Origin: Planctomycetota bacterium
GTDB taxonomy: Bacteria; Planctomycetota; Brocadiia; Brocadiales; Brocadiaceae
Assembly (NCBI GenBank): GCA_016188675.1
Contig: JACPHJ010000104.1
Span: 1-64,000, forward strand
DNA length: 64,000 nucleotides
Reading direction: 5' to 3'
In this document: positions 1-64,000 of the stretch, one piece after another
Numbering within the stretch: position 1 is the stretch's first letter
Layout: each line of letters opens with the position of its first letter
Translations under genes and position numbers: made by a program
Notes under the pieces: generated by a model
What the model saw: the letters and a program-made list of their open reading frames with translations, nothing else
Told to the model about the DNA's origin: nothing
Databases searched by the model: none

Positions 1-3000
1 AAAAGTTACTGCGGGAAGCAAAATTGGGATTTTGTTCACTACGATTTTATGGAACGGGGACTGACGCTTGGCCTGGATTTAATGACACAGGAATTGTATG
101 AATTAGCCAAAAAAGAAAAACCAACCCATCTTTTTGCGGTTCTTTTTGATTTCCATCGTGATCCAAGGCATGAGGTTTTTAAACACATATCATCATTAGG
201 CACAAGAACCATTCATTGGTTTTGCGACGACCATTGGAGGTTTGAAAAGTACAGCTCTGTAGTTGCTCCTCATTTTGATTTTCTTTGCACAACGGCCAAT
301 AGCGCTCTTCCAAAATACGAAAAACTCGGGATATCTAATAAAGTTATTAAAAGCCAATGGGCATGTAATTATGAATTGTACGTCCCTTTTGATATCGAGA
401 AGGACTTTGATATAAGTTTTGTGGGTCAGCCACATGGAGATCGTGTAGATATTTTATCAAAGTTGGTTGAGGGCGGACTTAAGCTGGAAGTATTTGGTTT
501 TGGTTGGAAAAACCGGCCACGCATTCCTTTCCATCAAATGGTCAGGTTGTTTTCCAGGAGTAAAATCAATCTCAATTTATCGAATTCGTCAACCTTGATT
601 GGTCAGCAGATTAAGGGTAGAAATTTTGAGATTCCAGGAACAAGAAGTTTCCTGCTAACAAGTAATGCCGAAAATCTGTCGGAGTATTACGAGGACGGAA
701 AAGAAATAGTAATATTCCATTCCACTGAGGAATTAGTAGAGAAGGCTAAGTACTATCTGAAAAATGAAGACAAAAGGAATACCATAGCGACAAATGGATA
801 CAAACGAACCATAAAGGAGCATACATGGCGCCACCGCTATGAGAAAATATTTAGATCTATCAACGTGGAACGACGTTGCTCTGTAACCTCAGGCGGAAAA
901 ACTAACCGGCTCGTTTCGGTAATAATTCCATGTTATAATCAGGCGCTTTTTTTACCGGAGGTTGTTGAATCCGTGGCAAACCAGGCATTTACTGACTGGG
1001 AGTGTATTATCGTCAACGATGGTAGCCCTGACAATACTTCGGAAGTTGCAAGGCAATTAATCGGCAAATATTCTGATAAGCAAATTATGCTGGTTGAAAA
1101 AGAAAATGGCGGTCTGTCTGACGCCAGAAACGTTGGAATTAAAAGTTCTACAGGAAAATATGTTTTACCGCTTGATGCAGATGACTTAATCCATCCCGAA
1201 ATGCTGAAAAAAACGGTCTCTTTATTGGAATCTCATCCAGAGATTGCTATCGCCTATACTGATGTAAAACATTTTGGCAGTGCGAATCGGGTTGTTTGTG
1301 CTGGCGAGTATGATTTTAAACGATTGTGTCGTGAGAATCATCTAAGCTATTGTTCACTGTACCGACGAGAAGCCTGGGATGCCGTAAACGGATATAATCC
1401 CAACATGGTCTTGGGATATGAAGATTGGGACTTCTGGATTTCTTGTGGTGAAAGGGGATATTATGGGAAAAGGATTCCAGAGCCGTTATTTATGTACCGT
1501 GTCAAAGAGAGTAGTATGTATACAAAAGCCCTTGAGCATCATGGCGAATTAATGGCGAGAATTATTCTAAACCACCCAAACCTTTATGGCCAGAAACACG
1601 CTCTTGAGGCAAAAATAATATTAGATCAATGTTCTACTGGAAAACTAAAAACCGATCCTATGGTTTCTGTTATTGTTCCCACATACAACAGGCCGGATAC
1701 CTTGAAAAGAACACTGGAAAGTATTGCGGCACAAACCTACAAACGTATTGAAGCAATAGTGGTTAACGATGCAGGTAAAGATGTATCGGGTGTTATAGAC
1801 GCTTTCCGGGATAGATTGTCCATCAAATACCTTGTTCACGATAAAAACAAGGGCCTCGCAGCAGTAAGAAATACAGCCATCAAACATGCATCAGGCCAAT
1901 ATATTGCCTACCTTGACGACGATGATATATTCCTCCCGCATCATATTGAAACGACACTAAAAATATTAGCAACTACAGATTATAAAGTCGTTTATACAGA
2001 TGCATACAGGTCATATCAGACAAAAACAGGAAACACCTACCAGGTTATCAAAAAAGACATTCCTTACTCTGTAGACTACAGTAAAGGTATTTTCTATAAA
2101 ACCAACATCACGCCTGTCCTTTGTGTCATCCATGATAGAAGCTGTTTTGATCCAGTCGGGGTTTTTGACGAATCTCTCCCTGTTCTTGAAGATTGGGATC
2201 TGTGGATTCGGATGGCTGAGAAATATGATTTTTATCATATAAAAGATGTAACGTGTGAATTCAGTTGGAGAGTGGACGGAACAACGACCACCAGCAGCAA
2301 ACAGGAGGAGTTTGCAAGGGTTCGGGAACTGATTTATAAAAAATATTATAATCAGTTCCAAAAGGCGCTTATGCAAATACAAGATGGTTCGCTGAAGCCG
2401 GTCTCTGCTCAAAACGTACAGAAACCAGTTTCTATAATCATTCTCACCTGGAATGCCTTAGAATATACCCAAAAGTGCGTTCATTCGATCCAGGATCATA
2501 CAAACTATCCGTACGAAATTATTTTTGTGGATAATGCATCTGCTGACGGCACCGTGGAATACCTTCGCAAATTGGTTCAAGGACACCCAAACTATAAACT
2601 TATAGAAAACCAGATAAATAAAGGCTTCTCAGCAGGCAATAACCAGGGAGTGTCCGCTTCCACTGGTGAATATGTGATGCTGCTGAATAATGATGTGCTC
2701 GTCTCGGATGGCTGGCTGGAGAGTCTCGTTGAAAGCTTAGAAAAGGATGAAAAGATTGGCATGGTAGGCCCTATCACAAAATCCATTAGCGGCAGACAAC
2801 AGGTAATATCCATTCAGTATGTTGATGAGAATGGATTCCATGAATTTGCACAGGGAATAAGAAGAACATACAAAGGAAGGTTAACCCCCCGTAACCGTAT
2901 TGCAGGTTTTGCGGTTTTAATGAAAAAGGCGCTTTACGAGGAAGCAGGCGGGTTGGACGAATCCTTTGGAACGGGAAATTACGAAGACGATGACTTATGT

Positions 3001-3708
3001 TTAAAGGTTCGGGAAAAAGGATATGCAATTATGGTAGATGAAGGCGTATTCATTCACCACTATAGAAGCCAAACCTTTATTGGAAATAACATTGATTATC
3101 ATAACAATTTATCCACCAATGGCTCTAAATTTAAAGGAAAACGGCCTAACGTTGACTACGAACAATTGCTTGAGTTACATGGAAGTCTGGTTGATGCCAA
3201 CGCTGCCCTTTGTACTAGAGGCAAACAGGCGATAGAATCAGGGAATATCAATGAGGCTATCGAAATATATTCAAAGATATTACAAACGAATCCCATCGAT
3301 GAAACTGCCTTGTGCGGACTGGCTCTTGCCTTTCAAATAGATGGAAAAATGGATAAAACCATTGATGCATACAAAAGGGCTTTTAAGGCTAATCCATCAT
3401 TCTTTGATGCTTACTATAATCTTGCTATAGTATACGCAAATAACAACCAAGTAGACGAAGCCATCGCCCATCTTAACAAAGCAATCAATTTAAATGACAG
3501 CGACGCCTCTATACATAATAATCTGGGTGTATTATATTTCAAAAAAAACAGGTACAACGATGCAAGGAGTTGCTTTGAAAGGGCATTGCTAATAGATGCT
3601 CATTACAAAGAGGCACAGCAAAATCTCGAAAAAGTATCCGGCGTATTAGAAAAACATAATTTTATGTCAAACAAGGAGTGTGTGTCTGTGGCTCAACGAC
3701 CCGCATGA
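1..3708 (+). CDS. Multi-domain glycosyltransferase (CgeB-like + three GT2 domains + TPR), 5' partial
   Basis: The reading frame is open to the left edge, and residues before the first ATG (position 49) fit the CgeB-type fold (NWDFVHYDF), so the true start lies outside the window. Numbering from that ATG: a CgeB-like glycosyltransferase part covers about 1-280. Three GT2 (GT-A) domains start near 287 (VSVIIPCYN), 537 (VSVIVPTYN) and 793 (VSIIILTWN), each with a VNDG/VNDA/VDNA nucleotide-binding segment and a DAD, DDD or NND metal-binding type motif. TPRs follow from about 1052 to 1190. A cytoplasmic enzyme adding several sugars in sequence is likely. The TPR tail and the nearby flagellins suggest flagellin or surface glycan as acceptor. 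The exact substrates cannot be read from sequence. Confidence 0.88.
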   Translation, partial: KSYCGKQNWDFVHYDFMERGLTLGLDLMTQELYELAKKEKPTHLFAVLFDFHRDPRHEVFKHISSLGTRTIHWFCDDHWRFEKYSSVVAPHFDFLCTTANSALPKYEKLGISNKVIKSQWACNYELYVPFDIEKDFDISFVGQPHGDRVDILSKLVEGGLKLEVFGFGWKNRPRIPFHQMVRLFSRSKINLNLSNSSTLIGQQIKGRNFEIPGTRSFLLTSNAENLSEYYEDGKEIVIFHSTEELVEKAKYYLKNEDKRNTIATNGYKRTIKEHTWRHRYEKIFRSINVERRCSVTSGGKTNRLVSVIIPCYNQALFLPEVVESVANQAFTDWECIIVNDGSPDNTSEVARQLIGKYSDKQIMLVEKENGGLSDARNVGIKSSTGKYVLPLDADDLIHPEMLKKTVSLLESHPEIAIAYTDVKHFGSANRVVCAGEYDFKRLCRENHLSYCSLYRREAWDAVNGYNPNMVLGYEDWDFWISCGERGYYGKRIPEPLFMYRVKESSMYTKALEHHGELMARIILNHPNLYGQKHALEAKIILDQCSTGKLKTDPMVSVIVPTYNRPDTLKRTLESIAAQTYKRIEAIVVNDAGKDVSGVIDAFRDRLSIKYLVHDKNKGLAAVRNTAIKHASGQYIAYLDDDDIFLPHHIETTLKILATTDYKVVYTDAYRSYQTKTGNTYQVIKKDIPYSVDYSKGIFYKTNITPVLCVIHDRSCFDPVGVFDESLPVLEDWDLWIRMAEKYDFYHIKDVTCEFSWRVDGTTTTSSKQEEFARVRELIYKKYYNQFQKALMQIQDGSLKPVSAQNVQKPVSIIILTWNALEYTQKCVHSIQDHTNYPYEIIFVDNASADGTVEYLRKLVQGHPNYKLIENQINKGFSAGNNQGVSASTGEYVMLLNNDVLVSDGWLESLVESLEKDEKIGMVGPITKSISGRQQVISIQYVDENGFHEFAQGIRRTYKGRLTPRNRIAGFAVLMKKALYEEAGGLDESFGTGNYEDDDLCLKVREKGYAIMVDEGVFIHHYRSQTFIGNNIDYHNNLSTNGSKFKGKRPNVDYEQLLELHGSLVDANAALCTRGKQAIESGNINEAIEIYSKILQTNPIDETALCGLALAFQIDGKMDKTIDAYKRAFKANPSFFDAYYNLAIVYANNNQVDEAIAHLNKAINLNDSDASIHNNLGVLYFKKNRYNDARSCFERALLIDAHYKEAQQNLEKVSGVLEKHNFMSNKECVSVAQRPA

Positions 3709-3782
3709 CAACTTCCTTTTAGCATTCCCTATACTTAATGTTACTCTTTTATTTTTCTATTCTATAGAAAGACTGAATCGCT

Positions 3783-4916
3783 ATGAAAAAAGCATTAATT
3801 ACCGGCATTACAGGACAAGACGGGTCTTATCTTGCAGAATTCCTGCTGTCAAAAGGCTATGAAGTTCATGGTCTTATACGTCGCTCAAGTTCTTTCAATA
3901 CCGAAAGAATTGACCATTTATATTTAGACCCTCATAATCCTAACGTTCGGCTTCTTCTCCATCATGGAGATCTCTCAGATTCAGGCCAGGTCACCAATCT
4001 TATTTATAACATTCAGCCTGATGAAATCTATCATTTAGCAGCCCAAAGCCACGTGCGGGTTAGCTTTGATATGCCCGAATTTACTGGAGATATTACCGGT
4101 TTGGGAACTACGAGGATGTTGGAGGCTATCAGAAGAAGCGGTATTAAGACCAAATTTTATCAGGCTAGCAGCAGCGAAATGTTTGGAGATTCCCCGGCGC
4201 CTCAAAATGAAGAAACGCCTTTAAGACCCAGAAGCCCTTACGCAGCAGCAAAAGTATACGCTTATTGGATGGCCATCAATTATAGAGATGGTTATAACAT
4301 ATTCGCCTGCAATGGAATTCTTTTCAATCACGAATCGCCAAGAAGAGGTGAAACATTTGTAACGAGGAAAATAACACGGGCAATTGCAAATATACTTGGC
4401 GGAAAGCAGCAGAAATTATACCTTGGAAACCTGGAGGCAAAAAGAGACTGGGGGTTTGCACCAGAGTATGTGATGTGTCAATGGTTAATACTCCAACAAG
4501 ACAGGCCCGAAGATTATGTAATTGGTACCGGAGAGTGCCATACGGTGAGAGAATTTCTGGAGCTTGCCTTCAAGTATATTGGGATTGAAATAGAATGGAA
4601 AGGCAAAGGAATCCACCAAAAAGGCATAATAAAATCATTAGACTGTCGCCGTCAATATCCAACATTTGATAAAAAAGAGGGAGAAGTTCTTGTAGAAGTA
4701 GACCCTAAGTATTTCAGACCTACGGAAGTCGATTTTTTATTAGCAGACGCCCGAAAGGCAAAGAGAAAATTGGGCTGGAAACCAAAAATTATATTTAAAG
4801 AACTAGTCAAAATAATGATTGATTCCGATATGGAATTAATAGGTCTAAAGCCCAAGGGTGAAGGCAAAAATATTATACGTAAAAAAGGTATTACCTGGAT
4901 AAATAATAAGATTTAG
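3783..4916 (+). CDS. gmd: GDP-mannose 4,6-dehydratase
   Basis: Converts GDP-D-mannose to GDP-4-keto-6-deoxy-D-mannose, the first step to GDP-L-fucose and related 6-deoxy sugars. It is an extended SDR enzyme of 377 residues, the usual length. The NADP-binding GITGQDG motif is at residues 7-13, the SSSEMFG stretch carries the active-site Ser/Glu region, and the YAAAK catalytic pair is Y153/K157. fcl follows after 23 bp, so the two steps are almost certainly co-transcribed. The ATG at 3783 sits just before the Rossmann strand, although no strong Shine-Dalgarno is visible. Confidence 0.97.
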
Positions 4917-4939
4917 TTCAGATTGAGGATTTATATATC

Positions 4940-5941
4940 ATGAGCTTTTGGAATACAAGAAGAATTCTCGTAACAGGAGGAGCAGGGTTTCTTGGCTCTT
5001 TTGTCGTTAAAAAATTGAAGGAAAAGGGCTGCAATGACATATCAGTTCCTCGAAGCAAAGATTATGATCTGGTGGATAACGATGCGTGTAAAAGGGTTTA
5101 TCAGGAAACAAAACCTGACATTGTAATTCATTTAGCGGGAAAAGTCGGCGGAATTGGCGCAAACAGGAATAATCCCGGAAAGTTCTTTTATGATAATGCC
5201 ATGATGGGCATCCAAATGATGGAACAAGGAAGATTGTTTGGAATTGAGAAATTTGTTGCAATAGGAACAATTTGTGCTTATCCAAAATTTACCCCAGTAC
5301 CGTTTAAAGAAGTAAATTTGTGGGAGGGATATCCGGAAGAAACCAATGCCCCCTATGGTATGGCAAAGAAGATGCTTTTGTTACAAGCACAAGCGTACAA
5401 ACAACAATATGATTTTAATGCTATTTATCTTTTACCCGTAAATCTTTATGGTCCAAGGGATAATTTTGATTTAGAAACTTCACACGTTATCCCCGCAATT
5501 ATACGGAAATGTCTGGAGTCTCATGATTCCAAAAACAAAATTGAGAGTAAAATAAATTCTGCTCAAATTGCAATTTCTGAATCACAATCTTGCATAACCA
5601 TCTGGGGGACAGGTAATCCTACGCGTGAATTTCTTTATGTTGAGGATGCCGCAGAAGGAATTATTCTTGCAACTGAAAAATACAACAAAACCGATCCCGT
5701 GAATCTTGGCGCTGGTTTTGAAATTTCAATAAAAGAATTGGTGAAATTAATTGTCAAACTAACAAATTTCAAAGGGAAAATTGTCTGGGACACCTCAAAA
5801 CCTGACGGCCAGCCAAGAAGGAGGTTGGATACAACAAAGGCAGAAAAAGAATTTGGATTTAAGGCAAAGACAAGTCTTGAAGAAGGGCTGATGCAAACAA
5901 TTGAGTGGTATATGGAAAATAAGGCAACAATCGCATGTTAA
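4940..5941 (+). CDS. fcl: GDP-L-fucose synthase
   Basis: Epimerase/reductase that turns the Gmd product into GDP-L-fucose with NADPH. It is an extended SDR protein of 333 residues with GGAGFLG at 13-19 and the YGMAK catalytic motif (Y139, K143). Family stretches such as [12 protein letters not shown] and PYGMAKK are present. It has a GAGG-type ribosome site and lies directly after gmd. It supplies fucose donor for the neighbouring glycosyltransferases. A short Asn/Ser-rich stretch near residues 195-215 is a loop insertion seen in some homologues. Confidence 0.96.
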
Positions 5942-6333
5942 GGAAATAGAATGAGCTACGCATTGTTTAAATATTCAATTAAACAAGACACAAGAACGTC
6001 TAATATTTAAACATCAAAAACATCCACAATCTTTCCCATTAAGAGTAATTACCCCCTCCCTATAAATATAGGCTCAGAGGTTTCAGAAAAAATAATTCAT
6101 TGGGAACGCTTATTGTAATGAATATCTTAAATACCTGAAACCATGTAAGCAGAAGTAATATAGTAAGATACCCCCCTATGCCCTCCTTGGTTTATTTTCA
6201 GATCAATTTACTAAACATAAAAATATAGGGTCTTTGGTATTGATATTGCTTATTTTGTTGGTAAATGTAAGACAGTAGCCATCTAATTTAGCGTCTTACT
6301 ACTCTACATTGCTAGTTTAAATATCCTTTAATT
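5942..6333. other. Intergenic region between fcl and a TPR glycosyltransferase
   Basis: 392 bp, AT-rich, without a convincing ORF. It contains a candidate sigma-54 promoter near its right end (6235-6250) and a T/A-rich stretch. No terminator hairpin with a T-run is obvious after fcl. Confidence 0.6.
6235..6250 (+). promoter_or_regulatory. Candidate sigma-54 promoter
   Basis: TGGTATTGATATTGCT fits the -24/-12 consensus TGGCAC-N5-TTGCW: GG and GC are separated by exactly 10 bases, and TGG and TTGCT are intact, with C to T at the fourth base. It lies about 85 bp before the TPR glycosyltransferase at 6334. Confidence 0.5.
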
Positions 6334-7713
6334 ATGGTGATGCATACAGCTCAACAATATCTCGGCGAAGCAGAGCTTTTTATTGGAAGCGGACTTTTCA
6401 AAGAAGCTGTTGAAGCCTGTAAAAAGGCAATAGAAGCCGATCCTTCTTTCATTAACGCGTATTATAACTTGGCCATAATATATCACCGAATTCAACACTT
6501 CGATAACGCCATCATCAACCTTAAAAAAGTGATTGAATTAGACCCCAATGATGCATCAGCTTTTAACAATTTAGGTGTCTTGTATTTCACAATTAACGTG
6601 TTTGACGAGGCAAAAAAATATTTCGAAAAGTCTTTATCCATTGAACCAGATTACAAAGAAGCCAGAGACAATCTGGAAAAAGTTCACCAAAAACTACAGA
6701 TACCAGAGACACAATCTTTTCTCAAACAACCTGCTGAGTCTACTTATACCAAAAGATGTTTAAAGATTGGTTTTGTAAGCATCTGGTTTGAACGCGGACA
6801 ATCGTATGTGACCAAAACCCTGCGGGACGTTATTGCAAGAAAACACGAGACCTTTGTTTTCGCCCGTACGGGGGGTGTTTATGGTCAACCAAAATTAGAT
6901 ACCAACGGATACTGGAATGTCCCCAATCTAACCTCCTATCCAAATTATCAAATCCCCCCAGACGTGCTTATTAATTGGATACAAGGCAATAACCTTGATG
7001 CGATCATATTTAACGAAGAATATGACTGGAATCTGGTTATGGCGGCAAAATCCACAGGAACAAAGATATTAACCTATCTCGATTATTATAAGGAAGATTG
7101 GATACCTTACATGAGTCTGTACGATGCCGTGTTATGTTCAACAAAAAGGACCTTCAATCTGGTTAACGACATTTGTAAAGCCCATTATATTGGCTGGGGT
7201 GTTGATACAGAACTTTTTAAACCGAACGATACCGGAAATGGAAAATATACCTTTTTCCATAATGCCGGGTGGCTTGGTATAAATTATCGTAAAATGACAC
7301 CTGCGGTTATCCTGGCCTTCGAAGCGATATCCCATCATCTGCCTGATGCAACCCTCTTTGTCCACGCTCAGACCGAATTGGAAAAACTTCCCACAGAAGT
7401 GATAACTATCGTGAATAATAACCCACGCATAACATATCAGGTCGAAACTGTTCAGGTGCCTGGTCTTTATCATAAAGGCCGTATCCTTGTTTTCCCTTCC
7501 AAACTGGAAGGGTTAGGTCTCCCCTTGCTGGAGGGAATGTCCTGCGGGCTTCCGGCAATTGCCACCGATGCACCGCCTATGAACGAATTCGTCCGTGATG
7601 GTTATAATGGCCTTCTGGTCAAAGTTGCCAAAAGGCTCACCAGGGGGGACGGCATCTCCTTTCCGGAAGAAATTGTGGATATAAATGATCTGAGTCGGTT
7701 ATACAGCATTTAA
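6334..7713 (+). CDS. TPR-glycosyltransferase family 1 (GT-B) fusion, possibly C-terminally shortened
   Basis: 459 residues. About three TPRs occupy 1-115; a GT-B glycosyltransferase of the group 1/GT4 type follows from about 145. Its donor-site region is clear: the FPSKLEGLGLPLLEGMSCG stretch carries the E-x7-E motif of retaining GT-B enzymes. The arrangement recalls FlmG-type flagellin glycosyltransferases, in which TPRs bind flagellin; that role is inferred. The protein stops shortly after the donor-site domain (ends DLSRLYSI), without the usual last 40-60 residues, and the next gene begins 2 bp later. It may be functional but truncated. Confidence 0.85.
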   Translation: MVMHTAQQYLGEAELFIGSGLFKEAVEACKKAIEADPSFINAYYNLAIIYHRIQHFDNAIINLKKVIELDPNDASAFNNLGVLYFTINVFDEAKKYFEKSLSIEPDYKEARDNLEKVHQKLQIPETQSFLKQPAESTYTKRCLKIGFVSIWFERGQSYVTKTLRDVIARKHETFVFARTGGVYGQPKLDTNGYWNVPNLTSYPNYQIPPDVLINWIQGNNLDAIIFNEEYDWNLVMAAKSTGTKILTYLDYYKEDWIPYMSLYDAVLCSTKRTFNLVNDICKAHYIGWGVDTELFKPNDTGNGKYTFFHNAGWLGINYRKMTPAVILAFEAISHHLPDATLFVHAQTELEKLPTEVITIVNNNPRITYQVETVQVPGLYHKGRILVFPSKLEGLGLPLLEGMSCGLPAIATDAPPMNEFVRDGYNGLLVKVAKRLTRGDGISFPEEIVDINDLSRLYSI

Positions 7714-7715
7714 AA

Positions 7716-10619
7716 ATGAAAATATGATATGTCAATGTAATTGAATGCAATGCAGGATGGGGAGCGGAGGTTTTTGTAAATAAGGGATTCCATAAACTCG
7801 GACATACCACCCACTGCATTGATTACCGAAAGCATCGTGATAAACTGCACAGTTTATTCAGTGAATTGCCAGAATACGATGTTTTCCTATTGCAGCGAGG
7901 TGATTATTTCCCCATTGACTTGATTGAGTCTGTTCGGGTTCCCAGATTTTTTTGGGCAAGTGAACTTGTAAGCCGTTGCAGGGATCAGGACAGGTTACTT
8001 TCATCCGGACTGTTTGATTATATCTTTTTCCGTACCAAAAGGTGTATCGAGACTGCGGTGTCATACGGTTGGGTCAAGCAAGACAGATGCTCTGTTTTGC
8101 TCAGTGGATTTGATGAAACCATTCATAGAATGAATTCTGACATAAAGCGAGACATCGATATCCTTTTTGTGGGTTCGATAACGCCACGAAGAAAAATACT
8201 GCTGGAGAAACTCCAGTCCAGTTTCCATGTGACGATTGCAAATGCCTTTGGCAGGGAGCTTGTCCAGTTATTTAACAGAAGCAAAATAGTATTGAACATT
8301 CATGCCGAGGATCACAAAGATACGGAGACTCGTGTTTTTGAGGCGCTCGGCTGTGGATCGTTTCTTCTCACCGAACGGCTTTCGGTAGAGAACCCTTTCT
8401 CGTGTGAGCACCTTGTTGAGTTTGAGACATTTGACGAACTATGCGACAAAATAAACTTTTACTTAGACCATGCAAATGAGAGGGAAGAGATAGCCATGAG
8501 AGGTTACGCAGAGGCAGTAGCGCGCCATACCTATACTCACAGGGCTGATGAGATTATAAAAGTGATGTCCGCCTTCCGTCCAAAGTCAAGTCAGCAGAAC
8601 GAGAACCAAATTACCGATTTAAATAGCGACTGTCGTCCGAAACCACGAAAAAGATTACGTATATTTGCCACTTTTCGGCACATAAATTGGGAAGACTTCA
8701 ATCTCCAGCCAGCCCTGGAGTCTATGGGCGAAGTGGTGCGTTTTAAATGGGATGGCAATCCATACGACCCTCAATGGGATTTTGGTGACAAACAGCGGAT
8801 GAATAGTGATCTCATCAAGGCTGTTCAGGCTGCTCACAGGGAACAGCCAATTGACGTATTTTTCAGTTACCTTTCCGGAAGACTAGTATCTCCAGGGATT
8901 ATAAGAGCTATTGGTATGGCAGGCATTCCCACTCTCAATATTTGCCTGGACGATAAAACAAAATTCTACAATACCCTGGAGCCAACTGGTTTTACAGGTA
9001 TGGCGGATATTGCCAATGCATTTACCATGTGTTGGACAAGTACGGAAGATGCCGTAAAGGCGTACGAATCCGTTAAAGCCCGTGCGATTTACCTTCCGGA
9101 GGGGGCAAACCCTGAGATTTACCGTCCTTTGGATATCCCGTTCGATATAGATGTTTCTTTTGTTGGGCAATGCTACGGTCAGCGGCCGTCGATTATCGAA
9201 TACCTGAAAAGTAGAGGGGTGAGTGTGCAGACGTTTGGGCGCGGTTGGCCGTCTGGTGAGATTCCGGTAGAGGATATGGTGAGGATTTATAACCGCAGCC
9301 GGATTAACCTCGGTTTTGCGGCGGTCGGTAATTCCAAGGATGTTTGTTGTTTGAAAGGTCGTGATTTCGAGGTTCCTATGAGCGGCGGATTGTATCTCAC
9401 ACAATACCATCCCGAACTTGAAAATGTGTATGAAATCGGAAAGGAAATTGTTTGCTACAAAAATCTGGATGAGCTTGCGGAGAAGATCCATTATTACCTG
9501 GCGCATCCCCAGGAAGCTGAAAAAATTATGAAGGCTGGTATGCTCCGTGCACGCAGGGAGCATACATGGTTTCGGCGTTTTGAGCGGGCTTTTGCCGCTA
9601 TGGGTATCCCGGGTTTTGAGCCTGGAGCTAATCCGGCGGCAAATACAAAGGGTTTTTCTGCTGCAAAGTCAAACGATGAACCAAGCAATGCAAAACCAGA
9701 AATAGTTATTTCTAGACATACCTCCAGACCGGCGTCTTCAAACGGGCAACAATTAATCGCAGAATTGCGTGAGTCTATTTCAGAATTAATGGCTTCGACT
9801 CAAATCAACACCGTTTCCCATTCAATACGGAAAGAATGGGTATCTAACCAAGAAAAGCTTATGCAATTAATTATGAATGAGGATCCAAGATATTTCTTAA
9901 ATTGGGATATCATTATAAAAACTATGTTTGTTGGCAATGCCCCCTGCGCGGATGTTGAATATGCATATCTCAAAAACAGCCCCGATTGGAATCACCGATG
10001 GCAGAAAGCAATAGAGGAAATTCAGTTCGGTCAACCAGTACCATATACTAAAAACCCGTTTAGCAGTCCCAATCTTGTTCACCACGCCTACCATTTGGCA
10101 CAGTTGGAAGAAAAGGCAGACGTTGCGGTTCAAAATCTTGATACGATTATTGAATATGGGGGAGGTTATGGCAGTATGTGTCGGCTTGCCTATAATCTGG
10201 GTTTCAGAGGTACCTACATTATAATTGATCTGCCTGCATTCTCAGCTCTCCAACGCTATTTCCTAAAATCTATTGGTTTACCTGTTGTTGCAACTTCAGC
10301 ATTGTTTTCGGAAAATAAACGAGGGATATTATTACTTCCTAATATCAATAATTTGCCAGGTTTGTCAATTGCCAAACAAAATTCGGCATTTATCGGAACA
10401 TGGTCGTTGAGTGAAACACCAATAAAATTTCGTGAATCTGTGTTTCCAGTCCTCTCATCCTTTAATTATTTGTTATTTGCTTATCAGGAGGTTTTTTGCG
10501 AGGAAAATAATGTACAATATTTTTCCGGTATCAAAAATAGGATGCAAAATTACCAGTGGCGTGACTACCCTATTGTGCACATACCAGGCAATCGGTACTT
10601 AATTGGCATCAGGAGTTAA
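7716..10619 (+). CDS. CgeB-CgeB-sugar methyltransferase fusion, with in-frame TGA at codon 4
   Basis: The homologous frame appears to start at the ATG at 7716, but codon 4 (7725-7727) is TGA; after it the frame is open and CgeB-like (ECNAGWGAEVF, KGFHKLGH) to 10619. The first usable in-frame alternative start noticed is TTG at 7866, giving 917 residues. Numbered from there, two CgeB-like glycosyltransferase units cover about 1-240 and 260-580, each with a R-x-FE glycine-rich donor-site region. About 640-917 resembles NanM-type putative sugar O-methyltransferases, with a SAM-binding EYGGGYGS motif. It probably transfers and methylates sugars of the same glycan. Either a near-5' nonsense mutation, a sequencing error or internal initiation applies. 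Confidence 0.75.
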
Positions 10620-10631
10620 TATCGCACACAT

Positions 10632-11798
10632 ATGTTTAAAGTAATGAGTGTTTTTGGCACACGTCCTGAGGCAGTAAAACTTGCCCCGGTAATCAAAGAA
10701 CTACAGCAACATTCGGAGGTTCTGAAAAGTATCGTTGTTGTTACTGCTCAACATCGACAGATGCTTGACAGCGTCCTGGATGTGTTTTCTATTAAACCTG
10801 ATTATGATATGAATATCATGAGCGCAAACCAGGGGCTAACAGATATAACGTGTAAGGTATTAAAAAATATAGAAATGATTTATGAAAAAGAACAGCCCGA
10901 CCTGGTTCTGGTACAAGGAGACACAACTACGGTTTTCTCCGCCTCACTGGCGGCATATTACAAACGAATCCCGGTGGGACACGTCGAGGCAGGACTACGT
11001 TCCCATAACAAATACCATCCTTTCCCTGAAGAAATAAACCGATGTCTTACCGGTGTTATGGCACACCTTCACTTCGCACCTACCTATGATGCAAAAACAA
11101 ATTTGCTGAATGAAGGAATAAGTGAAGACCTCATTTCTGTAACGGGAAACACAGTTATAGATGCCCTATTAGACGTAGTAGTACAGGATTTTAAATTCAG
11201 CAATGATTTACTCAACAACATTAAAGGCAGGATGATATTAATTACAGCGCATCGGCGCGAAAGCTTTGGAAAACCATTCATAAATATATGTAAGGCCATC
11301 GCGACGCTGGCCAAACAATACCCCGATGTCATTTTTGTATACCCGGTACACCTCAATCCAAATGTCAGGAACACCGTGTATCCTATGCTGGGAAATGTAT
11401 CAAATATAATACTTATTGAGCCACTGGAATATGTGCCCTTTGTCCACTTGATGAAACAAGCTTATCTTATTTTAACAGATTCCGGGGGTATTCAGGAGGA
11501 AGCACCTTCTTTAAATAAACCCGTGCTGATACTCCGTGAGGTAACAGAACGACCTGAGGTAGTAAGAGCAGGCGGCGCAAAGTTAGTTGGCACAAACCCC
11601 AAAACTATTATTGCCGAAACAACGCGTCTGCTAGAAGATACAAAAGAATACAATCGTATGGCCGACGTTCCAAACCCTTTCGGCGATGGTCATGCTGCTC
11701 AGCGTATCGTAAACTTCATCAACCACAAACTAATCAAAAATAAACAGGAAATGACGATTGGGGCAAATACTCGTGAAAAGCAGCATGTTACGGCATAG
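10632..11798 (+). CDS. wecB: UDP-N-acetylglucosamine 2-epimerase (non-hydrolysing)
   Basis: Interconverts UDP-GlcNAc and UDP-ManNAc. The 388 residues match the family length. Signatures include GTRPEAVKLAPV near the N terminus, HVEAGLRS near 117-124, the ITAHRRESFGKP segment, and the SGGIQEEAP ... RPEVVRAGG donor-site motifs. It gives the island an N-acetylmannosamine-type donor besides GDP-fucose. It follows the CgeB fusion by 12 bp and is probably in the same transcript. Confidence 0.96.
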   Translation: MFKVMSVFGTRPEAVKLAPVIKELQQHSEVLKSIVVVTAQHRQMLDSVLDVFSIKPDYDMNIMSANQGLTDITCKVLKNIEMIYEKEQPDLVLVQGDTTTVFSASLAAYYKRIPVGHVEAGLRSHNKYHPFPEEINRCLTGVMAHLHFAPTYDAKTNLLNEGISEDLISVTGNTVIDALLDVVVQDFKFSNDLLNNIKGRMILITAHRRESFGKPFINICKAIATLAKQYPDVIFVYPVHLNPNVRNTVYPMLGNVSNIILIEPLEYVPFVHLMKQAYLILTDSGGIQEEAPSLNKPVLILREVTERPEVVRAGGAKLVGTNPKTIIAETTRLLEDTKEYNRMADVPNPFGDGHAAQRIVNFINHKLIKNKQEMTIGANTREKQHVTA

Positions 11799-11830
11799 TA
11801 TTTACTCTTTAGTTTCTTAACAAAAATATA

Positions 11831-13231
11831 ATGAGAAATACACAAAAACCAAAAATCTCAGCCTGCATGATAGTAAAGAATGAAGAAGAATTCTTGCCGA
11901 CCTGCTTAAACAGTATCAAAGATGCAGTCGATGAAATTATTGTTGTCGATACCGGCTCTGCCGATGATACGATAACTATTGCCAGAAATTTTGGCGCAAA
12001 GGTTTACCACCATCCCTGGAACGACAGTTTTAGTGAGGCACGAAACCTTTCAATCAATTACGCTTCCGGAGATTGGATTTTCCAAATAGATGCAGACGAG
12101 GAGCTGGAAAAAAGCGACATTCCCAAACTTCGCGATGCCATAACTACTAACAATTACGATGGAATTATTATCGCTATTCACAGCACTATAAAAGATGGCA
12201 TACATAAGTTTTATCATCCGCGCATCTTTCGCCGCGGCAAGGGATTTTATAAAGACATCATCCACGAACAGACAATAATTGAGGGTGAACGGCTGCCAAC
12301 GGAAATAAGGCTTTACCACCATGGATATAACCTTGATGAAAAAAGAATGCAGATAAAGTGGCAGCGAACCACCCATTTGCTAAAAAAACAAATTGCGCAA
12401 AATAAACACGATAGTTTTGCATGGTTTAACCTGATACGTAATTATCGCATGCAGGACTTGTTTCAAAATGGCATCGATGCAGGAGAAGAAGCATTGAAAA
12501 TATTCACATCAGATTACTTCTCAAAACAGGGAGGAACAAACGGGCATCTGCACCACTATGTAATGATTATTTATGAAACGGCAAACTGCTGTCTTCATAA
12601 TAACAATTTCCTGAAAGCAAAGGATTTGTGCCGCTTTGCCTTATCAATATTGGCTGAGTTAAAAATTAAACCAGAAAACATAGATATTATATATACTCTC
12701 GCCTGTATATATCTAAAGGAAGAAGATTACAGAAAGGCAATTGATTACTTTGAAAGGTTCCTATCGTCGCGCGAATGGTATCTTAAAAATATGCACAACA
12801 TTTCTCTAATGGTTGATACCCTGGGGTACGACTACACCGCTTATAACGGATTAGGGTATTGTTTTGGAAAGTTAGGACAATTACAGACAGCTATAAACTA
12901 TTTACAAAAAGCTATAGCTTCCAACACTAAGTATCTTACACCTTATAAGAATCTGGTTCTCTGTTATCTGAATGATGGAAATCTTGCCGAAGCCACTAAT
13001 ACGCTCTTAAAAACTATTACTGAAGGTATTGCAGATGACGAAACACTCCTATACCTGGGAGAACTCTACATAAAACAAGAGGCATACGAAAAGGCCATAC
13101 CATACCTTGAGGCATATTTAAAAATTTATCCTGAGAACAAAGATACATTATTAAATATTGCACGATGTTATGAAAAATTAGGACACTGGGAGGCGGCTCT
13201 AGTCGGTTATAAATCAGCGCTTGGGCAATAG
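11831..13231 (+). CDS. GT2 glycosyltransferase-TPR fusion
   Basis: 466 residues. A GT2 (GT-A) domain at about 7-230 starts with SACMIVKNEE and contains VVDTGSADDT and the DXD-type IDADEE motif. TPRs fill roughly 230-465. It is paralogous to the genes at 13541 and 20892, which share the same opening motif. Cytoplasmic; donor and acceptor unknown. Its place between sugar-nucleotide genes and the flagellin locus suggests flagellin glycosylation. No clear Shine-Dalgarno precedes the ATG, so translation may depend on upstream genes. Confidence 0.88.
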   Translation: MRNTQKPKISACMIVKNEEEFLPTCLNSIKDAVDEIIVVDTGSADDTITIARNFGAKVYHHPWNDSFSEARNLSINYASGDWIFQIDADEELEKSDIPKLRDAITTNNYDGIIIAIHSTIKDGIHKFYHPRIFRRGKGFYKDIIHEQTIIEGERLPTEIRLYHHGYNLDEKRMQIKWQRTTHLLKKQIAQNKHDSFAWFNLIRNYRMQDLFQNGIDAGEEALKIFTSDYFSKQGGTNGHLHHYVMIIYETANCCLHNNNFLKAKDLCRFALSILAELKIKPENIDIIYTLACIYLKEEDYRKAIDYFERFLSSREWYLKNMHNISLMVDTLGYDYTAYNGLGYCFGKLGQLQTAINYLQKAIASNTKYLTPYKNLVLCYLNDGNLAEATNTLLKTITEGIADDETLLYLGELYIKQEAYEKAIPYLEAYLKIYPENKDTLLNIARCYEKLGHWEAALVGYKSALGQ

Positions 13232-13242
13232 ACATTAAATTA

Positions 13243-13258
13243 GGCTGCCATAGGCAGC
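13243..13258. repeat. Short hairpin GCTGCC-N3-GGCAGC (copy 1)
   Basis: A 6-bp perfect stem with the flanks TAAATTAG and ACTTTT. A nearly identical unit occurs at 56732-56746, and a degenerate trace (TTAAATTAGGC...GGCAAC) is at about 13369-13390. In both full copies a G/C-rich palindrome lies just downstream on the plus strand. Confidence 0.6.
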
Positions 13259-13265
13259 GACTTTT

Positions 13266-13345
13266 AGCTCCCCTCTAGAAAGAGGGGGTGGGGGGTGTTT
13301 CGGAAATCTTACACACCCCTGTATCCCCTCTTTCTAGAGGGAACT
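13266..13345. repeat. G/C-rich long inverted repeat (MITE/REP-like, copy 1)
   Basis: The left arm (from 13266) and right arm (to 13345) pair over about 30 bases with a few mismatches. Each arm itself contains a CCCTCTAGAAAGAGGG palindrome. The architecture (palindrome, G-run, loop, C-run, palindrome) is the same as at 46104-46192 and 55332-55421, although this copy differs in sequence. No transposase is present. Confidence 0.65.
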
Positions 13346-13540
13346 CAAAAGGTTTGAAATTCCTATACATTAAATTAGGCTTTTGGCAACTTTATCAACA
13401 ACCCGCGAAATTCGCGAAAGGTCATGTAAACCTGCCCATTAATGTAGGGGTTGAAGATTTTCCACCCCCTACTTCGTGTATTTTCGTATGTTTCGTGGGG
13501 ATAAGTAACTTTGAAATTCCTGAACATTGCGAGGTAAAAG

Positions 13541-15352
13541 ATGATAACAAACACAAACTGCCGAACCCCATCAAACAACGGTAGACCTTCACTCTCTGCG
13601 TGTTTGATCGTTAAGAACGAAGAGAAATTTTTGGCTCAGTGCTTACAAAGTATCAGAGATGCCGTAGATGAAATTATCATTGTCGATACCGGATCAACGG
13701 ACAGAACCGTTGAAATTGCACAATCCTTCGGCGCTAAAGTATACCACCACCCCTGGCGCAACAGCTTTAGTGAAGCGCGAAACCACTCCCTGAACTATGC
13801 AACCTGCGATTGGATTCTGCAAATCGACGCTGACGAGGCGCTTGATCAGGCTGATATACCACTCCTTCATAAATCAATACAAACTGACTCGTATAATGCA
13901 GTATATGTTGCTATCTATAGCGATCTACCGGGCGGCCAATCAAAACACTATTACACAAGGGTATTCCGCAGAGGAAAAGCGCACTTTGAAGGTATCGTTC
14001 ACAACCAACTCATTCTTGACGGCAATGCCCTGCCGTCTGAAATAAGATTCTACCACTATGGATACAACTTGTCGAATGACGAAATGCAAAAAAAATACAA
14101 AAGAACCGGAGACCTTCTAAGAAAGCAACTGGTTGAAAATCCTAACAATATCTTTGCCCTGGCAAACCTAGTTCGAAACTATAGAAATGAATATAACTTT
14201 GAGAAGGTTATTGAATTGGGAGAAAAAGGATTAAGCATACCGGTATCGCAGACAGACGCCGATTCCAGAAATCAAAAGCTCAGGATTTACGTTGATCTTG
14301 CGTATGCCTTGTTGAACACGAATCAACTGGATAGGGCTGAAAAAATCTGTAAAGAAGCAATTCATGAGAATCCCGATTCACTGGATATTTTATATGTTAT
14401 GGGAGATATATTATCGAGAAAAGAGGAATTCGATAACGCTATAAATTGTTTTAAAAAATACCTCCTCACGAAGGATAAAGAAAGCAGAAACCCTACCTGC
14501 AACCTCCGTATTGTAGACACTTATTATTATGAACATAAGGCATACAATAACATCGGAGAATGTTACAACCGCCTTGGACTTATTAACAAAGCAGAACTGG
14601 CTTATCAAAAGGCCGTCGAATTGAATAATAAGGAACCATTATACTACACAAACCTTGCGCACCTATATGCCTCCCAACATCGCTTTCAGGAGGTTGAAAA
14701 AATTGCTAATACCGCTGTAAAACTTGGTATTGCTAATCACCCGCTATATCTTTTGCTGGGGAAGGCGCAAGTTATGCAAGGAAAAACGGACGAAGCCATT
14801 ACCACCTTCAAACAATTCATCCAAAAAAACAGAAATGATTTAAATGCTCATATTTTTTTAGTAAATCTATTATTACAAACAAATCGGGTTAAAGAGGCGG
14901 AAGAAACTTTGAAAGCAATAAGTCCTTCAAACCAAAACAACCTGGAGCTTAAATGCCTTACGGAAAGGATTAAATTCAAAAATGGCGACAAAGAGAGTGC
15001 AATCAAATTCATCCAAGATACGTTACATTCAAACCCAACAGACGCCAGCACATACCTCAAACTGGGAAATCTTTGCATAGAAATGGAAGACTACACCACT
15101 GCCATTGAACTGCTTGAAAAATACCTTGAAATCTCACCTGCAAATGCCGATGTAATTGCCACTATCGCAATTTGTTACGCCAGATTGGGCAAATTAGAAT
15201 CTGCAATAATCGGACTCAAGGCAGCGCTTAAATTGGACCCCGCCTGCCATTACGCCTCACAAAATCTTATAATCCTGGAGAAAAAATTCAAAAAACAATC
15301 CGCTGCAAATTTGAAAAACGAGATTACGGTCTACAGTAACGGCAATAAATAA
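13541..15352 (+). CDS. GT2 glycosyltransferase-long TPR array fusion
   Basis: 603 residues. The GT2 domain at about 17-240 (LSACLIVKNEE, VDTGSTDRT, IDADEA) is followed by about eight TPRs to the C terminus. It is a paralogue of the protein at 11831, with a longer TPR solenoid. The GAGGTAAAAG ribosome site supports the ATG at 13541. It ends 200 bp before the flagellin gene and probably acts on flagellin or a related acceptor; this is inference from position and architecture. Confidence 0.88.
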   Translation: MITNTNCRTPSNNGRPSLSACLIVKNEEKFLAQCLQSIRDAVDEIIIVDTGSTDRTVEIAQSFGAKVYHHPWRNSFSEARNHSLNYATCDWILQIDADEALDQADIPLLHKSIQTDSYNAVYVAIYSDLPGGQSKHYYTRVFRRGKAHFEGIVHNQLILDGNALPSEIRFYHYGYNLSNDEMQKKYKRTGDLLRKQLVENPNNIFALANLVRNYRNEYNFEKVIELGEKGLSIPVSQTDADSRNQKLRIYVDLAYALLNTNQLDRAEKICKEAIHENPDSLDILYVMGDILSRKEEFDNAINCFKKYLLTKDKESRNPTCNLRIVDTYYYEHKAYNNIGECYNRLGLINKAELAYQKAVELNNKEPLYYTNLAHLYASQHRFQEVEKIANTAVKLGIANHPLYLLLGKAQVMQGKTDEAITTFKQFIQKNRNDLNAHIFLVNLLLQTNRVKEAEETLKAISPSNQNNLELKCLTERIKFKNGDKESAIKFIQDTLHSNPTDASTYLKLGNLCIEMEDYTTAIELLEKYLEISPANADVIATIAICYARLGKLESAIIGLKAALKLDPACHYASQNLIILEKKFKKQSAANLKNEITVYSNGNK

Positions 15353-15389
15353 AGAGGCATACGAAACTTAAAATATTTTAAAAATTTAT

Positions 15390-15416
15390 TAAATTTATTA
15401 TACTTTCTGCCGATAA
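15390..15416 (+). promoter_or_regulatory. Sigma-28 (FliA) promoter of fliC1
   Basis: TAAA at 15390-15393, exactly 15 bases, then GCCGATAA at 15409-15416: a perfect match to the FliA consensus TAAA-N15-GCCGATAA. Transcription should start near 15423, leaving a leader of about 130 nt before fliC1. The fliA gene itself is at 26578-27342. Confidence 0.9.
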
Positions 15417-15552
15417 TTACAACAGGTACCAGAAAAGTATTTAAAGACCAGACTAGTCAGTCTCTTAAATTATTGTAATTTATATCGAAGAATAAATTAG
15501 TTTCTTCTCGTCATGGAATACGGGAAAAACATTAAAACAAGGAGGTTTAATT

Positions 15553-16467
15553 ATGGGTGCAAGAATTAACACCAACATTAATGCGTTAAATGCATTAAGG
15601 TCGTTAAACGATGTTGATAACCGGCTGTCTATCGCTCAATTGAGGCTGGCCACAGGTAAAAGAATTAATAACGCAGGAGACGATGCCGCCGGTTATACCA
15701 TTGCCAAAAAGTTTAATGCCCGCGCGGAGGGTCTTGGCCAGGCATTAAACAACATCGGTTCAGCCAAAAACCTTATTGCAGTTGCGGAAGGACACCTGAG
15801 TAACATCGTTGACATCCTGACTCAGATGAAAACAAAGACCACACAGGCAGCCGACGACTCACTGGGCACAGCAGAACGCACCGCTATCAAGGGAGAACTG
15901 GTCAAATTAACCAACCAGATCGACCTCGAGGTTAATCAGGCAAGGTGGAACGACAAGACAATATTCAGCGGCGCTGCTACAACAGGAGCATCAAGCTCTA
16001 GTGGTTTATTTAGATTCCAGATCGGCGCAGGCGCAAGCACCACAAATGATATATTGAAGTTTGATTTGCTGGCAAAGGCCAACGTCAGCTTCGATTCTGC
16101 CGCTTCGACCAAAGGTTTTTCTTCTACTGGATTAAACGTTACGGTTGCCACCGGCTCACTTGCGGGTTCTATAGTTGGTTCATCGGCGTCCGCACAGGTA
16201 TTAATGGGCAGGATAGATACCGCCATATCCGATGTGTCTGAGGCATTGAGCTACATCGGGTCAGTAGTAAACAGGCTGTCGTATCAGGAGACAAGCTTGA
16301 CGGTCGCCAGGACAAACACTGAGGCCGCGAGGAGTCGTATCGAGGATGCCGACATGGCTTATGAACAATTGAATTCGACTAAGCTGCAGATATTGCAACA
16401 GACTGCCAGCGCAATGCTTGCTCAGGCAAACTCAGGACCACAGTCTATATTAAGTCTTTTCAGATAA
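15553..16467 (+). CDS. fliC: Flagellin (copy 1)
   Basis: Filament subunit, 304 residues, with conserved N-terminal (RINTNINALNALRSL, ATGKRINNAGDDAAGY) and C-terminal (ARSRIEDADMAYE, LAQANSGPQSILSLF) D0/D1 helices. The Ser/Thr/Ala/Gly-rich middle (about 140-225) is short, so D2/D3 are minimal; it offers many Ser/Thr for O-glycosylation. It is 90% identical (29 differences) to the second flagellin at 22209. AAGGAGG precedes the ATG. Transcription comes from a perfect sigma-28 site and ends at a strong hairpin. FliD and export chaperone genes follow. Confidence 0.97.
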   Translation: MGARINTNINALNALRSLNDVDNRLSIAQLRLATGKRINNAGDDAAGYTIAKKFNARAEGLGQALNNIGSAKNLIAVAEGHLSNIVDILTQMKTKTTQAADDSLGTAERTAIKGELVKLTNQIDLEVNQARWNDKTIFSGAATTGASSSSGLFRFQIGAGASTTNDILKFDLLAKANVSFDSAASTKGFSSTGLNVTVATGSLAGSIVGSSASAQVLMGRIDTAISDVSEALSYIGSVVNRLSYQETSLTVARTNTEAARSRIEDADMAYEQLNSTKLQILQQTASAMLAQANSGPQSILSLFR

Positions 16468-16478
16468 GGTAAGTTTTA

Positions 16479-16517
16479 AGTTGGGGATGGGTACCGTTAA
16501 CCCATCCCCAACTTTTT
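16479..16517 (+). terminator. Rho-independent terminator after fliC1
   Basis: AGTTGGGGATGGG (16479-16491) pairs perfectly over 13 bp with CCCATCCCCAACT (16501-16513); the loop is 9 nt, and TTTTG follows. The strong hairpin separates abundant flagellin mRNA from fliD. Confidence 0.85.
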
Positions 16518-16536
16518 GTTTCAAGAGGTTACTATT

Positions 16537-18324
16537 ATGGCCATATCATCGTCACTCACCTCAGCTTACGGCTCAAGTTCCGCCCTTAATTCATTGGTTA
16601 ACCAGTATATGGCGCTGGAACGCAGACCATTAACAGCGTTGGATACGCAAAAATCCAATCTCAGTGTTAGTTTAGGCATATATAGCGATTTAAAGACAAA
16701 AATTTCCGACCTCTTGACGGTATCGAGGGATTTAGCCGATACCACCACAAGCTCAATATACAATACAAGGACATCCAGTACGAGTGACGATACGAAAATA
16801 TCTGCATCAGCAAACACCGGTGCGTCAGCTGGAACATATCAGATTCGTGTAAAACAACTGGCTACCGGGTCCTCAATACAAAGCACCGCACAATTAATAA
16901 CCAGACCTGCCACGGTAAGCAGCTCAAAAGTGGCTCCAGGCAGCGGCACTATTGATGTAACGAAATCCTTTTCTTCCGCAGGGTTTGCAAGCGGCAGTAC
17001 CCCTGCCGGAACGGTAACTATCGGTAGCTGGACATCTGCCGATTTATCTACGTATAGCTCGGTTCAAACATTCATGGATGCCGTGAATAATGCAGGCGTA
17101 GATGCAAATATTTATTATAATAAGACAGAAGACAAATTCTATCTTGAAAGCAAAACCGGAACCGCTTTAACTTTCTCCGAATCGGAAGCCGGGGGCGGCG
17201 CAGGATTTTTCACGCAGGTGAAAATGAGGGATGCAACGACACCCTATGCCTACCATGGCACTGCAGACGCTACCGGCGTTCAAAGCGATGCGTTATTGAA
17301 AAATATAAATTTTGATACGACTCTGACAAGCACCACTTCCGGCAAGTTTAAGATTAATGGTATAGAAATCGCCTATAATACAGATACGGACACATTAGAC
17401 GCTGTCATCTCCAGAATCAATAGCTCCACGGCAAACGTAAATGCATTTTATGATACTTCCCTTGACAAAATCCTTATTAAATCCAAAGGTACGGGCAGCA
17501 CGGATACAATTACACTGTCGGATGTAAGCGGTAATCTGATGAATGTATTAAATTTGGATACTGCAACCGCAACCAGCGGCACCAACGCACTCCTTACTAT
17601 AAATAGCACCAGCTCATCGGATGAAATAAGCAAAAGTTCAAATACATTTACGATAAATGGCATCAACTACACCCTTAAAAATACGAACGTGACGGCTTAT
17701 ACAGATACCACCTATACAACAGTAACGGTTAAGCAGGACACGAGCGCCCTGCAATCAAAGATTACCAACTTCCTCGACAAGTTCAATTCAGTAACTCAAT
17801 ACATAAAAGACAAATCCGGTCTGGATGCATACACGAAAGCCAGGGGAGTCTTTGCTGGTAATACAACCTTTACCAATCTAAGAGATCAACTGTTTAGAAA
17901 ACTAACGGAACAAGTAACTGGTCTTACTTCAGGAGACCCTGACTACCTTAGCAAAATTGGTATTACCTTTAACAGCAGCCTGAAGGCGAGCCTGTCAGAT
18001 ACAACCAAATTTAATAACGCCATTAGCTCTAGTTCCACGGCTGTTGAAAACCTGTTCGATTCTGCGAACGGCATTGCTAACAAGATAGTATCTCTCATAA
18101 AACCTTTCGCAGAGAGTACCTCTACCACCACAGGGTCCATTATTGACGAGACAAAAAACGTCATAAGTACGCGGGTAACGAGCCTCGAAAACAGCATTGC
18201 CCGTATGGAAACACGCTTAAAAATAAGGGAAAATCAATACCGCCAACAGTTATACAAAATGCAGGACATGCTGAACACTGCCGTACTCCAGGGTAATCAG
18301 ATTACCTCTACACTGAGTTACTAA
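16537..18324 (+). CDS. fliD: Flagellar filament cap / hook-associated protein 2
   Basis: Caps the filament tip and helps flagellin fold into the growing filament. 595 residues from the ATG at 16537, which has AAGAGGT upstream; an earlier in-frame TTG at 16516 falls in the terminator and is unlikely. The N-terminal helix (SLTSAYGSSSALNSLVNQYM, ERRPLTALDTQK) and C-terminal coiled coil (about 555-595, ending NTAVLQGNQITSTLSY) are typical; the middle is Ser/Thr-rich beta structure. The fliC-fliD-chaperone-fliS order is standard. Confidence 0.94.
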   Translation: MAISSSLTSAYGSSSALNSLVNQYMALERRPLTALDTQKSNLSVSLGIYSDLKTKISDLLTVSRDLADTTTSSIYNTRTSSTSDDTKISASANTGASAGTYQIRVKQLATGSSIQSTAQLITRPATVSSSKVAPGSGTIDVTKSFSSAGFASGSTPAGTVTIGSWTSADLSTYSSVQTFMDAVNNAGVDANIYYNKTEDKFYLESKTGTALTFSESEAGGGAGFFTQVKMRDATTPYAYHGTADATGVQSDALLKNINFDTTLTSTTSGKFKINGIEIAYNTDTDTLDAVISRINSSTANVNAFYDTSLDKILIKSKGTGSTDTITLSDVSGNLMNVLNLDTATATSGTNALLTINSTSSSDEISKSSNTFTINGINYTLKNTNVTAYTDTTYTTVTVKQDTSALQSKITNFLDKFNSVTQYIKDKSGLDAYTKARGVFAGNTTFTNLRDQLFRKLTEQVTGLTSGDPDYLSKIGITFNSSLKASLSDTTKFNNAISSSSTAVENLFDSANGIANKIVSLIKPFAESTSTTTGSIIDETKNVISTRVTSLENSIARMETRLKIRENQYRQQLYKMQDMLNTAVLQGNQITSTLSY

Positions 18325-18366
18325 CAATAACACCTGAAAATACTAAGCAGATAAACAAGATAAAAT

Positions 18367-18834
18367 ATGGATATGTATAAACAAATGCTTACAGATGAAA
18401 CAGATAGTATCAAAAAAATAATTGAAATCCTCACACTACAGTTACAGCTTCACAAAGAGCTTCACGGACGTACCCGAGAGTTGAAAGAGATACTCACCGG
18501 TAACTGTAACGAAGACCTCCTGTGTAATAAATATGAACAAAGGGGGCTATTAATCAACAAGATCGCATCATTAAAAAAAGATTACGATTCTGTTAAAGAA
18601 TGCGTTAATTCTGCCGATAATAGAGAGAAAGCAAATACAGACAAACTGTTACAAGAAATTCAACAGATGTTAAACTCCATAGTTATTCTTGATACAGAAA
18701 ATATTGCTTTGTTAAATAATTGTATTAAAGATATTACATACAATCTGGAAAAGATTCAAGAAAGCAAGCATTTCGTGAATGATTTAAGAAAGCACAATAG
18801 TACTCCACCTGTTTTTGTTGATGCCTGCGGATAA
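18367..18834 (+). CDS. FlgN/FliT-like flagellar export chaperone (probable)
   Basis: 155 residues, almost wholly helical and coiled-coil forming, acidic/lysine-rich, ending in PPVFVDACG, a tail resembling FlgN-type chaperones. Its position between fliD and fliS is where FliT- or FlgN-like chaperones are found. It probably binds FliD or hook-associated proteins before export. The assignment rests on size, helix content, tail and context, as sequence conservation in this family is low. Confidence 0.62.
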   Translation: MDMYKQMLTDETDSIKKIIEILTLQLQLHKELHGRTRELKEILTGNCNEDLLCNKYEQRGLLINKIASLKKDYDSVKECVNSADNREKANTDKLLQEIQQMLNSIVILDTENIALLNNCIKDITYNLEKIQESKHFVNDLRKHNSTPPVFVDACG

Positions 18835-18890
18835 AAAACATAAAGGACTTTTTATTTTATCGGACCTTTTTAAAAAAGGAGTTACAAATT

Positions 18891-19232
18891 ATGATTGCTA
18901 CAAAAAAAATAAGCACTGCCTATCTGGAACAGGAAATCATGACGTTGAATCCGGTGCAATTACTGATTAAGGCTTATGATGCAGGAATTGCGGCGTGTAA
19001 TAGAAGAGATGAATCGAAGACGAGTACTGTGCTTGTCGAGTTAATAGACTCACTCAACTTTGATTACGCAGACATAGCAAACTCTCTATTTAGATTATAT
19101 GAGTATTGCCTGAGAGAGGTTAAGCGTGGTAATTTTGAAGTTACGATAAAAATTTTAAAAGAATTGCGGGATACATGGGTACAGGTGCAGGATAATGTTC
19201 AAACCGAAATGTTACAAACCAGCAGCCTGTAG
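18891..19232 (+). CDS. fliS: Flagellin export chaperone
   Basis: FliS binds the C-terminal helix of flagellin in the cytoplasm and prevents early polymerisation. 113 residues, all helical, with the family pattern YLEQEIMTLNPVQLLIKAYD near the N terminus. AAAAGGAG precedes the ATG. Position after fliD and the chaperone gene supports the call. Confidence 0.88.
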   Translation: MIATKKISTAYLEQEIMTLNPVQLLIKAYDAGIAACNRRDESKTSTVLVELIDSLNFDYADIANSLFRLYEYCLREVKRGNFEVTIKILKELRDTWVQVQDNVQTEMLQTSSL

Positions 19233-19323
19233 GCCATTATGACTCTCAGTAATTATACAACTTTGAATGTTTTGACTTAAATGTAAAACAATATCTCGCC
19301 AGACACTTATTGGAGCGGGACAC

Positions 19324-19458
19324 ATGGAAACACACACTATTCAAAGTATTGATACGTATAGCATTCACAACGAATACACCAATACGAACACTTTAACAAA
19401 AAAGAGTCTTATCGCAGATGAAATATTTGATTTAAATAATGCGTTTCCTGGTATCTAA
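19324..19458 (+). CDS. Small ORF of unknown function, possible gene remnant
   Basis: 44 codons from ATG at 19324, preceded by TTGGAGCGGG as a possible ribosome site. Composition is Thr/Asn/Ile-rich with no recognised domain. It runs 27 bp into the 3' end of the convergent glycosyltransferase gene. It may be a short real protein, or the start of a gene cut off when the minus-strand block 19432-22094 arrived. Confidence 0.25.
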   Translation: METHTIQSIDTYSIHNEYTNTNTLTKKSLIADEIFDLNNAFPGI

Positions 19459-20874
19459 CATTTTTTGTAACTCACTCCACCATTCGTTTGCAATAATATT
19501 CCAGTCATAAAATTGCTCAATGCGGGACCGGGCGCCTTGGCTAAGACGCTGCCACGCTGCATCACTGTTCAATAGGTCAACCACAACTTCGACAAAGCAA
19601 CGTTCAAATTCAGAAGTATGGGGATCCCCTGGTACAAGACGTCCGCTCACATTATCAAGCACTGTCTCCGGTAAAGCAGCCAGGGTGCTTGTAACTACCG
19701 GTGTTCCGGAAGCCTGTGATTCGATGGCGGCAATACACGAGGTTTCACGCCAGGTACTGGGATACACCATCAGACGTGCAAGGGACATCTCTGCAGCAAG
19801 AGCTGCTTTAGGTAAACTTCCCCGCACATATACTCCCGGCTGTTGCGTCATTTGCCATATAGAGTCATCAGATTTATCATCAGGTAAACAATAGGTATAT
19901 ATGTAGAGTTCTGCATCCGGAACTCGCTGACGGATGTAAGGAAACAGTTTCAACAGCACGTCCAATCCCCGATCCGGACGACTCACATATATGAGGCGAT
20001 GACGGTTCCTTTCCTTACCAGGCTTGAACATCTCTAAATCAACACCGTTACGTGTTAAGGAGAAATGTTCAACTGGGATATCAAAGTGGCGCGACCATGC
20101 GTCTCTCTGCCAACGACTAATAGCAAAAATACGGTCTATGGGCAAACGGGCTGGACATTCACTTTCTAAAAATGGAACATTCACATCATCATGTATCCAA
20201 AGGATGCGTAACTGTGCCTGTAAATCAGTCTTAAAAGGCCGTAACGAGCGGGAGGAAATGAACACCGGCAATTTGTACAGCTTCCGGCAAAGGTGGAAAT
20301 CAACGAGATCATCGTAACGTACACCATCATAGGTACCCGGTTGTTCACAATTACAAAAGACGCGTACCCGAATTCCCTTTGCTGCCAGAGCACGGGCAAT
20401 ATAAATGAGAGCGCTCTCGCTTCCCCCCAGCCCTTTTTCACCTAGTGTTCCACCGTGAAATGAATACCCGCCAGTATAAAATACAACATCCGACTCGTCG
20501 GCAACGGGTGATTGACCCATGGACAACACAGCCGCCTTTGCCCCTTCGTAAGCCAAAGGAAATTCGACATTACGGGCAATTGCATTACGAAATGCCTGAT
20601 ATGCTTCCTTATAGCATCCGGATTGTAAATATAACTGTCCCAGATAATAATGTGGATTTGCGAAAGACGGGTCAGCATCAATACTACGATGTATTAAGGC
20701 CAGAGCACGATCTCTTTGCCCGATCTGATTAACAACTACTGCGGCGTTAAAAAGGGCTCGTGGTTCATCATGATAGGCTTGAAGGATTTCCTCAAAAACA
20801 GAAAGCGCCTGATGGAATTTGCCTAGTCCCGCAAGCTCGATACCTTGACGTAAAGATTCTTCAAGAATCATCAT
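19432..20874 (-). CDS. TPR-glycosyltransferase family 1 (GT-B) fusion
   Basis: About 480 residues. TPRs fill the first 130; a GT-B group 1 enzyme follows (GGSESALIYIARALAAKG acceptor-side motif, YVSRPDRGLD linker, and a donor-site E-x7-E region around SCIAAIESQASGTP). The ATG at 20874 or 20871 is preferred over an upstream GTG that overlaps the AAAGG ribosome site. It is downstream of, and likely co-transcribed with, the GT2-TPR gene at 20892 (11-17 bp gap). A FlmG-like flagellin glycosyltransferase role is plausible given fliS and fliC on either side. Confidence 0.87.
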   Translation of the reverse strand: MMILEESLRQGIELAGLGKFHQALSVFEEILQAYHDEPRALFNAAVVVNQIGQRDRALALIHRSIDADPSFANPHYYLGQLYLQSGCYKEAYQAFRNAIARNVEFPLAYEGAKAAVLSMGQSPVADESDVVFYTGGYSFHGGTLGEKGLGGSESALIYIARALAAKGIRVRVFCNCEQPGTYDGVRYDDLVDFHLCRKLYKLPVFISSRSLRPFKTDLQAQLRILWIHDDVNVPFLESECPARLPIDRIFAISRWQRDAWSRHFDIPVEHFSLTRNGVDLEMFKPGKERNRHRLIYVSRPDRGLDVLLKLFPYIRQRVPDAELYIYTYCLPDDKSDDSIWQMTQQPGVYVRGSLPKAALAAEMSLARLMVYPSTWRETSCIAAIESQASGTPVVTSTLAALPETVLDNVSGRLVPGDPHTSEFERCFVEVVVDLLNSDAAWQRLSQGARSRIEQFYDWNIIANEWWSELQKMLDTRKRII

Positions 20875-20891
20875 CAACACCTTTTTTTCTA

Positions 20892-22094
20892 TTATTCATG
20901 ATTACAACACAAGGCAAGGCCGCGTTGAGCGCCTTCCAGAGATGGTTGAATTGCCAGGGCACGTTCGAACATAGTTCTGGCCTCAATCAAGTCTCCACAC
21001 AGGAAACGACAATTCCCTAAGAGCAAATACGGTAACGCAATTGAAGAATTGTACTCAAGAGACCGGATAAATTCCCCTTCGGCGCCTTGATAATCACCCG
21101 TTGCAGTGCGGCAACTGCCTAGCTCCAGATAAACCTGAGCCATATTCAGATTTACACTGGGAAACACACGCTCTTCACCTTTTGCAATTCGTACAACATT
21201 CTCAAGATGCCGGATCGCTGTATTAAACTCCTTATCGGAAACAGCCAAGGTTGCTAATATATAGTCAGATAAGGGATTGTTAGGTTCAAAAGTTGTGATC
21301 TGTCGCGCATGATGCGCTGTTCTTGCACTATCTCCTGATTCCAGGTACAGTTTGGCCAGATTCAGGTGTACCTGAGCTATGAGTTCGCGCTTGATAGAAC
21401 CGTCGTCTTTCGACAGCGCACAATGAAAGGAATGAAGCGCCATATCCCGTTGTCCAAGTTCCCGGTATGTCATCCCCAAATTAAAATAAATAAATGGATC
21501 GTCTGGCGCCCGTTTCGCTTCAATTAGTAGACAATTGAGATTCCGTTCAGCCCGGCGTAGCTTTTTCTCTCCTGTAGCAGCGTAAGCCCAGTGATGAATT
21601 ACGATATCTGTGCGTAATACAGCGCCACCCAAACGTTCTATTGAGGGGAGAATCTGTTCATGAATTACTCCTTCAAACCGAATATCGGGATGACGCCTGA
21701 AAATCCGGCAGTACTCACTGTAAAAAGCAGTAACAATATTCTCCGCTTGTTGAGGAATGCACTGACGCACGGTAACACCGAATATATCCTTTTGGCTGAT
21801 TGCCTGGCGAATCTTGGCGGCATTTCCGGCACCAACCACCTCATCGGCATCAATGTAAAGAATCCAGTCACCTTTAGCATGGCGCAACGACTCGTTACGG
21901 GCGGCTGAAAAGTCTCCTACCCAGGGAAAATAATACACCTGCGCCCCGTATTTGCGCGCTATCTCTACGGTATCATCATCTGAACCGGTATCAACAACAA
22001 CAATTTCATCAACAAAAGGACGAAGGCTTTCAAGACAGCTCGGAAGAAGAACTGCTTCGTTTTTTACTATGAGACAGGCAGAAAGGCGCACCAT
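20892..22094 (-). CDS. GT2 glycosyltransferase-TPR fusion
   Basis: 400 residues: GT2 domain at about 1-225 (LSACLIVKNEA, VVDTGSDDDT, YIDADEV) and TPRs to the end. Same design as the genes at 11831 and 13541 but on the opposite strand and higher in G+C (more GC-ending codons), suggesting a separate origin. It sits between the second flagellin and the TPR-GT1 gene. Confidence 0.87.
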   Translation of the reverse strand: MVRLSACLIVKNEAVLLPSCLESLRPFVDEIVVVDTGSDDDTVEIARKYGAQVYYFPWVGDFSAARNESLRHAKGDWILYIDADEVVGAGNAAKIRQAISQKDIFGVTVRQCIPQQAENIVTAFYSEYCRIFRRHPDIRFEGVIHEQILPSIERLGGAVLRTDIVIHHWAYAATGEKKLRRAERNLNCLLIEAKRAPDDPFIYFNLGMTYRELGQRDMALHSFHCALSKDDGSIKRELIAQVHLNLAKLYLESGDSARTAHHARQITTFEPNNPLSDYILATLAVSDKEFNTAIRHLENVVRIAKGEERVFPSVNLNMAQVYLELGSCRTATGDYQGAEGEFIRSLEYNSSIALPYLLLGNCRFLCGDLIEARTMFERALAIQPSLEGAQRGLALCCNHE

Positions 22095-22136
22095 GTGATC
22101 ACCCTGTGTTTCATTATTTTAACCAATTCCTAAAAA

Positions 22137-22170
22137 AGATGACCGTTTTACATGAGCAAAACGGTCATCT
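22137..22170 (-). terminator. Terminator hairpin after fliC2
   Basis: AGATGACCGTTTT and AAAACGGTCATCT form a perfect 13-bp stem with an 8-nt loop. It is downstream of the minus-strand flagellin, with A-runs left of it that give a U-tract in the minus-strand transcript. Confidence 0.8.
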
Positions 22171-22208
22171 TAAATAATCGTCCATCAAATTGTATATTAA
22201 GTAAATAT

Positions 22209-23123
22209 TTATTTGAATAGAGCCAGTATCGCCTGAGGCCCTGTATTTGCCTGGGCAAGCATTGCACTGGCGGTCTGCTGTAATATCTGCAGCTTAGTCG
22301 CTTCCAGTTGTTCATAAGCCATGTCGGCATCTTCTATACGACTCCTCGCTGCTTCGGTGTTCGTCTTGGCAACAGTCAAGCTTGTCTCCTGGTACGTCAA
22401 CCTGTTCACTACTGACCCAATGTAGCTCAATGCCTCAGATACATCCGCTATAGCGGTATCAATCCTACTCATTAATACCTGTGCGGACGCCGATGAACCG
22501 ACCAGCGAGCCGGCAAGCATGCCGGTGCTGACCGAAACGTTTAAGCCGGAAGAAGAAAAACCTTTGGTCGAAGCGGCTGAATCAAAGCTGACGTTGGCCT
22601 TTGCAAGCAAATCAAACTTCATAATATCATTTGTGGTGCTTGATCCTGCGCCGATCTGGAACTTAAACAAACCACTTGCGCTTGAGACGCCGGTTGTAGC
22701 AGCGCCGCTGAATATTGTCTTGTCGTTCCACCTGGCCTGATTCACCTCAAGGTCGATCTGGTCGGTTAATTTGACCAGTTCTCCCTTGATAGCAGTGCGC
22801 TCTGCAGTGCCCAGTGAGTCATCGGCTGCCTGACTGGTCTTTGTTTTCATCTGGGTCAGGATATCAACGATGTTGCTTAAATGGCCTTCAGCAACTGCTA
22901 TAAGGTTTTTGGCCGAACCGATATTATTTAATGCCTGACCGAGACCCTCTGCACGGGAATTAAATTTTTTGGCAATAGAGTAGCCGGCCGCATCATCTCC
23001 GGCGTTATTGATTCTTTTGCCCGTTGCCAGCCGTAATTGAGCAACAGACAGCCGATTACCGACATCATTCAGCGACTTCAGCGCATTTAATGCGCCAATG
23101 TTTGTATTAATTCTTGATCCCAT
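22209..23123 (-). CDS. fliC: Flagellin (copy 2)
   Basis: 304 residues, 275 identical to copy 1. The termini are typical (RINTNIGALNALKSL; LAQANTGPQAILALF), and substitutions gather in the short central domain and the last residues. The ribosome site AACAAGGAGGTTTAATT is the same as copy 1. Unlike copy 1, no sigma-28 element with correct spacing is found upstream, so the two are probably expressed differently. It could be a minor or conditional filament subunit. Confidence 0.96.
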   Translation of the reverse strand: MGSRINTNIGALNALKSLNDVGNRLSVAQLRLATGKRINNAGDDAAGYSIAKKFNSRAEGLGQALNNIGSAKNLIAVAEGHLSNIVDILTQMKTKTSQAADDSLGTAERTAIKGELVKLTDQIDLEVNQARWNDKTIFSGAATTGVSSASGLFKFQIGAGSSTTNDIMKFDLLAKANVSFDSAASTKGFSSSGLNVSVSTGMLAGSLVGSSASAQVLMSRIDTAIADVSEALSYIGSVVNRLTYQETSLTVAKTNTEAARSRIEDADMAYEQLEATKLQILQQTASAMLAQANTGPQAILALFK

Positions 23124-23360
23124 AATTAAACCTCCTTGTTAAAAATTTATCATAAACTTTTCACAATTCCATTTGACCAGAAGAGAGCCCGAAACGTAAG
23201 GGCTTATCCTAAGTACAGCATCTGCAAACACGAAATTTTTTACAGAAACAACCACAAGATTTCATGCACATTTTTACTCTATCATATATATAGGCTCGTA
23301 ATAAACTTGCTTAAGCAGAACTTAAGAAATAACCAGGCGCCGGCGGTCATTCTTTGTATA

Positions 23361-25049
23361 CTACCCGGCAAATTCAACTACAGCATGATGGCCTTCAACG
23401 GGTTCTTTGCAGGCACTGACTTGTAAAAAATCAATAAACTCTTTTAATATCTCTTTATCAAAGCTCCCCTCCATTCCCTTTATCATATTTTGTAAAACGT
23501 TAAAAGCCGCTTTTGAATCGTTTATTGTATTCCTGGACATCTGCATTTCAAATTCGTCTAAGATACGGGCTATACGGCTATAATAATGAATTTCTTCACC
23601 CTTCAAGCTCTCCGGGTACCCCTTCCCGTTATACAGTTCATGGTGCTGCCGTGCAATCAGACATGCTTCCGCAGCCATATTGCCGCTGTTGGAGAGTAAA
23701 ATAAAACCCAGATCGGGGTGTTTTCTCATCTGTTCTCTTTCTTCTTTTGTTAGTGTTTCCAAATCCTTTTTTGTCATAGAATGGTCTATCTTCGTTTTCC
23801 CTATATCATGCAGCAACAGGCCGGTGCCTAATGCCAAAAGATCGCTCACGGGCATTTCGAGATAATACCCAAAGAGCAATCCCAGGATGGCGGTGTTTAC
23901 CGAATGCCTGAATACGTTTCTGTCGTATATCAACGTTTTCATCAGGTCCGAACAAATTTCTTTGTCCTTCAATACCAAATCGAGCGCGACGGTGGTCCAA
24001 TCTTTTGCCCTTTCAACGGCAACACCGACACTCAACTCCTTCATTGCATCCGTCATCATATTTATCGCGACTTCGTAGACAATATGCATTCGTTCCTGCA
24101 GCGTTGCCATTTCATCGCGAACAACATGCTCAAGATTTGTCTCCATGTACCGCAGATATTGCCCGGTGCCGTTCTTGGCAACGTAGATTTTATTAATATT
24201 TTTCTTTACAAAGGATTCTTTCCGTTCATCCTCAAACAGCTTGCTGCCCTTGCAATACAACAGATATTTAATTTCTTCATTCACTGCCGTTTGCAAATAG
24301 AGGTCACATCCTGCGAAGGCGCCGGTTTTTATGCTCCTTAAGGTTACGGGCAAATACTTATGTTTTTCATCATAGTAGGTAGACGTAAAGCGGTCCAGCT
24401 TGTTAGGATTTTTGAGTCTCTCATACAAGTCGGTATTCCTGATGGCGATAGCCACATACGCTGCAATCGTCTCCAGGAAACGCACATCGTTCTCCGTATA
24501 CGTATCGCCTGACTTCTTGCTATTTACGCTTATTACACCAACCACCCTGCCCCGCGCCTTAACGGGGACACATATCACAGTTTTCCCAAGATACCACCTG
24601 AATTGTTGTTTGTTAAACCGCTGGTCGTTTTCAATATCATCGATAACCAAATGTTTCCCGCCTTTTATAACCCATCCGATTGCCCCATCCCCTACTTTGA
24701 ACACCGTATCATTTGCCACGTGGCTGGGCAGCCCTTTTGCAGCCTTCAACTGCACTTCATCTCCATTGACTAATACAATCATCCCGGACAAACTGCCGGT
24801 CCCACAGACAGTAATATTATTGACCAGCGGAAATATCCTCTCCAGATCCAGCACAGAAGTCAAAGCATGTCCGATTTCCTTGAGATTTAGCTCCTTCAGA
24901 CTGTCATAAGACTCGTCCATTAATTTGTCAGTACTACGCGGATGATGTAAGAGATAATATAATTTAGCGAGACATCTGATATCATTCAGCGTATCCTGAA
25001 CTACCTTCAAATCTTCCCTGACTGTTTGATTCAACATATTTGTTGTCAT
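23361..25049 (-). CDS. GAF-HD-GYP c-di-GMP phosphodiesterase (probable)
   Basis: 562 residues. A GAF domain covers about 55-205. A middle module at about 220-380 (paralogous to the start of the 25262 protein) follows, and an HD-GYP domain ends the protein: HDIGKTKI near 416, KHPDLG, QHHELYNGKGYP, and a later Asp (ARILDEF). The metal-ligand pattern is complete although the IVDVYDA segment is unusual. Expected to hydrolyse c-di-GMP in the cytoplasm. GGGGATAATTGCT precedes the ATG, and a sigma-54 site lies 56 bp upstream, linking it to flagellar control. Confidence 0.88.
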   Translation of the reverse strand: MTTNMLNQTVREDLKVVQDTLNDIRCLAKLYYLLHHPRSTDKLMDESYDSLKELNLKEIGHALTSVLDLERIFPLVNNITVCGTGSLSGMIVLVNGDEVQLKAAKGLPSHVANDTVFKVGDGAIGWVIKGGKHLVIDDIENDQRFNKQQFRWYLGKTVICVPVKARGRVVGVISVNSKKSGDTYTENDVRFLETIAAYVAIAIRNTDLYERLKNPNKLDRFTSTYYDEKHKYLPVTLRSIKTGAFAGCDLYLQTAVNEEIKYLLYCKGSKLFEDERKESFVKKNINKIYVAKNGTGQYLRYMETNLEHVVRDEMATLQERMHIVYEVAINMMTDAMKELSVGVAVERAKDWTTVALDLVLKDKEICSDLMKTLIYDRNVFRHSVNTAILGLLFGYYLEMPVSDLLALGTGLLLHDIGKTKIDHSMTKKDLETLTKEEREQMRKHPDLGFILLSNSGNMAAEACLIARQHHELYNGKGYPESLKGEEIHYYSRIARILDEFEMQMSRNTINDSKAAFNVLQNMIKGMEGSFDKEILKEFIDFLQVSACKEPVEGHHAVVEFAG

Positions 25050-25104
25050 AGCAATTATCCCCTGGAATTAATGGCGAACACAAAAGTAATTAATTATTAT
25101 ATCA

Positions 25105-25120
25105 AGCAATATAAGTGCCA
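25105..25120 (-). promoter_or_regulatory. Sigma-54 promoter of the GAF-HD-GYP gene
   Basis: On the minus strand TGGCACTTATATTGCT, a full match to TGGCAC-N5-TTGCW with GG-N10-GC spacing, 56 bp before the ATG at 25049. Confidence 0.82.
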
Positions 25121-25254
25121 AATTATTTCCTAAATAACTTCTTGATGAATATACTATTAAATACTGATACTTTCATAAGTTATACCCTGCAAGACTGCAA
25201 CCATAGCCACAGTAACGTGGTTTAATAATTAAACAACCATTTTCCAGGGTGTAA

Positions 25255-25282
25255 ATATTTCCTATACAGACATAGGAAATAT
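25255..25282 (-). terminator. Hairpin at the end of the HD-GYP gene (possible terminator)
   Basis: ATATTTCCTAT and ATAGGAAATAT pair over 11 bp with a 6-nt loop. The stem overlaps the stop codon of the gene ending at 25262. It is AT-rich and lacks a long T-run, so termination is uncertain. Confidence 0.4.
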
Positions 25283-26269
25283 CTTCTTACTCTTCTGATA
25301 CTGCTTTTCGCCACCCGAACCAAGGAACAGTATAAAATCCTTGAAAAGTTTCCCGTCAAAGCTACCTTCCATCTCATCATTCATGATCTTCAATGCCGAA
25401 AATGGCTTTCTGGCATCGGCATATGACCTTTTCGTTGTTAGGGCATCATATACGTCTATGATGCATGCCATTTTACCGTATTTGTGGATTGCATCACCCT
25501 TTAACCCATTTGGATAGCCTTTTCCGCTATATTTTTCATGATGCTGCATGATGGGGAAGAAACTTGCGCTGTCAACACAACCTGTTTGTTTTAGAATATC
25601 AGCGCCCAACTCTACATGCATTTTAATCATTGCAAACTCCTCATCGTTCAGCCTTTCCTTTTTATTAATTATGTCCGGGTCAACCTGCGTTTTACCCACG
25701 TCGTGCAACAACAATCCGGTTCCAAAGGCCTGCATCTCATTGCCATCAAAGCCTAAATATTTTGCAAACAACAGTCCCAATACCGACACATTTACTGAAT
25801 GCGTATAGGTATAATAATCATGAGAAATCATATTAACCATATTTGAATAGGCGCCTTTACTCTTCATAACAAAGTCAATGGTATTTGATACCCAATTCTT
25901 CGATCGTGCCACTTGTTCACCAGAACGCGGATCTTCAAAAACATCGGTCATAATGTTTTTGGCTACATCGTACACTATATATGCCTTTTCTTTTATATCT
26001 ACCCTGTTATCGTTAATAATGTGTTTTAGACTAGATTCAACATATTTTAAATATATCTTTTGATCTTCTTTTCGTATAAACAATCTTCTTATTTGATGTC
26101 TTTGCAAATCTTCGATTTTGTCCGATTTCACAACGCTCGTTCCGCTACAATATAATACGTATCGAACTTCGTTATTTACGTGATTTTGCAAATAAAGGTC
26201 ACATCCCACCACGGTATCAACACGGATTGCACTCAATGTTGTCGGTATATATTCCACTAGTCCATTCAT
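25262..26269 (-). CDS. HD-GYP c-di-GMP phosphodiesterase
   Basis: 335 residues: an N-terminal module (about 1-125) of the kind also found in the middle of the 23361 protein, then HD-GYP with THSVNV, HDVGKTQVD near 191, KMHVELG, QHHEKYSGKGYP and IIDVYDALTTKR. All canonical metal and GYP residues are present, so c-di-GMP hydrolysis is expected. It follows the small charged protein by 6 bp and the sigma-28 gene, so it is part of the fliA operon. Confidence 0.9.
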   Translation of the reverse strand: MNGLVEYIPTTLSAIRVDTVVGCDLYLQNHVNNEVRYVLYCSGTSVVKSDKIEDLQRHQIRRLFIRKEDQKIYLKYVESSLKHIINDNRVDIKEKAYIVYDVAKNIMTDVFEDPRSGEQVARSKNWVSNTIDFVMKSKGAYSNMVNMISHDYYTYTHSVNVSVLGLLFAKYLGFDGNEMQAFGTGLLLHDVGKTQVDPDIINKKERLNDEEFAMIKMHVELGADILKQTGCVDSASFFPIMQHHEKYSGKGYPNGLKGDAIHKYGKMACIIDVYDALTTKRSYADARKPFSALKIMNDEMEGSFDGKLFKDFILFLGSGGEKQYQKSKKIFPMSV

Positions 26270-26275
26270 TTTATT

Positions 26276-26548
26276 CTATGCCTCGATGTCAATTATTTTT
26301 CCACACCGATTTTCTTCAGGGTGTGTCTCATCCGGCTCTTTACGCTCGATTCCTCGCAAATCATCGGCTGTTTTCTGCTCAATACATGAAATTGGTTTCT
26401 TGCAAACCTTATCCTCTTTCTTGCCGTCCTTTTTCTTCCGCTTATCAAAATTAAAATATCCACCTGGCTTCCTATCATCATCGGTCTTTCTAACAGAAGA
26501 ACATCTAAAAAGGGGCTCTTCATGAATACGTTCGATATTATCAGACAT
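26276..26548 (-). CDS. Small highly charged protein in the fliA operon, function unknown
   Basis: 90 residues, Lys/Asp/Glu-rich, probably disordered, ending GKIIDIEA. No domain recognised. AGGTGAGCAT gives a ribosome site for the ATG at 26548; it lies 29 bp after fliA and 6 bp before the HD-GYP gene, which supports it as a real gene over the overlapping frame at 26293-26556. Small proteins ending in an IDI-type tail do occur in flagellar operons, but no role can be assigned. Confidence 0.6.
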   Translation of the reverse strand: MSDNIERIHEEPLFRCSSVRKTDDDRKPGGYFNFDKRKKKDGKKEDKVCKKPISCIEQKTADDLRGIERKEPDETHPEENRCGKIIDIEA

Positions 26549-26577
26549 ATGCTCACCTGGATAATATGAGTGAGGCT

Positions 26578-27342
26578 TTAGCAGGCACTTAGTGAAATCT
26601 TATTCATTCTTGCCCGAAGCAAGAATAACGCCCGATGGTGAAGCTGAGATACCCTTGACTCTGAAATGCCTATCAATTGACTAATTTCCTTCAGCATTAG
26701 ATCCTCATAGTAATACAGTGTAATCACCAGTCTTTCCCGTTTTGGTAATTCTGCAATGGCATTAGCCAATAAAGTTTTTTCTTCCTGTGTTTCCAAATGG
26801 CTTAACGGGTCATTAACCTTGGGATCCTTAATTTGCTGATTTCTGTCGTCTCTTGAATTGTCTTCGGATTTTTGATTATACTCTTCCAGAGAAAGGAACG
26901 TACTAAAACTAATTTCCGCCAGTAATTTATCCCACTCCGTAGGATTTATTTTTAGCACCGCTGCAATCTCATCAGCCCGGGGCGGCCTGTTTAGCTTTTG
27001 TTCCAATGAAATGTACGTATCTCTAACCATTGTTGCCTTATCCCGCACAGAACGAGGCAGCCAGTCTTGAGACCTTAAGTAATCTAAAATTGCGCCGCGA
27101 ATACGGGAAATAGCGTATGTGCCGAATTTTGTATCCTTCTTTGAATCATACTTTTCCGATGCCTCTATTAACCCCAGAATGCCGTACTCTATAAGATCCT
27201 CTTTGTCTACAAAAGGTGGTAAATATATTATAATTTTACCTACCACATATTTAACCAGTGAAAGGTATTCTATGATTAATTTATCACGCTTCATTAAATC
27301 TACCCGTGTATAGCTCGATTTTGCTTTAGTTACCGTACCCAT
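26578..27342 (-). CDS. fliA: RNA polymerase sigma-28 factor (FliA/WhiG type)
   Basis: Directs late flagellar transcription. 254 residues with region 2 (LVKYVVGKII, EDLIEYGILGLIEA, FGTYAISRIRGAILDYLR), region 3 (LPRSVRDKA...) and region 4 (LPKRERLVITLYYYEDLMLKEI, SESRVSQLHHRAL). The RIRGAILDYLR stretch separates it from housekeeping sigmas. AAGGGGAAACGAAA precedes the ATG. Two matching promoters are in the window (fliC1, flgM), and its inhibitor FlgM is at 57141. Confidence 0.96.
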   Translation of the reverse strand: MGTVTKAKSSYTRVDLMKRDKLIIEYLSLVKYVVGKIIIYLPPFVDKEDLIEYGILGLIEASEKYDSKKDTKFGTYAISRIRGAILDYLRSQDWLPRSVRDKATMVRDTYISLEQKLNRPPRADEIAAVLKINPTEWDKLLAEISFSTFLSLEEYNQKSEDNSRDDRNQQIKDPKVNDPLSHLETQEEKTLLANAIAELPKRERLVITLYYYEDLMLKEISQLIGISESRVSQLHHRALFLLRARMNKISLSAC

Positions 27343-27522
27343 TTTCGTTTCCCCTTAAATAAATAGCTACAGTCGATATTTAACCATAAATATATCATTT
27401 TCCTGTTCACTCTGCCGTACTACAACTCTATACCATTTATTACACGTAACAGTTCAGTCGACCTTAAATACATGCAGAATTACAACCCCCTAGCACCCTG
27501 TGATCGCTTACAAATTGATGCC

Positions 27523-27789
27523 TTATTTATTATTTTTTCCCATAGTTCGATCAATTTTATGAGACACAGGTTCTTGTGTTTGGCCAACACCATCGGGTGA
27601 AACCGTTTTTGCCACACCTAAAATATATTTGACGAACAAACTACTTAAGATTCCAACGATAATCGTTATTACCACGCTCCTTATGGCCAGTATAGGTAAT
27701 GATACGCCTGACATCAGCCCTAAAAAACAAGACGAAAAGAACACGATTACAATAATATATATACGCCCCCTGCCTAATAGTTCATCCAT
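27523..27789 (-). CDS. Small two-TM membrane protein of the flhG operon, function unknown
   Basis: 88 residues with two hydrophobic helices at about 11-30 and 33-58, then a polar tail of about 30 residues. It starts 3 bp after flhG ends, so translation is coupled. No family is recognised. It could tether or modulate FlhG at the membrane, but this is only inferred from adjacency. Confidence 0.6.
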   Translation of the reverse strand: MDELLGRGRIYIIVIVFFSSCFLGLMSGVSLPILAIRSVVITIIVGILSSLFVKYILGVAKTVSPDGVGQTQEPVSHKIDRTMGKNNK

Positions 27790-27792
27790 CCA

Positions 27793-28674
27793 TCAAACCT
27801 CCGGTTGTGTTTCATTTGCAATCCTTCTAAAATAACCTTCAACTCCTAATGTTTGTGTTCCGTCATCACTATTTAAAAATGAAGCAGCCATATTATTAAG
27901 GCAACTGGTTGTCGTCGTATTGGGATATTCTTTTACAAAGGATTTCTGAAGCCTTGTGGCAATCGGAATATTAGGGTCTTGTAACAAATATCCCAAGTAT
28001 TGTACATTTACATTCAAAAACCGGCGCGTTACTGATGCAATTTTTTTCATCGTCAACTCGGCTTCTTCCCGGCTATTAGAGAGATTCACAAGTAGTTTTA
28101 TATTTAAATCTTTTTTTCTTCTGGAAAGGGCTTTGATCATGGCGTAAGCGTCTGTTATCGCTGTGGGTTCCGGTGTTGTTATGAGCAATATCTCATTCGA
28201 TGCAAGGACAAAACTCAACACATTGGACGATATCCCCGCACCGGTATCCACAATAACGATATCCAGTTCTTCATCCAGGTCACAGAATCCTTTAAAAAGC
28301 ATCTCCTTTTGCTTTTCGCTCAAACTAGTAAGCTCTTCGATACCCGAACTTGCAGGCACAAACTTTATTCCATCGGGGCCTTGAAGAATAATATCTTTCA
28401 TTTGTTTGCGGCCTTCAATAACATCCTGTAAAGTATATTCAGGGCGCAAACCCAGTAAAATATCAATGTTTGCAAGCCCTAAGTCCAAATCTATCAATAA
28501 AACCCTTTTTTTATACCTTCTAAAGATCATTGCTAAATTTGTAGCAATGTTTGTCTTTCCCACACCGCCTTTACCGCTGGTAACTGCAATTGTCCTTATC
28601 TTGGAAAATCCTGTGGTTATTTTTTGTTTGTCCTCCACGTCGTTTAATACCTCCTCAACCCTCACGTATACCAT
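27793..28674 (-). CDS. flhG: Flagellar number regulator, MinD-like ATPase
   Basis: 293 residues. The deviant Walker A (SGKGGVGKTN, near 33-42), the LIDLDLGLAN switch and the VDTGAGIS Walker B region identify the MinD/FlhG family; the flagellar setting after flhA makes it FlhG (FleN/YlxH). Typical FlhG has an N-terminal DQAxxLR helix that stimulates the GTPase FlhF; the 27 residues before the ATPase core here show no such motif. flhF is absent from its usual place next to flhA. An alternative GTG start at codon 13 with AGGAGG upstream is possible. Confidence 0.92.
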   Translation of the reverse strand: MVYVRVEEVLNDVEDKQKITTGFSKIRTIAVTSGKGGVGKTNIATNLAMIFRRYKKRVLLIDLDLGLANIDILLGLRPEYTLQDVIEGRKQMKDIILQGPDGIKFVPASSGIEELTSLSEKQKEMLFKGFCDLDEELDIVIVDTGAGISSNVLSFVLASNEILLITTPEPTAITDAYAMIKALSRRKKDLNIKLLVNLSNSREEAELTMKKIASVTRRFLNVNVQYLGYLLQDPNIPIATRLQKSFVKEYPNTTTTSCLNNMAASFLNSDDGTQTLGVEGYFRRIANETQPEV

Positions 28675-28754
28675 TTATTCCTTCCCCACCAGGAAATTTT
28701 TACACACAATTAAATGCGTTCACACAATAAGTATCACACAACAATATTTCCCCC

Positions 28755-28770
28755 GGCAATTACACTTCCA
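28755..28770 (-). promoter_or_regulatory. Weak candidate sigma-54 promoter before flhG
   Basis: Minus strand TGGAAGTGTAATTGCC: GG-N10-GC spacing and TTGC are right, but -24 is TGGAAG rather than TGGCAC. 82 bp before the flhG ATG. Confidence 0.3.
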
Positions 28771-28776
28771 CCACAC

Positions 28777-30861
28777 TTACAGCTTCACTATTCCCAACGA
28801 TTCAATCCTAACACCAGGTGATATTTCTTTATATGACAACACAGGCACCTGAGGTAATGCATTTTCTATAAGACGGCGAATATGACTTCTAACATTAGAG
28901 GATGTCAAAAGAACTACTTCATAGCCGGAAGACAATGAAACTTTTACGATCTCTACTAACTTATCTATCAATTTTTGTGCCATATTCGGCTCCAAAGCCA
29001 GCAAGTTTCCTCTATCTGTTTTATGAATTGCACTGGCAATCGCCTGTTCCAATTGAGGATCAAAAGAAATGACCCCCATTTTGCCTTCTGCATTCTGATA
29101 CCTTTGGCATATCATTCTGGAGATTTTTTGCCTTACATACTCCGTTATTACCTCGGAATCCTTCGTCATTGGAGCACAGTCTGCAATTGTCTCGAGTATG
29201 GTAGCCATATCACGAATAGGCACTTGCTCTTTTAATAAATTTTTAAGTACCTCTTGTATATTCGCAAGAGGCATTATGCCGGGAGCTAATTCCTCAACAA
29301 CCGTTGGAGATTCTTTCTTCAAATTTTCAACAAGCTTTTGCACATCTTCACGACAAAGGATCTCATATGCATGATTCTTTATAATTTCTGTAAGGTGAGT
29401 AATCATTACCGACACCGGATCAACAATCGTATATCCGGAAGCCTCGGCGTCCTCTTTTATTGCGCCAGATATCCATTGGGCGGGCAAACCATATGCGGGA
29501 TCCGATGTCTTCATTCCCTCTATGGGCTTGGTAGTCGTACCGGAGTCGATAGCAAGATAACAATCAGGAAACAACTCCCCTTTTGCAATTTCCTGCCCCC
29601 TTATTTTAATAACGTATTGATTCGCCCCTAATTGCAAATTGTCCCTCACCCGAATCGGAGGCACCATAATCCCCATATCCCTTGCCATTTGCCGCCGCAG
29701 CGCATTGATTCTTTCCAGGATGCCGCCATTTTTTTGAGGATCAACCAATGGCACAAGTCTGTATCCCACCTCAATCCCCATGCGATCCACATGAAGCAGC
29801 TTTTCTACGGATTCTTCAGGCTGCGATTCCTGCCCGATTTTTTTTACCTCTTTTTCCGTCTCTTCTTCGATTAGCATTTTTTTGTTCGATTTTCTGAGGA
29901 TTAAGAACAGCACGCCAAAAAACCCTGCAAGAATCATGAAGGGTAATTTTGGCAAACCCGGAACGATACTAAACACCCCAAGAATTCCCGCTGCGTATGC
30001 TACTGCTTTAGGCTGAGAAAACATCTGGCCTGACAAGTCCCTGCCCAGGTTCTCCTGTGAGGATATTTTTGTAACAATAACGGCTGATGCCGTCGCTATA
30101 ATAAAGGATGGGATTTGTGATACCAAACCGTCGCCCACGGTTAAAATAGTATAATGCTGCAAGGCCTCCGATACGGGCATGCCCTGTCGCATACCCATGA
30201 CAATTCCACCCACAATGTTAATTAGCACAATAACAATGCCGGCTATTGCATCACCACTTACGAATTTACTCGCGCCATCCATTGCGCCGTGGAATTCCGC
30301 CTCCTTGGAAATCATTTCTCTGCGTTTTCTAGCCTGGTCTTCTGTAATAAGTCCTGCATTTAAGTCCGCATCAATGCTCATTTGTTTTCCAGGCATCGCA
30401 TCAAGTGTAAACCTGGCAGCTACTTCTGAAATTCTCGTTGTACCCTTTGTTATAACAATAAATTGGATAACAATAATCACCAAAAAAACCACCAGCCCAA
30501 CAACAAGATTTCCACCCACAACAAACTCACCAAATGATGCAATCACCTGTCCTCCATACCCCTGTAATAATATCTGCCGTGTGGATGCAACGTTAAGCGC
30601 CAGACGGAAAAGTGTCAGAAACAACAATATGGACGGAAAGGTGGATAAATCCAGTGGCCCTTTTGCGTGGAGGGTAACCAACAGTAAAAGAAGGGTGGCT
30701 GAAATATTCACGGTAATAAGTATGTCGAGTAAAAACGGCGGTACCGGTATAATAAGTACGGCGAATATGCCTATCACGCCTACGGCCAATGCCATCTCGC
30801 CTTGTGATAACAATCGGCCAAAAGGAGTCTTTGCCACAGGATTTATTTTATTTGTTGCCAT
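28777..30861 (-). CDS. flhA: Flagellar type III export gate protein
   Basis: 694 residues, the normal length. About eight N-terminal TM helices (to about 325) are followed by a long cytoplasmic domain that docks chaperone-substrate complexes. Family blocks include TRISEVAARFTLDAMPGKQM and the acidic DADLNAG loop region. Lies between flhB (32 bp) and flhG (102 bp gap). Confidence 0.97.
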   Translation of the reverse strand: MATNKINPVAKTPFGRLLSQGEMALAVGVIGIFAVLIIPVPPFLLDILITVNISATLLLLLVTLHAKGPLDLSTFPSILLFLTLFRLALNVASTRQILLQGYGGQVIASFGEFVVGGNLVVGLVVFLVIIVIQFIVITKGTTRISEVAARFTLDAMPGKQMSIDADLNAGLITEDQARKRREMISKEAEFHGAMDGASKFVSGDAIAGIVIVLINIVGGIVMGMRQGMPVSEALQHYTILTVGDGLVSQIPSFIIATASAVIVTKISSQENLGRDLSGQMFSQPKAVAYAAGILGVFSIVPGLPKLPFMILAGFFGVLFLILRKSNKKMLIEEETEKEVKKIGQESQPEESVEKLLHVDRMGIEVGYRLVPLVDPQKNGGILERINALRRQMARDMGIMVPPIRVRDNLQLGANQYVIKIRGQEIAKGELFPDCYLAIDSGTTTKPIEGMKTSDPAYGLPAQWISGAIKEDAEASGYTIVDPVSVMITHLTEIIKNHAYEILCREDVQKLVENLKKESPTVVEELAPGIMPLANIQEVLKNLLKEQVPIRDMATILETIADCAPMTKDSEVITEYVRQKISRMICQRYQNAEGKMGVISFDPQLEQAIASAIHKTDRGNLLALEPNMAQKLIDKLVEIVKVSLSSGYEVVLLTSSNVRSHIRRLIENALPQVPVLSYKEISPGVRIESLGIVKL

Positions 30862-30893
30862 ATCTAATCCTCAATAACGTTGTTTTCCCTGAT

Positions 30894-31964
30894 TTATCCT
30901 TTGCGCTCTTTCTTTAGTTGATATACGTAAGACAATACCTTCGCCACGGCGTAGTACAATTTTTGCGGTATCTCTCTTCCTATTTCGACCGTTTTATAAA
31001 GTGTTTGCGCAAGCGGTTTGTCTTCTACTAACGGTATATTATGTTTCTTTGCAATGTCTTTAATGCGCTTTGCAAGCAGGTCGGCGCCTTTTGCAACTAC
31101 CGTAGGCGCCTTCATTCCGGTACTTTCATATTTTAAAGCAACTGCGTAATGTGTAGGATTGGTTACTACAACATCAGCCGTAGGAATTGCCGCCATCATG
31201 CGCTTCATAGCCATTTGGCGTTGTAAGGACCGAATCTTTCCCTTGATTAACGGGTCGCCCTCCGACTCTTTTCCCTCTTCTTTAACTTCGTGCTTGGTCA
31301 TACGCAAACTGCGCTTATACTGCCACTTTTGATAAAAGAAATCTACTAACGCCAATATAAGCAATACAGCCGATATGCGCAACGCCAGTGAATACATCGA
31401 TTTTGCCAGCATTCCCAGTATTTGTGCAAGACTGAGGTCAAAGGCATGTATAAGTTGGTTAAACTCCTTCTTGATCAATAAATAGGAAAGACCCCCGACC
31501 ACAAGGAGTTTTAACACCGAAAAGAACAGTTTTACAAGCGACTTTGTTGAAAACAGCTTTGTTGCCCCGGCTATGATATTGAGCTTATTAATATCAAACT
31601 TCAAGGCCTCAAAACTAAATATAAAGCCGGTTTGTAAATAAGATATGACCAAGCCGATGAGCAGCAACCCGCCAAGTATAGGCAAAAGGATCTTCGATAA
31701 TCCGTAAAGCTGATTTACGAATAGATCTATTACAGCGCTTTGATTAAAATCCTTACACGACAAATTACCCAGGGTTAGCTTCATAGTACTATTCAGGCTA
31801 TTATAGGTAATTGCACCGAGAACATACAGTAGCGCTATGCCTGCCAATAAAACGACAGCGTTATTAAGGTCAGCACTAAATGCAATATTTCCCTTGTTAC
31901 GCGCCTTGCTTATACGTTTGCCGGTAGGTTGTTCAGTTTTTTCTGCGTCTGAACCAAAGGCCAT
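30894..31964 (-). CDS. flhB: Flagellar export switch protein
   Basis: 356 residues: four TM helices in the first 210, then a cytoplasmic domain with the autocleavage motif NPTH (N near residue 269) in VVTNPTHYAVAL, needed for the switch from rod/hook to filament export. Gap to fliR is 10 bp, to flhA 32 bp; one operon. Confidence 0.97.
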   Translation of the reverse strand: MAFGSDAEKTEQPTGKRISKARNKGNIAFSADLNNAVVLLAGIALLYVLGAITYNSLNSTMKLTLGNLSCKDFNQSAVIDLFVNQLYGLSKILLPILGGLLLIGLVISYLQTGFIFSFEALKFDINKLNIIAGATKLFSTKSLVKLFFSVLKLLVVGGLSYLLIKKEFNQLIHAFDLSLAQILGMLAKSMYSLALRISAVLLILALVDFFYQKWQYKRSLRMTKHEVKEEGKESEGDPLIKGKIRSLQRQMAMKRMMAAIPTADVVVTNPTHYAVALKYESTGMKAPTVVAKGADLLAKRIKDIAKKHNIPLVEDKPLAQTLYKTVEIGREIPQKLYYAVAKVLSYVYQLKKERKG

Positions 31965-31974
31965 CTTTTCAACC

Positions 31975-32757
31975 TCACATAGCTGATAATAAGGATATCA
32001 TGCTTTTTTCGAAATTAAACATATACGATTTCATTACATTGATTACAAACGGAACCGACACAATAAGTATAAAAAACCCTATAAATATTTTTATTGGAAA
32101 GGCAATTACAAACACATTAATCTCTTGTGCAACCTTCGTCATCAATCCTAACACTACTACTGTCAACAACAAAACCACTAATGCGGGAGCAGATATCTTG
32201 ATGCCCATTAAAAAAAGAGATTTAAAAATAGCAATCACCTTCATAAGTGTTACCGTAGTGTAGTTAAAACTTCCGGGCGGAATCATTACGAAACTTTGTG
32301 CAGTTGATTTAATAAACCAATGATGCCCGTTAATTAAAAGAAAGATTAAAATAGCAATCATATTATAAAATACTGAAATAATTGATTCTTCATCTCCCGT
32401 CTGAGATGATGGATCGACAACCATTGCAGTATCGAGTCCCATTTGATTGCTTATTAATTGACCCGCCATATTAAAGGCCGCAAAAATCATTGAAGCTGCA
32501 AAACCAACTACGGCGCCAATCGCTATCTCTTTAAGAACAATAAAGGCATATGAAATAATATCGGAAGGCAACATGGACTGATTTTTGTTTATGTTTGGGT
32601 ATAAAATGAATGTAAACATCAAAGCGATGGCAATTCGCACAGGCATAGGGATGTGAGCATTACCGAAGACGGGAGCAAAAAGAAGCATTCCACCAATGCG
32701 AAAAAACACAACCATGAAGAACGGCAGGTCATTTACAAAACTTGTAAGGTATTCCAT
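31975..32757 (-). CDS. fliR: Flagellar export gate protein
   Basis: 260 residues with about six TM helices and family segments (FFRIGGMLLFAPVFGN, QMGLDTAMVVDP). Forms the export gate with FliP and FliQ. Follows fliQ by 7 bp. Confidence 0.95.
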   Translation of the reverse strand: MEYLTSFVNDLPFFMVVFFRIGGMLLFAPVFGNAHIPMPVRIAIALMFTFILYPNINKNQSMLPSDIISYAFIVLKEIAIGAVVGFAASMIFAAFNMAGQLISNQMGLDTAMVVDPSSQTGDEESIISVFYNMIAILIFLLINGHHWFIKSTAQSFVMIPPGSFNYTTVTLMKVIAIFKSLFLMGIKISAPALVVLLLTVVVLGLMTKVAQEINVFVIAFPIKIFIGFFILIVSVPFVINVMKSYMFNFEKSMISLLSAM

Positions 32758-32764
32758 ATGACTT

Positions 32765-33040
32765 TCATTGACAGTATCTTGTCAGGTTTCCCAATAAATT
32801 TACGGTATAGGAGGTCATCATGCGCAGCATCCACGGCAAACAAAATAGAAACACACCGAGGACGCCAAACACCTTTGGCAAAAAAGTAATTGTTTGCTCA
32901 TGTATGCTTGAGATTGTCTGAAATATACCTATTACCAGACCAATTACCATTGCAACTACCAGCATGGGCGCCATAAGGAAAAACGTTGTTTGTAATAAGT
33001 CTTTGCCGATAGTGGCAATTATCTCAGTTGTCATAGCCAA
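32765..33040 (-). CDS. fliQ: Flagellar export gate protein
   Basis: 91 residues, two TM helices, with the typical APMLVVAMVIGLVIGIFQ and QTITFLPKV segments. Gate component with FliP/FliR. AGGGGG ribosome site before the ATG. Confidence 0.95.
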   Translation of the reverse strand: MAMTTEIIATIGKDLLQTTFFLMAPMLVVAMVIGLVIGIFQTISSIHEQTITFLPKVFGVLGVFLFCLPWMLRMMTSYTVNLLGNLTRYCQ

Positions 33041-33099
33041 CCCCCTTAGTAATTTTTCCGTAAAGAATATTCAGTAAGCGCAAGACCTTCGATACTTTT

Positions 33100-33754
33100 T
33101 CACGCCACACTCGTAATCAAAGACTGAATAATTAATTGCCATCCATCTACCAGTACAAAAAGAATTAATTTAAACGGCATTGAAATCATAACGGGAGGAA
33201 GCATGAACATCCCCATAGCCGTTAATACACAAGCTACCACCATATCAATAACAAGAAATGGAAGAAACAGGAGAAAACCCATTTGAAATGAAGTTTTAAG
33301 TTCGCTTGTGATAAAGGCTGGAATTAGTATGTGCATAGGAATATCTTTAGCGGACTTCGGCCTCTCTATCTTTGCAATATTCGCAAACAAGGCAATGTCT
33401 TTTTCGCGGGTCTGTTTTAGCATAAATTTCTGGAATGGCACTATTCCTCTCGTTAACGCCTCATTCTGTGTGATCTCTTCCTTTAAGTACGGTTGGAGCG
33501 CTTCAGAATTGACCTGCTTCCATACGGGCGCCATCACGAAAAATGTCAGAAAGAGTGAAATACCAATGAGTATCTGATTGGGCGGAAGCGTTTGAAACGA
33601 TAATGCCTTTCGCACAAAGGAAAGCACCCATATTATTGATACTCATCGTCAGGTTCAGCGGACTTGCCGATTCACCGGCAGCCGCAGCAATACCCATACA
33701 GCCAAACGTTATCGCTATTCCACAAACAGCCAAAATCAATAACCCTTTTCTCAT
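33100..33754 (-). pseudogene. fliP: fliP with internal deletion and frameshift
   Basis: FliP forms the core of the export gate. Here the signal peptide and N terminus (ATG at 33754, AAGGATAATA upstream) read in one frame to about residue 40, while everything from VLSFVRKALSF onward (33627-33100) reads in the +1 frame. The segment that should join them, with the first mature TM helix and the TSFTR motif, is missing: about 30-40 residues. The first frame ends 83 codons in; the second has TGA stops just upstream of 33642. All C-terminal parts (PPNQILIGISLFLTFF, SELKTSFQMGF, FVLVDGWQL) are intact. Either a real mutation or a sequence/assembly deletion. Confidence 0.8.
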
Positions 33755-33782
33755 ATTATTATCCTTGCGTTACAATGAAAAA

Positions 33783-34268
33783 TCATGTTCGTTCTGTATA
33801 GGTACGTTTAAAGAACTTCATAAACTCACTCCCCTGGGATTCCGTATCGATTGATTCTACAATCTCTTTTTCTGTTATTTCTGCAAGAGATTGAATCCGT
33901 TCATTAGTAGCGCCCACCAGCAGCAATTTCCCTGGTATTTTAATTAAATGAATATGCCTCTTTGAACCCAAAGATGCCGTATCAACGATGTGGACGTGTC
34001 GCCTTCTTCTATTCATGCCCGTTTTAATGCCTAATTTCCTGCGTATGAAAAATACAGTAACAACTATGATTAGAATTACAAGCCCTGTTGATTCCAGCAC
34101 CTTAGTAATCTTCGAGAAATTAAAAGGTGAAACAACTCCTACACCATCGAATTCCGTTGCAGCGCTACCTGGCTTATCAGTCTTTTGCGTTGATGTAATA
34201 TCGCAATAAGCATTGCTACAGACAAATAGCATTAAAAGCAGAAACACTATCAGGCACTTATTTTTCAT
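33783..34268 (-). CDS. fliO: Flagellar export accessory protein
   Basis: 161 residues from the ATG at 34268. A signal-type segment at 1-22, a TM helix at about 62-82, then a cytoplasmic FliO domain (HIVDTASLGSKRHIHLIKI, LVGATNERI). FliO aids FliP assembly. A longer frame up to 34322 is rejected because a sigma-54 promoter lies inside it and the residues there are not FliO-like. First gene of the export operon, 28 bp before fliP. Confidence 0.87.
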   Translation of the reverse strand: MKNKCLIVFLLLMLFVCSNAYCDITSTQKTDKPGSAATEFDGVGVVSPFNFSKITKVLESTGLVILIIVVTVFFIRRKLGIKTGMNRRRRHVHIVDTASLGSKRHIHLIKIPGKLLLVGATNERIQSLAEITEKEIVESIDTESQGSEFMKFFKRTYTERT

Positions 34269-34300
34269 CTCATTTTCTCCCAAAAACTTTTTTAACTTTG

Positions 34301-34316
34301 CGCAAATAATATGCCT
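34301..34316 (-). promoter_or_regulatory. Sigma-54 promoter of the fliO operon
   Basis: Minus strand AGGCATATTATTTGCG: GGCA and TTGC with GG-N10-GC spacing, 32 bp before the fliO ATG at 34268. First and last consensus bases differ. Confidence 0.6.
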
Positions 34317-34736
34317 CGTCACTCCTTCTTATTATAAGATAATGTTATTTGTATCCATTCAGGAGATAAGTATATGCACTTATGATATATACAATTGCAC
34401 TATTTCGACTATTATTTAACTGTGGATAAATTATCTGAATTTCTTGATTTTGAAGGGATTCAGGAAGGTTTTTTATCGTGGGCTTTTTGTACTTTTTGTG
34501 GAAATTTTAAACGACTCCCATAAGTTACAGATCACAAAAGGATTGTAAAATACTATGCTTCAATGGAGAGTCACCACATAATGATAAATTGCACTTCCCT
34601 CAAGTTTCTTTGAAGGGACAGGACTATACGAGGATGGTTAAATGGAAGTTCTTATGTAAGCGCCCCGGTGTATACTAAAACACCAAAGCTACTAACATGG
34701 TCTCATTGTTCTTAGTGGGGCTTTTGAATAAACATA
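34317..34736. other. Intergenic region between fliO and fliN operons
   Basis: 420 bp without a convincing gene. Contains imperfect small hairpins (CCCTCAA...TTGAAGGG near 34598; GGTGT/ACACC near 34670) but no T-run terminator. Nothing else recognised. Confidence 0.5.
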
Positions 34737-35114
34737 TTACCCAAGGTTTCTAACCACTTCTTCTGAACCGCATATATTTGTAATTTTCACTCCAAAATTT
34801 TCATCAACAACCACAACTTCCCCCTGTGCTAACAGTTTCCCCCGAACGAGCAGATCGACAGGTGTTCCAGCTATCTTGTCTAATTCCACTATAGAGCCCT
34901 GTGATAAGGCTAGGATATCTTTTATAAGCATATTTGTATGCCCCAGCTCTACCGTTACAGGCACTGAAATATCAAGAATTAGGTCTAAATTACGATTGCC
35001 TTCGCCTTTTATCCCATCGGCACCCACTGGGGTCAGCGGACTAAATTGGACTGATTGTATTTGAGATTGTGTGTCAGCAATCTCACTCAAAACGTTTTCC
35101 TTAATCTGTTCCAT
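34737..35114 (-). CDS. fliN: Flagellar motor switch protein
   Basis: 125 residues; the SpoA domain covers about 45-122 with LDISVPVTVELGHT, GSIVELDKIAG and GEVVVVDENFGVKIT. C-ring component that binds FliM and FliH. 68 bp after fliM, last gene of the fliF-fliN run. Confidence 0.96.
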   Translation of the reverse strand: MEQIKENVLSEIADTQSQIQSVQFSPLTPVGADGIKGEGNRNLDLILDISVPVTVELGHTNMLIKDILALSQGSIVELDKIAGTPVDLLVRGKLLAQGEVVVVDENFGVKITNICGSEEVVRNLG

Positions 35115-35182
35115 ATTTTACCTCTCAATAACAAATTCAAAAATTTATTCGTTGAAATTATCCACGCCACTTGCAAACCGGC

Positions 35183-36127
35183 TTAAGATACCTGAAATGC
35201 TACCTTTTTGCCAACCACACCTGGCTTACCATAATGTTTTGTTTTTCCTGCAATCGTTAAGCATAAATCTTCGGTAATTTTATTATCGAGTTTTACCACG
35301 TCTCCGGCCCTGAGGTTCATAAGTTCATTAAGCGACAATTGGGTCGACCCAAAAACTACGGTAGCGTTTAATTCGACTTCGTTGATAACGTTCTCAATAA
35401 TGGCAATTTCCTTTTGTCTGTCGACCTTCTCCAATTTTGCTTTTATCATTAGCATTTCCAGGCTTGCAACCGGCATACATAAAATGATCGTCCCGTTGCC
35501 AAGATCCCCGCTTATCGCAAAATTGATCGATATCATAAGCTCTGTAATGGGTACTAGCTGCAATGACTTTATATCCATCTCCATTTTCTCTAAACTCCAT
35601 TCCAGCTTTGCCAACTTCGACCAGCACATCTTTATATCTTCCATAATATTTGATAATACAACACCTACCACAGACTCTTCAATCATAGTAAGTGGCCTTA
35701 CCTTTTGTGGTATTTTCCCGGGACCTCCCAATCCTCTATCAACAATAGCAAGGCAAAAGCCCACATCGATAGTCAAACACCCCAACCCGCTGAGAGGTTT
35801 TAAATTCACAACATTTGCGCATATAACATCCGTAAAGGAATTTATAAATACTTCATAACTAAATTCCTCAATCGCAATAAGCTCGACAACTACCGAGGTT
35901 CTTAAATATCGTGAAAGCGTAACTCCTACTGATTTGGCAACCTCCTCACTAATCTTTTGCAACCGGCGTTTTTGTTCTCTGGGGAATCTGTCGGGGCGTC
36001 TAAAATCATAGTGTTGAACCTTTTTTTCCCTTTTTGGTTCAATTTTTTGCCCTACTAATACCTGTCCACCCTCTATTGCAGAGAGTAACGCTTCCACCTC
36101 TTCATTATTTAGTATAGAATTTGACAT
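35183..36127 (-). CDS. fliM: Flagellar motor switch protein
   Basis: 314 residues. N-terminal CheY-P-binding-type helix (ILNNEEVEALLSAIEGG), middle CheC-like domain (about 45-225), and C-terminal SpoA domain (LNELMNLRAGDVVKLD). C-ring protein that sets rotation direction. 25 bp after fliL. Confidence 0.95.
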   Translation of the reverse strand: MSNSILNNEEVEALLSAIEGGQVLVGQKIEPKREKKVQHYDFRRPDRFPREQKRRLQKISEEVAKSVGVTLSRYLRTSVVVELIAIEEFSYEVFINSFTDVICANVVNLKPLSGLGCLTIDVGFCLAIVDRGLGGPGKIPQKVRPLTMIEESVVGVVLSNIMEDIKMCWSKLAKLEWSLEKMEMDIKSLQLVPITELMISINFAISGDLGNGTIILCMPVASLEMLMIKAKLEKVDRQKEIAIIENVINEVELNATVVFGSTQLSLNELMNLRAGDVVKLDNKITEDLCLTIAGKTKHYGKPGVVGKKVAFQVS

Positions 36128-36152
36128 CCCGATTTACCCTTAATCCCGTCAG

Positions 36153-36785
36153 TTATTGAACAACAAATTCTGTAAAATACACCTGTAATACGCCTTCTAC
36201 CTTTAACACAACGTCCACAGCATCTTTTATTTCTTTTCTCAGGTTTTCTTGCCCTTCCAATCCATCAATATCTTCCAATGTTTTTGAAGAAAGGATAGAA
36301 ATCAATCGATCTTTTATTTGCACAGATTTAGTTTCTATAACTTTCTTCATTTCCCCATCCTTTGCCTCGAGATTTATTTTCGCTTTAAGATACCGCCTCC
36401 CGTTAGAACCGCTCAGATTCACAATAAGCGTCTCTACAGGAACTATCAGGGATTCTTCCTTCTCGGCGCCATCATGGCCCTCTTTTCCTTTTTCCTCTTT
36501 CTTTTTTGATGACGAGGCAGGCTCTTTCTCCGTTTCCGGTTGTTTTACCGCTTGCGCCTCTTCTGCCTCTGCAACCACCTCTTTTTCCTGGCCTATTGCA
36601 TCAGGCTGTACATTCCCTGTTAAAGAAGGATACACTTTCGAAACAAATATAAACGCGCATCCTACTGAAATTAAGATAACAATCCCCATCATCATAACCG
36701 TCTTGTTACCTTTTTTCTTCTCCACCGCCGGCTGCCCTGCAGCCTTGTTTTCTTCTTTTGTTGCTACTTCTTCCTTTTCTGCCAT
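36153..36785 (-). CDS. fliL: Flagellar basal body-associated protein
   Basis: 210 residues: charged N-terminal tail, one TM helix (about 30-50), an acidic/lysine linker rich in Glu, and a periplasmic FliL domain from about 115 (VPVETLIVNLSGSNGRRYLK, VQIKDRLISILSSKTLEDI). Associates with the stator ring. Linker longer than in enteric FliL. Confidence 0.9.
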   Translation of the reverse strand: MAEKEEVATKEENKAAGQPAVEKKKGNKTVMMMGIVILISVGCAFIFVSKVYPSLTGNVQPDAIGQEKEVVAEAEEAQAVKQPETEKEPASSSKKKEEKGKEGHDGAEKEESLIVPVETLIVNLSGSNGRRYLKAKINLEAKDGEMKKVIETKSVQIKDRLISILSSKTLEDIDGLEGQENLRKEIKDAVDVVLKVEGVLQVYFTEFVVQ

Positions 36786-36903
36786 AATTTTTGCCTCTAT
36801 ATTATTTATTCTTTAAAATATATAAAACTCCTCCGGTTATTTTAATAAAATCTTCGTCAGTATATTAACATTTTAATTCACGGAGTTCTATATTTTATCT
36901 TAA

Positions 36904-37656
36904 TTATTTTTTAACGCTTTTGAAATCGTTTCTCAATAATTTCAACTTCTCGCTCAATTTGACGGCGAGGTTAGGTTCGAATGATTCTAAAATCCTGCCT
37001 GAACTTTTACCATCCATCATTGTCAATAATTTGACGGCCGTCTCCTCATCCATTTCTTTTATAATCATCGCAGCTTTTTCAGGTTTCATACCCCCGTAAA
37101 CAGTGGCTAATTTCTTGATATTCTTGGATTCCGCTTCATCAAGTTGAATAGTTTCCTTTTTCAACGCTACTTTTTGTGTGGTCACAGAATCAAGAGCTTT
37201 GTTCAATTCCTGTTTAAGAGTCTCAAGTTCCTTCCTTTCTGCCTCCATATCTGCGCGCAACGACTCGATTGTCTTTTCTTTGAGATCTAACAGTTCATTT
37301 CTTCTCTCATACTTATGTTTTTCCGTTTCTATCTCTTTAAGCATCTTAGCTATTTCATTAGAGGAAAGGGGTTTAAATATTGTTGTTGCGTTTTGTTTAT
37401 ACACATAAGGCAGCTTTGTCGTTAATTTTTCTTTCTTTTCTTTATCCTTTTTTACGACCTTTACCGTAGCAGTGCCGCTCTGATTTCCGCTTGTAGTGTC
37501 ATTTTCTTCTCCATCGTGTGCTTCCTCTTGTGTCGCTTGACTTACCGGCGGGGTCTTGGAACCTTTCATAAAAAGCATTCCCATTACAGAAATTCCAAAA
37601 ACAACAATTCCAATCCCCGGCAGCATCATCATTTTTTTGTTTATAGGAAGCTTCAT
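36904..37656 (-). CDS. MotE-like coiled-coil membrane protein
   Basis: 250 residues: TM helix at about 11-30, low-complexity linker, coiled coil at about 85-170, and a C-terminal MgtE-N-like domain (YGGMKPEKAAMIIKEMDEETA, residues about 180-235). This design is that of MotE/FlbB-type chaperones that stabilise motor or stator proteins in the periplasm. Lies between fliJ and fliL. Confidence 0.8.
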   Translation of the reverse strand: MKLPINKKMMMLPGIGIVVFGISVMGMLFMKGSKTPPVSQATQEEAHDGEENDTTSGNQSGTATVKVVKKDKEKKEKLTTKLPYVYKQNATTIFKPLSSNEIAKMLKEIETEKHKYERRNELLDLKEKTIESLRADMEAERKELETLKQELNKALDSVTTQKVALKKETIQLDEAESKNIKKLATVYGGMKPEKAAMIIKEMDEETAVKLLTMMDGKSSGRILESFEPNLAVKLSEKLKLLRNDFKSVKK

Positions 37657-37677
37657 AATTACATCCTCCGGAATCTA

Positions 37678-38136
37678 TCAATGAATCTGTTTTTTCTTAT
37701 GCCTGTAATAAAACTTTGATATTGCAATCTCGTCGAAATGTTTATTTTCCATCTTTAATATGTGCTCTTTATACTCTTTTTCATAACGTTCACGCAGCTT
37801 TTCAAGCACCTTTCTCTTTTTAAAAACATGCAATAGGTTTTCCCGTGCGCATCCTACCTTTTGAGAAGTATCTTCTGCTTTAGCCCTTTGTATAGAAATA
37901 TCACTGTTCAGCTTCGAAAAGTACGACTCAAATAATACAAACAACTTTGCCTCAGACTGTTTGCACAACTCTTTTCCCATCTCTGATTGTTGCACCGTTA
38001 AAACAGATTGCAAAAATACAAGTAATTTCTCCTCATCATGCAATTGTCTTTGTAAAATCTTTAATTCTTTAACGAGTTTTTCTTCTTTACATTTTTCAAT
38101 TTCCAGTAATTTCTGAAATTTAAAATGGAATCTCAT
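37678..38136 (-). CDS. fliJ: Flagellar export protein FliJ
   Basis: 152 residues, a long antiparallel coiled coil with the N-terminal family start MRFHFKFQKLLEIEK. Links the FliI hexamer to FlhA. 21 bp after fliI. Called from structure type and position because FliJ sequence is weakly conserved. Confidence 0.87.
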   Translation of the reverse strand: MRFHFKFQKLLEIEKCKEEKLVKELKILQRQLHDEEKLLVFLQSVLTVQQSEMGKELCKQSEAKLFVLFESYFSKLNSDISIQRAKAEDTSQKVGCARENLLHVFKKRKVLEKLRERYEKEYKEHILKMENKHFDEIAISKFYYRHKKKQIH

Positions 38137-38157
38137 GATATTATCGTTATAGTTCCT

Positions 38158-39483
38158 TTACTTATTTTTAAGCATATTTAAAAGCCTTCCAACCGTTTCG
38201 TCAAAAACACCGTCTTCCATCACATCTTGTTTGAGGTAATCTTTTATCTGCTCGTTCATAGAGACGGCAAAATCAATTTTCTGGTTACTTCCCTTCGTAT
38301 AAGCCCCTATATTAATCATATCCTCAGATTCTTTGTAAGTCGCATACACCGTTTTCAACCTATGTGCTGCTTTTCTGTGTTCCGGGGTAACAATGTCATC
38401 CATACTTCTGCTAATACTTTCCAAAACGTCAATTGCGGGATAATGGTTCTGATTGGCCAAAGCCCTCGATAATACAATATGACCATCAAGGATGCCTCTG
38501 ACTGCATCTGCAATTGGTTCGTTCATATCGTCACCGTCCACTAACACTGTGTAGAGACCTGTAATACTCCCTTTTGAACAGGTACCAGCCCTTTCCAAAA
38601 GTTTTGGCAATAAGGCAAATACGGACGGTGTATAACCCTTTGATGTGGGAGGTTCTCCTATCGCCAGACCAATTTCTCTCTGTGCATTGGCAAATCGTGT
38701 TACAGAGTCCATCATTAACAGTACCTGCATCCCCCGATCTCTAAAGTATTCTGCAATGGCAGAAGCTATATATGCTCCTTTTACCCTCAATATGGCTGGT
38801 TTATCAGAGGTAACAGAAACGACCACAGATTTTCTTAACGCCTCTTCACTTAAACCCTTCTCGATAAATTCACGCACCTCCCTCCCTCGTTCACCAATAA
38901 GGGCTATCACGTTTACTTCAGCTTCTGAATTTCTTGCAATCATTCCCATTAATGTGCTTTTTCCCACACCGCTACCTGCAAATATACCCAATCGTTGTCC
39001 TTTACCGCAGGTAAATAACCCATCTATTACCCTGAGTCCCGTTCTTATAGGTTCCTTTATTCGGTCCCTTTTTAAAGGGTCTGGCGGAGAATTGTATATC
39101 GAACGATACCCTTCGGCTTTTATCGGCCCCTTCCCGTCTATTGGCTCACCCAGACCTCCAATAACCCGGCCCATGAGCTCCATACCGACTCCTATCGTTA
39201 AAGGCTCCCCTGATGCAACGACCTTGCTTCCCGGACTGATTCTATCAAGCTCACCAATAGGCATCAGGAGGATTTTTTTCCCCTTAAATCCCACCACTTC
39301 GGCGGGCACTGGCGCATGTCCATTATTTAATTGAATATGACACAAATCTCCCATCGGAACGGACGGGCCGTTTGATTCAATCACAAGACCAGCAACATGA
39401 GCCACCTTGCCAGTAAATCTGATTGGAACTACGGCTGATACCTTTTCCTGATACTGTTTGAAATCAATGCACAGTTGACTCAT
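38158..39483 (-). CDS. fliI: Flagellum-specific ATPase
   Basis: 441 residues, F1-beta-like. Walker A GSGVGKST near 169-176, GERGREVREFIE, Walker B MMDSVTRFA. Powers or readies type III export in the cytoplasm. Overlaps fliH by 20 bp, so translation is coupled. Confidence 0.97.
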   Translation of the reverse strand: MSQLCIDFKQYQEKVSAVVPIRFTGKVAHVAGLVIESNGPSVPMGDLCHIQLNNGHAPVPAEVVGFKGKKILLMPIGELDRISPGSKVVASGEPLTIGVGMELMGRVIGGLGEPIDGKGPIKAEGYRSIYNSPPDPLKRDRIKEPIRTGLRVIDGLFTCGKGQRLGIFAGSGVGKSTLMGMIARNSEAEVNVIALIGERGREVREFIEKGLSEEALRKSVVVSVTSDKPAILRVKGAYIASAIAEYFRDRGMQVLLMMDSVTRFANAQREIGLAIGEPPTSKGYTPSVFALLPKLLERAGTCSKGSITGLYTVLVDGDDMNEPIADAVRGILDGHIVLSRALANQNHYPAIDVLESISRSMDDIVTPEHRKAAHRLKTVYATYKESEDMINIGAYTKGSNQKIDFAVSMNEQIKDYLKQDVMEDGVFDETVGRLLNMLKNK

Positions 39484-40135
39484 TTTTATTTCCTGCCAGG
39501 GCTTTTTTGATTTCTTCCCAACGGGTCTCTATCTGACAATCTACATTCCCAAAATCCGTCTCTATTATACATCCGCCAGAAGTAATCGCACCGTCTTCCA
39601 ATATCTTTACATTCTGATCTACCGATTTCATCTCTTCCGACAAATTTATTTTCTTTGCATCGTCGGGTGAAAGGCGTACGGCAACGATCTTCTTCCCATT
39701 TACATGGGAAAGGGCCTCATTGACCACGTATTTTATAACGTCTTTACCATTGTTACTAATTTCTTCCCCTACTATCTTGCTTGAGATAGTCAAAATAAGT
39801 TTTAGAATTTCAGGTTCACTTTCTTGCCATATTTTTTCTCGCTTATCTATCAGCTGATTAACCGCATTCTGAAACAAAGCCATTAACGATGCGTATTCGT
39901 TTTTTATTTTTTCCATTTCATTTTTAAAGTCCTGTTCAGCATCCAGCCTTCCCTTTTTGTATGCCTCATCTTTCGCCAGTTCAAGAACCCTCAATCTTTC
40001 ATCTTCACCATTTTTTTTCTTTGCTTCCCATTCTGCTGTCTTCTCATCCGTATGAGACTTACTCTGGTATCTTATCGATTGTAATACATAAATACCTTTT
40101 ACATCCGGCGATGCATACACTTTCTTGTTTTTCAT
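39464..40135 (-). CDS. fliH: Flagellar assembly protein, FliI regulator
   Basis: 223 residues: basic/charged N-terminal part, coiled coil at about 45-90, and a C-terminal FliH/V-ATPase-E domain (about 105-215; KIVGEEISNNGK, GCIIETDFGNVDCQIETRW). Forms a dimer bound to FliI. Overlaps fliG by 4 bp. Confidence 0.93.
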   Translation of the reverse strand: MKNKKVYASPDVKGIYVLQSIRYQSKSHTDEKTAEWEAKKKNGEDERLRVLELAKDEAYKKGRLDAEQDFKNEMEKIKNEYASLMALFQNAVNQLIDKREKIWQESEPEILKLILTISSKIVGEEISNNGKDVIKYVVNEALSHVNGKKIVAVRLSPDDAKKINLSEEMKSVDQNVKILEDGAITSGGCIIETDFGNVDCQIETRWEEIKKALAGNKNESTVH

Positions 40136-41157
40136 ACGAATTTATCAACGCTCCCTTTTCCACCCTTCTTTTTCACAATAGACTCCCCTTTTGCTTCGAG
40201 TCGTTTTATAGCCTCAACAATTTGTTGCTGCGCCGCTTCCACTTCAGACAAAAGTCTCGGACCTAATAGCTCACGCTCTTCTTTTACAGCATCTCCAACA
40301 CGTTTAGACATGTTGCTAAAGAACTTCTTCTCAATTTCTTCATTTGCTGTTTTTAACGCCAATGCAATCACACCGTTGTCAACCTCCGTAAGAACTTTTC
40401 TAAATGCATCGTCCTGAACATAAATAACATCTTCAAATGTAAACAATAATTTCTTAATCTCGTCTGCTAATTCCGGATTCTTGTGGCTTATCAGATCAAT
40501 CACATTCTTATCAGCCGGACCTTCCATACCACTAATAATCTCAGAAACAAGTTTATACTTTTTCTTTGCCGATGTTTTCTGACGCCGGTCCTCATTTTTT
40601 ACCTTTGACGCAACAACTTCATTTACCTGATATAATAATTTTAAAGGCGGTGGTTCCATCGTAGATATTCTCATAATGATGTCCGCCTGTAATTCCGCCG
40701 GAAATTGAACCAATACCTTTGCCGCACGCTGGGGATCAATATACGATAACACAAGAGCGATCGTTTGAGGATGTTCACCTACGAGGATACGTAGCAATTC
40801 CTCCTCACTAGACTCCCTAAGAGGATAAAAAGGAGCTGGAAACAGAGTTCCCTCCTCAACACTCGTCAGAATTTCTTCACTTTTTTGCGCACCGACAGCT
40901 TTTGCAAGAAGTTTTTTGAATGAATTGTTATCGTATTTTACGGCTTTATTATTAAATTTTAATTCTTTGGATAAATCATTGAGTACAGTTTCTACAAGTC
41001 CTTTGTCAATGCGGTCAAACTTCGTCATCTCTCCGGATATCGCCGCAATTTGCTCATCATCAAATTCCTTGATCACATTTGCAGCGGTATCAGCGTCAAG
41101 GGTTGACAAGATGATCGCTACTTTCTGTATTCCTGTTAATTTTTTTTCCGTATTCAT
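40132..41157 (-). CDS. fliG: Flagellar motor switch protein
   Basis: 341 residues with FliG N (KVAIILSTLDADTAANVIKE), middle (EHPQTIALVLSYI, EHPQ motif) and C-terminal torque domains (FEDVIYVQDDAFRKVL, GPRLLSEVEAAQQQI). Interacts with the stator and the FliF ring. Overlaps fliF by 4 bp. Confidence 0.96.
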   Translation of the reverse strand: MNTEKKLTGIQKVAIILSTLDADTAANVIKEFDDEQIAAISGEMTKFDRIDKGLVETVLNDLSKELKFNNKAVKYDNNSFKKLLAKAVGAQKSEEILTSVEEGTLFPAPFYPLRESSEEELLRILVGEHPQTIALVLSYIDPQRAAKVLVQFPAELQADIIMRISTMEPPPLKLLYQVNEVVASKVKNEDRRQKTSAKKKYKLVSEIISGMEGPADKNVIDLISHKNPELADEIKKLLFTFEDVIYVQDDAFRKVLTEVDNGVIALALKTANEEIEKKFFSNMSKRVGDAVKEERELLGPRLLSEVEAAQQQIVEAIKRLEAKGESIVKKKGGKGSVDKFV

Positions 41158-42788
41158 TTATTTACAGCCCTCAGATCGGCGGTAATCCATTTCTTTAATG
41201 AGGTTGCGGTTACGCTTGGATCTTTCCTAATATTTTTAACAACTTGCTCACGCAGTCTTAACTGTTTTTCGTCATCGGCTTTCTCTTCTTCTTCCGCCTC
41301 GTCTACTACCGTCATATTCGTATATGGTGTTTGTCCTTGTGTATTTTGAGCCTGTTCATTTACCATTTTGGCCTTCTTCAGTTTCTTCATACTCCTCATA
41401 ACAAACATGAGGAAAACCAATACTGTAATTGCAAGCGACCCGTTCTTTGCCATCTTCAACATAAATTCTTTTTGCTGCTCCTTTTTCAGGGATGCGTCTT
41501 CTTGTTCATAAGATGGTTCGTAAAATTGCACGTTTTGTATTTCAAAACTGTCATTACGATTGGTTGATTCGTCAATACCAAGCGCCTGTTTTACAAGCGC
41601 TGCAATTCGTGTTATGTCATCTTTATTTCTTGGAGTGTAAACTTTCTGAGTCTTTCCATCCTCAGACTTCTGCTCTTCATACATCCCGTCAACGAGCACC
41701 GCTACGGACAATCTCTTTAAACTTGCACCGTGATCAGCAATAACCCGTTCCGTCTTACTCAACTCGTACTGAGTTTGCGCCGTTTCTTCCTCTTCTGAAG
41801 ACCCTACAGACTGGACAATTCCCGATTGTGACATAAGATTGGCCTGCATTCCAGGCACACCACCTCCGGAAAATGGCGCACCGCCGGATACTCTCGTTGT
41901 TACCGTTTGAACTTTGGGGACTCTACGTTCCGGATCAAATTCAACGAGTTTTTCGTCCACGTGTTTAAAATCCAAATCGGCGCTCACACGCACAACCGAT
42001 TTGCCGGCACCGACTATTTTATCGAGCAAGTCCTGGGCCTTCGCCACAAAATAATCCTCAAGCTTTTTCTTTACCTCTAACTGATCGTTACTCGTGCCTA
42101 TCATCGATGATGGCAATTCCTTTTTAGAAAGCAGATTCCCGCGGGTATCGGTAATGGTAACATTCTCAGGTGTAAGCCCCTCAACGCCTGCACTTACCAG
42201 ATGAACGATACTGGCAACCTGCTCAGGCCTTAATACGCCGCCACTCCGGCTTTTCAGTTTTAAAATGACAGAAGCCGTCGGTGGTTTTTCGTCCTCGACA
42301 AACAGTGAACCCTCGGGCAATGCAAGATGCACCTGCGCCCATTCTACATAGTCTAAATGTCTGATTGTTTTTGCAAGTTCTCCCTGAATCGCTCTGCGAT
42401 AATTTACCCGCTGTACAAAATCCGATGTTCCAAAGCCAACCTTGTCCAGCAACTCATACCCTGATTCCTCCCTTGGCAATCCTTTACCTGCAAGTTTGAG
42501 CCTCATTTCATGTACTTTTTCACTGGGGACTGCTATCGCAGACCCATTCCCCCGGATTTGAAAAGGAACATTTTCTTCCTTAAGCAAATCGACAATTTCA
42601 CCGCTTTCTTTCGGCCCCAGTTCTCCATACAGGAGCGTAAAATCAGGCTTCCTCGCCCACTGCGTCACTCCTATGATCCCGCCAATAAACCCCATTGTCA
42701 TCATGATCATAATAAACTTGTGTGAAAAGCTGATTCCTTTCCAGATATTGCCGATCTGCCCCGTCACGTTCTTCAAATCAAGGTTCAT
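41154..42788 (-). CDS. fliF: Flagellar MS-ring protein
   Basis: 544 residues. TM helices at about 25-45 and 447-466, with ring-building motif domains between (LYGELGPKESGEIVDLL, YRRAIQGELAKTI, ARVHLA-type WAQVHLALPEGSLF). The C-terminal cytoplasmic tail binds FliG. GGAGATAAG ribosome site. First gene of the fliF-G-H-I-J-motE-L-M-N run with a sigma-54 site 59 bp upstream. Confidence 0.97.
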   Translation of the reverse strand: MNLDLKNVTGQIGNIWKGISFSHKFIMIMMTMGFIGGIIGVTQWARKPDFTLLYGELGPKESGEIVDLLKEENVPFQIRGNGSAIAVPSEKVHEMRLKLAGKGLPREESGYELLDKVGFGTSDFVQRVNYRRAIQGELAKTIRHLDYVEWAQVHLALPEGSLFVEDEKPPTASVILKLKSRSGGVLRPEQVASIVHLVSAGVEGLTPENVTITDTRGNLLSKKELPSSMIGTSNDQLEVKKKLEDYFVAKAQDLLDKIVGAGKSVVRVSADLDFKHVDEKLVEFDPERRVPKVQTVTTRVSGGAPFSGGGVPGMQANLMSQSGIVQSVGSSEEEETAQTQYELSKTERVIADHGASLKRLSVAVLVDGMYEEQKSEDGKTQKVYTPRNKDDITRIAALVKQALGIDESTNRNDSFEIQNVQFYEPSYEQEDASLKKEQQKEFMLKMAKNGSLAITVLVFLMFVMRSMKKLKKAKMVNEQAQNTQGQTPYTNMTVVDEAEEEEKADDEKQLRLREQVVKNIRKDPSVTATSLKKWITADLRAVNK

Positions 42789-42846
42789 TCTTTCTTATCT
42801 CCATTTTAAATGATTAACAATGTTTAGCTTTCTTTTAATAGGATGT

Positions 42847-42862
42847 CGCAATTTTAGTACCA
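42847..42862 (-). promoter_or_regulatory. Sigma-54 promoter of the fliF operon
   Basis: Minus strand TGGTACTAAAATTGCG: TGG-AC and TTGC with GG-N10-GC spacing, 59 bp before the fliF ATG at 42788. Confidence 0.7.
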
Positions 42863-43375
42863 AGAAAGAATATCAAGCTATTCGGTTAAAATTAGTCTTA
42901 ACGCTTTACGGGCATAAATATTACAAATTAATGGTAATTGATATCGCTATTCGGAATTGAAGTTCCATGCATACAGAAGTTGACAATTCCGATAATAATA
43001 CTATTCACTGTATATTTTTTTAACGACTGTACCATAACGCCGGGCCGAAAGTGTCGCGATGATGATACTTCCATTAGTACTACCTTAAGATGGCGGATCA
43101 ACTTAACCGTGCATTGAATAACGAATATCGAAGGACAAGAAACCCTCGTAATTCGAAATTCCTTGTTCGATATTCGACATTGGAATCCTCGTAAAAAGTA
43201 ATTCCACTATGAACGATTGGATGAAACGGCAAACGTTCTTTGCACGAAAAGAATCTGCAAATACAACTTCTGGGTAAGAAATGGAACTTATCCGGTTTAA
43301 AGGAAGTTTGTAAACCTGTGGGGTTCTGTCAGGCAGGAATGTCCTATTTAACGTTTGTAACCGAGTTTTAAAACA
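42863..43375. other. Intergenic region between fliE and fliF operons
   Basis: About 510 bp without a supported ORF. It includes an imperfect inverted repeat around 43122-43182 built from CGAATATCGAA / TTCGATATTCG units, a dispersed-repeat type often seen in intergenic DNA. No classical terminator found. Confidence 0.5.
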
Positions 43376-43678
43376 CTACATCTGCATGCGCATTACTTCT
43401 TTGTAAGTTTCAACGAGTTTATTTCGTGCCTCCATCATAAATTTAAAACTGACCTCTGCCTTTGCCATAGCAATCATCACTTCATGAACGTTTTCAACCT
43501 TTCCTGTCGCGAAATTTTCAATACTTGCATTGGCTTTTGTTTGAAGATCGTTGATTTCATTGATAAAACCGCCTAACGTATTTTTAAATGAGGAATTTTG
43601 TTCCTCTCCCCCGACAGAATTAATAAGCTCATTGTTTACCGGAATATTCCCGTTGCTATTAATAGGTGAAATAGCCAT
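43376..43678 (-). CDS. fliE: Flagellar hook-basal body protein
   Basis: 100 residues, helical, with the C-terminal FliE signature (VHEVMIAMAKAEVSFKFMM, RNKLVETYKEVMRMQM). Links the MS ring to the rod. 14 bp after flgC. Confidence 0.93.
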   Translation of the reverse strand: MAISPINSNGNIPVNNELINSVGGEEQNSSFKNTLGGFINEINDLQTKANASIENFATGKVENVHEVMIAMAKAEVSFKFMMEARNKLVETYKEVMRMQM

Positions 43679-43692
43679 AGATTACGCTCCTA

Positions 43693-44136
43693 TCATTTTC
43701 CAATAATTGTCAGCGCTTTGTTATTCATATCCTTTGACGAATTTATTACCGCAAGGTTCGCTTCATATGCCCTTGATGCCGTTACAAGATCTACCATCTC
43801 CATCATAACACTCACATTCGGCATGTTCACAAAACCCTTTGCATCTGCTTTGGGGTGGCCTGGAATGTATACTTTATTGAAAGGTTCTGTGCTTTTTGTA
43901 ATTTGTTGAACCTTAACACCGCCCAGTCTCTCAGCGCCTTTGATATCACCGGTTTTCATCGCTTTACTGAGTAACGATGAAAACTCAACTTGTTCTCTAC
44001 GGTACGGACCGCCTTCCGGCGTCTCCGTGGCATTTGCGTTAGCAATATTATTGGCAATTACATTCATACGTACACGCTCGGCAGAAAGCCCGGAACCACT
44101 AATATCGAATACTGAAAACATATTATCTATTCCCAT
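43693..44136 (-). CDS. flgC: Proximal rod protein
   Basis: 147 residues: N-terminal rod motif (SGSGLSAERVRMNVIANNIANANAT, written here in part) and C-terminal helix (MVDLVTASRAYEANLAVIN). TAAAGGAGCG ribosome site. Between flgB and fliE. Confidence 0.96.
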   Translation of the reverse strand: MGIDNMFSVFDISGSGLSAERVRMNVIANNIANANATETPEGGPYRREQVEFSSLLSKAMKTGDIKGAERLGGVKVQQITKSTEPFNKVYIPGHPKADAKGFVNMPNVSVMMEMVDLVTASRAYEANLAVINSSKDMNNKALTIIGK

Positions 44137-44148
44137 AATATCGCTCCT

Positions 44149-44526
44149 TTAAACTCTGGAACCCTCTATCGCCGACTTTATCCCTTCATACTTTTTTGCC
44201 AGTAATTGCGTATAAATGCTGTAAGAAAGCGTATTTTTAACCAAAGCAGAGACCTCTTTATCCATATCCACATTGTTACCGTCATTTCGCACGGCTTCAC
44301 TTGTATCCTCTTTCGAAATTACAATCTTGGGTTGCAAAGCGTCGAATTTATTCGTGGAGGCTTCATTGAGGGCCTTTTCAAGCTGCTCCGCAAAACTCAC
44401 ATCCATCTTCTTATAACCCGGGGTATTTACATTGGCAATATTATTTGCAATAACTTTGTGTTTTACCGATGAAACGTCCAGCATCTTTTCTAACAAAGTA
44501 GCGCTTTTATCTATACCAATATTCAT
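44149..44526 (-). CDS. flgB: Proximal rod protein
   Basis: 125 residues from the ATG at 44526 with AAGGAGAAAATC upstream; the longer frame to 44589 includes promoter sequence and is rejected. Rod motif KVIANNIANVNTPGYKKMDV and C-terminal helix (ALVKNTLSYSIYTQLLAKKY). First gene of flgB-flgC-fliE, with a sigma-54 promoter 27 bp upstream. Confidence 0.95.
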   Translation of the reverse strand: MNIGIDKSATLLEKMLDVSSVKHKVIANNIANVNTPGYKKMDVSFAEQLEKALNEASTNKFDALQPKIVISKEDTSEAVRNDGNNVDMDKEVSALVKNTLSYSIYTQLLAKKYEGIKSAIEGSRV

Positions 44527-44552
44527 GATTTTCTCCTTACAAACTAAAACAA

Positions 44553-44568
44553 AGCAAAATAAATGCCA
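44553..44568 (-). promoter_or_regulatory. Sigma-54 promoter of flgBC-fliE
   Basis: Minus strand TGGCATTTATTTTGCT, with TGGCA and TTGCT and GG-N10-GC spacing. The start of transcription would be about 15 nt before the flgB ATG. The FlrC-like activator gene ends about 100 bp upstream. Confidence 0.85.
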
Positions 44569-44674
44569 TGTACTATATAATCGCCACATCTGCGATTATC
44601 TTACCTAAGTGTCGCAAATACGGCTTATTTCCACCGTTTGCGAAACAATTGCGTTTCACTGCCAGGTAAAATAT

Positions 44675-46069
44675 TCATTCCGCGCAGGAAACAGTTTCCC
44701 TTTCAAGAATAGGTTTTGATTCTGCATCGTATTTATGAAGTTTATTCCTTAACGTTCTTGTGGTAATTTTAAGCAATTCTGCAGCCTTGGTTTTATTTCC
44801 GCCCGTTTTTTCCAGTGTGCTGTAAATTAAGTCCCTTTCCACATCCTCAATAGCATTTCCTCCGTTCAATGTTTTTCCTGGTCGCTCAACATCACGATGA
44901 TTAAAAAGGCAGTTAAATTGCTCTAATTGCAGCACCTCATGCGATCCCATGACCACTGCCCTTTGCATGATATTTTTTAATTCTCTTATATTTCCCGGCC
45001 AGTTATACTGACACAAGTAATCCATAGCCTCTTTATTTATGGATTTCACAACGGCATTATTTTCAAGGCTGTATTTTCTGAGATAATAATCCACAAGCAG
45101 CGCAATGTCCTCCCGTCTTTCTCTCAGAGGCGGTAAATAAATTGGCACGACATTCAGGCGATAAAAAAGGTCTTCACGAAATGTGCCTTTTTGTATTTCA
45201 TTAATAAGATTCCTGTTTGTCGTTGCCACAATCCTTACGTCAATTTTTATCGTCTTTTCTCCTCCTACCCGCTCAATCTCCTCTTCTTCAAGAACCCTTA
45301 GCAATTTGGCTTGTATATTAGGGGATATTTCACTGATCTCATCAAGCAGCAGAGTACCCTCGTTCGCCAGTTCGAAACGCCCTGTATGTTTCGAAATGGC
45401 TCCGGTGTATGCCCCCCTTTCGTGCCCGAACAGTTCGCTTTCTAAAAGAGTTTCAGCCAAAGCTGCACAATTAACACGAATAAAAGGGTTGCCGCTCCTG
45501 GGACTATGAAAGTGTATAGCGCGAGCAATGAGTTCCTTCCCCGTGCCGCTTTCTCCCTGAATCAAAACACTTGCCTTACTCTGGGCAATCTTCCTGATCT
45601 GCTCATATATAAGGGACATCTTGGAATTGCGGCTAAACACAGGATTTAATTTTTCATCAATATTTGAATTAGTTCTCCAATACTTGTTCTCCGTAATTAA
45701 CTTTTGCCGTTCATTTACCCTTGATATCAGGAGCTCTATCTGTTCCGGAGAAAATGGTTTTATAATATAGTCATACGCCCCTTTTTTCATTGCCTCCACC
45801 GCAGTCTCTATCGTTCCATGAGCTGTCATAAGGATTACGACCGTTTCAGGAGAAATGCCTTTTACCTTGTCCAGCACCTCCATGCCGCACATCCCCGGCA
45901 TTTTCATATCAAGAAATATCACATCATAAGCTTCTTTACCTATCCTGGCCAGCGCCTGCTGTCCATTATTTACAGACGCAACTTCATATCCACCCCTCAT
46001 TAGTGTTTCATAAAGATATTCCCGCCCTAAGGAGTCGTCGTCTACCACCATTATCTTTTCAACACTCAT
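44675..46069 (-). CDS. Sigma-54 activator, FlrC/FleR-type response regulator
   Basis: 464 residues. Receiver 1-120 (VIFLDMKMPG, phospho-Asp), AAA+ domain about 140-380 (Walker A GESGTGKE near 175; GAYTGA loop near 218, a variant of GAFTGA; Walker B region LLLDEIS), and a Fis-type HTH (GGNKTKAAELLKITTRTLRN). Activates sigma-54 promoters after phosphorylation. It lies between flgB and a PAS histidine kinase, the usual FlrBC/FleSR position, so the flagellar sigma-54 sites are its likely targets. Confidence 0.92.
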   Translation of the reverse strand: MSVEKIMVVDDDSLGREYLYETLMRGGYEVASVNNGQQALARIGKEAYDVIFLDMKMPGMCGMEVLDKVKGISPETVVILMTAHGTIETAVEAMKKGAYDYIIKPFSPEQIELLISRVNERQKLITENKYWRTNSNIDEKLNPVFSRNSKMSLIYEQIRKIAQSKASVLIQGESGTGKELIARAIHFHSPRSGNPFIRVNCAALAETLLESELFGHERGAYTGAISKHTGRFELANEGTLLLDEISEISPNIQAKLLRVLEEEEIERVGGEKTIKIDVRIVATTNRNLINEIQKGTFREDLFYRLNVVPIYLPPLRERREDIALLVDYYLRKYSLENNAVVKSINKEAMDYLCQYNWPGNIRELKNIMQRAVVMGSHEVLQLEQFNCLFNHRDVERPGKTLNGGNAIEDVERDLIYSTLEKTGGNKTKAAELLKITTRTLRNKLHKYDAESKPILERETVSCAE

Positions 46070-46103
46070 TTTATTCCCCTGATGAATTGTAGAATTTTAA
46101 TTT

Positions 46104-46192
46104 AGTCCCCCTTACCAAAGGGGGATTCAGGGAGTTGTGTTTTTCCCTGAGTTATTTTACAACCCCCTTGCCCCCTTTTCTAAGGGGGATTT
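46104..46192. repeat. G/C-rich long inverted repeat (MITE/REP-like, copy 2)
   Basis: Left arm AGTCCCCCTTACCAAAGGGG plus extension pairs with the right arm ending CTAAGGGGGATT; each arm is also an internal palindrome. Same design and near-identical sequence as 55332-55421. Located between kinase and regulator genes; could end or stabilise transcripts. Confidence 0.75.
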
Positions 46193-46259
46193 TACGCTTC
46201 ATACCACGCCAAAACCACATGCAGAAAATGGAAATTCCTGTACAATTGAATATGCACAA

Positions 46260-47585
46260 TTATAAAAACTGCGGTATCAGCGCCTCGCTTTGGGAATACA
46301 CATCGCCAAAAGAATCCGTATCGTAAATATTATTTTTCGGCAAGTTAACATAAAAAGTGGTGCCACTGCCTTCCACACTCTCTACAAATATTTTGCCGTT
46401 ATGCGCCTCAATGATCTTGTTCACGATTGCCAATCCCAAACCGGAGCCTTCTTGTTTTGTCGTAAAGAATGGATCAAAGATTTTATTAACAAGCTCCTTT
46501 TTGATGCCAACCCCCGTGTCCTTTATTCCGACTTGTATATCTTCACTACTGTAATCGTCTCCAAGTGTGCGAGTAAACACGGTTAAATCTCCCCCGCACG
46601 TCATGGACTGAGACGCATTTAAGCACAGGTTTAAAAAAGCCTGTTGTAATTTCTCGGGATCGCATCTTACAATATCTTTATCCAAAATATATTCTTTTCG
46701 AATGCGAATATTGTTAATACCTTTCTGTTTTATATCCTCAGCCACAAAGAAAAGGGTTTTCTCTAATATCTCTGAAATACTATTATCCCTTAACTTCAAT
46801 TTGAGAGGCCGGGCAAATACCAGTAGTTCAGTCACAGTCTTATTTAAATTTTTTGTGCCTTGTATAATATTCTTTACCATCTTCTTTCTTGGATCTGAAT
46901 CTTCGAAGTCACGCGCAAGCAGTGCAGAAAACCCTTCGATCCCATTCAAAGGATTACGAATTTCATGGGCAATACACGCTGCCATAGCGCCAATGGCGGC
47001 TAATTTATCCGCATTTCTAAGACGCATCTCCAATTCTCTGATTTCAGACAAGTCTCTGAATACCTCTACCGCTCCTATTATATTTTCATTGGCATCTCTG
47101 ATTAAAGACACACTGCTTTCTATCCATTTTAACACCCCTCGGACCGTTTCTATCTTTCGCTCGACATCAATACAATTTTTTCTTTTTTCAAGCGCCAGCA
47201 ACAATAACGGCGTACTGCCGTCGCTATTCTTAAAAATGGTTTCGACCTTCTTTCCCATTACAAACAAAGCGTCCAATCCTAATATTTTTTCTGCTGCCTT
47301 ATTAATGGTGGATATTTCGCCTTTCAAATTCACGGCTATAACACCGCTGTGAATACTGCCCAAAAGGTTATTCGAATATTTTGTAAGGCTATCCAACTCC
47401 TGTACCTTGTCCTTCAAACAGGCATTTTTGTATGCCATTTCCTTATCAATTTCTTTAACCCTGTTTTGAAGGTGATTATAAGATTCTTCAAGCCGCAACG
47501 TATACTCGTTAAACAGATGGAAGGCAGAGGCAAGCTCTGTCCCCCAATTCTTTTTGAATTCCGTTATCGTAGCGTTTTCCATCAT
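46260..47585 (-). CDS. PAS histidine kinase, FlrB/FleS-type
   Basis: 441 residues without TM helices: N-terminal coiled coil (to about 75), PAS (about 75-190, SGVIAVNLKGEISTINKAA), HisKA with phospho-His in CIAHEIRNPLNGIEG (about 210), and HATPase (NLCLNASQSM N box, IKDTGVGI, GSGLGLAIVN). A cytoplasmic kinase next to the sigma-54 activator at 44675, its likely partner. 18 bp after the TPR lipoprotein gene. Confidence 0.92.
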   Translation of the reverse strand: MMENATITEFKKNWGTELASAFHLFNEYTLRLEESYNHLQNRVKEIDKEMAYKNACLKDKVQELDSLTKYSNNLLGSIHSGVIAVNLKGEISTINKAAEKILGLDALFVMGKKVETIFKNSDGSTPLLLLALEKRKNCIDVERKIETVRGVLKWIESSVSLIRDANENIIGAVEVFRDLSEIRELEMRLRNADKLAAIGAMAACIAHEIRNPLNGIEGFSALLARDFEDSDPRKKMVKNIIQGTKNLNKTVTELLVFARPLKLKLRDNSISEILEKTLFFVAEDIKQKGINNIRIRKEYILDKDIVRCDPEKLQQAFLNLCLNASQSMTCGGDLTVFTRTLGDDYSSEDIQVGIKDTGVGIKKELVNKIFDPFFTTKQEGSGLGLAIVNKIIEAHNGKIFVESVEGSGTTFYVNLPKNNIYDTDSFGDVYSQSEALIPQFL

Positions 47586-47603
47586 TTCATCCCGTTTTTT
47601 TAT

Positions 47604-48557
47604 TTACCTGGATATATAGTTGTTCGATGCCGTAAGTAATTGATTGCTGGCTAAAGTATTCTTTTCGGACCAGGCTTTCCACCAACCAATATCTTCCATA
47701 TACCATTTTGCCTGGTCTGTCAAATCGCTATCGGGAAACTGGTTGACAAACCGTTGATATTCGCTGAGAGCGCTGTCGTACTTTTTCATATTTCTATAGC
47801 AGTTTGCAACCTGGTATTGAGCCCAAATATATTGATCCGAGGAGGTGTTGTTTGGAGTAAATAATTTATACATCTGGAGTGCATTATCATACTCACATAG
47901 CTTATAATAACACTCTGCGACATCCAGTTGACTCACATTCTTAATTATCATCTCCAACCGCTGATTTATAGTATTATTTGTACCCACCTCTGATTTTTTA
48001 TTATTTTTCATTATGTATAGTCTTGCAGTTGAACTTCCTCCCCTTATACTTGCGTCTCTTGCTGCATCTCTATTGGATATTTCTTTTGGCGTGCCGATTT
48101 TAGCCTGAATATCACCAGATTGTGGAAGACCGTTCTCCGGAGCAGCAGGTAACGATCCGGTTGTTTTACTCATATCCGCATCTTTATTTTTAGCGCCATC
48201 CAGTTCTACAAGCCCATGGTTTCCTATTTTGTTATATTTATTTTCCAGTTCCTGCAGTTTCTCCCTTTCAGCCCTGAGAAGTGTCAACAAGTTTTCTACA
48301 CCATCTTCTTTTTTTGAATCCGATGACAATTCTTCCGTTTTTTGATTGTTCAAATCCGAAACCGCCTCTTCTTTTTTTAGTACAACAGGTCTTAGCAACG
48401 GTCTTTCAATATCACCGCTTATTCTTGCCTCTACTTTTTGTGTTGTTGCAGGCAAACAATTTGTTTTATCAGAAGAGACACTTTCGTCGTTGCCAAAAAG
48501 GCTAGACATACACCCTAAAACAATTCCAATAAATATCAGTCCTTTTTTCATTATCAT
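47604..48557 (-). CDS. TPR lipoprotein, YbgF-like (probable)
   Basis: About 317 residues from the ATG at 48557 (AAGGTG 7 nt upstream). A signal peptide with lipobox VLGC (Cys near 16) predicts a lipoprotein. A long low-complexity linker (30-205) includes a short coiled coil; TPRs follow at about 210-300 (YNALQMYKLF, SALSEYQRFVNQFPDSDL). It leads the kinase/regulator operon from a sigma-54 promoter. Role unknown; perhaps an envelope sensor or assembly factor. Confidence 0.78.
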   Translation of the reverse strand: MIMKKGLIFIGIVLGCMSSLFGNDESVSSDKTNCLPATTQKVEARISGDIERPLLRPVVLKKEEAVSDLNNQKTEELSSDSKKEDGVENLLTLLRAEREKLQELENKYNKIGNHGLVELDGAKNKDADMSKTTGSLPAAPENGLPQSGDIQAKIGTPKEISNRDAARDASIRGGSSTARLYIMKNNKKSEVGTNNTINQRLEMIIKNVSQLDVAECYYKLCEYDNALQMYKLFTPNNTSSDQYIWAQYQVANCYRNMKKYDSALSEYQRFVNQFPDSDLTDQAKWYMEDIGWWKAWSEKNTLASNQLLTASNNYISR

Positions 48558-48613
48558 AAAACACCTTAACAATAATTTATGATGTTAATACACGCATTAC
48601 GAATGTAAGGTAG

Positions 48614-48629
48614 AGCAAACAAAATGCCA
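48614..48629 (-). promoter_or_regulatory. Sigma-54 promoter of the TPR lipoprotein-kinase-regulator operon
   Basis: Minus strand TGGCATTTTGTTTGCT, nearly the same as the flgB site and with GG-N10-GC spacing, 57 bp before the ATG at 48557. It implies autoregulation of the FlrBC-like pair. Confidence 0.83.
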
Positions 48630-49003
48630 CACTATTGCAGGATATATGAGGTTAGATTCCTGTATAAGAGACCAGTGTATACATTCGAATCTTATCTTAT
48701 GGAAAACAACCAGGTTAGCAATAAAACAACAATAGATGTGAAAAGATGCTTTATAACCTTCTGAACGGCATGTTTCGTGTAAAATAATTAATCAGGACGT
48801 GCATAAACAATAAAATTATCAACATCACATGGTATTGTCAGTTGAAAATTAGAACAAAGGAAAAGGAGTAACCACTTGGAATGGATATCTAGCGAGGCAA
48901 GCCTCCGACCAATAAAAAACGTTTAAAACCGCATATTTCGCAGATTACGGATAAAGATTTTAATGGGTGTGTATTATTTTTAGGCAGGTTACTTTTAATC
49001 TTT
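48630..49003. other. Intergenic region, nothing recognised
   Basis: About 370 bp of AT-rich sequence between two minus-strand operons. A small inverted pair GAGGCAAGCCTC occurs near 48894. No gene, RNA or clear terminator seen. Confidence 0.5.
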
Positions 49004-50848
49004 TTACAAAGGTTGTGTATTACTGGTTGTCTCGTCCAAAGGGGTATCTGTATGCAACATCGGTTTAGGGGCAACTTCGTCTTTGTCCAAACCTACGAGA
49101 TATGCCTTTATTGCCTGCTCTAACTTCCCCATGGATTTATAACAATCGCCGATACGTTTAAATGCGTATTGCCTTATTTTCTCTTCATTACTGGTTTTTA
49201 ATAAATCAAGATAACTATTTATTGCCTCATCATACTTTTTGTCATTAAAGAGCGCATCAGCCATACCTATCATACCTTCGGCCGCCAGTTCACTGTCGGG
49301 GTATTGCTTTACAAAGTTATCAAAAGCATGGTATGCCAAATTATAATCACCTCTGTCAAAATAACAATTCCCAATATCCAATGCCATTTTACTGGCATAA
49401 TCACTATCCGGGTATGCCTGCATTCCATCGCGGAATGTCTGTATTGCCGAATCTGACATATTCATAGCACTTAAACTTTTCCCCAGAAAGTAAATTCCAT
49501 AAGGAACCTTATTGTTCTTAGGATAGGTGTCTGTTGTTTTCCTGAATATTTGAAACGCAGCCAGGTAATTATCTTGTTTGTAAAAACAATCGCCTAGCAT
49601 GAAACTGGCATTTTCTAAAAGTTCTCCATCACCACCCTGTTCGCTGACCAGAAGATTCCCAAAAACACTGCCAGCATCCTGGTACTCATTCAATAAATAC
49701 AAGCAATTACCAATTTGATATTCAATCTCCAATCTCATTTGACCCGAATTGTATTTCTCTCTTGCTTGTAAAAGAGATTGTAATGCGTTTCTATAATTAC
49801 CCATTGTTATATAGGTTTTTGCCATATTGAATTGGGCTCTACAAGCTGTATCTTCCTTAGGATATTCGCTAATAACCCTTTCATAGATATCTATTGCCTT
49901 ATGGTAAAGACCTTGCGCAACTAAAGAATCTCCTATTGACAAAAGTGCGTCATCAACTAATGGATCTTTTGGATAACTATACATAAATTGGAAATAGACC
50001 CGTCTGGCATTTTCATGGTCATTTAGGCTGTCATAGCACCGGCCTGTTTTGAACAATGCTTCTTTTATCAACTGAGGTTCTTTATATTTTCCCAATACGA
50101 TTTTATATTCCTGCAATGCGAGAAAATTAAAACCGAGATCATAATAATAATTTCCCAACTCCAAATATGCCTTTGCAACCCTGCGATCATTCGGATATTT
50201 TAATTGTGCCTTTTGATAAAGCTGAACACCTTTGTCCCGATAATATTCAAATGCCGTATCCTCGTTGAGCTTCGACAAGGTAATAACATATATGGAATCC
50301 TCATTCTGAATGAATTCTAACCCGCGTATCCCAAGAACCACCTCTAATATATCCTGTAAAGGACTTTTTTGAATTGAAATATTAACGTAAGAAGATAAGT
50401 AGGCAGAATCAACGTCTTCATCCACAATAATACTCTTACCAAAACTAGCGGATAATGCTTGTAATATATCCGTTATCTTTACCTGGGTTGCATCAATCGA
50501 ATACACGGGCACACCATATTCACCTATTTCTTTCGTCAACACAATATTTTCATTTGGATTGATTACAATCGGAGCCTTGTTTAATTGCTTACTATTGTCT
50601 TTTTCAACATTTTGAGGCTCAATTTTCTGAATCTGTTCTTCCTCATCATCTTGTGTCTCTAATATCTGTAATTGCGTCTGGAGCTTCTCCAAATTGCGTT
50701 TCTCTATATTCAGTTTTTCGTTCATACTACCTGAACTATCCGGCGTTTCCTCCCCATGTAATGGGGTGACTTCCACGATGGAGATAGTGACTATCCCTAT
50801 AAATCCACATAAAACCATACAGAATTTAACAAGTAACTTTCTATTCAT
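49004..50848 (-). CDS. Periplasmic TPR protein with secretin-like (STN/N0) domain
   Basis: 614 residues. Signal peptide about 1-29, a coiled coil about 45-75, a secretin-N/STN-like domain about 105-190 (VPVYSIDATQVKITDILQAL, VNISIQKSPLQDILEVVL), then about ten TPRs to 590. The STN fold normally occurs at the start of secretins and TonB-dependent receptors; here it is joined to TPRs without a secretin barrel. Probably a periplasmic scaffold. Follows the membrane TPR gene by 33 bp. Confidence 0.82.
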   Translation of the reverse strand: MNRKLLVKFCMVLCGFIGIVTISIVEVTPLHGEETPDSSGSMNEKLNIEKRNLEKLQTQLQILETQDDEEEQIQKIEPQNVEKDNSKQLNKAPIVINPNENIVLTKEIGEYGVPVYSIDATQVKITDILQALSASFGKSIIVDEDVDSAYLSSYVNISIQKSPLQDILEVVLGIRGLEFIQNEDSIYVITLSKLNEDTAFEYYRDKGVQLYQKAQLKYPNDRRVAKAYLELGNYYYDLGFNFLALQEYKIVLGKYKEPQLIKEALFKTGRCYDSLNDHENARRVYFQFMYSYPKDPLVDDALLSIGDSLVAQGLYHKAIDIYERVISEYPKEDTACRAQFNMAKTYITMGNYRNALQSLLQAREKYNSGQMRLEIEYQIGNCLYLLNEYQDAGSVFGNLLVSEQGGDGELLENASFMLGDCFYKQDNYLAAFQIFRKTTDTYPKNNKVPYGIYFLGKSLSAMNMSDSAIQTFRDGMQAYPDSDYASKMALDIGNCYFDRGDYNLAYHAFDNFVKQYPDSELAAEGMIGMADALFNDKKYDEAINSYLDLLKTSNEEKIRQYAFKRIGDCYKSMGKLEQAIKAYLVGLDKDEVAPKPMLHTDTPLDETTSNTQPL

Positions 50849-50881
50849 TTTCTTATTCAGGCAATTTTAAATTTAATCAAC

Positions 50882-51766
50882 TTATTTTGAAGCTAATGAT
50901 CGGATAGAGGTGCTAGTTCCTACAACAGCGGCTTTACGAAGCCGCTGTGCTTCCTTCATATAATAATCTGCTATCTTAAAATAAGCGTCTACAACGATCG
51001 ACTTGTCGTCATTGGAACTGCATTTTCCTTCTTGTGCAACAACCGTATAAAGCGTTTTTCTTGCTTTCTCAAATTCGCCCATTCCAGCGTAACATTCCCC
51101 TACTTTCAGCCGGCTTTTAAAATGATATGGACTGTTAATAAAATCATTATTTAATGTCTGAAACACTTTCGCTGCTTCTTCATATCTTTCGGACATTAAA
51201 TAACAATCTCCCAGGCGGTACATTACAAAATCCTCATTTAAAAAGGGCATTGATTTATCCAACCCCTTTTCATAAGAAGCTGCTGCGCCTCTATAGTCTC
51301 CCTGTTCGTATAATCTATTTGCTTCGATTACGTATTTTGAATTGTCCACTTTTATACTGCGAGATTCGTTCTTTGAACCTGTCATTTCTTTTTCTTGTTT
51401 TACAAGGTTATTTTCCTTTGTCTTCTTTTGCCCCGCAGTTTTATTTGTATCTTTATCTAAATCCAAGTTTTTTTTAAGGTTCTCAATTACCTTTTCTTCG
51501 TCAATACGTCCCACAATCTTATTCCCACCCTTGCCTCGATCCATTTGGAGAAAAAATAAAAGACAGACCACCACCAGGATTACGAGGTTCATGGCTATCG
51601 AAACCCCCTGTTGCCGAACGAATAAAAAAATCCTGGAAATATTCCCTATTGGCATTGAGAATTTCTTCTTCTTTTCTTCCTTATGAACATCAAGCAATGG
51701 CTCTGCAGGTTGTTTAGGCGTTTCTGTTGCGGCCTGTGTTTGATCCTGTGTTATCAAATCAGACAT
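50882..51766 (-). CDS. Membrane-anchored TPR protein
   Basis: 294 residues: polar N terminus, one TM helix at about 56-75 (SIAMNLVILVVVCLLFFLQM), Lys/Glu-rich linker, and TPRs at about 125-280 (ANRLYEQGDYRGAAASYEKG, MYRLGDCYLMSERYEEAAK). Topology N-in, TPRs in the periplasm. It lies between the STAS gene and the STN-TPR gene and could connect cytoplasmic signalling to the envelope TPR set. Confidence 0.78.
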   Translation of the reverse strand: MSDLITQDQTQAATETPKQPAEPLLDVHKEEKKKKFSMPIGNISRIFLFVRQQGVSIAMNLVILVVVCLLFFLQMDRGKGGNKIVGRIDEEKVIENLKKNLDLDKDTNKTAGQKKTKENNLVKQEKEMTGSKNESRSIKVDNSKYVIEANRLYEQGDYRGAAASYEKGLDKSMPFLNEDFVMYRLGDCYLMSERYEEAAKVFQTLNNDFINSPYHFKSRLKVGECYAGMGEFEKARKTLYTVVAQEGKCSSNDDKSIVVDAYFKIADYYMKEAQRLRKAAVVGTSTSIRSLASK

Positions 51767-51794
51767 GTTTGTATTTACCTCATTAAGTGTATTC

Positions 51795-52181
51795 TTAAGT
51801 TAAATTTTCTTTCGACCATAAAAGCATTCTCTCCAGCTTCCCAACCTGAGGTCCCAGGCTGGCTAAAGCGACGTCCTCATTCTCAAATACCTCGATAAGT
51901 TTGAATAAACCTGTAATGGCAAGCAACTTTTTTATATTTTCATTAACGTTAATTAACTTTAACTCTTTTTGTTTGTCTCTAAGGTGTTTTACATAAAATG
52001 CCATTATCCCTAATGCCTTAGCGGAGAGGTATCTTGTATGCGCAAGATCCAGTATGACATGACGGGTATTGTCGCATGATATCTTAAATTGAGTTTCGAG
52101 TTCATCTATTCCCTCGTAAACCAAATCCCCTCTAATTAACAATATCGTAGCCTTCTCTTTTTCTCGTTTTTCAATTTTCAT
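51795..52181 (-). CDS. STAS-domain anti-sigma factor antagonist-like protein
   Basis: 128 residues from the ATG at 52181, overlapping the previous gene by 11 bp. STAS fold (ATILLIRGDLVYEGIDELE; VILDLAHTRYLSAKALG). The usual DSSG phosphorylation loop reads LSAKALG: a Ser is kept, the Asp is lost. Likely partner of the RsbW-like ATPase domain of the preceding gene. Confidence 0.87.
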   Translation of the reverse strand: MKIEKREKEKATILLIRGDLVYEGIDELETQFKISCDNTRHVILDLAHTRYLSAKALGIMAFYVKHLRDKQKELKLINVNENIKKLLAITGLFKLIEVFENEDVALASLGPQVGKLERMLLWSKENLT

Positions 52182-53721
52182 TACAGCCAACCCGCTTTGC
52201 CATATGTACCGTAGTCCCCATCTCTTTGGAGGATTGTATCATCACCCTATCCATTAATTGCTTCATTATGAACATCCCCCTGCCGCTTTTTTTTGTTAAG
52301 TCTTTATACAACGTAATATCCGGTTCTGTATAAGCTTGCACATCAAACCCGCAACCACGGTCAGAAACCTCTATAATAACCTCGTCCCCTAACATCGAAA
52401 ATTTCAAAAATACGGCCCCCTTTTCATCTTCATGATATGCGAAAGATACTGCATTCAAGACCGCTTCGTTGACACAAGTAACAACTTCCTGTCTCTTATG
52501 ATTATCTCCCACAAGAGGCAATAACTTTTTATCAAATTGTTCCAATATTTCCCCGTAATTACTAATGGGTATTGGAACAGACATGATCTCATCCCACGAC
52601 GCAGATGTTTGCGCCTGAAACTCACTGCCCGAAACCATTACTGCACAATCTTTTTCCTCAGCAATTGATTCGTCGAGCCCCTCTATTTGAAGTTTTATAC
52701 CCTTTGCCATATCTTCGCAATTTGTCGCACTTCCGTCAGATATTGCATCTTTGAATCTATCTGCCGTAATTGTTCCATTTTTCAAACCTTTTAACAATGA
52801 ACTGTTATGTATCAAAACTAATTTGCTACCTAAAACAAAAGATGCATTGCTTTCCGTGATTGCCATTCCAGGGAACATATTTAGTGGAAATGGAGAAGAT
52901 TCCAACATCTTTACTTCCTTGCCGGACAGGCTTATAAAACACGTTAGTTCTTCCCCATGAATTGAATAACAAAGTGTTTGCCTTTGCCCATCTAAAACAG
53001 CACAAAATAACGTTACGGGAAATCGTTTTAGAATATTTTTACAAAGATATTGATTAATCTCTTTTAGTAAAGAAGCAGGGGACTTATCCGTTTTCAACAA
53101 ATAACGAAAGATTGTTTTGACTATAACGTCCAAATTTTTTACATCCACTTCACGGGAAATACTCCCAAAAACAAATGCATTTAACTTCCCAATACCGATG
53201 ACATCATAAAAAGTATTGCATGCAGTTACTGTCGTATCCTTTGTGACAAAAAATGCATCCGTTTGGCTGCAAAGATCGTTATATTCCTTCTTCAATCCTT
53301 CATTTTCAGTTTCAGTGCTCTTTGTACAGCTAATATTGTTATTAAGGTTTAAGATCGCCGAATCATTTAGAACTCTATAAATAACACTCTTAATATGCTC
53401 GATTTTAAATGGTTTTGTTATAAAGTCCATCACGCCGAGATGCATAGCTTCAATAACAGCTTCTATAGAACCATAAGCAGTGATGATAATAGCCTTGGTA
53501 TCCGGGTTCTGTTTTTTTATCTCGGAAATCAATTGCAGTCCGCCCATTATCGGCATCTTCAAATCACTAATCACCAGGTCGTATTTAGTCTTTCTCGTAA
53601 ACGCCAAAGCCTTGACACTATCGTTTGTGTTCTCTATATCGAAACCTTCTTCCGATAAGGCTTCGTGCAAAGCCCAGCGCAACGTTTCTTCATCATCTAC
53701 CAATAAAATCTTTTTTTTCAT
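52171..53721 (-). CDS. Response regulator with degenerate PP2C (SpoIIE-like) and RsbW-like ATPase domains
   Basis: 516 residues. Receiver about 1-120 (VISDLKMPIMGG). About 160-345 matches the SpoIIE/PP2C pattern over its length, but metal Asp positions are lost: GGDxYD reads CNTFYD (about 170), GDVSGHG reads FGSISREVD (about 187), TDG reads HNSS (about 305). The C-terminal RsbW-type HATPase at 385-510 looks active (NEAVLNAVSFA, DRGCGFD, GRGMFIMKQL). It probably binds and phosphorylates or releases the STAS partner in response to phosphorylation. 16 bp after the activator gene. Confidence 0.83.
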   Translation of the reverse strand: MKKKILLVDDEETLRWALHEALSEEGFDIENTNDSVKALAFTRKTKYDLVISDLKMPIMGGLQLISEIKKQNPDTKAIIITAYGSIEAVIEAMHLGVMDFITKPFKIEHIKSVIYRVLNDSAILNLNNNISCTKSTETENEGLKKEYNDLCSQTDAFFVTKDTTVTACNTFYDVIGIGKLNAFVFGSISREVDVKNLDVIVKTIFRYLLKTDKSPASLLKEINQYLCKNILKRFPVTLFCAVLDGQRQTLCYSIHGEELTCFISLSGKEVKMLESSPFPLNMFPGMAITESNASFVLGSKLVLIHNSSLLKGLKNGTITADRFKDAISDGSATNCEDMAKGIKLQIEGLDESIAEEKDCAVMVSGSEFQAQTSASWDEIMSVPIPISNYGEILEQFDKKLLPLVGDNHKRQEVVTCVNEAVLNAVSFAYHEDEKGAVFLKFSMLGDEVIIEVSDRGCGFDVQAYTEPDITLYKDLTKKSGRGMFIMKQLMDRVMIQSSKEMGTTVHMAKRVGCNEN

Positions 53722-53737
53722 GTTTCTCTCGTTAAAT

Positions 53738-55132
53738 TTACGATTGACTTATGCCGTATTCTTTTATCTTATTATATAAAGTCGTCCGATTAATACCCAG
53801 TATCCTGGCTGCCTCTGTCCTCCGCCATGAAGTCTCATTAAGCACCTTTTGGATGTGTTGTTTTTCAATGCTTGCCAATGAACTGACGTTCAACTCTCCA
53901 TCGCTCTCCACGCTATCGCCAACTTCGTTTACAACAATTTTTTTCCCTGAACTGATGGGGGCAACCAACTCCGGCAATAACGTACCATTAGTTGCGATCA
54001 ATACGGCTCTTTCTATTATGTTTTTCAACTCACGAATATTTCCAGGCCAATTATATTCCAAAAGTTGCTTCTCTGTCTCCGGAGGTATATGATGTATATT
54101 TTTATTAAATTCATTATTATATTTGTGCACAAAATGTTTCACCAAGAGCAAAATATCTTCACTTCTCTCTCTTAAGGGCGGAACATAAATCGGCAGCACC
54201 TTCAATCTGTAATAAAGATCTTTTCTAAAATTACCCGCATCCACTTCTTCTTCCAGATTTCTGTTAGTTGATGCGATAACCCTGACATCAATCTTAATAT
54301 CATTAATCCCGCCGACTCTCTTGAATTGCCTTTCTTGCAGAACCCTCAGAAGCTTTGCCTGCAATGAAATCCCCATTTCGCCTATTTCATCCAAAAAAAC
54401 GGTTCCTTTATCAGCAATCTCGAACAAACCAGGCTTGCCTGTTGAGGTAGCGCCGGTAAACGAACCCTTTTCATACCCAAACAATTCCGCCTCAAGAAGG
54501 CTCTCTGTCAGGGCGGCACAATTGATATCTACAAAACGCCCGTTCTTTCGCGAACTCAAACGATGAATAGCCCCGGCTACAAGTTCCTTTCCTGTGCCAC
54601 TTTCGCCTTGTATTAATACCGTAGTCGAAGGACTCTTTGCAACCTGTTTAATAAGGTTATAAATTTCTTTCATCGGTTGGCTATTTCCAATTATAATCCC
54701 GTTTGGCTCATCGGTAAAAGTCAACTGCTGTGCCCTTAATTCCAGCACTTCACGCCTTAATGCCTGCGTGCCCAGGGCCTTTTCGATAACCAGCCTTAAA
54801 TGCTCCACCTTAAACGGTTTTTCCAAATAGTCATATGCGCCCATCTTCATCGCCTCTACAGCAGTATCAATACTTCCATATCCAGTCATAACTATCATTA
54901 AAACATTGGGGTCTTTTACTTTTACTTTCTCAAGAAGCGCTATCCCACCCATAACAGGCAACCGCAAATCTAACAGTATCAAATCAGGCAAGAGTTCATT
55001 TATCTTCTCCAATGCCTGCTCACAAGTTTCTGCTACATGAACCTCATACCCCTGCCCCTCTAAAAATTCTTTTATTGAAAACCGAATCGTTTCTTCATCA
55101 TCTACAATAAGAATTACTCCCTTTGATATCAT
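53738..55132 (-). CDS. NtrC-type sigma-54 response regulator
   Basis: 464 residues: receiver (LILLDLRLPVMGG), AAA+ domain (GESGTGKE near 179, GSFTGA loop near 222, VFLDEIGEM) and Fis-type HTH (SWRRTEAARILGINRTTLYN). Second enhancer-binding protein in the window, only moderately similar to the 44675 one. It heads the partner-switching/TPR operon and may control it or some of the sigma-54 sites. Confidence 0.92.
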   Translation of the reverse strand: MISKGVILIVDDEETIRFSIKEFLEGQGYEVHVAETCEQALEKINELLPDLILLDLRLPVMGGIALLEKVKVKDPNVLMIVMTGYGSIDTAVEAMKMGAYDYLEKPFKVEHLRLVIEKALGTQALRREVLELRAQQLTFTDEPNGIIIGNSQPMKEIYNLIKQVAKSPSTTVLIQGESGTGKELVAGAIHRLSSRKNGRFVDINCAALTESLLEAELFGYEKGSFTGATSTGKPGLFEIADKGTVFLDEIGEMGISLQAKLLRVLQERQFKRVGGINDIKIDVRVIASTNRNLEEEVDAGNFRKDLYYRLKVLPIYVPPLRERSEDILLLVKHFVHKYNNEFNKNIHHIPPETEKQLLEYNWPGNIRELKNIIERAVLIATNGTLLPELVAPISSGKKIVVNEVGDSVESDGELNVSSLASIEKQHIQKVLNETSWRRTEAARILGINRTTLYNKIKEYGISQS

Positions 55133-55500
55133 TTACTACCCCCCCTTTTCTCGTAGTAAAACCAAAAAACTACATATATATTTTTAAAAATGTTGGATTT
55201 TTAAACGAATAACTAAAAAGGCTACCATAGTATGTCTAAATATTCAACATTTTATTATTGGTATAACTGTTTTGCTAACAATTTAGTTCTTTGAAGAAAA
55301 GTCTGACTTAAGCTTCAAATTATACCTTTTAAGTCCCCCTTAACAAAGGGGGATTGAGGGGGTTGTGTTTCCCCTGTGTTATTTTACAACCCCCTAGCCC
55401 CCTTTTCTAAGGGGGATTCTTTATGCCCTATATCGTATAACCTGCATGAATAAAATGAAAACCCTATTCAGAATCTTACGCAAACAATATACCAGCTTAA
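55133..55500. other. Intergenic region with palindromic repeat
   Basis: 368 bp. Holds the G/C-rich inverted repeat at 55332-55421 and AT-rich promoter-like DNA before the gene at 55132. No sigma-54 or sigma-28 match seen here. Confidence 0.6.
55332..55421. repeat. G/C-rich long inverted repeat (MITE/REP-like, copy 3)
   Basis: AGTCCCCCTTAACAAAGGGG... in the left arm and ...CCCCCTTTTCTAAGGGGGA in the right arm. Internal palindromes in both arms; ACAACCCCCT joins as in copy 2. About 85% the same as copy 2 by eye. Confidence 0.78.
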
Positions 55501-56682
55501 TTATTTATCATTAACAGCTTCTTTTGACCGTAGATGCTCAATCTTCTCTTTTACCCTCGAACTTTCTACTGAGTTTTTTGCATACTTCAAACAACACTGA
55601 TATTGTTCAAAAGCATTTAACGTATCACCTTTAGCCTCGTACACCGAGGCCAGAGTGAATCTCGCCTCATAATCTGACGGATTCATATTCAATGCTTGTT
55701 CAAAGGCATCAATGGAGGCTTCGGCCTCATCCTCTAATTTATACAATATCCCTAGTTGCTTAAGGTACTTTGAATGATTCATGGGGGATACCCTGACGGC
55801 TCGCCTGTAAATTTCAATTGCACGATCCAACTTCCCCATTACAACATAAACATTGGCCAGTTCATAAAAAGGGTCTATGCCTAATGAGGATAAAAACCTC
55901 GCATCTTCTTCATTATCAGCATTGAACAAATTTAGTATCTCTTCCCCCTCTTCAATCAAGTTATCCCTCATTTCCGGATGCCCTGAATAGTTGGAAAATA
56001 ATGCGCAGTGAATTGCAAATACCCCCGGCATCTCTGAAGAAAGGCTCTTTAATCTATCCAATGTTTCTTCGTAGGTTAATCTTCCTTGTTGATAACTGCT
56101 TTGTATATTGTCAACCTCATCCTGTACATTCACGCCTTTACAAACGTTAACGATTTGCTGTGAAAGCTGCTCCAGCATCTCTGAAATTTTCTCCTTCGAT
56201 TCACATTCACCTACCAGCGCACTCACCGTCTCCTTTAGTTTTATATTAACAACTTCTATATCTGCCCTAAAGTTATCCCCAAACTGGTTAAGAGCGCCTT
56301 TAACGGCAAAATCTGCTTTTAACCTTTCAGAGACGCGAACAACCATTTTCTGATCAACACCTGCAAACAAATCAACAATGCTTGCTTTAGGTACCGATGT
56401 TTTAACGTCCACATTATCAATTTTAAAAAAATTGTTGAGTACGGCCTCTCTCACAAGCTCAAATGTTTTTTCCTGTTCCACAATCGTAAAATATCCGGAG
56501 CGAATCAGTTCACTTCGAATGACATCTTCGATTCCTTTGATTGAAGTATTTGAATCAACATTGTTTTTAAAGGGGAAAATAACAACCTTTGACTTTACAT
56601 CCTTCCCATAGCCGATACTGCCAACAACAATCGGAAAGACAATTAGCGCCGTCAACAATTTTTTATATAATTTGAAAGTCAT
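55501..56682 (-). CDS. CsgG/TolB-like periplasmic protein with TPRs
   Basis: About 393 residues from the ATG at 56682 (an upstream TTG is weak). Signal segment about 5-25; an alpha/beta domain about 30-190 resembling CsgG/FlgT-type or TolB N-terminal modules (KVVIFPFKNNVDSNTSIKG, SELIRSGYFTIVEQEK, ADFAVKGALNQFGDNF); TPRs about 265-385. Likely periplasmic. Could belong with the envelope TPR set. Confidence 0.75.
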   Translation of the reverse strand: MTFKLYKKLLTALIVFPIVVGSIGYGKDVKSKVVIFPFKNNVDSNTSIKGIEDVIRSELIRSGYFTIVEQEKTFELVREAVLNNFFKIDNVDVKTSVPKASIVDLFAGVDQKMVVRVSERLKADFAVKGALNQFGDNFRADIEVVNIKLKETVSALVGECESKEKISEMLEQLSQQIVNVCKGVNVQDEVDNIQSSYQQGRLTYEETLDRLKSLSSEMPGVFAIHCALFSNYSGHPEMRDNLIEEGEEILNLFNADNEEDARFLSSLGIDPFYELANVYVVMGKLDRAIEIYRRAVRVSPMNHSKYLKQLGILYKLEDEAEASIDAFEQALNMNPSDYEARFTLASVYEAKGDTLNAFEQYQCCLKYAKNSVESSRVKEKIEHLRSKEAVNDK

Positions 56683-56731
56683 TCTTATTATTACCAAAAT
56701 TTACTATCAAACAGGTTTTCTTATAAATTAG

Positions 56732-56746
56732 GCTGCCTTTGGCAGC
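56732..56746. repeat. Short hairpin GCTGCC-N3-GGCAGC (copy 2)
   Basis: Same stem and flanks (ATAAATTAG, ACTTTTT) as at 13243-13258, and again followed by a C-rich palindrome remnant. Confidence 0.6.
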
Positions 56747-56780
56747 AACTTTTTATATACACGGCAAATGCCGGTGAAAA

Positions 56781-56811
56781 CAACCCCCTTACCCCCTAAG
56801 GGGGATTTTGC
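56781..56811. repeat. Partial G/C-rich repeat (copy 4)
   Basis: ACAACCCCCTTACCCCCTAA then GGGGGATTTTGCGCTTC matches the right arm of the repeat at 46104-46192 but lacks the left arm: a truncated copy. Confidence 0.6.
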
Positions 56812-56847
56812 GCTTCACGCCGCCCTAAAAACCGCATAAATAAAAAA

Positions 56848-56888
56848 ACCTGTTTATTTGTATTTCAATATCATACAAATAGACAGGT
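56848..56888 (-). terminator. Terminator after the flgM operon
   Basis: ACCTGTTTATTTGTA and TACAAATAGACAGGT pair over 15 bp with one mismatch; on the minus strand the stem is followed by a run of seven T. It closes the flgM-56932 transcript. Confidence 0.75.
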
Positions 56889-56931
56889 CTTTAAGTTTTT
56901 AATAAACGCCCCGCCAAATAAAAACATAGCA

Positions 56932-57135
56932 TCACAATGCTGAAAAAAACCTACAATTTACACCTTCCTTGCGTATCTTGACATGTATTTTCCGTAGACA
57001 CCCCGGGCATCTGCCTTCATAAGCTGTTCCTTCATCATTTATATAAATCCTTGTGTATACATGACAACAGTCAAACTTTACTCCTATAAAGCGCTTACCG
57101 ATTCTCTGGGCGCCGGTTATTTTATCATTTGACAT
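56932..57135 (-). CDS. Small conserved-looking cysteine protein downstream of flgM
   Basis: 67 residues with FDCCHVYTRIY and GRCPGCLRKI: a CC pair and a CxxC pair that could bind one zinc. Starts 5 bp after flgM. It resembles small hypothetical proteins I associate with Planctomycetota; this recollection is unchecked. Function unknown; co-transcription with flgM hints at flagellar control. Confidence 0.65.
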   Translation of the reverse strand: MSNDKITGAQRIGKRFIGVKFDCCHVYTRIYINDEGTAYEGRCPGCLRKIHVKIRKEGVNCRFFSAL

Positions 57136-57140
57136 AAAAT

Positions 57141-57476
57141 TTATGATTCCTGCCTTTTAATAGTAAAAGCATCTATAACTTTGTTTGCCACATCCTCAAT
57201 CACTTCCTGCCTGTCGTAAAAACCGTCTTTCAATTTTGCCCTTACTTCTTCCACCTTAGCATCTCTTACGTCCGGAATTTCACGAACGGCGATTTTCAGG
57301 TTCTCAACCGTCTGTTCAAGATTTCTGGCCTCCTTCGAAATATCTACCGTATCGAGTTTTGTATGAACAGGGCGTTTACCTTTTTCTGCTTTTATTTGGG
57401 ACTGGTTGGCCTCAACACGACCCGTATTTGCAACTCTGGCATTTAGAGAATTTTTAGAGATATTTTCTATTGACAT
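57141..57476 (-). CDS. flgM: Anti-sigma-28 factor
   Basis: 111 residues: disordered polar first half, then the FlgM pattern (DTVDISKEARNLE, IPDVRDAKVEEVRAKLKDGF, VIEDVANKVIDAF). Binds FliA until the hook is complete, then is exported. Slightly longer than enteric FlgM (97). A sigma-28 promoter lies upstream, so it is feedback-controlled by FliA. Confidence 0.9.
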   Translation of the reverse strand: MSIENISKNSLNARVANTGRVEANQSQIKAEKGKRPVHTKLDTVDISKEARNLEQTVENLKIAVREIPDVRDAKVEEVRAKLKDGFYDRQEVIEDVANKVIDAFTIKRQES

Positions 57477-57710
57477 TTTAAATCTCCCATAAAGAGTTAA
57501 TGACTGCCATTACCCGTAAAACCCGGAAAATTATATAGCATTAACCGACTCATTTCCAGCTTATTCCTTTACAGGTATCTTCACTACAAACACTTCGCCA
57601 TTCCAATCAAGAATCACTTCCTCCGGGAGGCTATGAGCCTATTTCAAAAAACCAATATTAACAAACCCACAATTTTCTACTATGCGATGCCATTATCCTG
57701 TCTTCTCTTT

Positions 57711-57737
57711 ATATCGGCATATTATTGAAAGAATTTA
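57711..57737 (-). promoter_or_regulatory. Sigma-28 (FliA) promoter of flgM
   Basis: On the minus strand TAAA (57737-57734), exactly 15 bases, then GCCGATAT (57718-57711): 11 of 12 consensus bases with correct spacing, about 235 bp before the flgM ATG. Confidence 0.85.
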
Positions 57738-57811
57738 ATCTTTTTTTAAAAATATTTCCATATCACTATTGTAAACTAAAAATTGAGCACCTGTTCTCGT
57801 TTCGATTTATT

Positions 57812-57846
57812 TGTAATATTTACAATTACACTATGTAAATATTACA
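57812..57846. promoter_or_regulatory. Twin TGTAA-N3-TTACA operator-like palindromes
   Basis: TGTAATATTTACA (57812-57824) and TGTAAATATTACA (57834-57846) are perfect inverted copies separated by 9 nt. Each is itself TGTAA-N3-TTACA. The 22-bp centre-to-centre spacing is about two helical turns. No T-run, so an operator pair is likelier than a terminator. Confidence 0.55.
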
Positions 57847-57957
57847 CAATTATATATCTATGATAATAGATTTATGTTGAAAGAATTAAAACGTATTTGT
57901 TTTTAACTACTTCCAACTATAATATTTAACACAAATGCATTCGTTTCTGTAATATTA

Positions 57958-57973
57958 TGGTACTTACATTGCT
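57958..57973 (+). promoter_or_regulatory. Sigma-54 promoter of the GGDEF gene
   Basis: TGGTACTTACATTGCT: TGG-AC and TTGCT with GG-N10-GC spacing; about 100 bp before the ATG at 58075. Confidence 0.75.
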
Positions 57974-58074
57974 ATGATAAGATAGTAAAGTAATAACAAA
58001 TTTTTTTTGATCCGCAGGCAGCGGAAACCATTAAACAACTGTTTGAAAAAGAATAGTGCAGGAAATAAGTATTC

Positions 58075-60249
58075 ATGAACTTATTTAAAAATTTATCAAT
58101 TGGTAAAAAACTCCTTATCACCCTCCTGCTGGTATCCATACTGCCGCTTTTTATCATAACATATGGTTTTTACAGCTTAGGAAAAGTCAAGTTAACTGAA
58201 CAAACAATACATGTCCTAAAAGTTCAGGCAGAAAATGTGGCGACATCCATTAATCACTTCATAGATTATAAATTCAAACACCTTCGCAAAATAGCTGATA
58301 TACCCCAACTAAGCAGCGTCTTAATTCTTAAGACGGCAAGAGAAAAAGAACCTCACATTATCCGGCAGACGGCATCTTCACTTCGGGCCAAACTGCGATT
58401 TGACCCCGATTTTTTATCCTTCTGCCTTTTGGATACTGAGGGTAACGTAGCGCTGGGCACCTGCGATAAAGCTGATGCCGATTTTCGGAACAGGCCATCC
58501 TTCTGTAAGGCGAGTAAAGGCGAAAAATACGTTTCGCCACCTTCGATGGATAAAGGCAGACCCTCTATATACTTTAGCATGCCAATCAGGCATGCAAATA
58601 ACATAGTTGGCATTCTGGTAGCGCAGTGTGATGCAGAAGAATTATGGAAACTTGTTGAAACAGAAAGTGGACGGGTGGGTTCGGGAAATGCGGTAATACT
58701 ATCCAATTCAGACGGGGTCCGGATTGCCCATTCAACAACCAGGGACTTGATTTTCAAGTCGTGGATACCATTAAAAGCAGAAGTCAAAGAACAAATTTTA
58801 CAGGAAAACCGGTATGGAAGCGATATTCTGGAAATAGCATCAACTGACAGGCCAGAGGTAATGGATGCCGTCACCAGAGTATTGCCGCCGCAATATTTTC
58901 AACACGAACTTGTTATAGGGAAAGGAACTTATCATTCTGTAATCAAGCTTATGAACAATGGTTGGCGAATCATTGCTACCATACCAGAAGCGACATTTCT
59001 AGAACCCGTTCGTACCAGCATATTTTATATGAGCATTATCGGCGGCATTGTTACCTGTGTGGTCATTGTAGCGTCTATTATCATTGGTCGTCTGAGCACT
59101 AACCGCATACATACCTTTGCATCAATATCCAAAGAAATTGCCCGTGGTAATCTTGCAAAGCGCGTCCCTTTTGTCAATGGTGATGAGATCGGGCAACTGG
59201 GGAAGACCTTTAATATCATGACCGCATCTATCGAACGAAAGATTGAACAACTCAAGTACCTTAATGATGTGGCCGTAGAGATACATTCTCATATCGAGAT
59301 AGAACATCTTTTACAGGACCTCGTCAACATTTCCAGAAGGATAATTAATGCCGAAATGGGGATTTTGGCATTATTGGATGAGAACGGTAAAGATATTAAG
59401 TATTTCAAGGTCTCAATGTCCAATCCCTGCCAGATTAAAGAACAACCAAAAGGAAGGGGGCTTTTGGGCGCGGTAATAAAAAAAGGACAAACCATCCGGT
59501 TAGATGATGCAACAAATGACCTGCGTTCTATAAAATTACCAGAAAATCACCCGCCAATCCGCACGCTTCTTGGCGTACCACTCGTAACAAATAGCGGCAC
59601 GGTAAGTGGTGGTTTATTTTTGGCAAACAAGGCTAATAATGAGCGATTCACCCTGGAGGACGAAGAAATCCTCCTTACCATAAGCTATCAGGCGTCCGTT
59701 GCCATAGAAAATGCAAGACTGTATGGACAAGTCCAACAGCTTGCCATCACTGACGGACTTACTGGTTTACTGAATCACAAGGAATTCCACAGAAGGCTGG
59801 ACGACACCATAGAAGGCTCAAAACGGTACCATTACGCGGTTTCACTTTTAATGATCGATATAGATAACTTTAAACAATTCAATGACACATACGGTCATCA
59901 GGTTGGAGACCACGTGCTCAAAACCGTTGCCGACATAATACAGGCGCAGACCAGGGCAGTTGACGTATGTGCCCGTTACGGAGGAGAAGAATTCGCCGTG
60001 ATAATAAGAGATGCCGATGCTTCTCAGCCTTTTATACTCTCAGAACGTATCCGTTCCATAGTTTATGCATATCCAATCAGGCATAACGGAATACAGTCTC
60101 AATTATCGGTAAGTATCGGAATCGCCTGCTTACCAAGAGATGCCTATAACGCAGAAGACCTTATAAAAAGAGCAGACGAAGCGTTGTATATGGCAAAAGA
60201 GACTGGCCGAAACAAGGTTTGCTGTTACAAACCCGCTCAGCCAGATTAA
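58075..60249 (+). CDS. Cache-HAMP-GAF-GGDEF diguanylate cyclase
   Basis: 724 residues. TM helices at about 12-32 and 318-340 enclose a periplasmic Cache-type sensor; HAMP (about 340-395), GAF (410-560) and GGDEF (565-720) follow. The active site is YGGEEF near 635 and the inhibitory I-site RAVD is five residues upstream, so c-di-GMP synthesis with product feedback is expected. The sensor is paralogous to that of the 60443 protein. Preceded by a sigma-54 site. Confidence 0.93.
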   Translation: MNLFKNLSIGKKLLITLLLVSILPLFIITYGFYSLGKVKLTEQTIHVLKVQAENVATSINHFIDYKFKHLRKIADIPQLSSVLILKTAREKEPHIIRQTASSLRAKLRFDPDFLSFCLLDTEGNVALGTCDKADADFRNRPSFCKASKGEKYVSPPSMDKGRPSIYFSMPIRHANNIVGILVAQCDAEELWKLVETESGRVGSGNAVILSNSDGVRIAHSTTRDLIFKSWIPLKAEVKEQILQENRYGSDILEIASTDRPEVMDAVTRVLPPQYFQHELVIGKGTYHSVIKLMNNGWRIIATIPEATFLEPVRTSIFYMSIIGGIVTCVVIVASIIIGRLSTNRIHTFASISKEIARGNLAKRVPFVNGDEIGQLGKTFNIMTASIERKIEQLKYLNDVAVEIHSHIEIEHLLQDLVNISRRIINAEMGILALLDENGKDIKYFKVSMSNPCQIKEQPKGRGLLGAVIKKGQTIRLDDATNDLRSIKLPENHPPIRTLLGVPLVTNSGTVSGGLFLANKANNERFTLEDEEILLTISYQASVAIENARLYGQVQQLAITDGLTGLLNHKEFHRRLDDTIEGSKRYHYAVSLLMIDIDNFKQFNDTYGHQVGDHVLKTVADIIQAQTRAVDVCARYGGEEFAVIIRDADASQPFILSERIRSIVYAYPIRHNGIQSQLSVSIGIACLPRDAYNAEDLIKRADEALYMAKETGRNKVCCYKPAQPD

Positions 60250-60442
60250 ATTTTCGTATGCGTTAATGTTACCATGGATTCTAACTAAACTATAGTTGTT
60301 TGCTTTTTGCTAAGGCAAAAGGTAAAATTTCAGATAATTCTATTAATGTAGCGCCGATCCCTTGTGGTCGGCATTTGGCGGCGGATAAATTATCCGTGTT
60401 ACTCTTCCGGCTCGTTTTGATTAAGACTTGGAAAAATAAACA
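60250..60442. other. Intergenic region between cyclase and phosphodiesterase genes
   Basis: 193 bp with two small hairpins: TTTTTGC/GCAAAA near 60307-60324, followed by A/T-rich DNA, and GCCGA/TCGGC near 60352-60371. Neither is a strong terminator, so partial read-through into 60443 is possible. Confidence 0.45.
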
Positions 60443-62239
60443 ATGAGAACCAGTATTTTCCTAAAAATTTTCTTTACATTTCTATTGGTAACGCTGTTGC
60501 CGATTTTAGGCCTGATTGCATATAATGACTGGAAAGACAAGGATATACTCATACAGGCCAACAAAAATACCATCAAAGGCGATGCTGAAAGGGTTGCCAG
60601 CAATATTGACGACCTTTTATTGTCTCACAAAACGCTTATCTGCAATTTAAGAAATAATTGTAAACTCGTTGATTATCTTAAAGAAAACCGTATCTCCAAA
60701 CAAAAAATCAAGAATTGTGCCGTCCAATGTTTGAATACATTAAAAAACCTGTCTCCTTACTATGAGGGTATTATCATTCTTGATAAAGAAGGGAAGGAAA
60801 AGCTTTCAACCGCGAACGCATTCAAGTACGATTTTCCCCAAAGAGACGTATTTAAAGAAGCATTAAAGGGGAATGTTTATATTTCTGAGCCGTCTATGGA
60901 TAATAATAAGTCTTACATTTACTACAGCGCCCCTGTAAAGGATGTAAACGATAATATAATTGCGGTGTTAGTACTGGCCACCGACGCAAAGTGGCTTTAT
61001 TCAATTATAGAAAAGGAAAAGGACCGTCTGGGCAAGGGAGTAGTTTGTGTTTTATCCGATAAACATGGAGTTAGAATTGCGCACGCCTCAGACAGGAATC
61101 TCCTCTTTAAATCATGGGTACCTCTTCCCACAATCGTTAAAAGAGAACTTACCTCAAAAAGAACTTATGGAGAACACATTACCGAAATTTGGTCTACCGA
61201 CTATCAGGAAGTTGCAGACACCCTGAAAAACACCGGTGAAAATATTTATTTCAAACACAGGTTGTTTATAAACCCCGAAATTAATCACGGTTTTTGTGTC
61301 ACCCTAAAGCAAAAGGACTGGAAGCTTATATATACCATGCCGCAGTCTACATTTTTTTACTTTGTTAACCGGATTACCATGCACGCCATCCTCACAACAA
61401 TTGCGGTCGTTATACTGCTCTTCTTTATATCATGGATTGTAACCAAGAGCCTTCTCAGGCCTATTTATAAATTGAAGAATGCTGCCGTTAAGATTTCCAA
61501 AGGTGAATTCGATTATCCCGTCAAAACCAGCAGAAAGGACGAATTGGGAAAACTCGTTCTCCTCTTCGACGACATGCGTAAGCAATTGCAGTCAATGAAC
61601 AACACCTTAAAAGAAATTCACGTTGAAACTATTTATACGCTGATAAAAATCTGCCGAGGCTTCGAGAAAGAAGAATTGGTTATGCACCTTTTACGCACCA
61701 GTGAGTATTCAACGGTTATTGCAAAACACATGGGTCTTGATACTGCTTTTATAGATACCATCAGATACTCCAGCCTCCTGCACGATATCGGCCTGGTAGC
61801 CGTTCCACAGTACATCAGAGAAAAGGCAACCCTTTTAACACTGGAGGAATTAGAAATCCTGAAATCACATACAATTTATGGTGAACAATTTTTGAGTAAA
61901 AAACCCATTTTCCAGATGGCGCGGGACATTGCATTATATCATCATGAAAATTGGGATGGGACAGGATATCCGGACGGTATTAAAAATGGTAATATTCCTC
62001 TTGCGGCGCGTATCGTCAGGATTGCGGATATATTTGATAATCTGACCTATCCCACAGATACCTGCAGGCCGGAATTAATAAACACCTATAAACCCTGTGC
62101 ATCCAAATCAGATGCCCTGAATATCATCCAGAGATATTCAGGTATTCATTTTGATCCCTCAATCACAGGTATATTTAAACAACTCGTGGAATCAAATCTT
62201 ATTGGAAATAGCACAAGCAGGCATGCAGCCGAGAATTGA
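60443..62239 (+). CDS. Cache-HAMP-HD-GYP protein
   Basis: 598 residues with TM helices at about 10-28 and 313-333, a periplasmic Cache-type sensor, HAMP (335-390) and HD-GYP (395-590). LLHDIGLVAVP near 447 has Leu where HDIGK has Lys; YHHENWDGTGYP and VRIADIFDNLTYP are good. The first ligand His (usual HSxRV) appears to be Tyr (SEYSTV). Probably a c-di-GMP phosphodiesterase, possibly with a changed metal site or only binding. Sensor shared with the upstream cyclase. Confidence 0.88.
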   Translation: MRTSIFLKIFFTFLLVTLLPILGLIAYNDWKDKDILIQANKNTIKGDAERVASNIDDLLLSHKTLICNLRNNCKLVDYLKENRISKQKIKNCAVQCLNTLKNLSPYYEGIIILDKEGKEKLSTANAFKYDFPQRDVFKEALKGNVYISEPSMDNNKSYIYYSAPVKDVNDNIIAVLVLATDAKWLYSIIEKEKDRLGKGVVCVLSDKHGVRIAHASDRNLLFKSWVPLPTIVKRELTSKRTYGEHITEIWSTDYQEVADTLKNTGENIYFKHRLFINPEINHGFCVTLKQKDWKLIYTMPQSTFFYFVNRITMHAILTTIAVVILLFFISWIVTKSLLRPIYKLKNAAVKISKGEFDYPVKTSRKDELGKLVLLFDDMRKQLQSMNNTLKEIHVETIYTLIKICRGFEKEELVMHLLRTSEYSTVIAKHMGLDTAFIDTIRYSSLLHDIGLVAVPQYIREKATLLTLEELEILKSHTIYGEQFLSKKPIFQMARDIALYHHENWDGTGYPDGIKNGNIPLAARIVRIADIFDNLTYPTDTCRPELINTYKPCASKSDALNIIQRYSGIHFDPSITGIFKQLVESNLIGNSTSRHAAEN

Positions 62240-62262
62240 TATTTTGTGACATGTTAAGCGTA

Positions 62263-64000
62263 TCACGCCTTTAGCATATCGGTATTTTTTGCCATTCGGC
62301 CTATTTTTTCAAGAAAATCATTGAAATGAAACGGCTTGGAAATAAAATCCGCCTTGCTCATTTCAATAAATGAGCCACACTCCGGAGACAAGGTATCCCC
62401 TGTCATCAAAATTACTTTACCCTTCATGGCGGGTCTATAGTTCATCATCCACTCGTACAGTTGGATTCCGGACATTTCTCCGGGCATTTTCAAGTCCATA
62501 ATAACTATATCAAAATGATCTTTCTGGATAGCCGTCATGGCATCTTTTGCACTGGACGCTGATGTTACACGACAGCCTTTTGTTGTCAGCAATTCAGCGC
62601 AAGATTCGGCAATGCTAACCTCATCTTCCACCAATAACAGATGCAAACCCTTAAAATTGTACTCCCTTTTAATAGCCGGCAAACCGATATCTTTCTTCGT
62701 TTGTTCCTTTATGGGAAGCATGACAGTAAAAATAGCGCCTTTCTGGGTGTTATTACCTATAATCGTTCCGCCGTGTTCTTTCATAATGCCATAACTTACA
62801 GCCAACCCCAGTCCCGTACCTTTTCCCACCTCCTTCGTGGTATAAAAGGGTGTAAATAACTTTTCCTGCTCCTGTATACCCGGCCCGTTATCCTCAAATT
62901 CGATAACAATCTCCCCCCCTTTCTGTAACGTACGAAGAATCAGAATCCCTCTATCAGGAGCATTTTTCACGGCATCGTAGGCATTATTAATAAGATTGAT
63001 AAAGACCTGCATAAGCTGGACTCTGTCGGCCATAGTCATGGGTAAGTTTTGGGAAAGCAATTGTTCTACCTTAATATTACTAACCCGCAGTTCATGAAGT
63101 TTTAATGCCAGGGCATCTTTCAAAACTTCATTTATACAAATGTATTGTTCCCTCCTGACGGTCTTACGCTTTGTCGCAAATTTAAGGAGGTTCTCTACAA
63201 TACGGGCGCAACGCTGGGATGCGTCTATAATATGCTGCAATCTGTTCGTTGCGCCCTTTGACAATTTTTCACGCATCATCATGAGTTCGCCAAAATTTAG
63301 AATAATCGAGAGCGGATTATTCAGTTCATGGGCAACCCCGGAAATCATCGTACCCAAACTACTCATCTTTTCAGCCTGTACCAGTTGTTCCCTTAATACA
63401 TTTTGTTCTGTAACGTCATAACCAAACAGGTTTATATTCGAAACGGTATCGTACTCATCCTTGAAATAAGTTACATTCCATAAAATATCGCGGACATGAT
63501 GCTCCCTCGTAGTAAAAGGCATCTCAATCTGTTCTCCCCTCTCTCCACTCAGGAGCAACTGAATATCATCGAGTAAATCCGCTATTTTGTCTTTAGGGAT
63601 AAAAATATCTACTACAGATTTTCCAAATACTTCTTTTAGCGCATACCCAAATCTTTTCTCTATGGCGCGGTTCACAAACACTATTTTCCCCTTTGAATTT
63701 ATCGTCACTACGTAGACATTAGTATTTTGTATAAGGGCATCCAGGAACTTCTTCTGGTTGTACATCTTCTTTTTGGTTTCACTCAATCTCAGCGTATTTT
63801 CTCTTAATAAATTTTCTAAACGCTCGTGGTATTCGGATACCCTTTTTTCCAAATCACGCCGTTCTGTCACATCACGAACAAATGCGCTTACAATATAATT
63901 TTTATGAGACGTATCGTATTGGACGGAACAAAATATTTCAACGTCCAATAATTTGCCGTATCTCGTCAACAACGCCGTAACCAGGCGGTTATCCTTCGGC
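62263..64000 (-). CDS. PAS-PAS hybrid histidine kinase with receiver, 5' partial
   Basis: The frame is open to the right edge (codons beyond the TTG at 63972 read KDNRLVTAL), so the N terminus is missing. Order: end of a PAS domain with PAC (VRDVTERRDLEKR), coiled coil, second PAS (FVNRAIEKRFGYALKEVFGK), HisKA (VAHELNNPLSIILN), HATPase (NLINNAYDAV, EDNGPGI, GTGLGLAVSYG) and receiver (VIMDLKMPGEMSG). Cytoplasmic in the visible part. Input and target unknown; it converges with the HD-GYP gene (23 bp gap). Confidence 0.9.
   Translation of the reverse strand, partial: PKDNRLVTALLTRYGKLLDVEIFCSVQYDTSHKNYIVSAFVRDVTERRDLEKRVSEYHERLENLLRENTLRLSETKKKMYNQKKFLDALIQNTNVYVVTINSKGKIVFVNRAIEKRFGYALKEVFGKSVVDIFIPKDKIADLLDDIQLLLSGERGEQIEMPFTTREHHVRDILWNVTYFKDEYDTVSNINLFGYDVTEQNVLREQLVQAEKMSSLGTMISGVAHELNNPLSIILNFGELMMMREKLSKGATNRLQHIIDASQRCARIVENLLKFATKRKTVRREQYICINEVLKDALALKLHELRVSNIKVEQLLSQNLPMTMADRVQLMQVFINLINNAYDAVKNAPDRGILILRTLQKGGEIVIEFEDNGPGIQEQEKLFTPFYTTKEVGKGTGLGLAVSYGIMKEHGGTIIGNNTQKGAIFTVMLPIKEQTKKDIGLPAIKREYNFKGLHLLLVEDEVSIAESCAELLTTKGCRVTSASSAKDAMTAIQKDHFDIVIMDLKMPGEMSGIQLYEWMMNYRPAMKGKVILMTGDTLSPECGSFIEMSKADFISKPFHFNDFLEKIGRMAKNTDMLKA

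Follow-up and report, generated by a model that had tools for sequence, protein, structure and literature searches.

A Receiver–Pseudo-PP2C–ATPase Fusion and Its STAS Partner: A Possible Binding-Only Switch in the Flagellar Gene Cluster of Anammox Bacteria

Results

Gene Content and Flagellar Setting of the Locus

The window analyzed in this study, a stretch of 64,000 nucleotides from the genome of an anammox member of Candidatus Brocadiaceae, contains at positions 51795–53721 two overlapping genes that form the module described here (Table 1). One encodes a fusion of a receiver, a PP2C/SpoIIE-like domain, and an RsbW/SpoIIAB-like ATPase domain; the other, ORF 51795–52190 (−), encodes a STAS protein that scores above the cut-offs of both Pfam STAS and TIGR00377. 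The ORFs and the Pfam profiles agree with the original prediction, made by a reader of the DNA, with respect to both these coordinates and all four domain calls. The probable start of the STAS gene is the ATG at 52181, which overlaps the fusion's stop codon (ATGAAAATTGA), and this overlap recurs in relatives. The ATPase domain of the window protein has the motifs NEAVLNA, DRGCGFD, and GRG, all intact as had been predicted, and the profile and the motif test together confirm the presence of the GHKL ATP-binding motifs, the N-box Glu included.

The module lies in a flagellar gene cluster, where Pfam identifies FlhA, FliM, FliG, FliF, FliE, and an FlgB-type rod protein; this setting, beside FlgM, had been missed by the original prediction. 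On one side of the module is the flgB end of the cluster, on the other flgM, and the neighboring genes encode two NtrC-type regulators related to each other according to cross-matches, a PAS histidine kinase, and TPR proteins. One of the latter, encoded at 49004–50848 (−), contains a weak secretin N0-like segment (E 6e-4), and its gene follows the module in almost every anammox locus of the comparison.

TABLE 1. Features of the module, its genomic surroundings, and related loci.
Feature	Position	Strand	Evidence
Fusion: receiver + pseudo-PP2C + RsbW/SpoIIAB-like ATPase	52171..53721	(−)	516 aa ORF
Receiver domain, residues 5–114	53380..53709	(−)	Pfam Response_reg E 8e-29; D9/D10, D53, T81, K103 intact
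PP2C/SpoIIE-fold domain, residues 152–372, without metal-binding Asp	52606..53268	(−)	Pfam SpoIIE/PP2C E 1e-10, model, residue table
RsbW/SpoIIAB-like ATPase domain, residues ~375–513	52183..52599	(−)	Pfam HATPase_c_2 E 1e-19; N, G1, G2 boxes intact
STAS protein, 128 aa from ATG at 52181; acceptor Ser replaced by Ala54	51795..52181	(−)	Pfam STAS E 4e-14, alignment
TPR protein with a probable membrane segment, immediately 3′ of the STAS gene	50882..51766	(−)	Pfam, synteny
NtrC-type sigma54 response regulator, immediately 5′ of the fusion gene	53738..55132	(−)	Pfam, synteny
Second NtrC-type response regulator, adjoins flgB	44675..46069	(−)	Conserved position
PAS-HisKA-HATPase histidine kinase	46260..47585	(−)	Pfam, conserved position
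FlgM anti-sigma28 factor	57141..57476	(−)	Pfam FlgM E 2.5e-8, synteny
Sigma70-family factor by FlhG/FlhA-type genes, FliA (sigma28) by position	26578..27342	(−)	
Exact sigma54-type −24/−12 site, upstream of the gene run containing the kinase	48614..48629	(−)	
Exact sigma54-type −24/−12 site at the flgB-type gene	44553..44568	(−)	
Exact sigma54-type −24/−12 site, ahead of the gene starting at 25049	25105–25120	(−)	
HisKA-only protein of family f4	L095:11296-11787, L096:10423-10917; also L047, L052	(−)	

The gene order is kept in Brocadia, genome G025, Kuenenia, locus L094, and four loci of family f4, and the flagellar synteny of the module extends over Brocadiaceae, genome G061 of family f5, and the f4 genomes. 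FlgM was not found on the L094 contig, nor in the 19-kb stretch around the module in Kuenenia G021 (L131, G021:C1:610000-629900; L092). In the latter genome, every match to flhA, flhB, fliR, fliP, and fliM has a broken frame; the genes for NtrC, the fusion, the STAS protein, and the kinase are intact despite this damage to flagellar export genes. A decay of flagellar genes has been described in Kuenenia strain MBR1 (PMC5854607).

Three exact sigma54-type sites are present in the window, with 0.2 expected and none of 100 shuffles reaching three; with one mismatch allowed, the pattern is no more frequent in the window than by chance. All three exact sites are located at or just upstream of the starts of flagellar-cluster genes.

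Loss of the PP2C Metal Ligands and of the STAS Acceptor Serine

The metal ligands of SpoIIE are D610 (a would-be second-metal ligand), D628, D746, and D795 (PMC3517971). In the window protein all four are replaced, by Thr, Ser, Asn, and Lys, respectively, which agrees with the substitution of the metal-binding aspartates claimed originally. Twenty-five relatives from three families, namely, 18 fusions and seven f4 proteins, were compared in an alignment that included two intact PP2C domains of this class. Asp is absent from the positions of D610 and D628 in all 25 relatives; at the position of D746 it is lost in 23 out of 25, with Asp aligned there in two fusions, and at the position of D795 it is lost in all 18 fusions and kept in six out of seven f4 proteins. 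An intact metal site was found in none of the 25 aligned orthologues, the loss of Asp being conserved among homologues.

The full-length model of the fusion has a pLDDT of 66.6, with a poor ATPase region, and therefore the PP2C domain was modeled on its own. The PP2C-only model, built from 25 sequences, reached a pLDDT of 85 and a pTM of 0.85, and its Foldseek matches in the PDB are the RsbU–RsbW protein Rv1364c, P. aeruginosa RssB, RsbX, and SpoIIE (E ~1e-9); for the full model, the RssB structures of Pseudomonas and E. coli rank first, and Rv1364c is also close. Pfam, the PP2C-only model, and the match to SpoIIE are all in line with the predicted PP2C-like nature of the middle domain, and a PP2C fold is thus supported by modeling. 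Given this fold and the lost metal ligands, the phosphatase chemistry of the domain is, judging from its residues, very probably gone.

For the STAS gene, the overlap with the fusion gene and the absence of an Asp had both been noted correctly, but the latter is ordinary: we rejected it as the key feature, as this Asp is missing from canonical STAS domains of the class, too, and it is uninformative because canonical “YISSAGL” STAS domains, one of them in the same genome, also have Ser there. The decisive loss affects the next residue, the acceptor serine. According to the alignment, the equivalent of SpoIIAA Ser58 is Ala in 19 out of 19 STAS orthologues (a frameshifted copy in genome G010 also has Ala), and of 14 other STAS domains inspected in this class, 13 have the acceptor Ser and one has Gly. 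Ser53, adjoining the lost acceptor, is invariant among the STAS orthologues. The frameshift in the G010 gene (L017/L117) is either real or a sequencing error.

Distribution and Conservation of the Module

The fusion was found, as full-length ORFs, in 17 out of 33 Brocadiaceae genomes, and one more full-length relative comes from family f5 (G061, L044). Relatives in named genomes belong to Candidatus Brocadia, Kuenenia, and unnamed Brocadiaceae, that is, to anammox Planctomycetota, and relatives elsewhere in the phylum match mainly in the ATPase domain. In the same class, locus L053 (genome G070) encodes an intact PP2C–RsbW fusion that has no receiver; the neighboring STAS gene retains its Ser.

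All 17 fusion-bearing Brocadiaceae genomes have an flhA match (one copy broken), compared to two out of 16 genomes without the fusion, so that two Brocadiaceae genomes have flhA and no fusion (Fisher p 1.5e-7, with phylogeny not corrected for and some genomes incomplete). As for the other families, f3 likely corresponds to the flagella-less Bathyanammoxibiaceae (PMC9723696), and f4 is likely Scalinduaceae. The f4 orthologues consist of the receiver and the pseudo-PP2C only, with flgM kept and the same synteny; neither the ATPase domain nor the adjacent STAS gene was found at the f4 loci, and hence the pseudo-PP2C seems to have a partly STAS-independent role. Between the NtrC gene and the gene for the receiver and pseudo-PP2C, the f4 loci encode a small protein (~165 aa) in which a HisKA phosphoacceptor domain is not accompanied by an ATPase domain; it could be a Spo0B-like phosphotransfer protein.

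In 16 fusions, residues D9/D10, D53, T81, and K103 of the receiver are invariant, as are residues E419, N423, D454, G456, G458, G480, and G482 of the ATPase domain. Pairwise dN/dS values are ~0.02–0.05 for the receiver (zero in one pair), 0.06–0.28 for the ATPase domain, 0.12–0.19 for the STAS protein, and ~0.18–0.36 for the PP2C domain, which shows purifying selection on each of them, and the pseudo-PP2C is thus maintained. The source genome also has, on contig C139 (L058, L099), an intact canonical HAMP-PP2C/RsbW-like/STAS set, and thus the loss is specific to the flagellar-cluster module. This set is followed by genes resembling those for ABC-transporter substrate-binding proteins, and there is a further STAS-containing ORF (L057).

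Discussion

Proposed Mechanism

The anatomy of the module is well supported; its mechanism is what we infer. Its best reading is a putative receiver-gated, binding-only flagellar switch. As both the PP2C catalytic residues and the STAS Ser are lost, the module probably works by binding alone, and there is a nearly even chance that it is an HsbR/HsbA-like flagellar partner-switching module of anammox bacteria, from which the serine phosphorylation–dephosphorylation cycle has been removed at both ends. It is also a serious, if tentative, possibility that flagellar genes are controlled here by a partner switch with zero serine phosphorylation, in which the phosphatase would be an allosteric scaffold, the STAS protein would be held in the state mimicked by a Ser-to-Ala substitution in Pseudomonas, and phosphorylation of the receiver Asp would be the only covalent signal.

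The proposed switch would start with phosphorylation of the receiver, possibly through the cluster's PAS histidine kinase, a candidate partner of the receivers. The pseudo-PP2C would then relay the conformational change of the receiver to the ATPase domain, as in RssB and RsbU, where upstream signals travel via the linker and the PP2C switch helices, the pseudo-phosphatase included (PMC12143880), and the ATPase domain would bind or release the permanently non-phosphorylated STAS protein. Free STAS protein would antagonize FlgM, releasing sigma28. The FlgM step is the weakest link: FlgM is a candidate STAS target, to which the nearby conserved flgM points circumstantially, and alternatively STAS binding would make the ATPase domain release a sigma factor. 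The original interpretation, according to which the receiver and the pseudophosphatase gate STAS binding without dephosphorylation, is thus partly supported, as the acceptor is lost in every orthologue; that the binding is gated by the receiver is what we infer.

The N-box Glu is the catalytic base in SpoIIAB, and since it is invariant here, some kinase or ATPase activity may remain, directed at STAS Ser53 or at a different substrate. One could then suppose that the ATPase domain still acts as a serine kinase on Ser53 or some other protein and that a separate PP2C, e.g., the C139 paralogue, removes the phosphate. The invariance of all ATP motifs and of Ser53 by the lost acceptor, as well as the intact PP2C elsewhere in the same genome, fit this scheme, but Ser is usual at that position in canonical YISSAGL STAS domains keeping the normal acceptor, so that the conservation of Ser53 may be structural, and the C139 PP2C gene adjoins a kinase gene and a STAS gene of its own; we therefore regard the scheme as unlikely. 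Activity of the PP2C domain itself via a non-canonical metal site is highly improbable: in spite of the Asp kept at D795 in most f4 proteins and aligned at D746 in two fusions, the D610 and D628 aspartates are missing throughout, and the usual site on the STAS protein offers no phosphate to remove.

The f4 orthologues, with the receiver and pseudo-PP2C alone in the same synteny, may also be taken to mean that these two domains form an RssB-like adaptor for a flagellar regulator or sigma factor, which it would present to a protease or some other partner, with the ATPase domain and the STAS protein as a modulating accessory. This agrees with RssB being the best match of the full model, and with the inactive PP2C of E. 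coli RssB and the dependence of P. aeruginosa RssB on its STAS partner RssC (PMC12143880). However, the sequence gives no hint of a protease link, and Brocadiaceae and G061 keep the ATPase domain fused and the STAS gene adjacent and conserved, which leaves such an adaptor rather improbable. Finally, the lost catalytic residues and the frameshifted STAS gene of G010 might be seen as signs of a decaying relic, but dN/dS is well below 1 in every domain, PP2C included, ORFs are full-length in 17 genomes, and the gene order is conserved, making decay extremely unlikely.

Anammox bacteria are hard to manipulate genetically. If true, the binding-only switch would provide a concrete, testable model of flagellar control for them, and a lineage that has lost both phosphatase chemistry and the phosphoacceptor, with the proteins under selection, would be a natural test of how far contact-only signaling can go. 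It would also be the second PP2C-turned-scaffold behind a receiver, after E. coli RssB.

Comparison With Known Systems

The fusion architecture itself is not new, because the HsbR–HsbA layout is already known: both HsbR–HsbA of P. aeruginosa (PA3346–PA3347) and CrsR–CrsA of Shewanella oneidensis combine a receiver, PP2C, and an RsbW-like domain, arranged in one chain in the order also seen in the anammox fusion, with a separate STAS protein. Hence, the initial statement that phosphatase and kinase functions are normally separate was overstated, as HsbR, CrsR, and Rv1364c are all fused. In the P. aeruginosa system, partner choice is set by phosphorylation of HsbA Ser56 (PMC6482189); HsbA in its non-phosphorylated form binds FlgM, thereby freeing FliA, and the HsbA S56A substitution increases swimming (PMC6482189, PMC5085249). 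The hsb genes, which have been relocated beside flgM (PMC5085249), control flagella (PMC6482189, PMC5085249), and the anammox module similarly lies near flgM. However, HsbR and CrsR are described as active phosphatases/kinases, whereas the anammox PP2C lacks the metal ligands, and HsbA is phosphorylated on Ser56, whereas the anammox STAS protein lacks the acceptor Ser. The unusual part is the pairing of a dead phosphatase with a non-phosphorylatable STAS protein; in the part of the literature on STAS pseudophosphatases and anammox flagellar anti-sigma control that was covered, we found no account of this module.

RssB, in E. coli and, together with RssC, in P. aeruginosa, resembles the fusion in that a PP2C-fold domain follows a receiver; in E. 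coli this domain is inactive, and the adaptor function of the P. aeruginosa protein requires the STAS partner RssC (PMC12143880). RssB, which delivers sigmaS to ClpXP, has no ATPase domain, whereas the chain of the Brocadiaceae fusion continues into one, and the PP2C domain of E. coli RssB is C-terminally truncated and its metal ligands are not mutated, unlike in the anammox domain. Rv1364c, the RsbU–RsbW fusion of M. tuberculosis, also has PP2C and RsbW-like domains in a single chain, but its matched structure, unlike the anammox fusion, has no receiver. The Rv1364c pathway controls a sigma factor and not flagella.

The SpoIIE/RsbU–SpoIIAB/RsbW–SpoIIAA/RsbV switches are built of the same three domain families as the anammox module. 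Partner switching is defined by STAS phosphorylation, and the canonical switches cycle phosphate on a STAS Ser that is absent from the anammox protein. Signaling by STAS proteins can continue without the phosphoacceptor, as observed for RsbS S59A in the B. subtilis stressosome (PMC3944199); that is an engineered mutant in another complex, whereas the loss of Ser in anammox bacteria is natural and fixed in the lineage.
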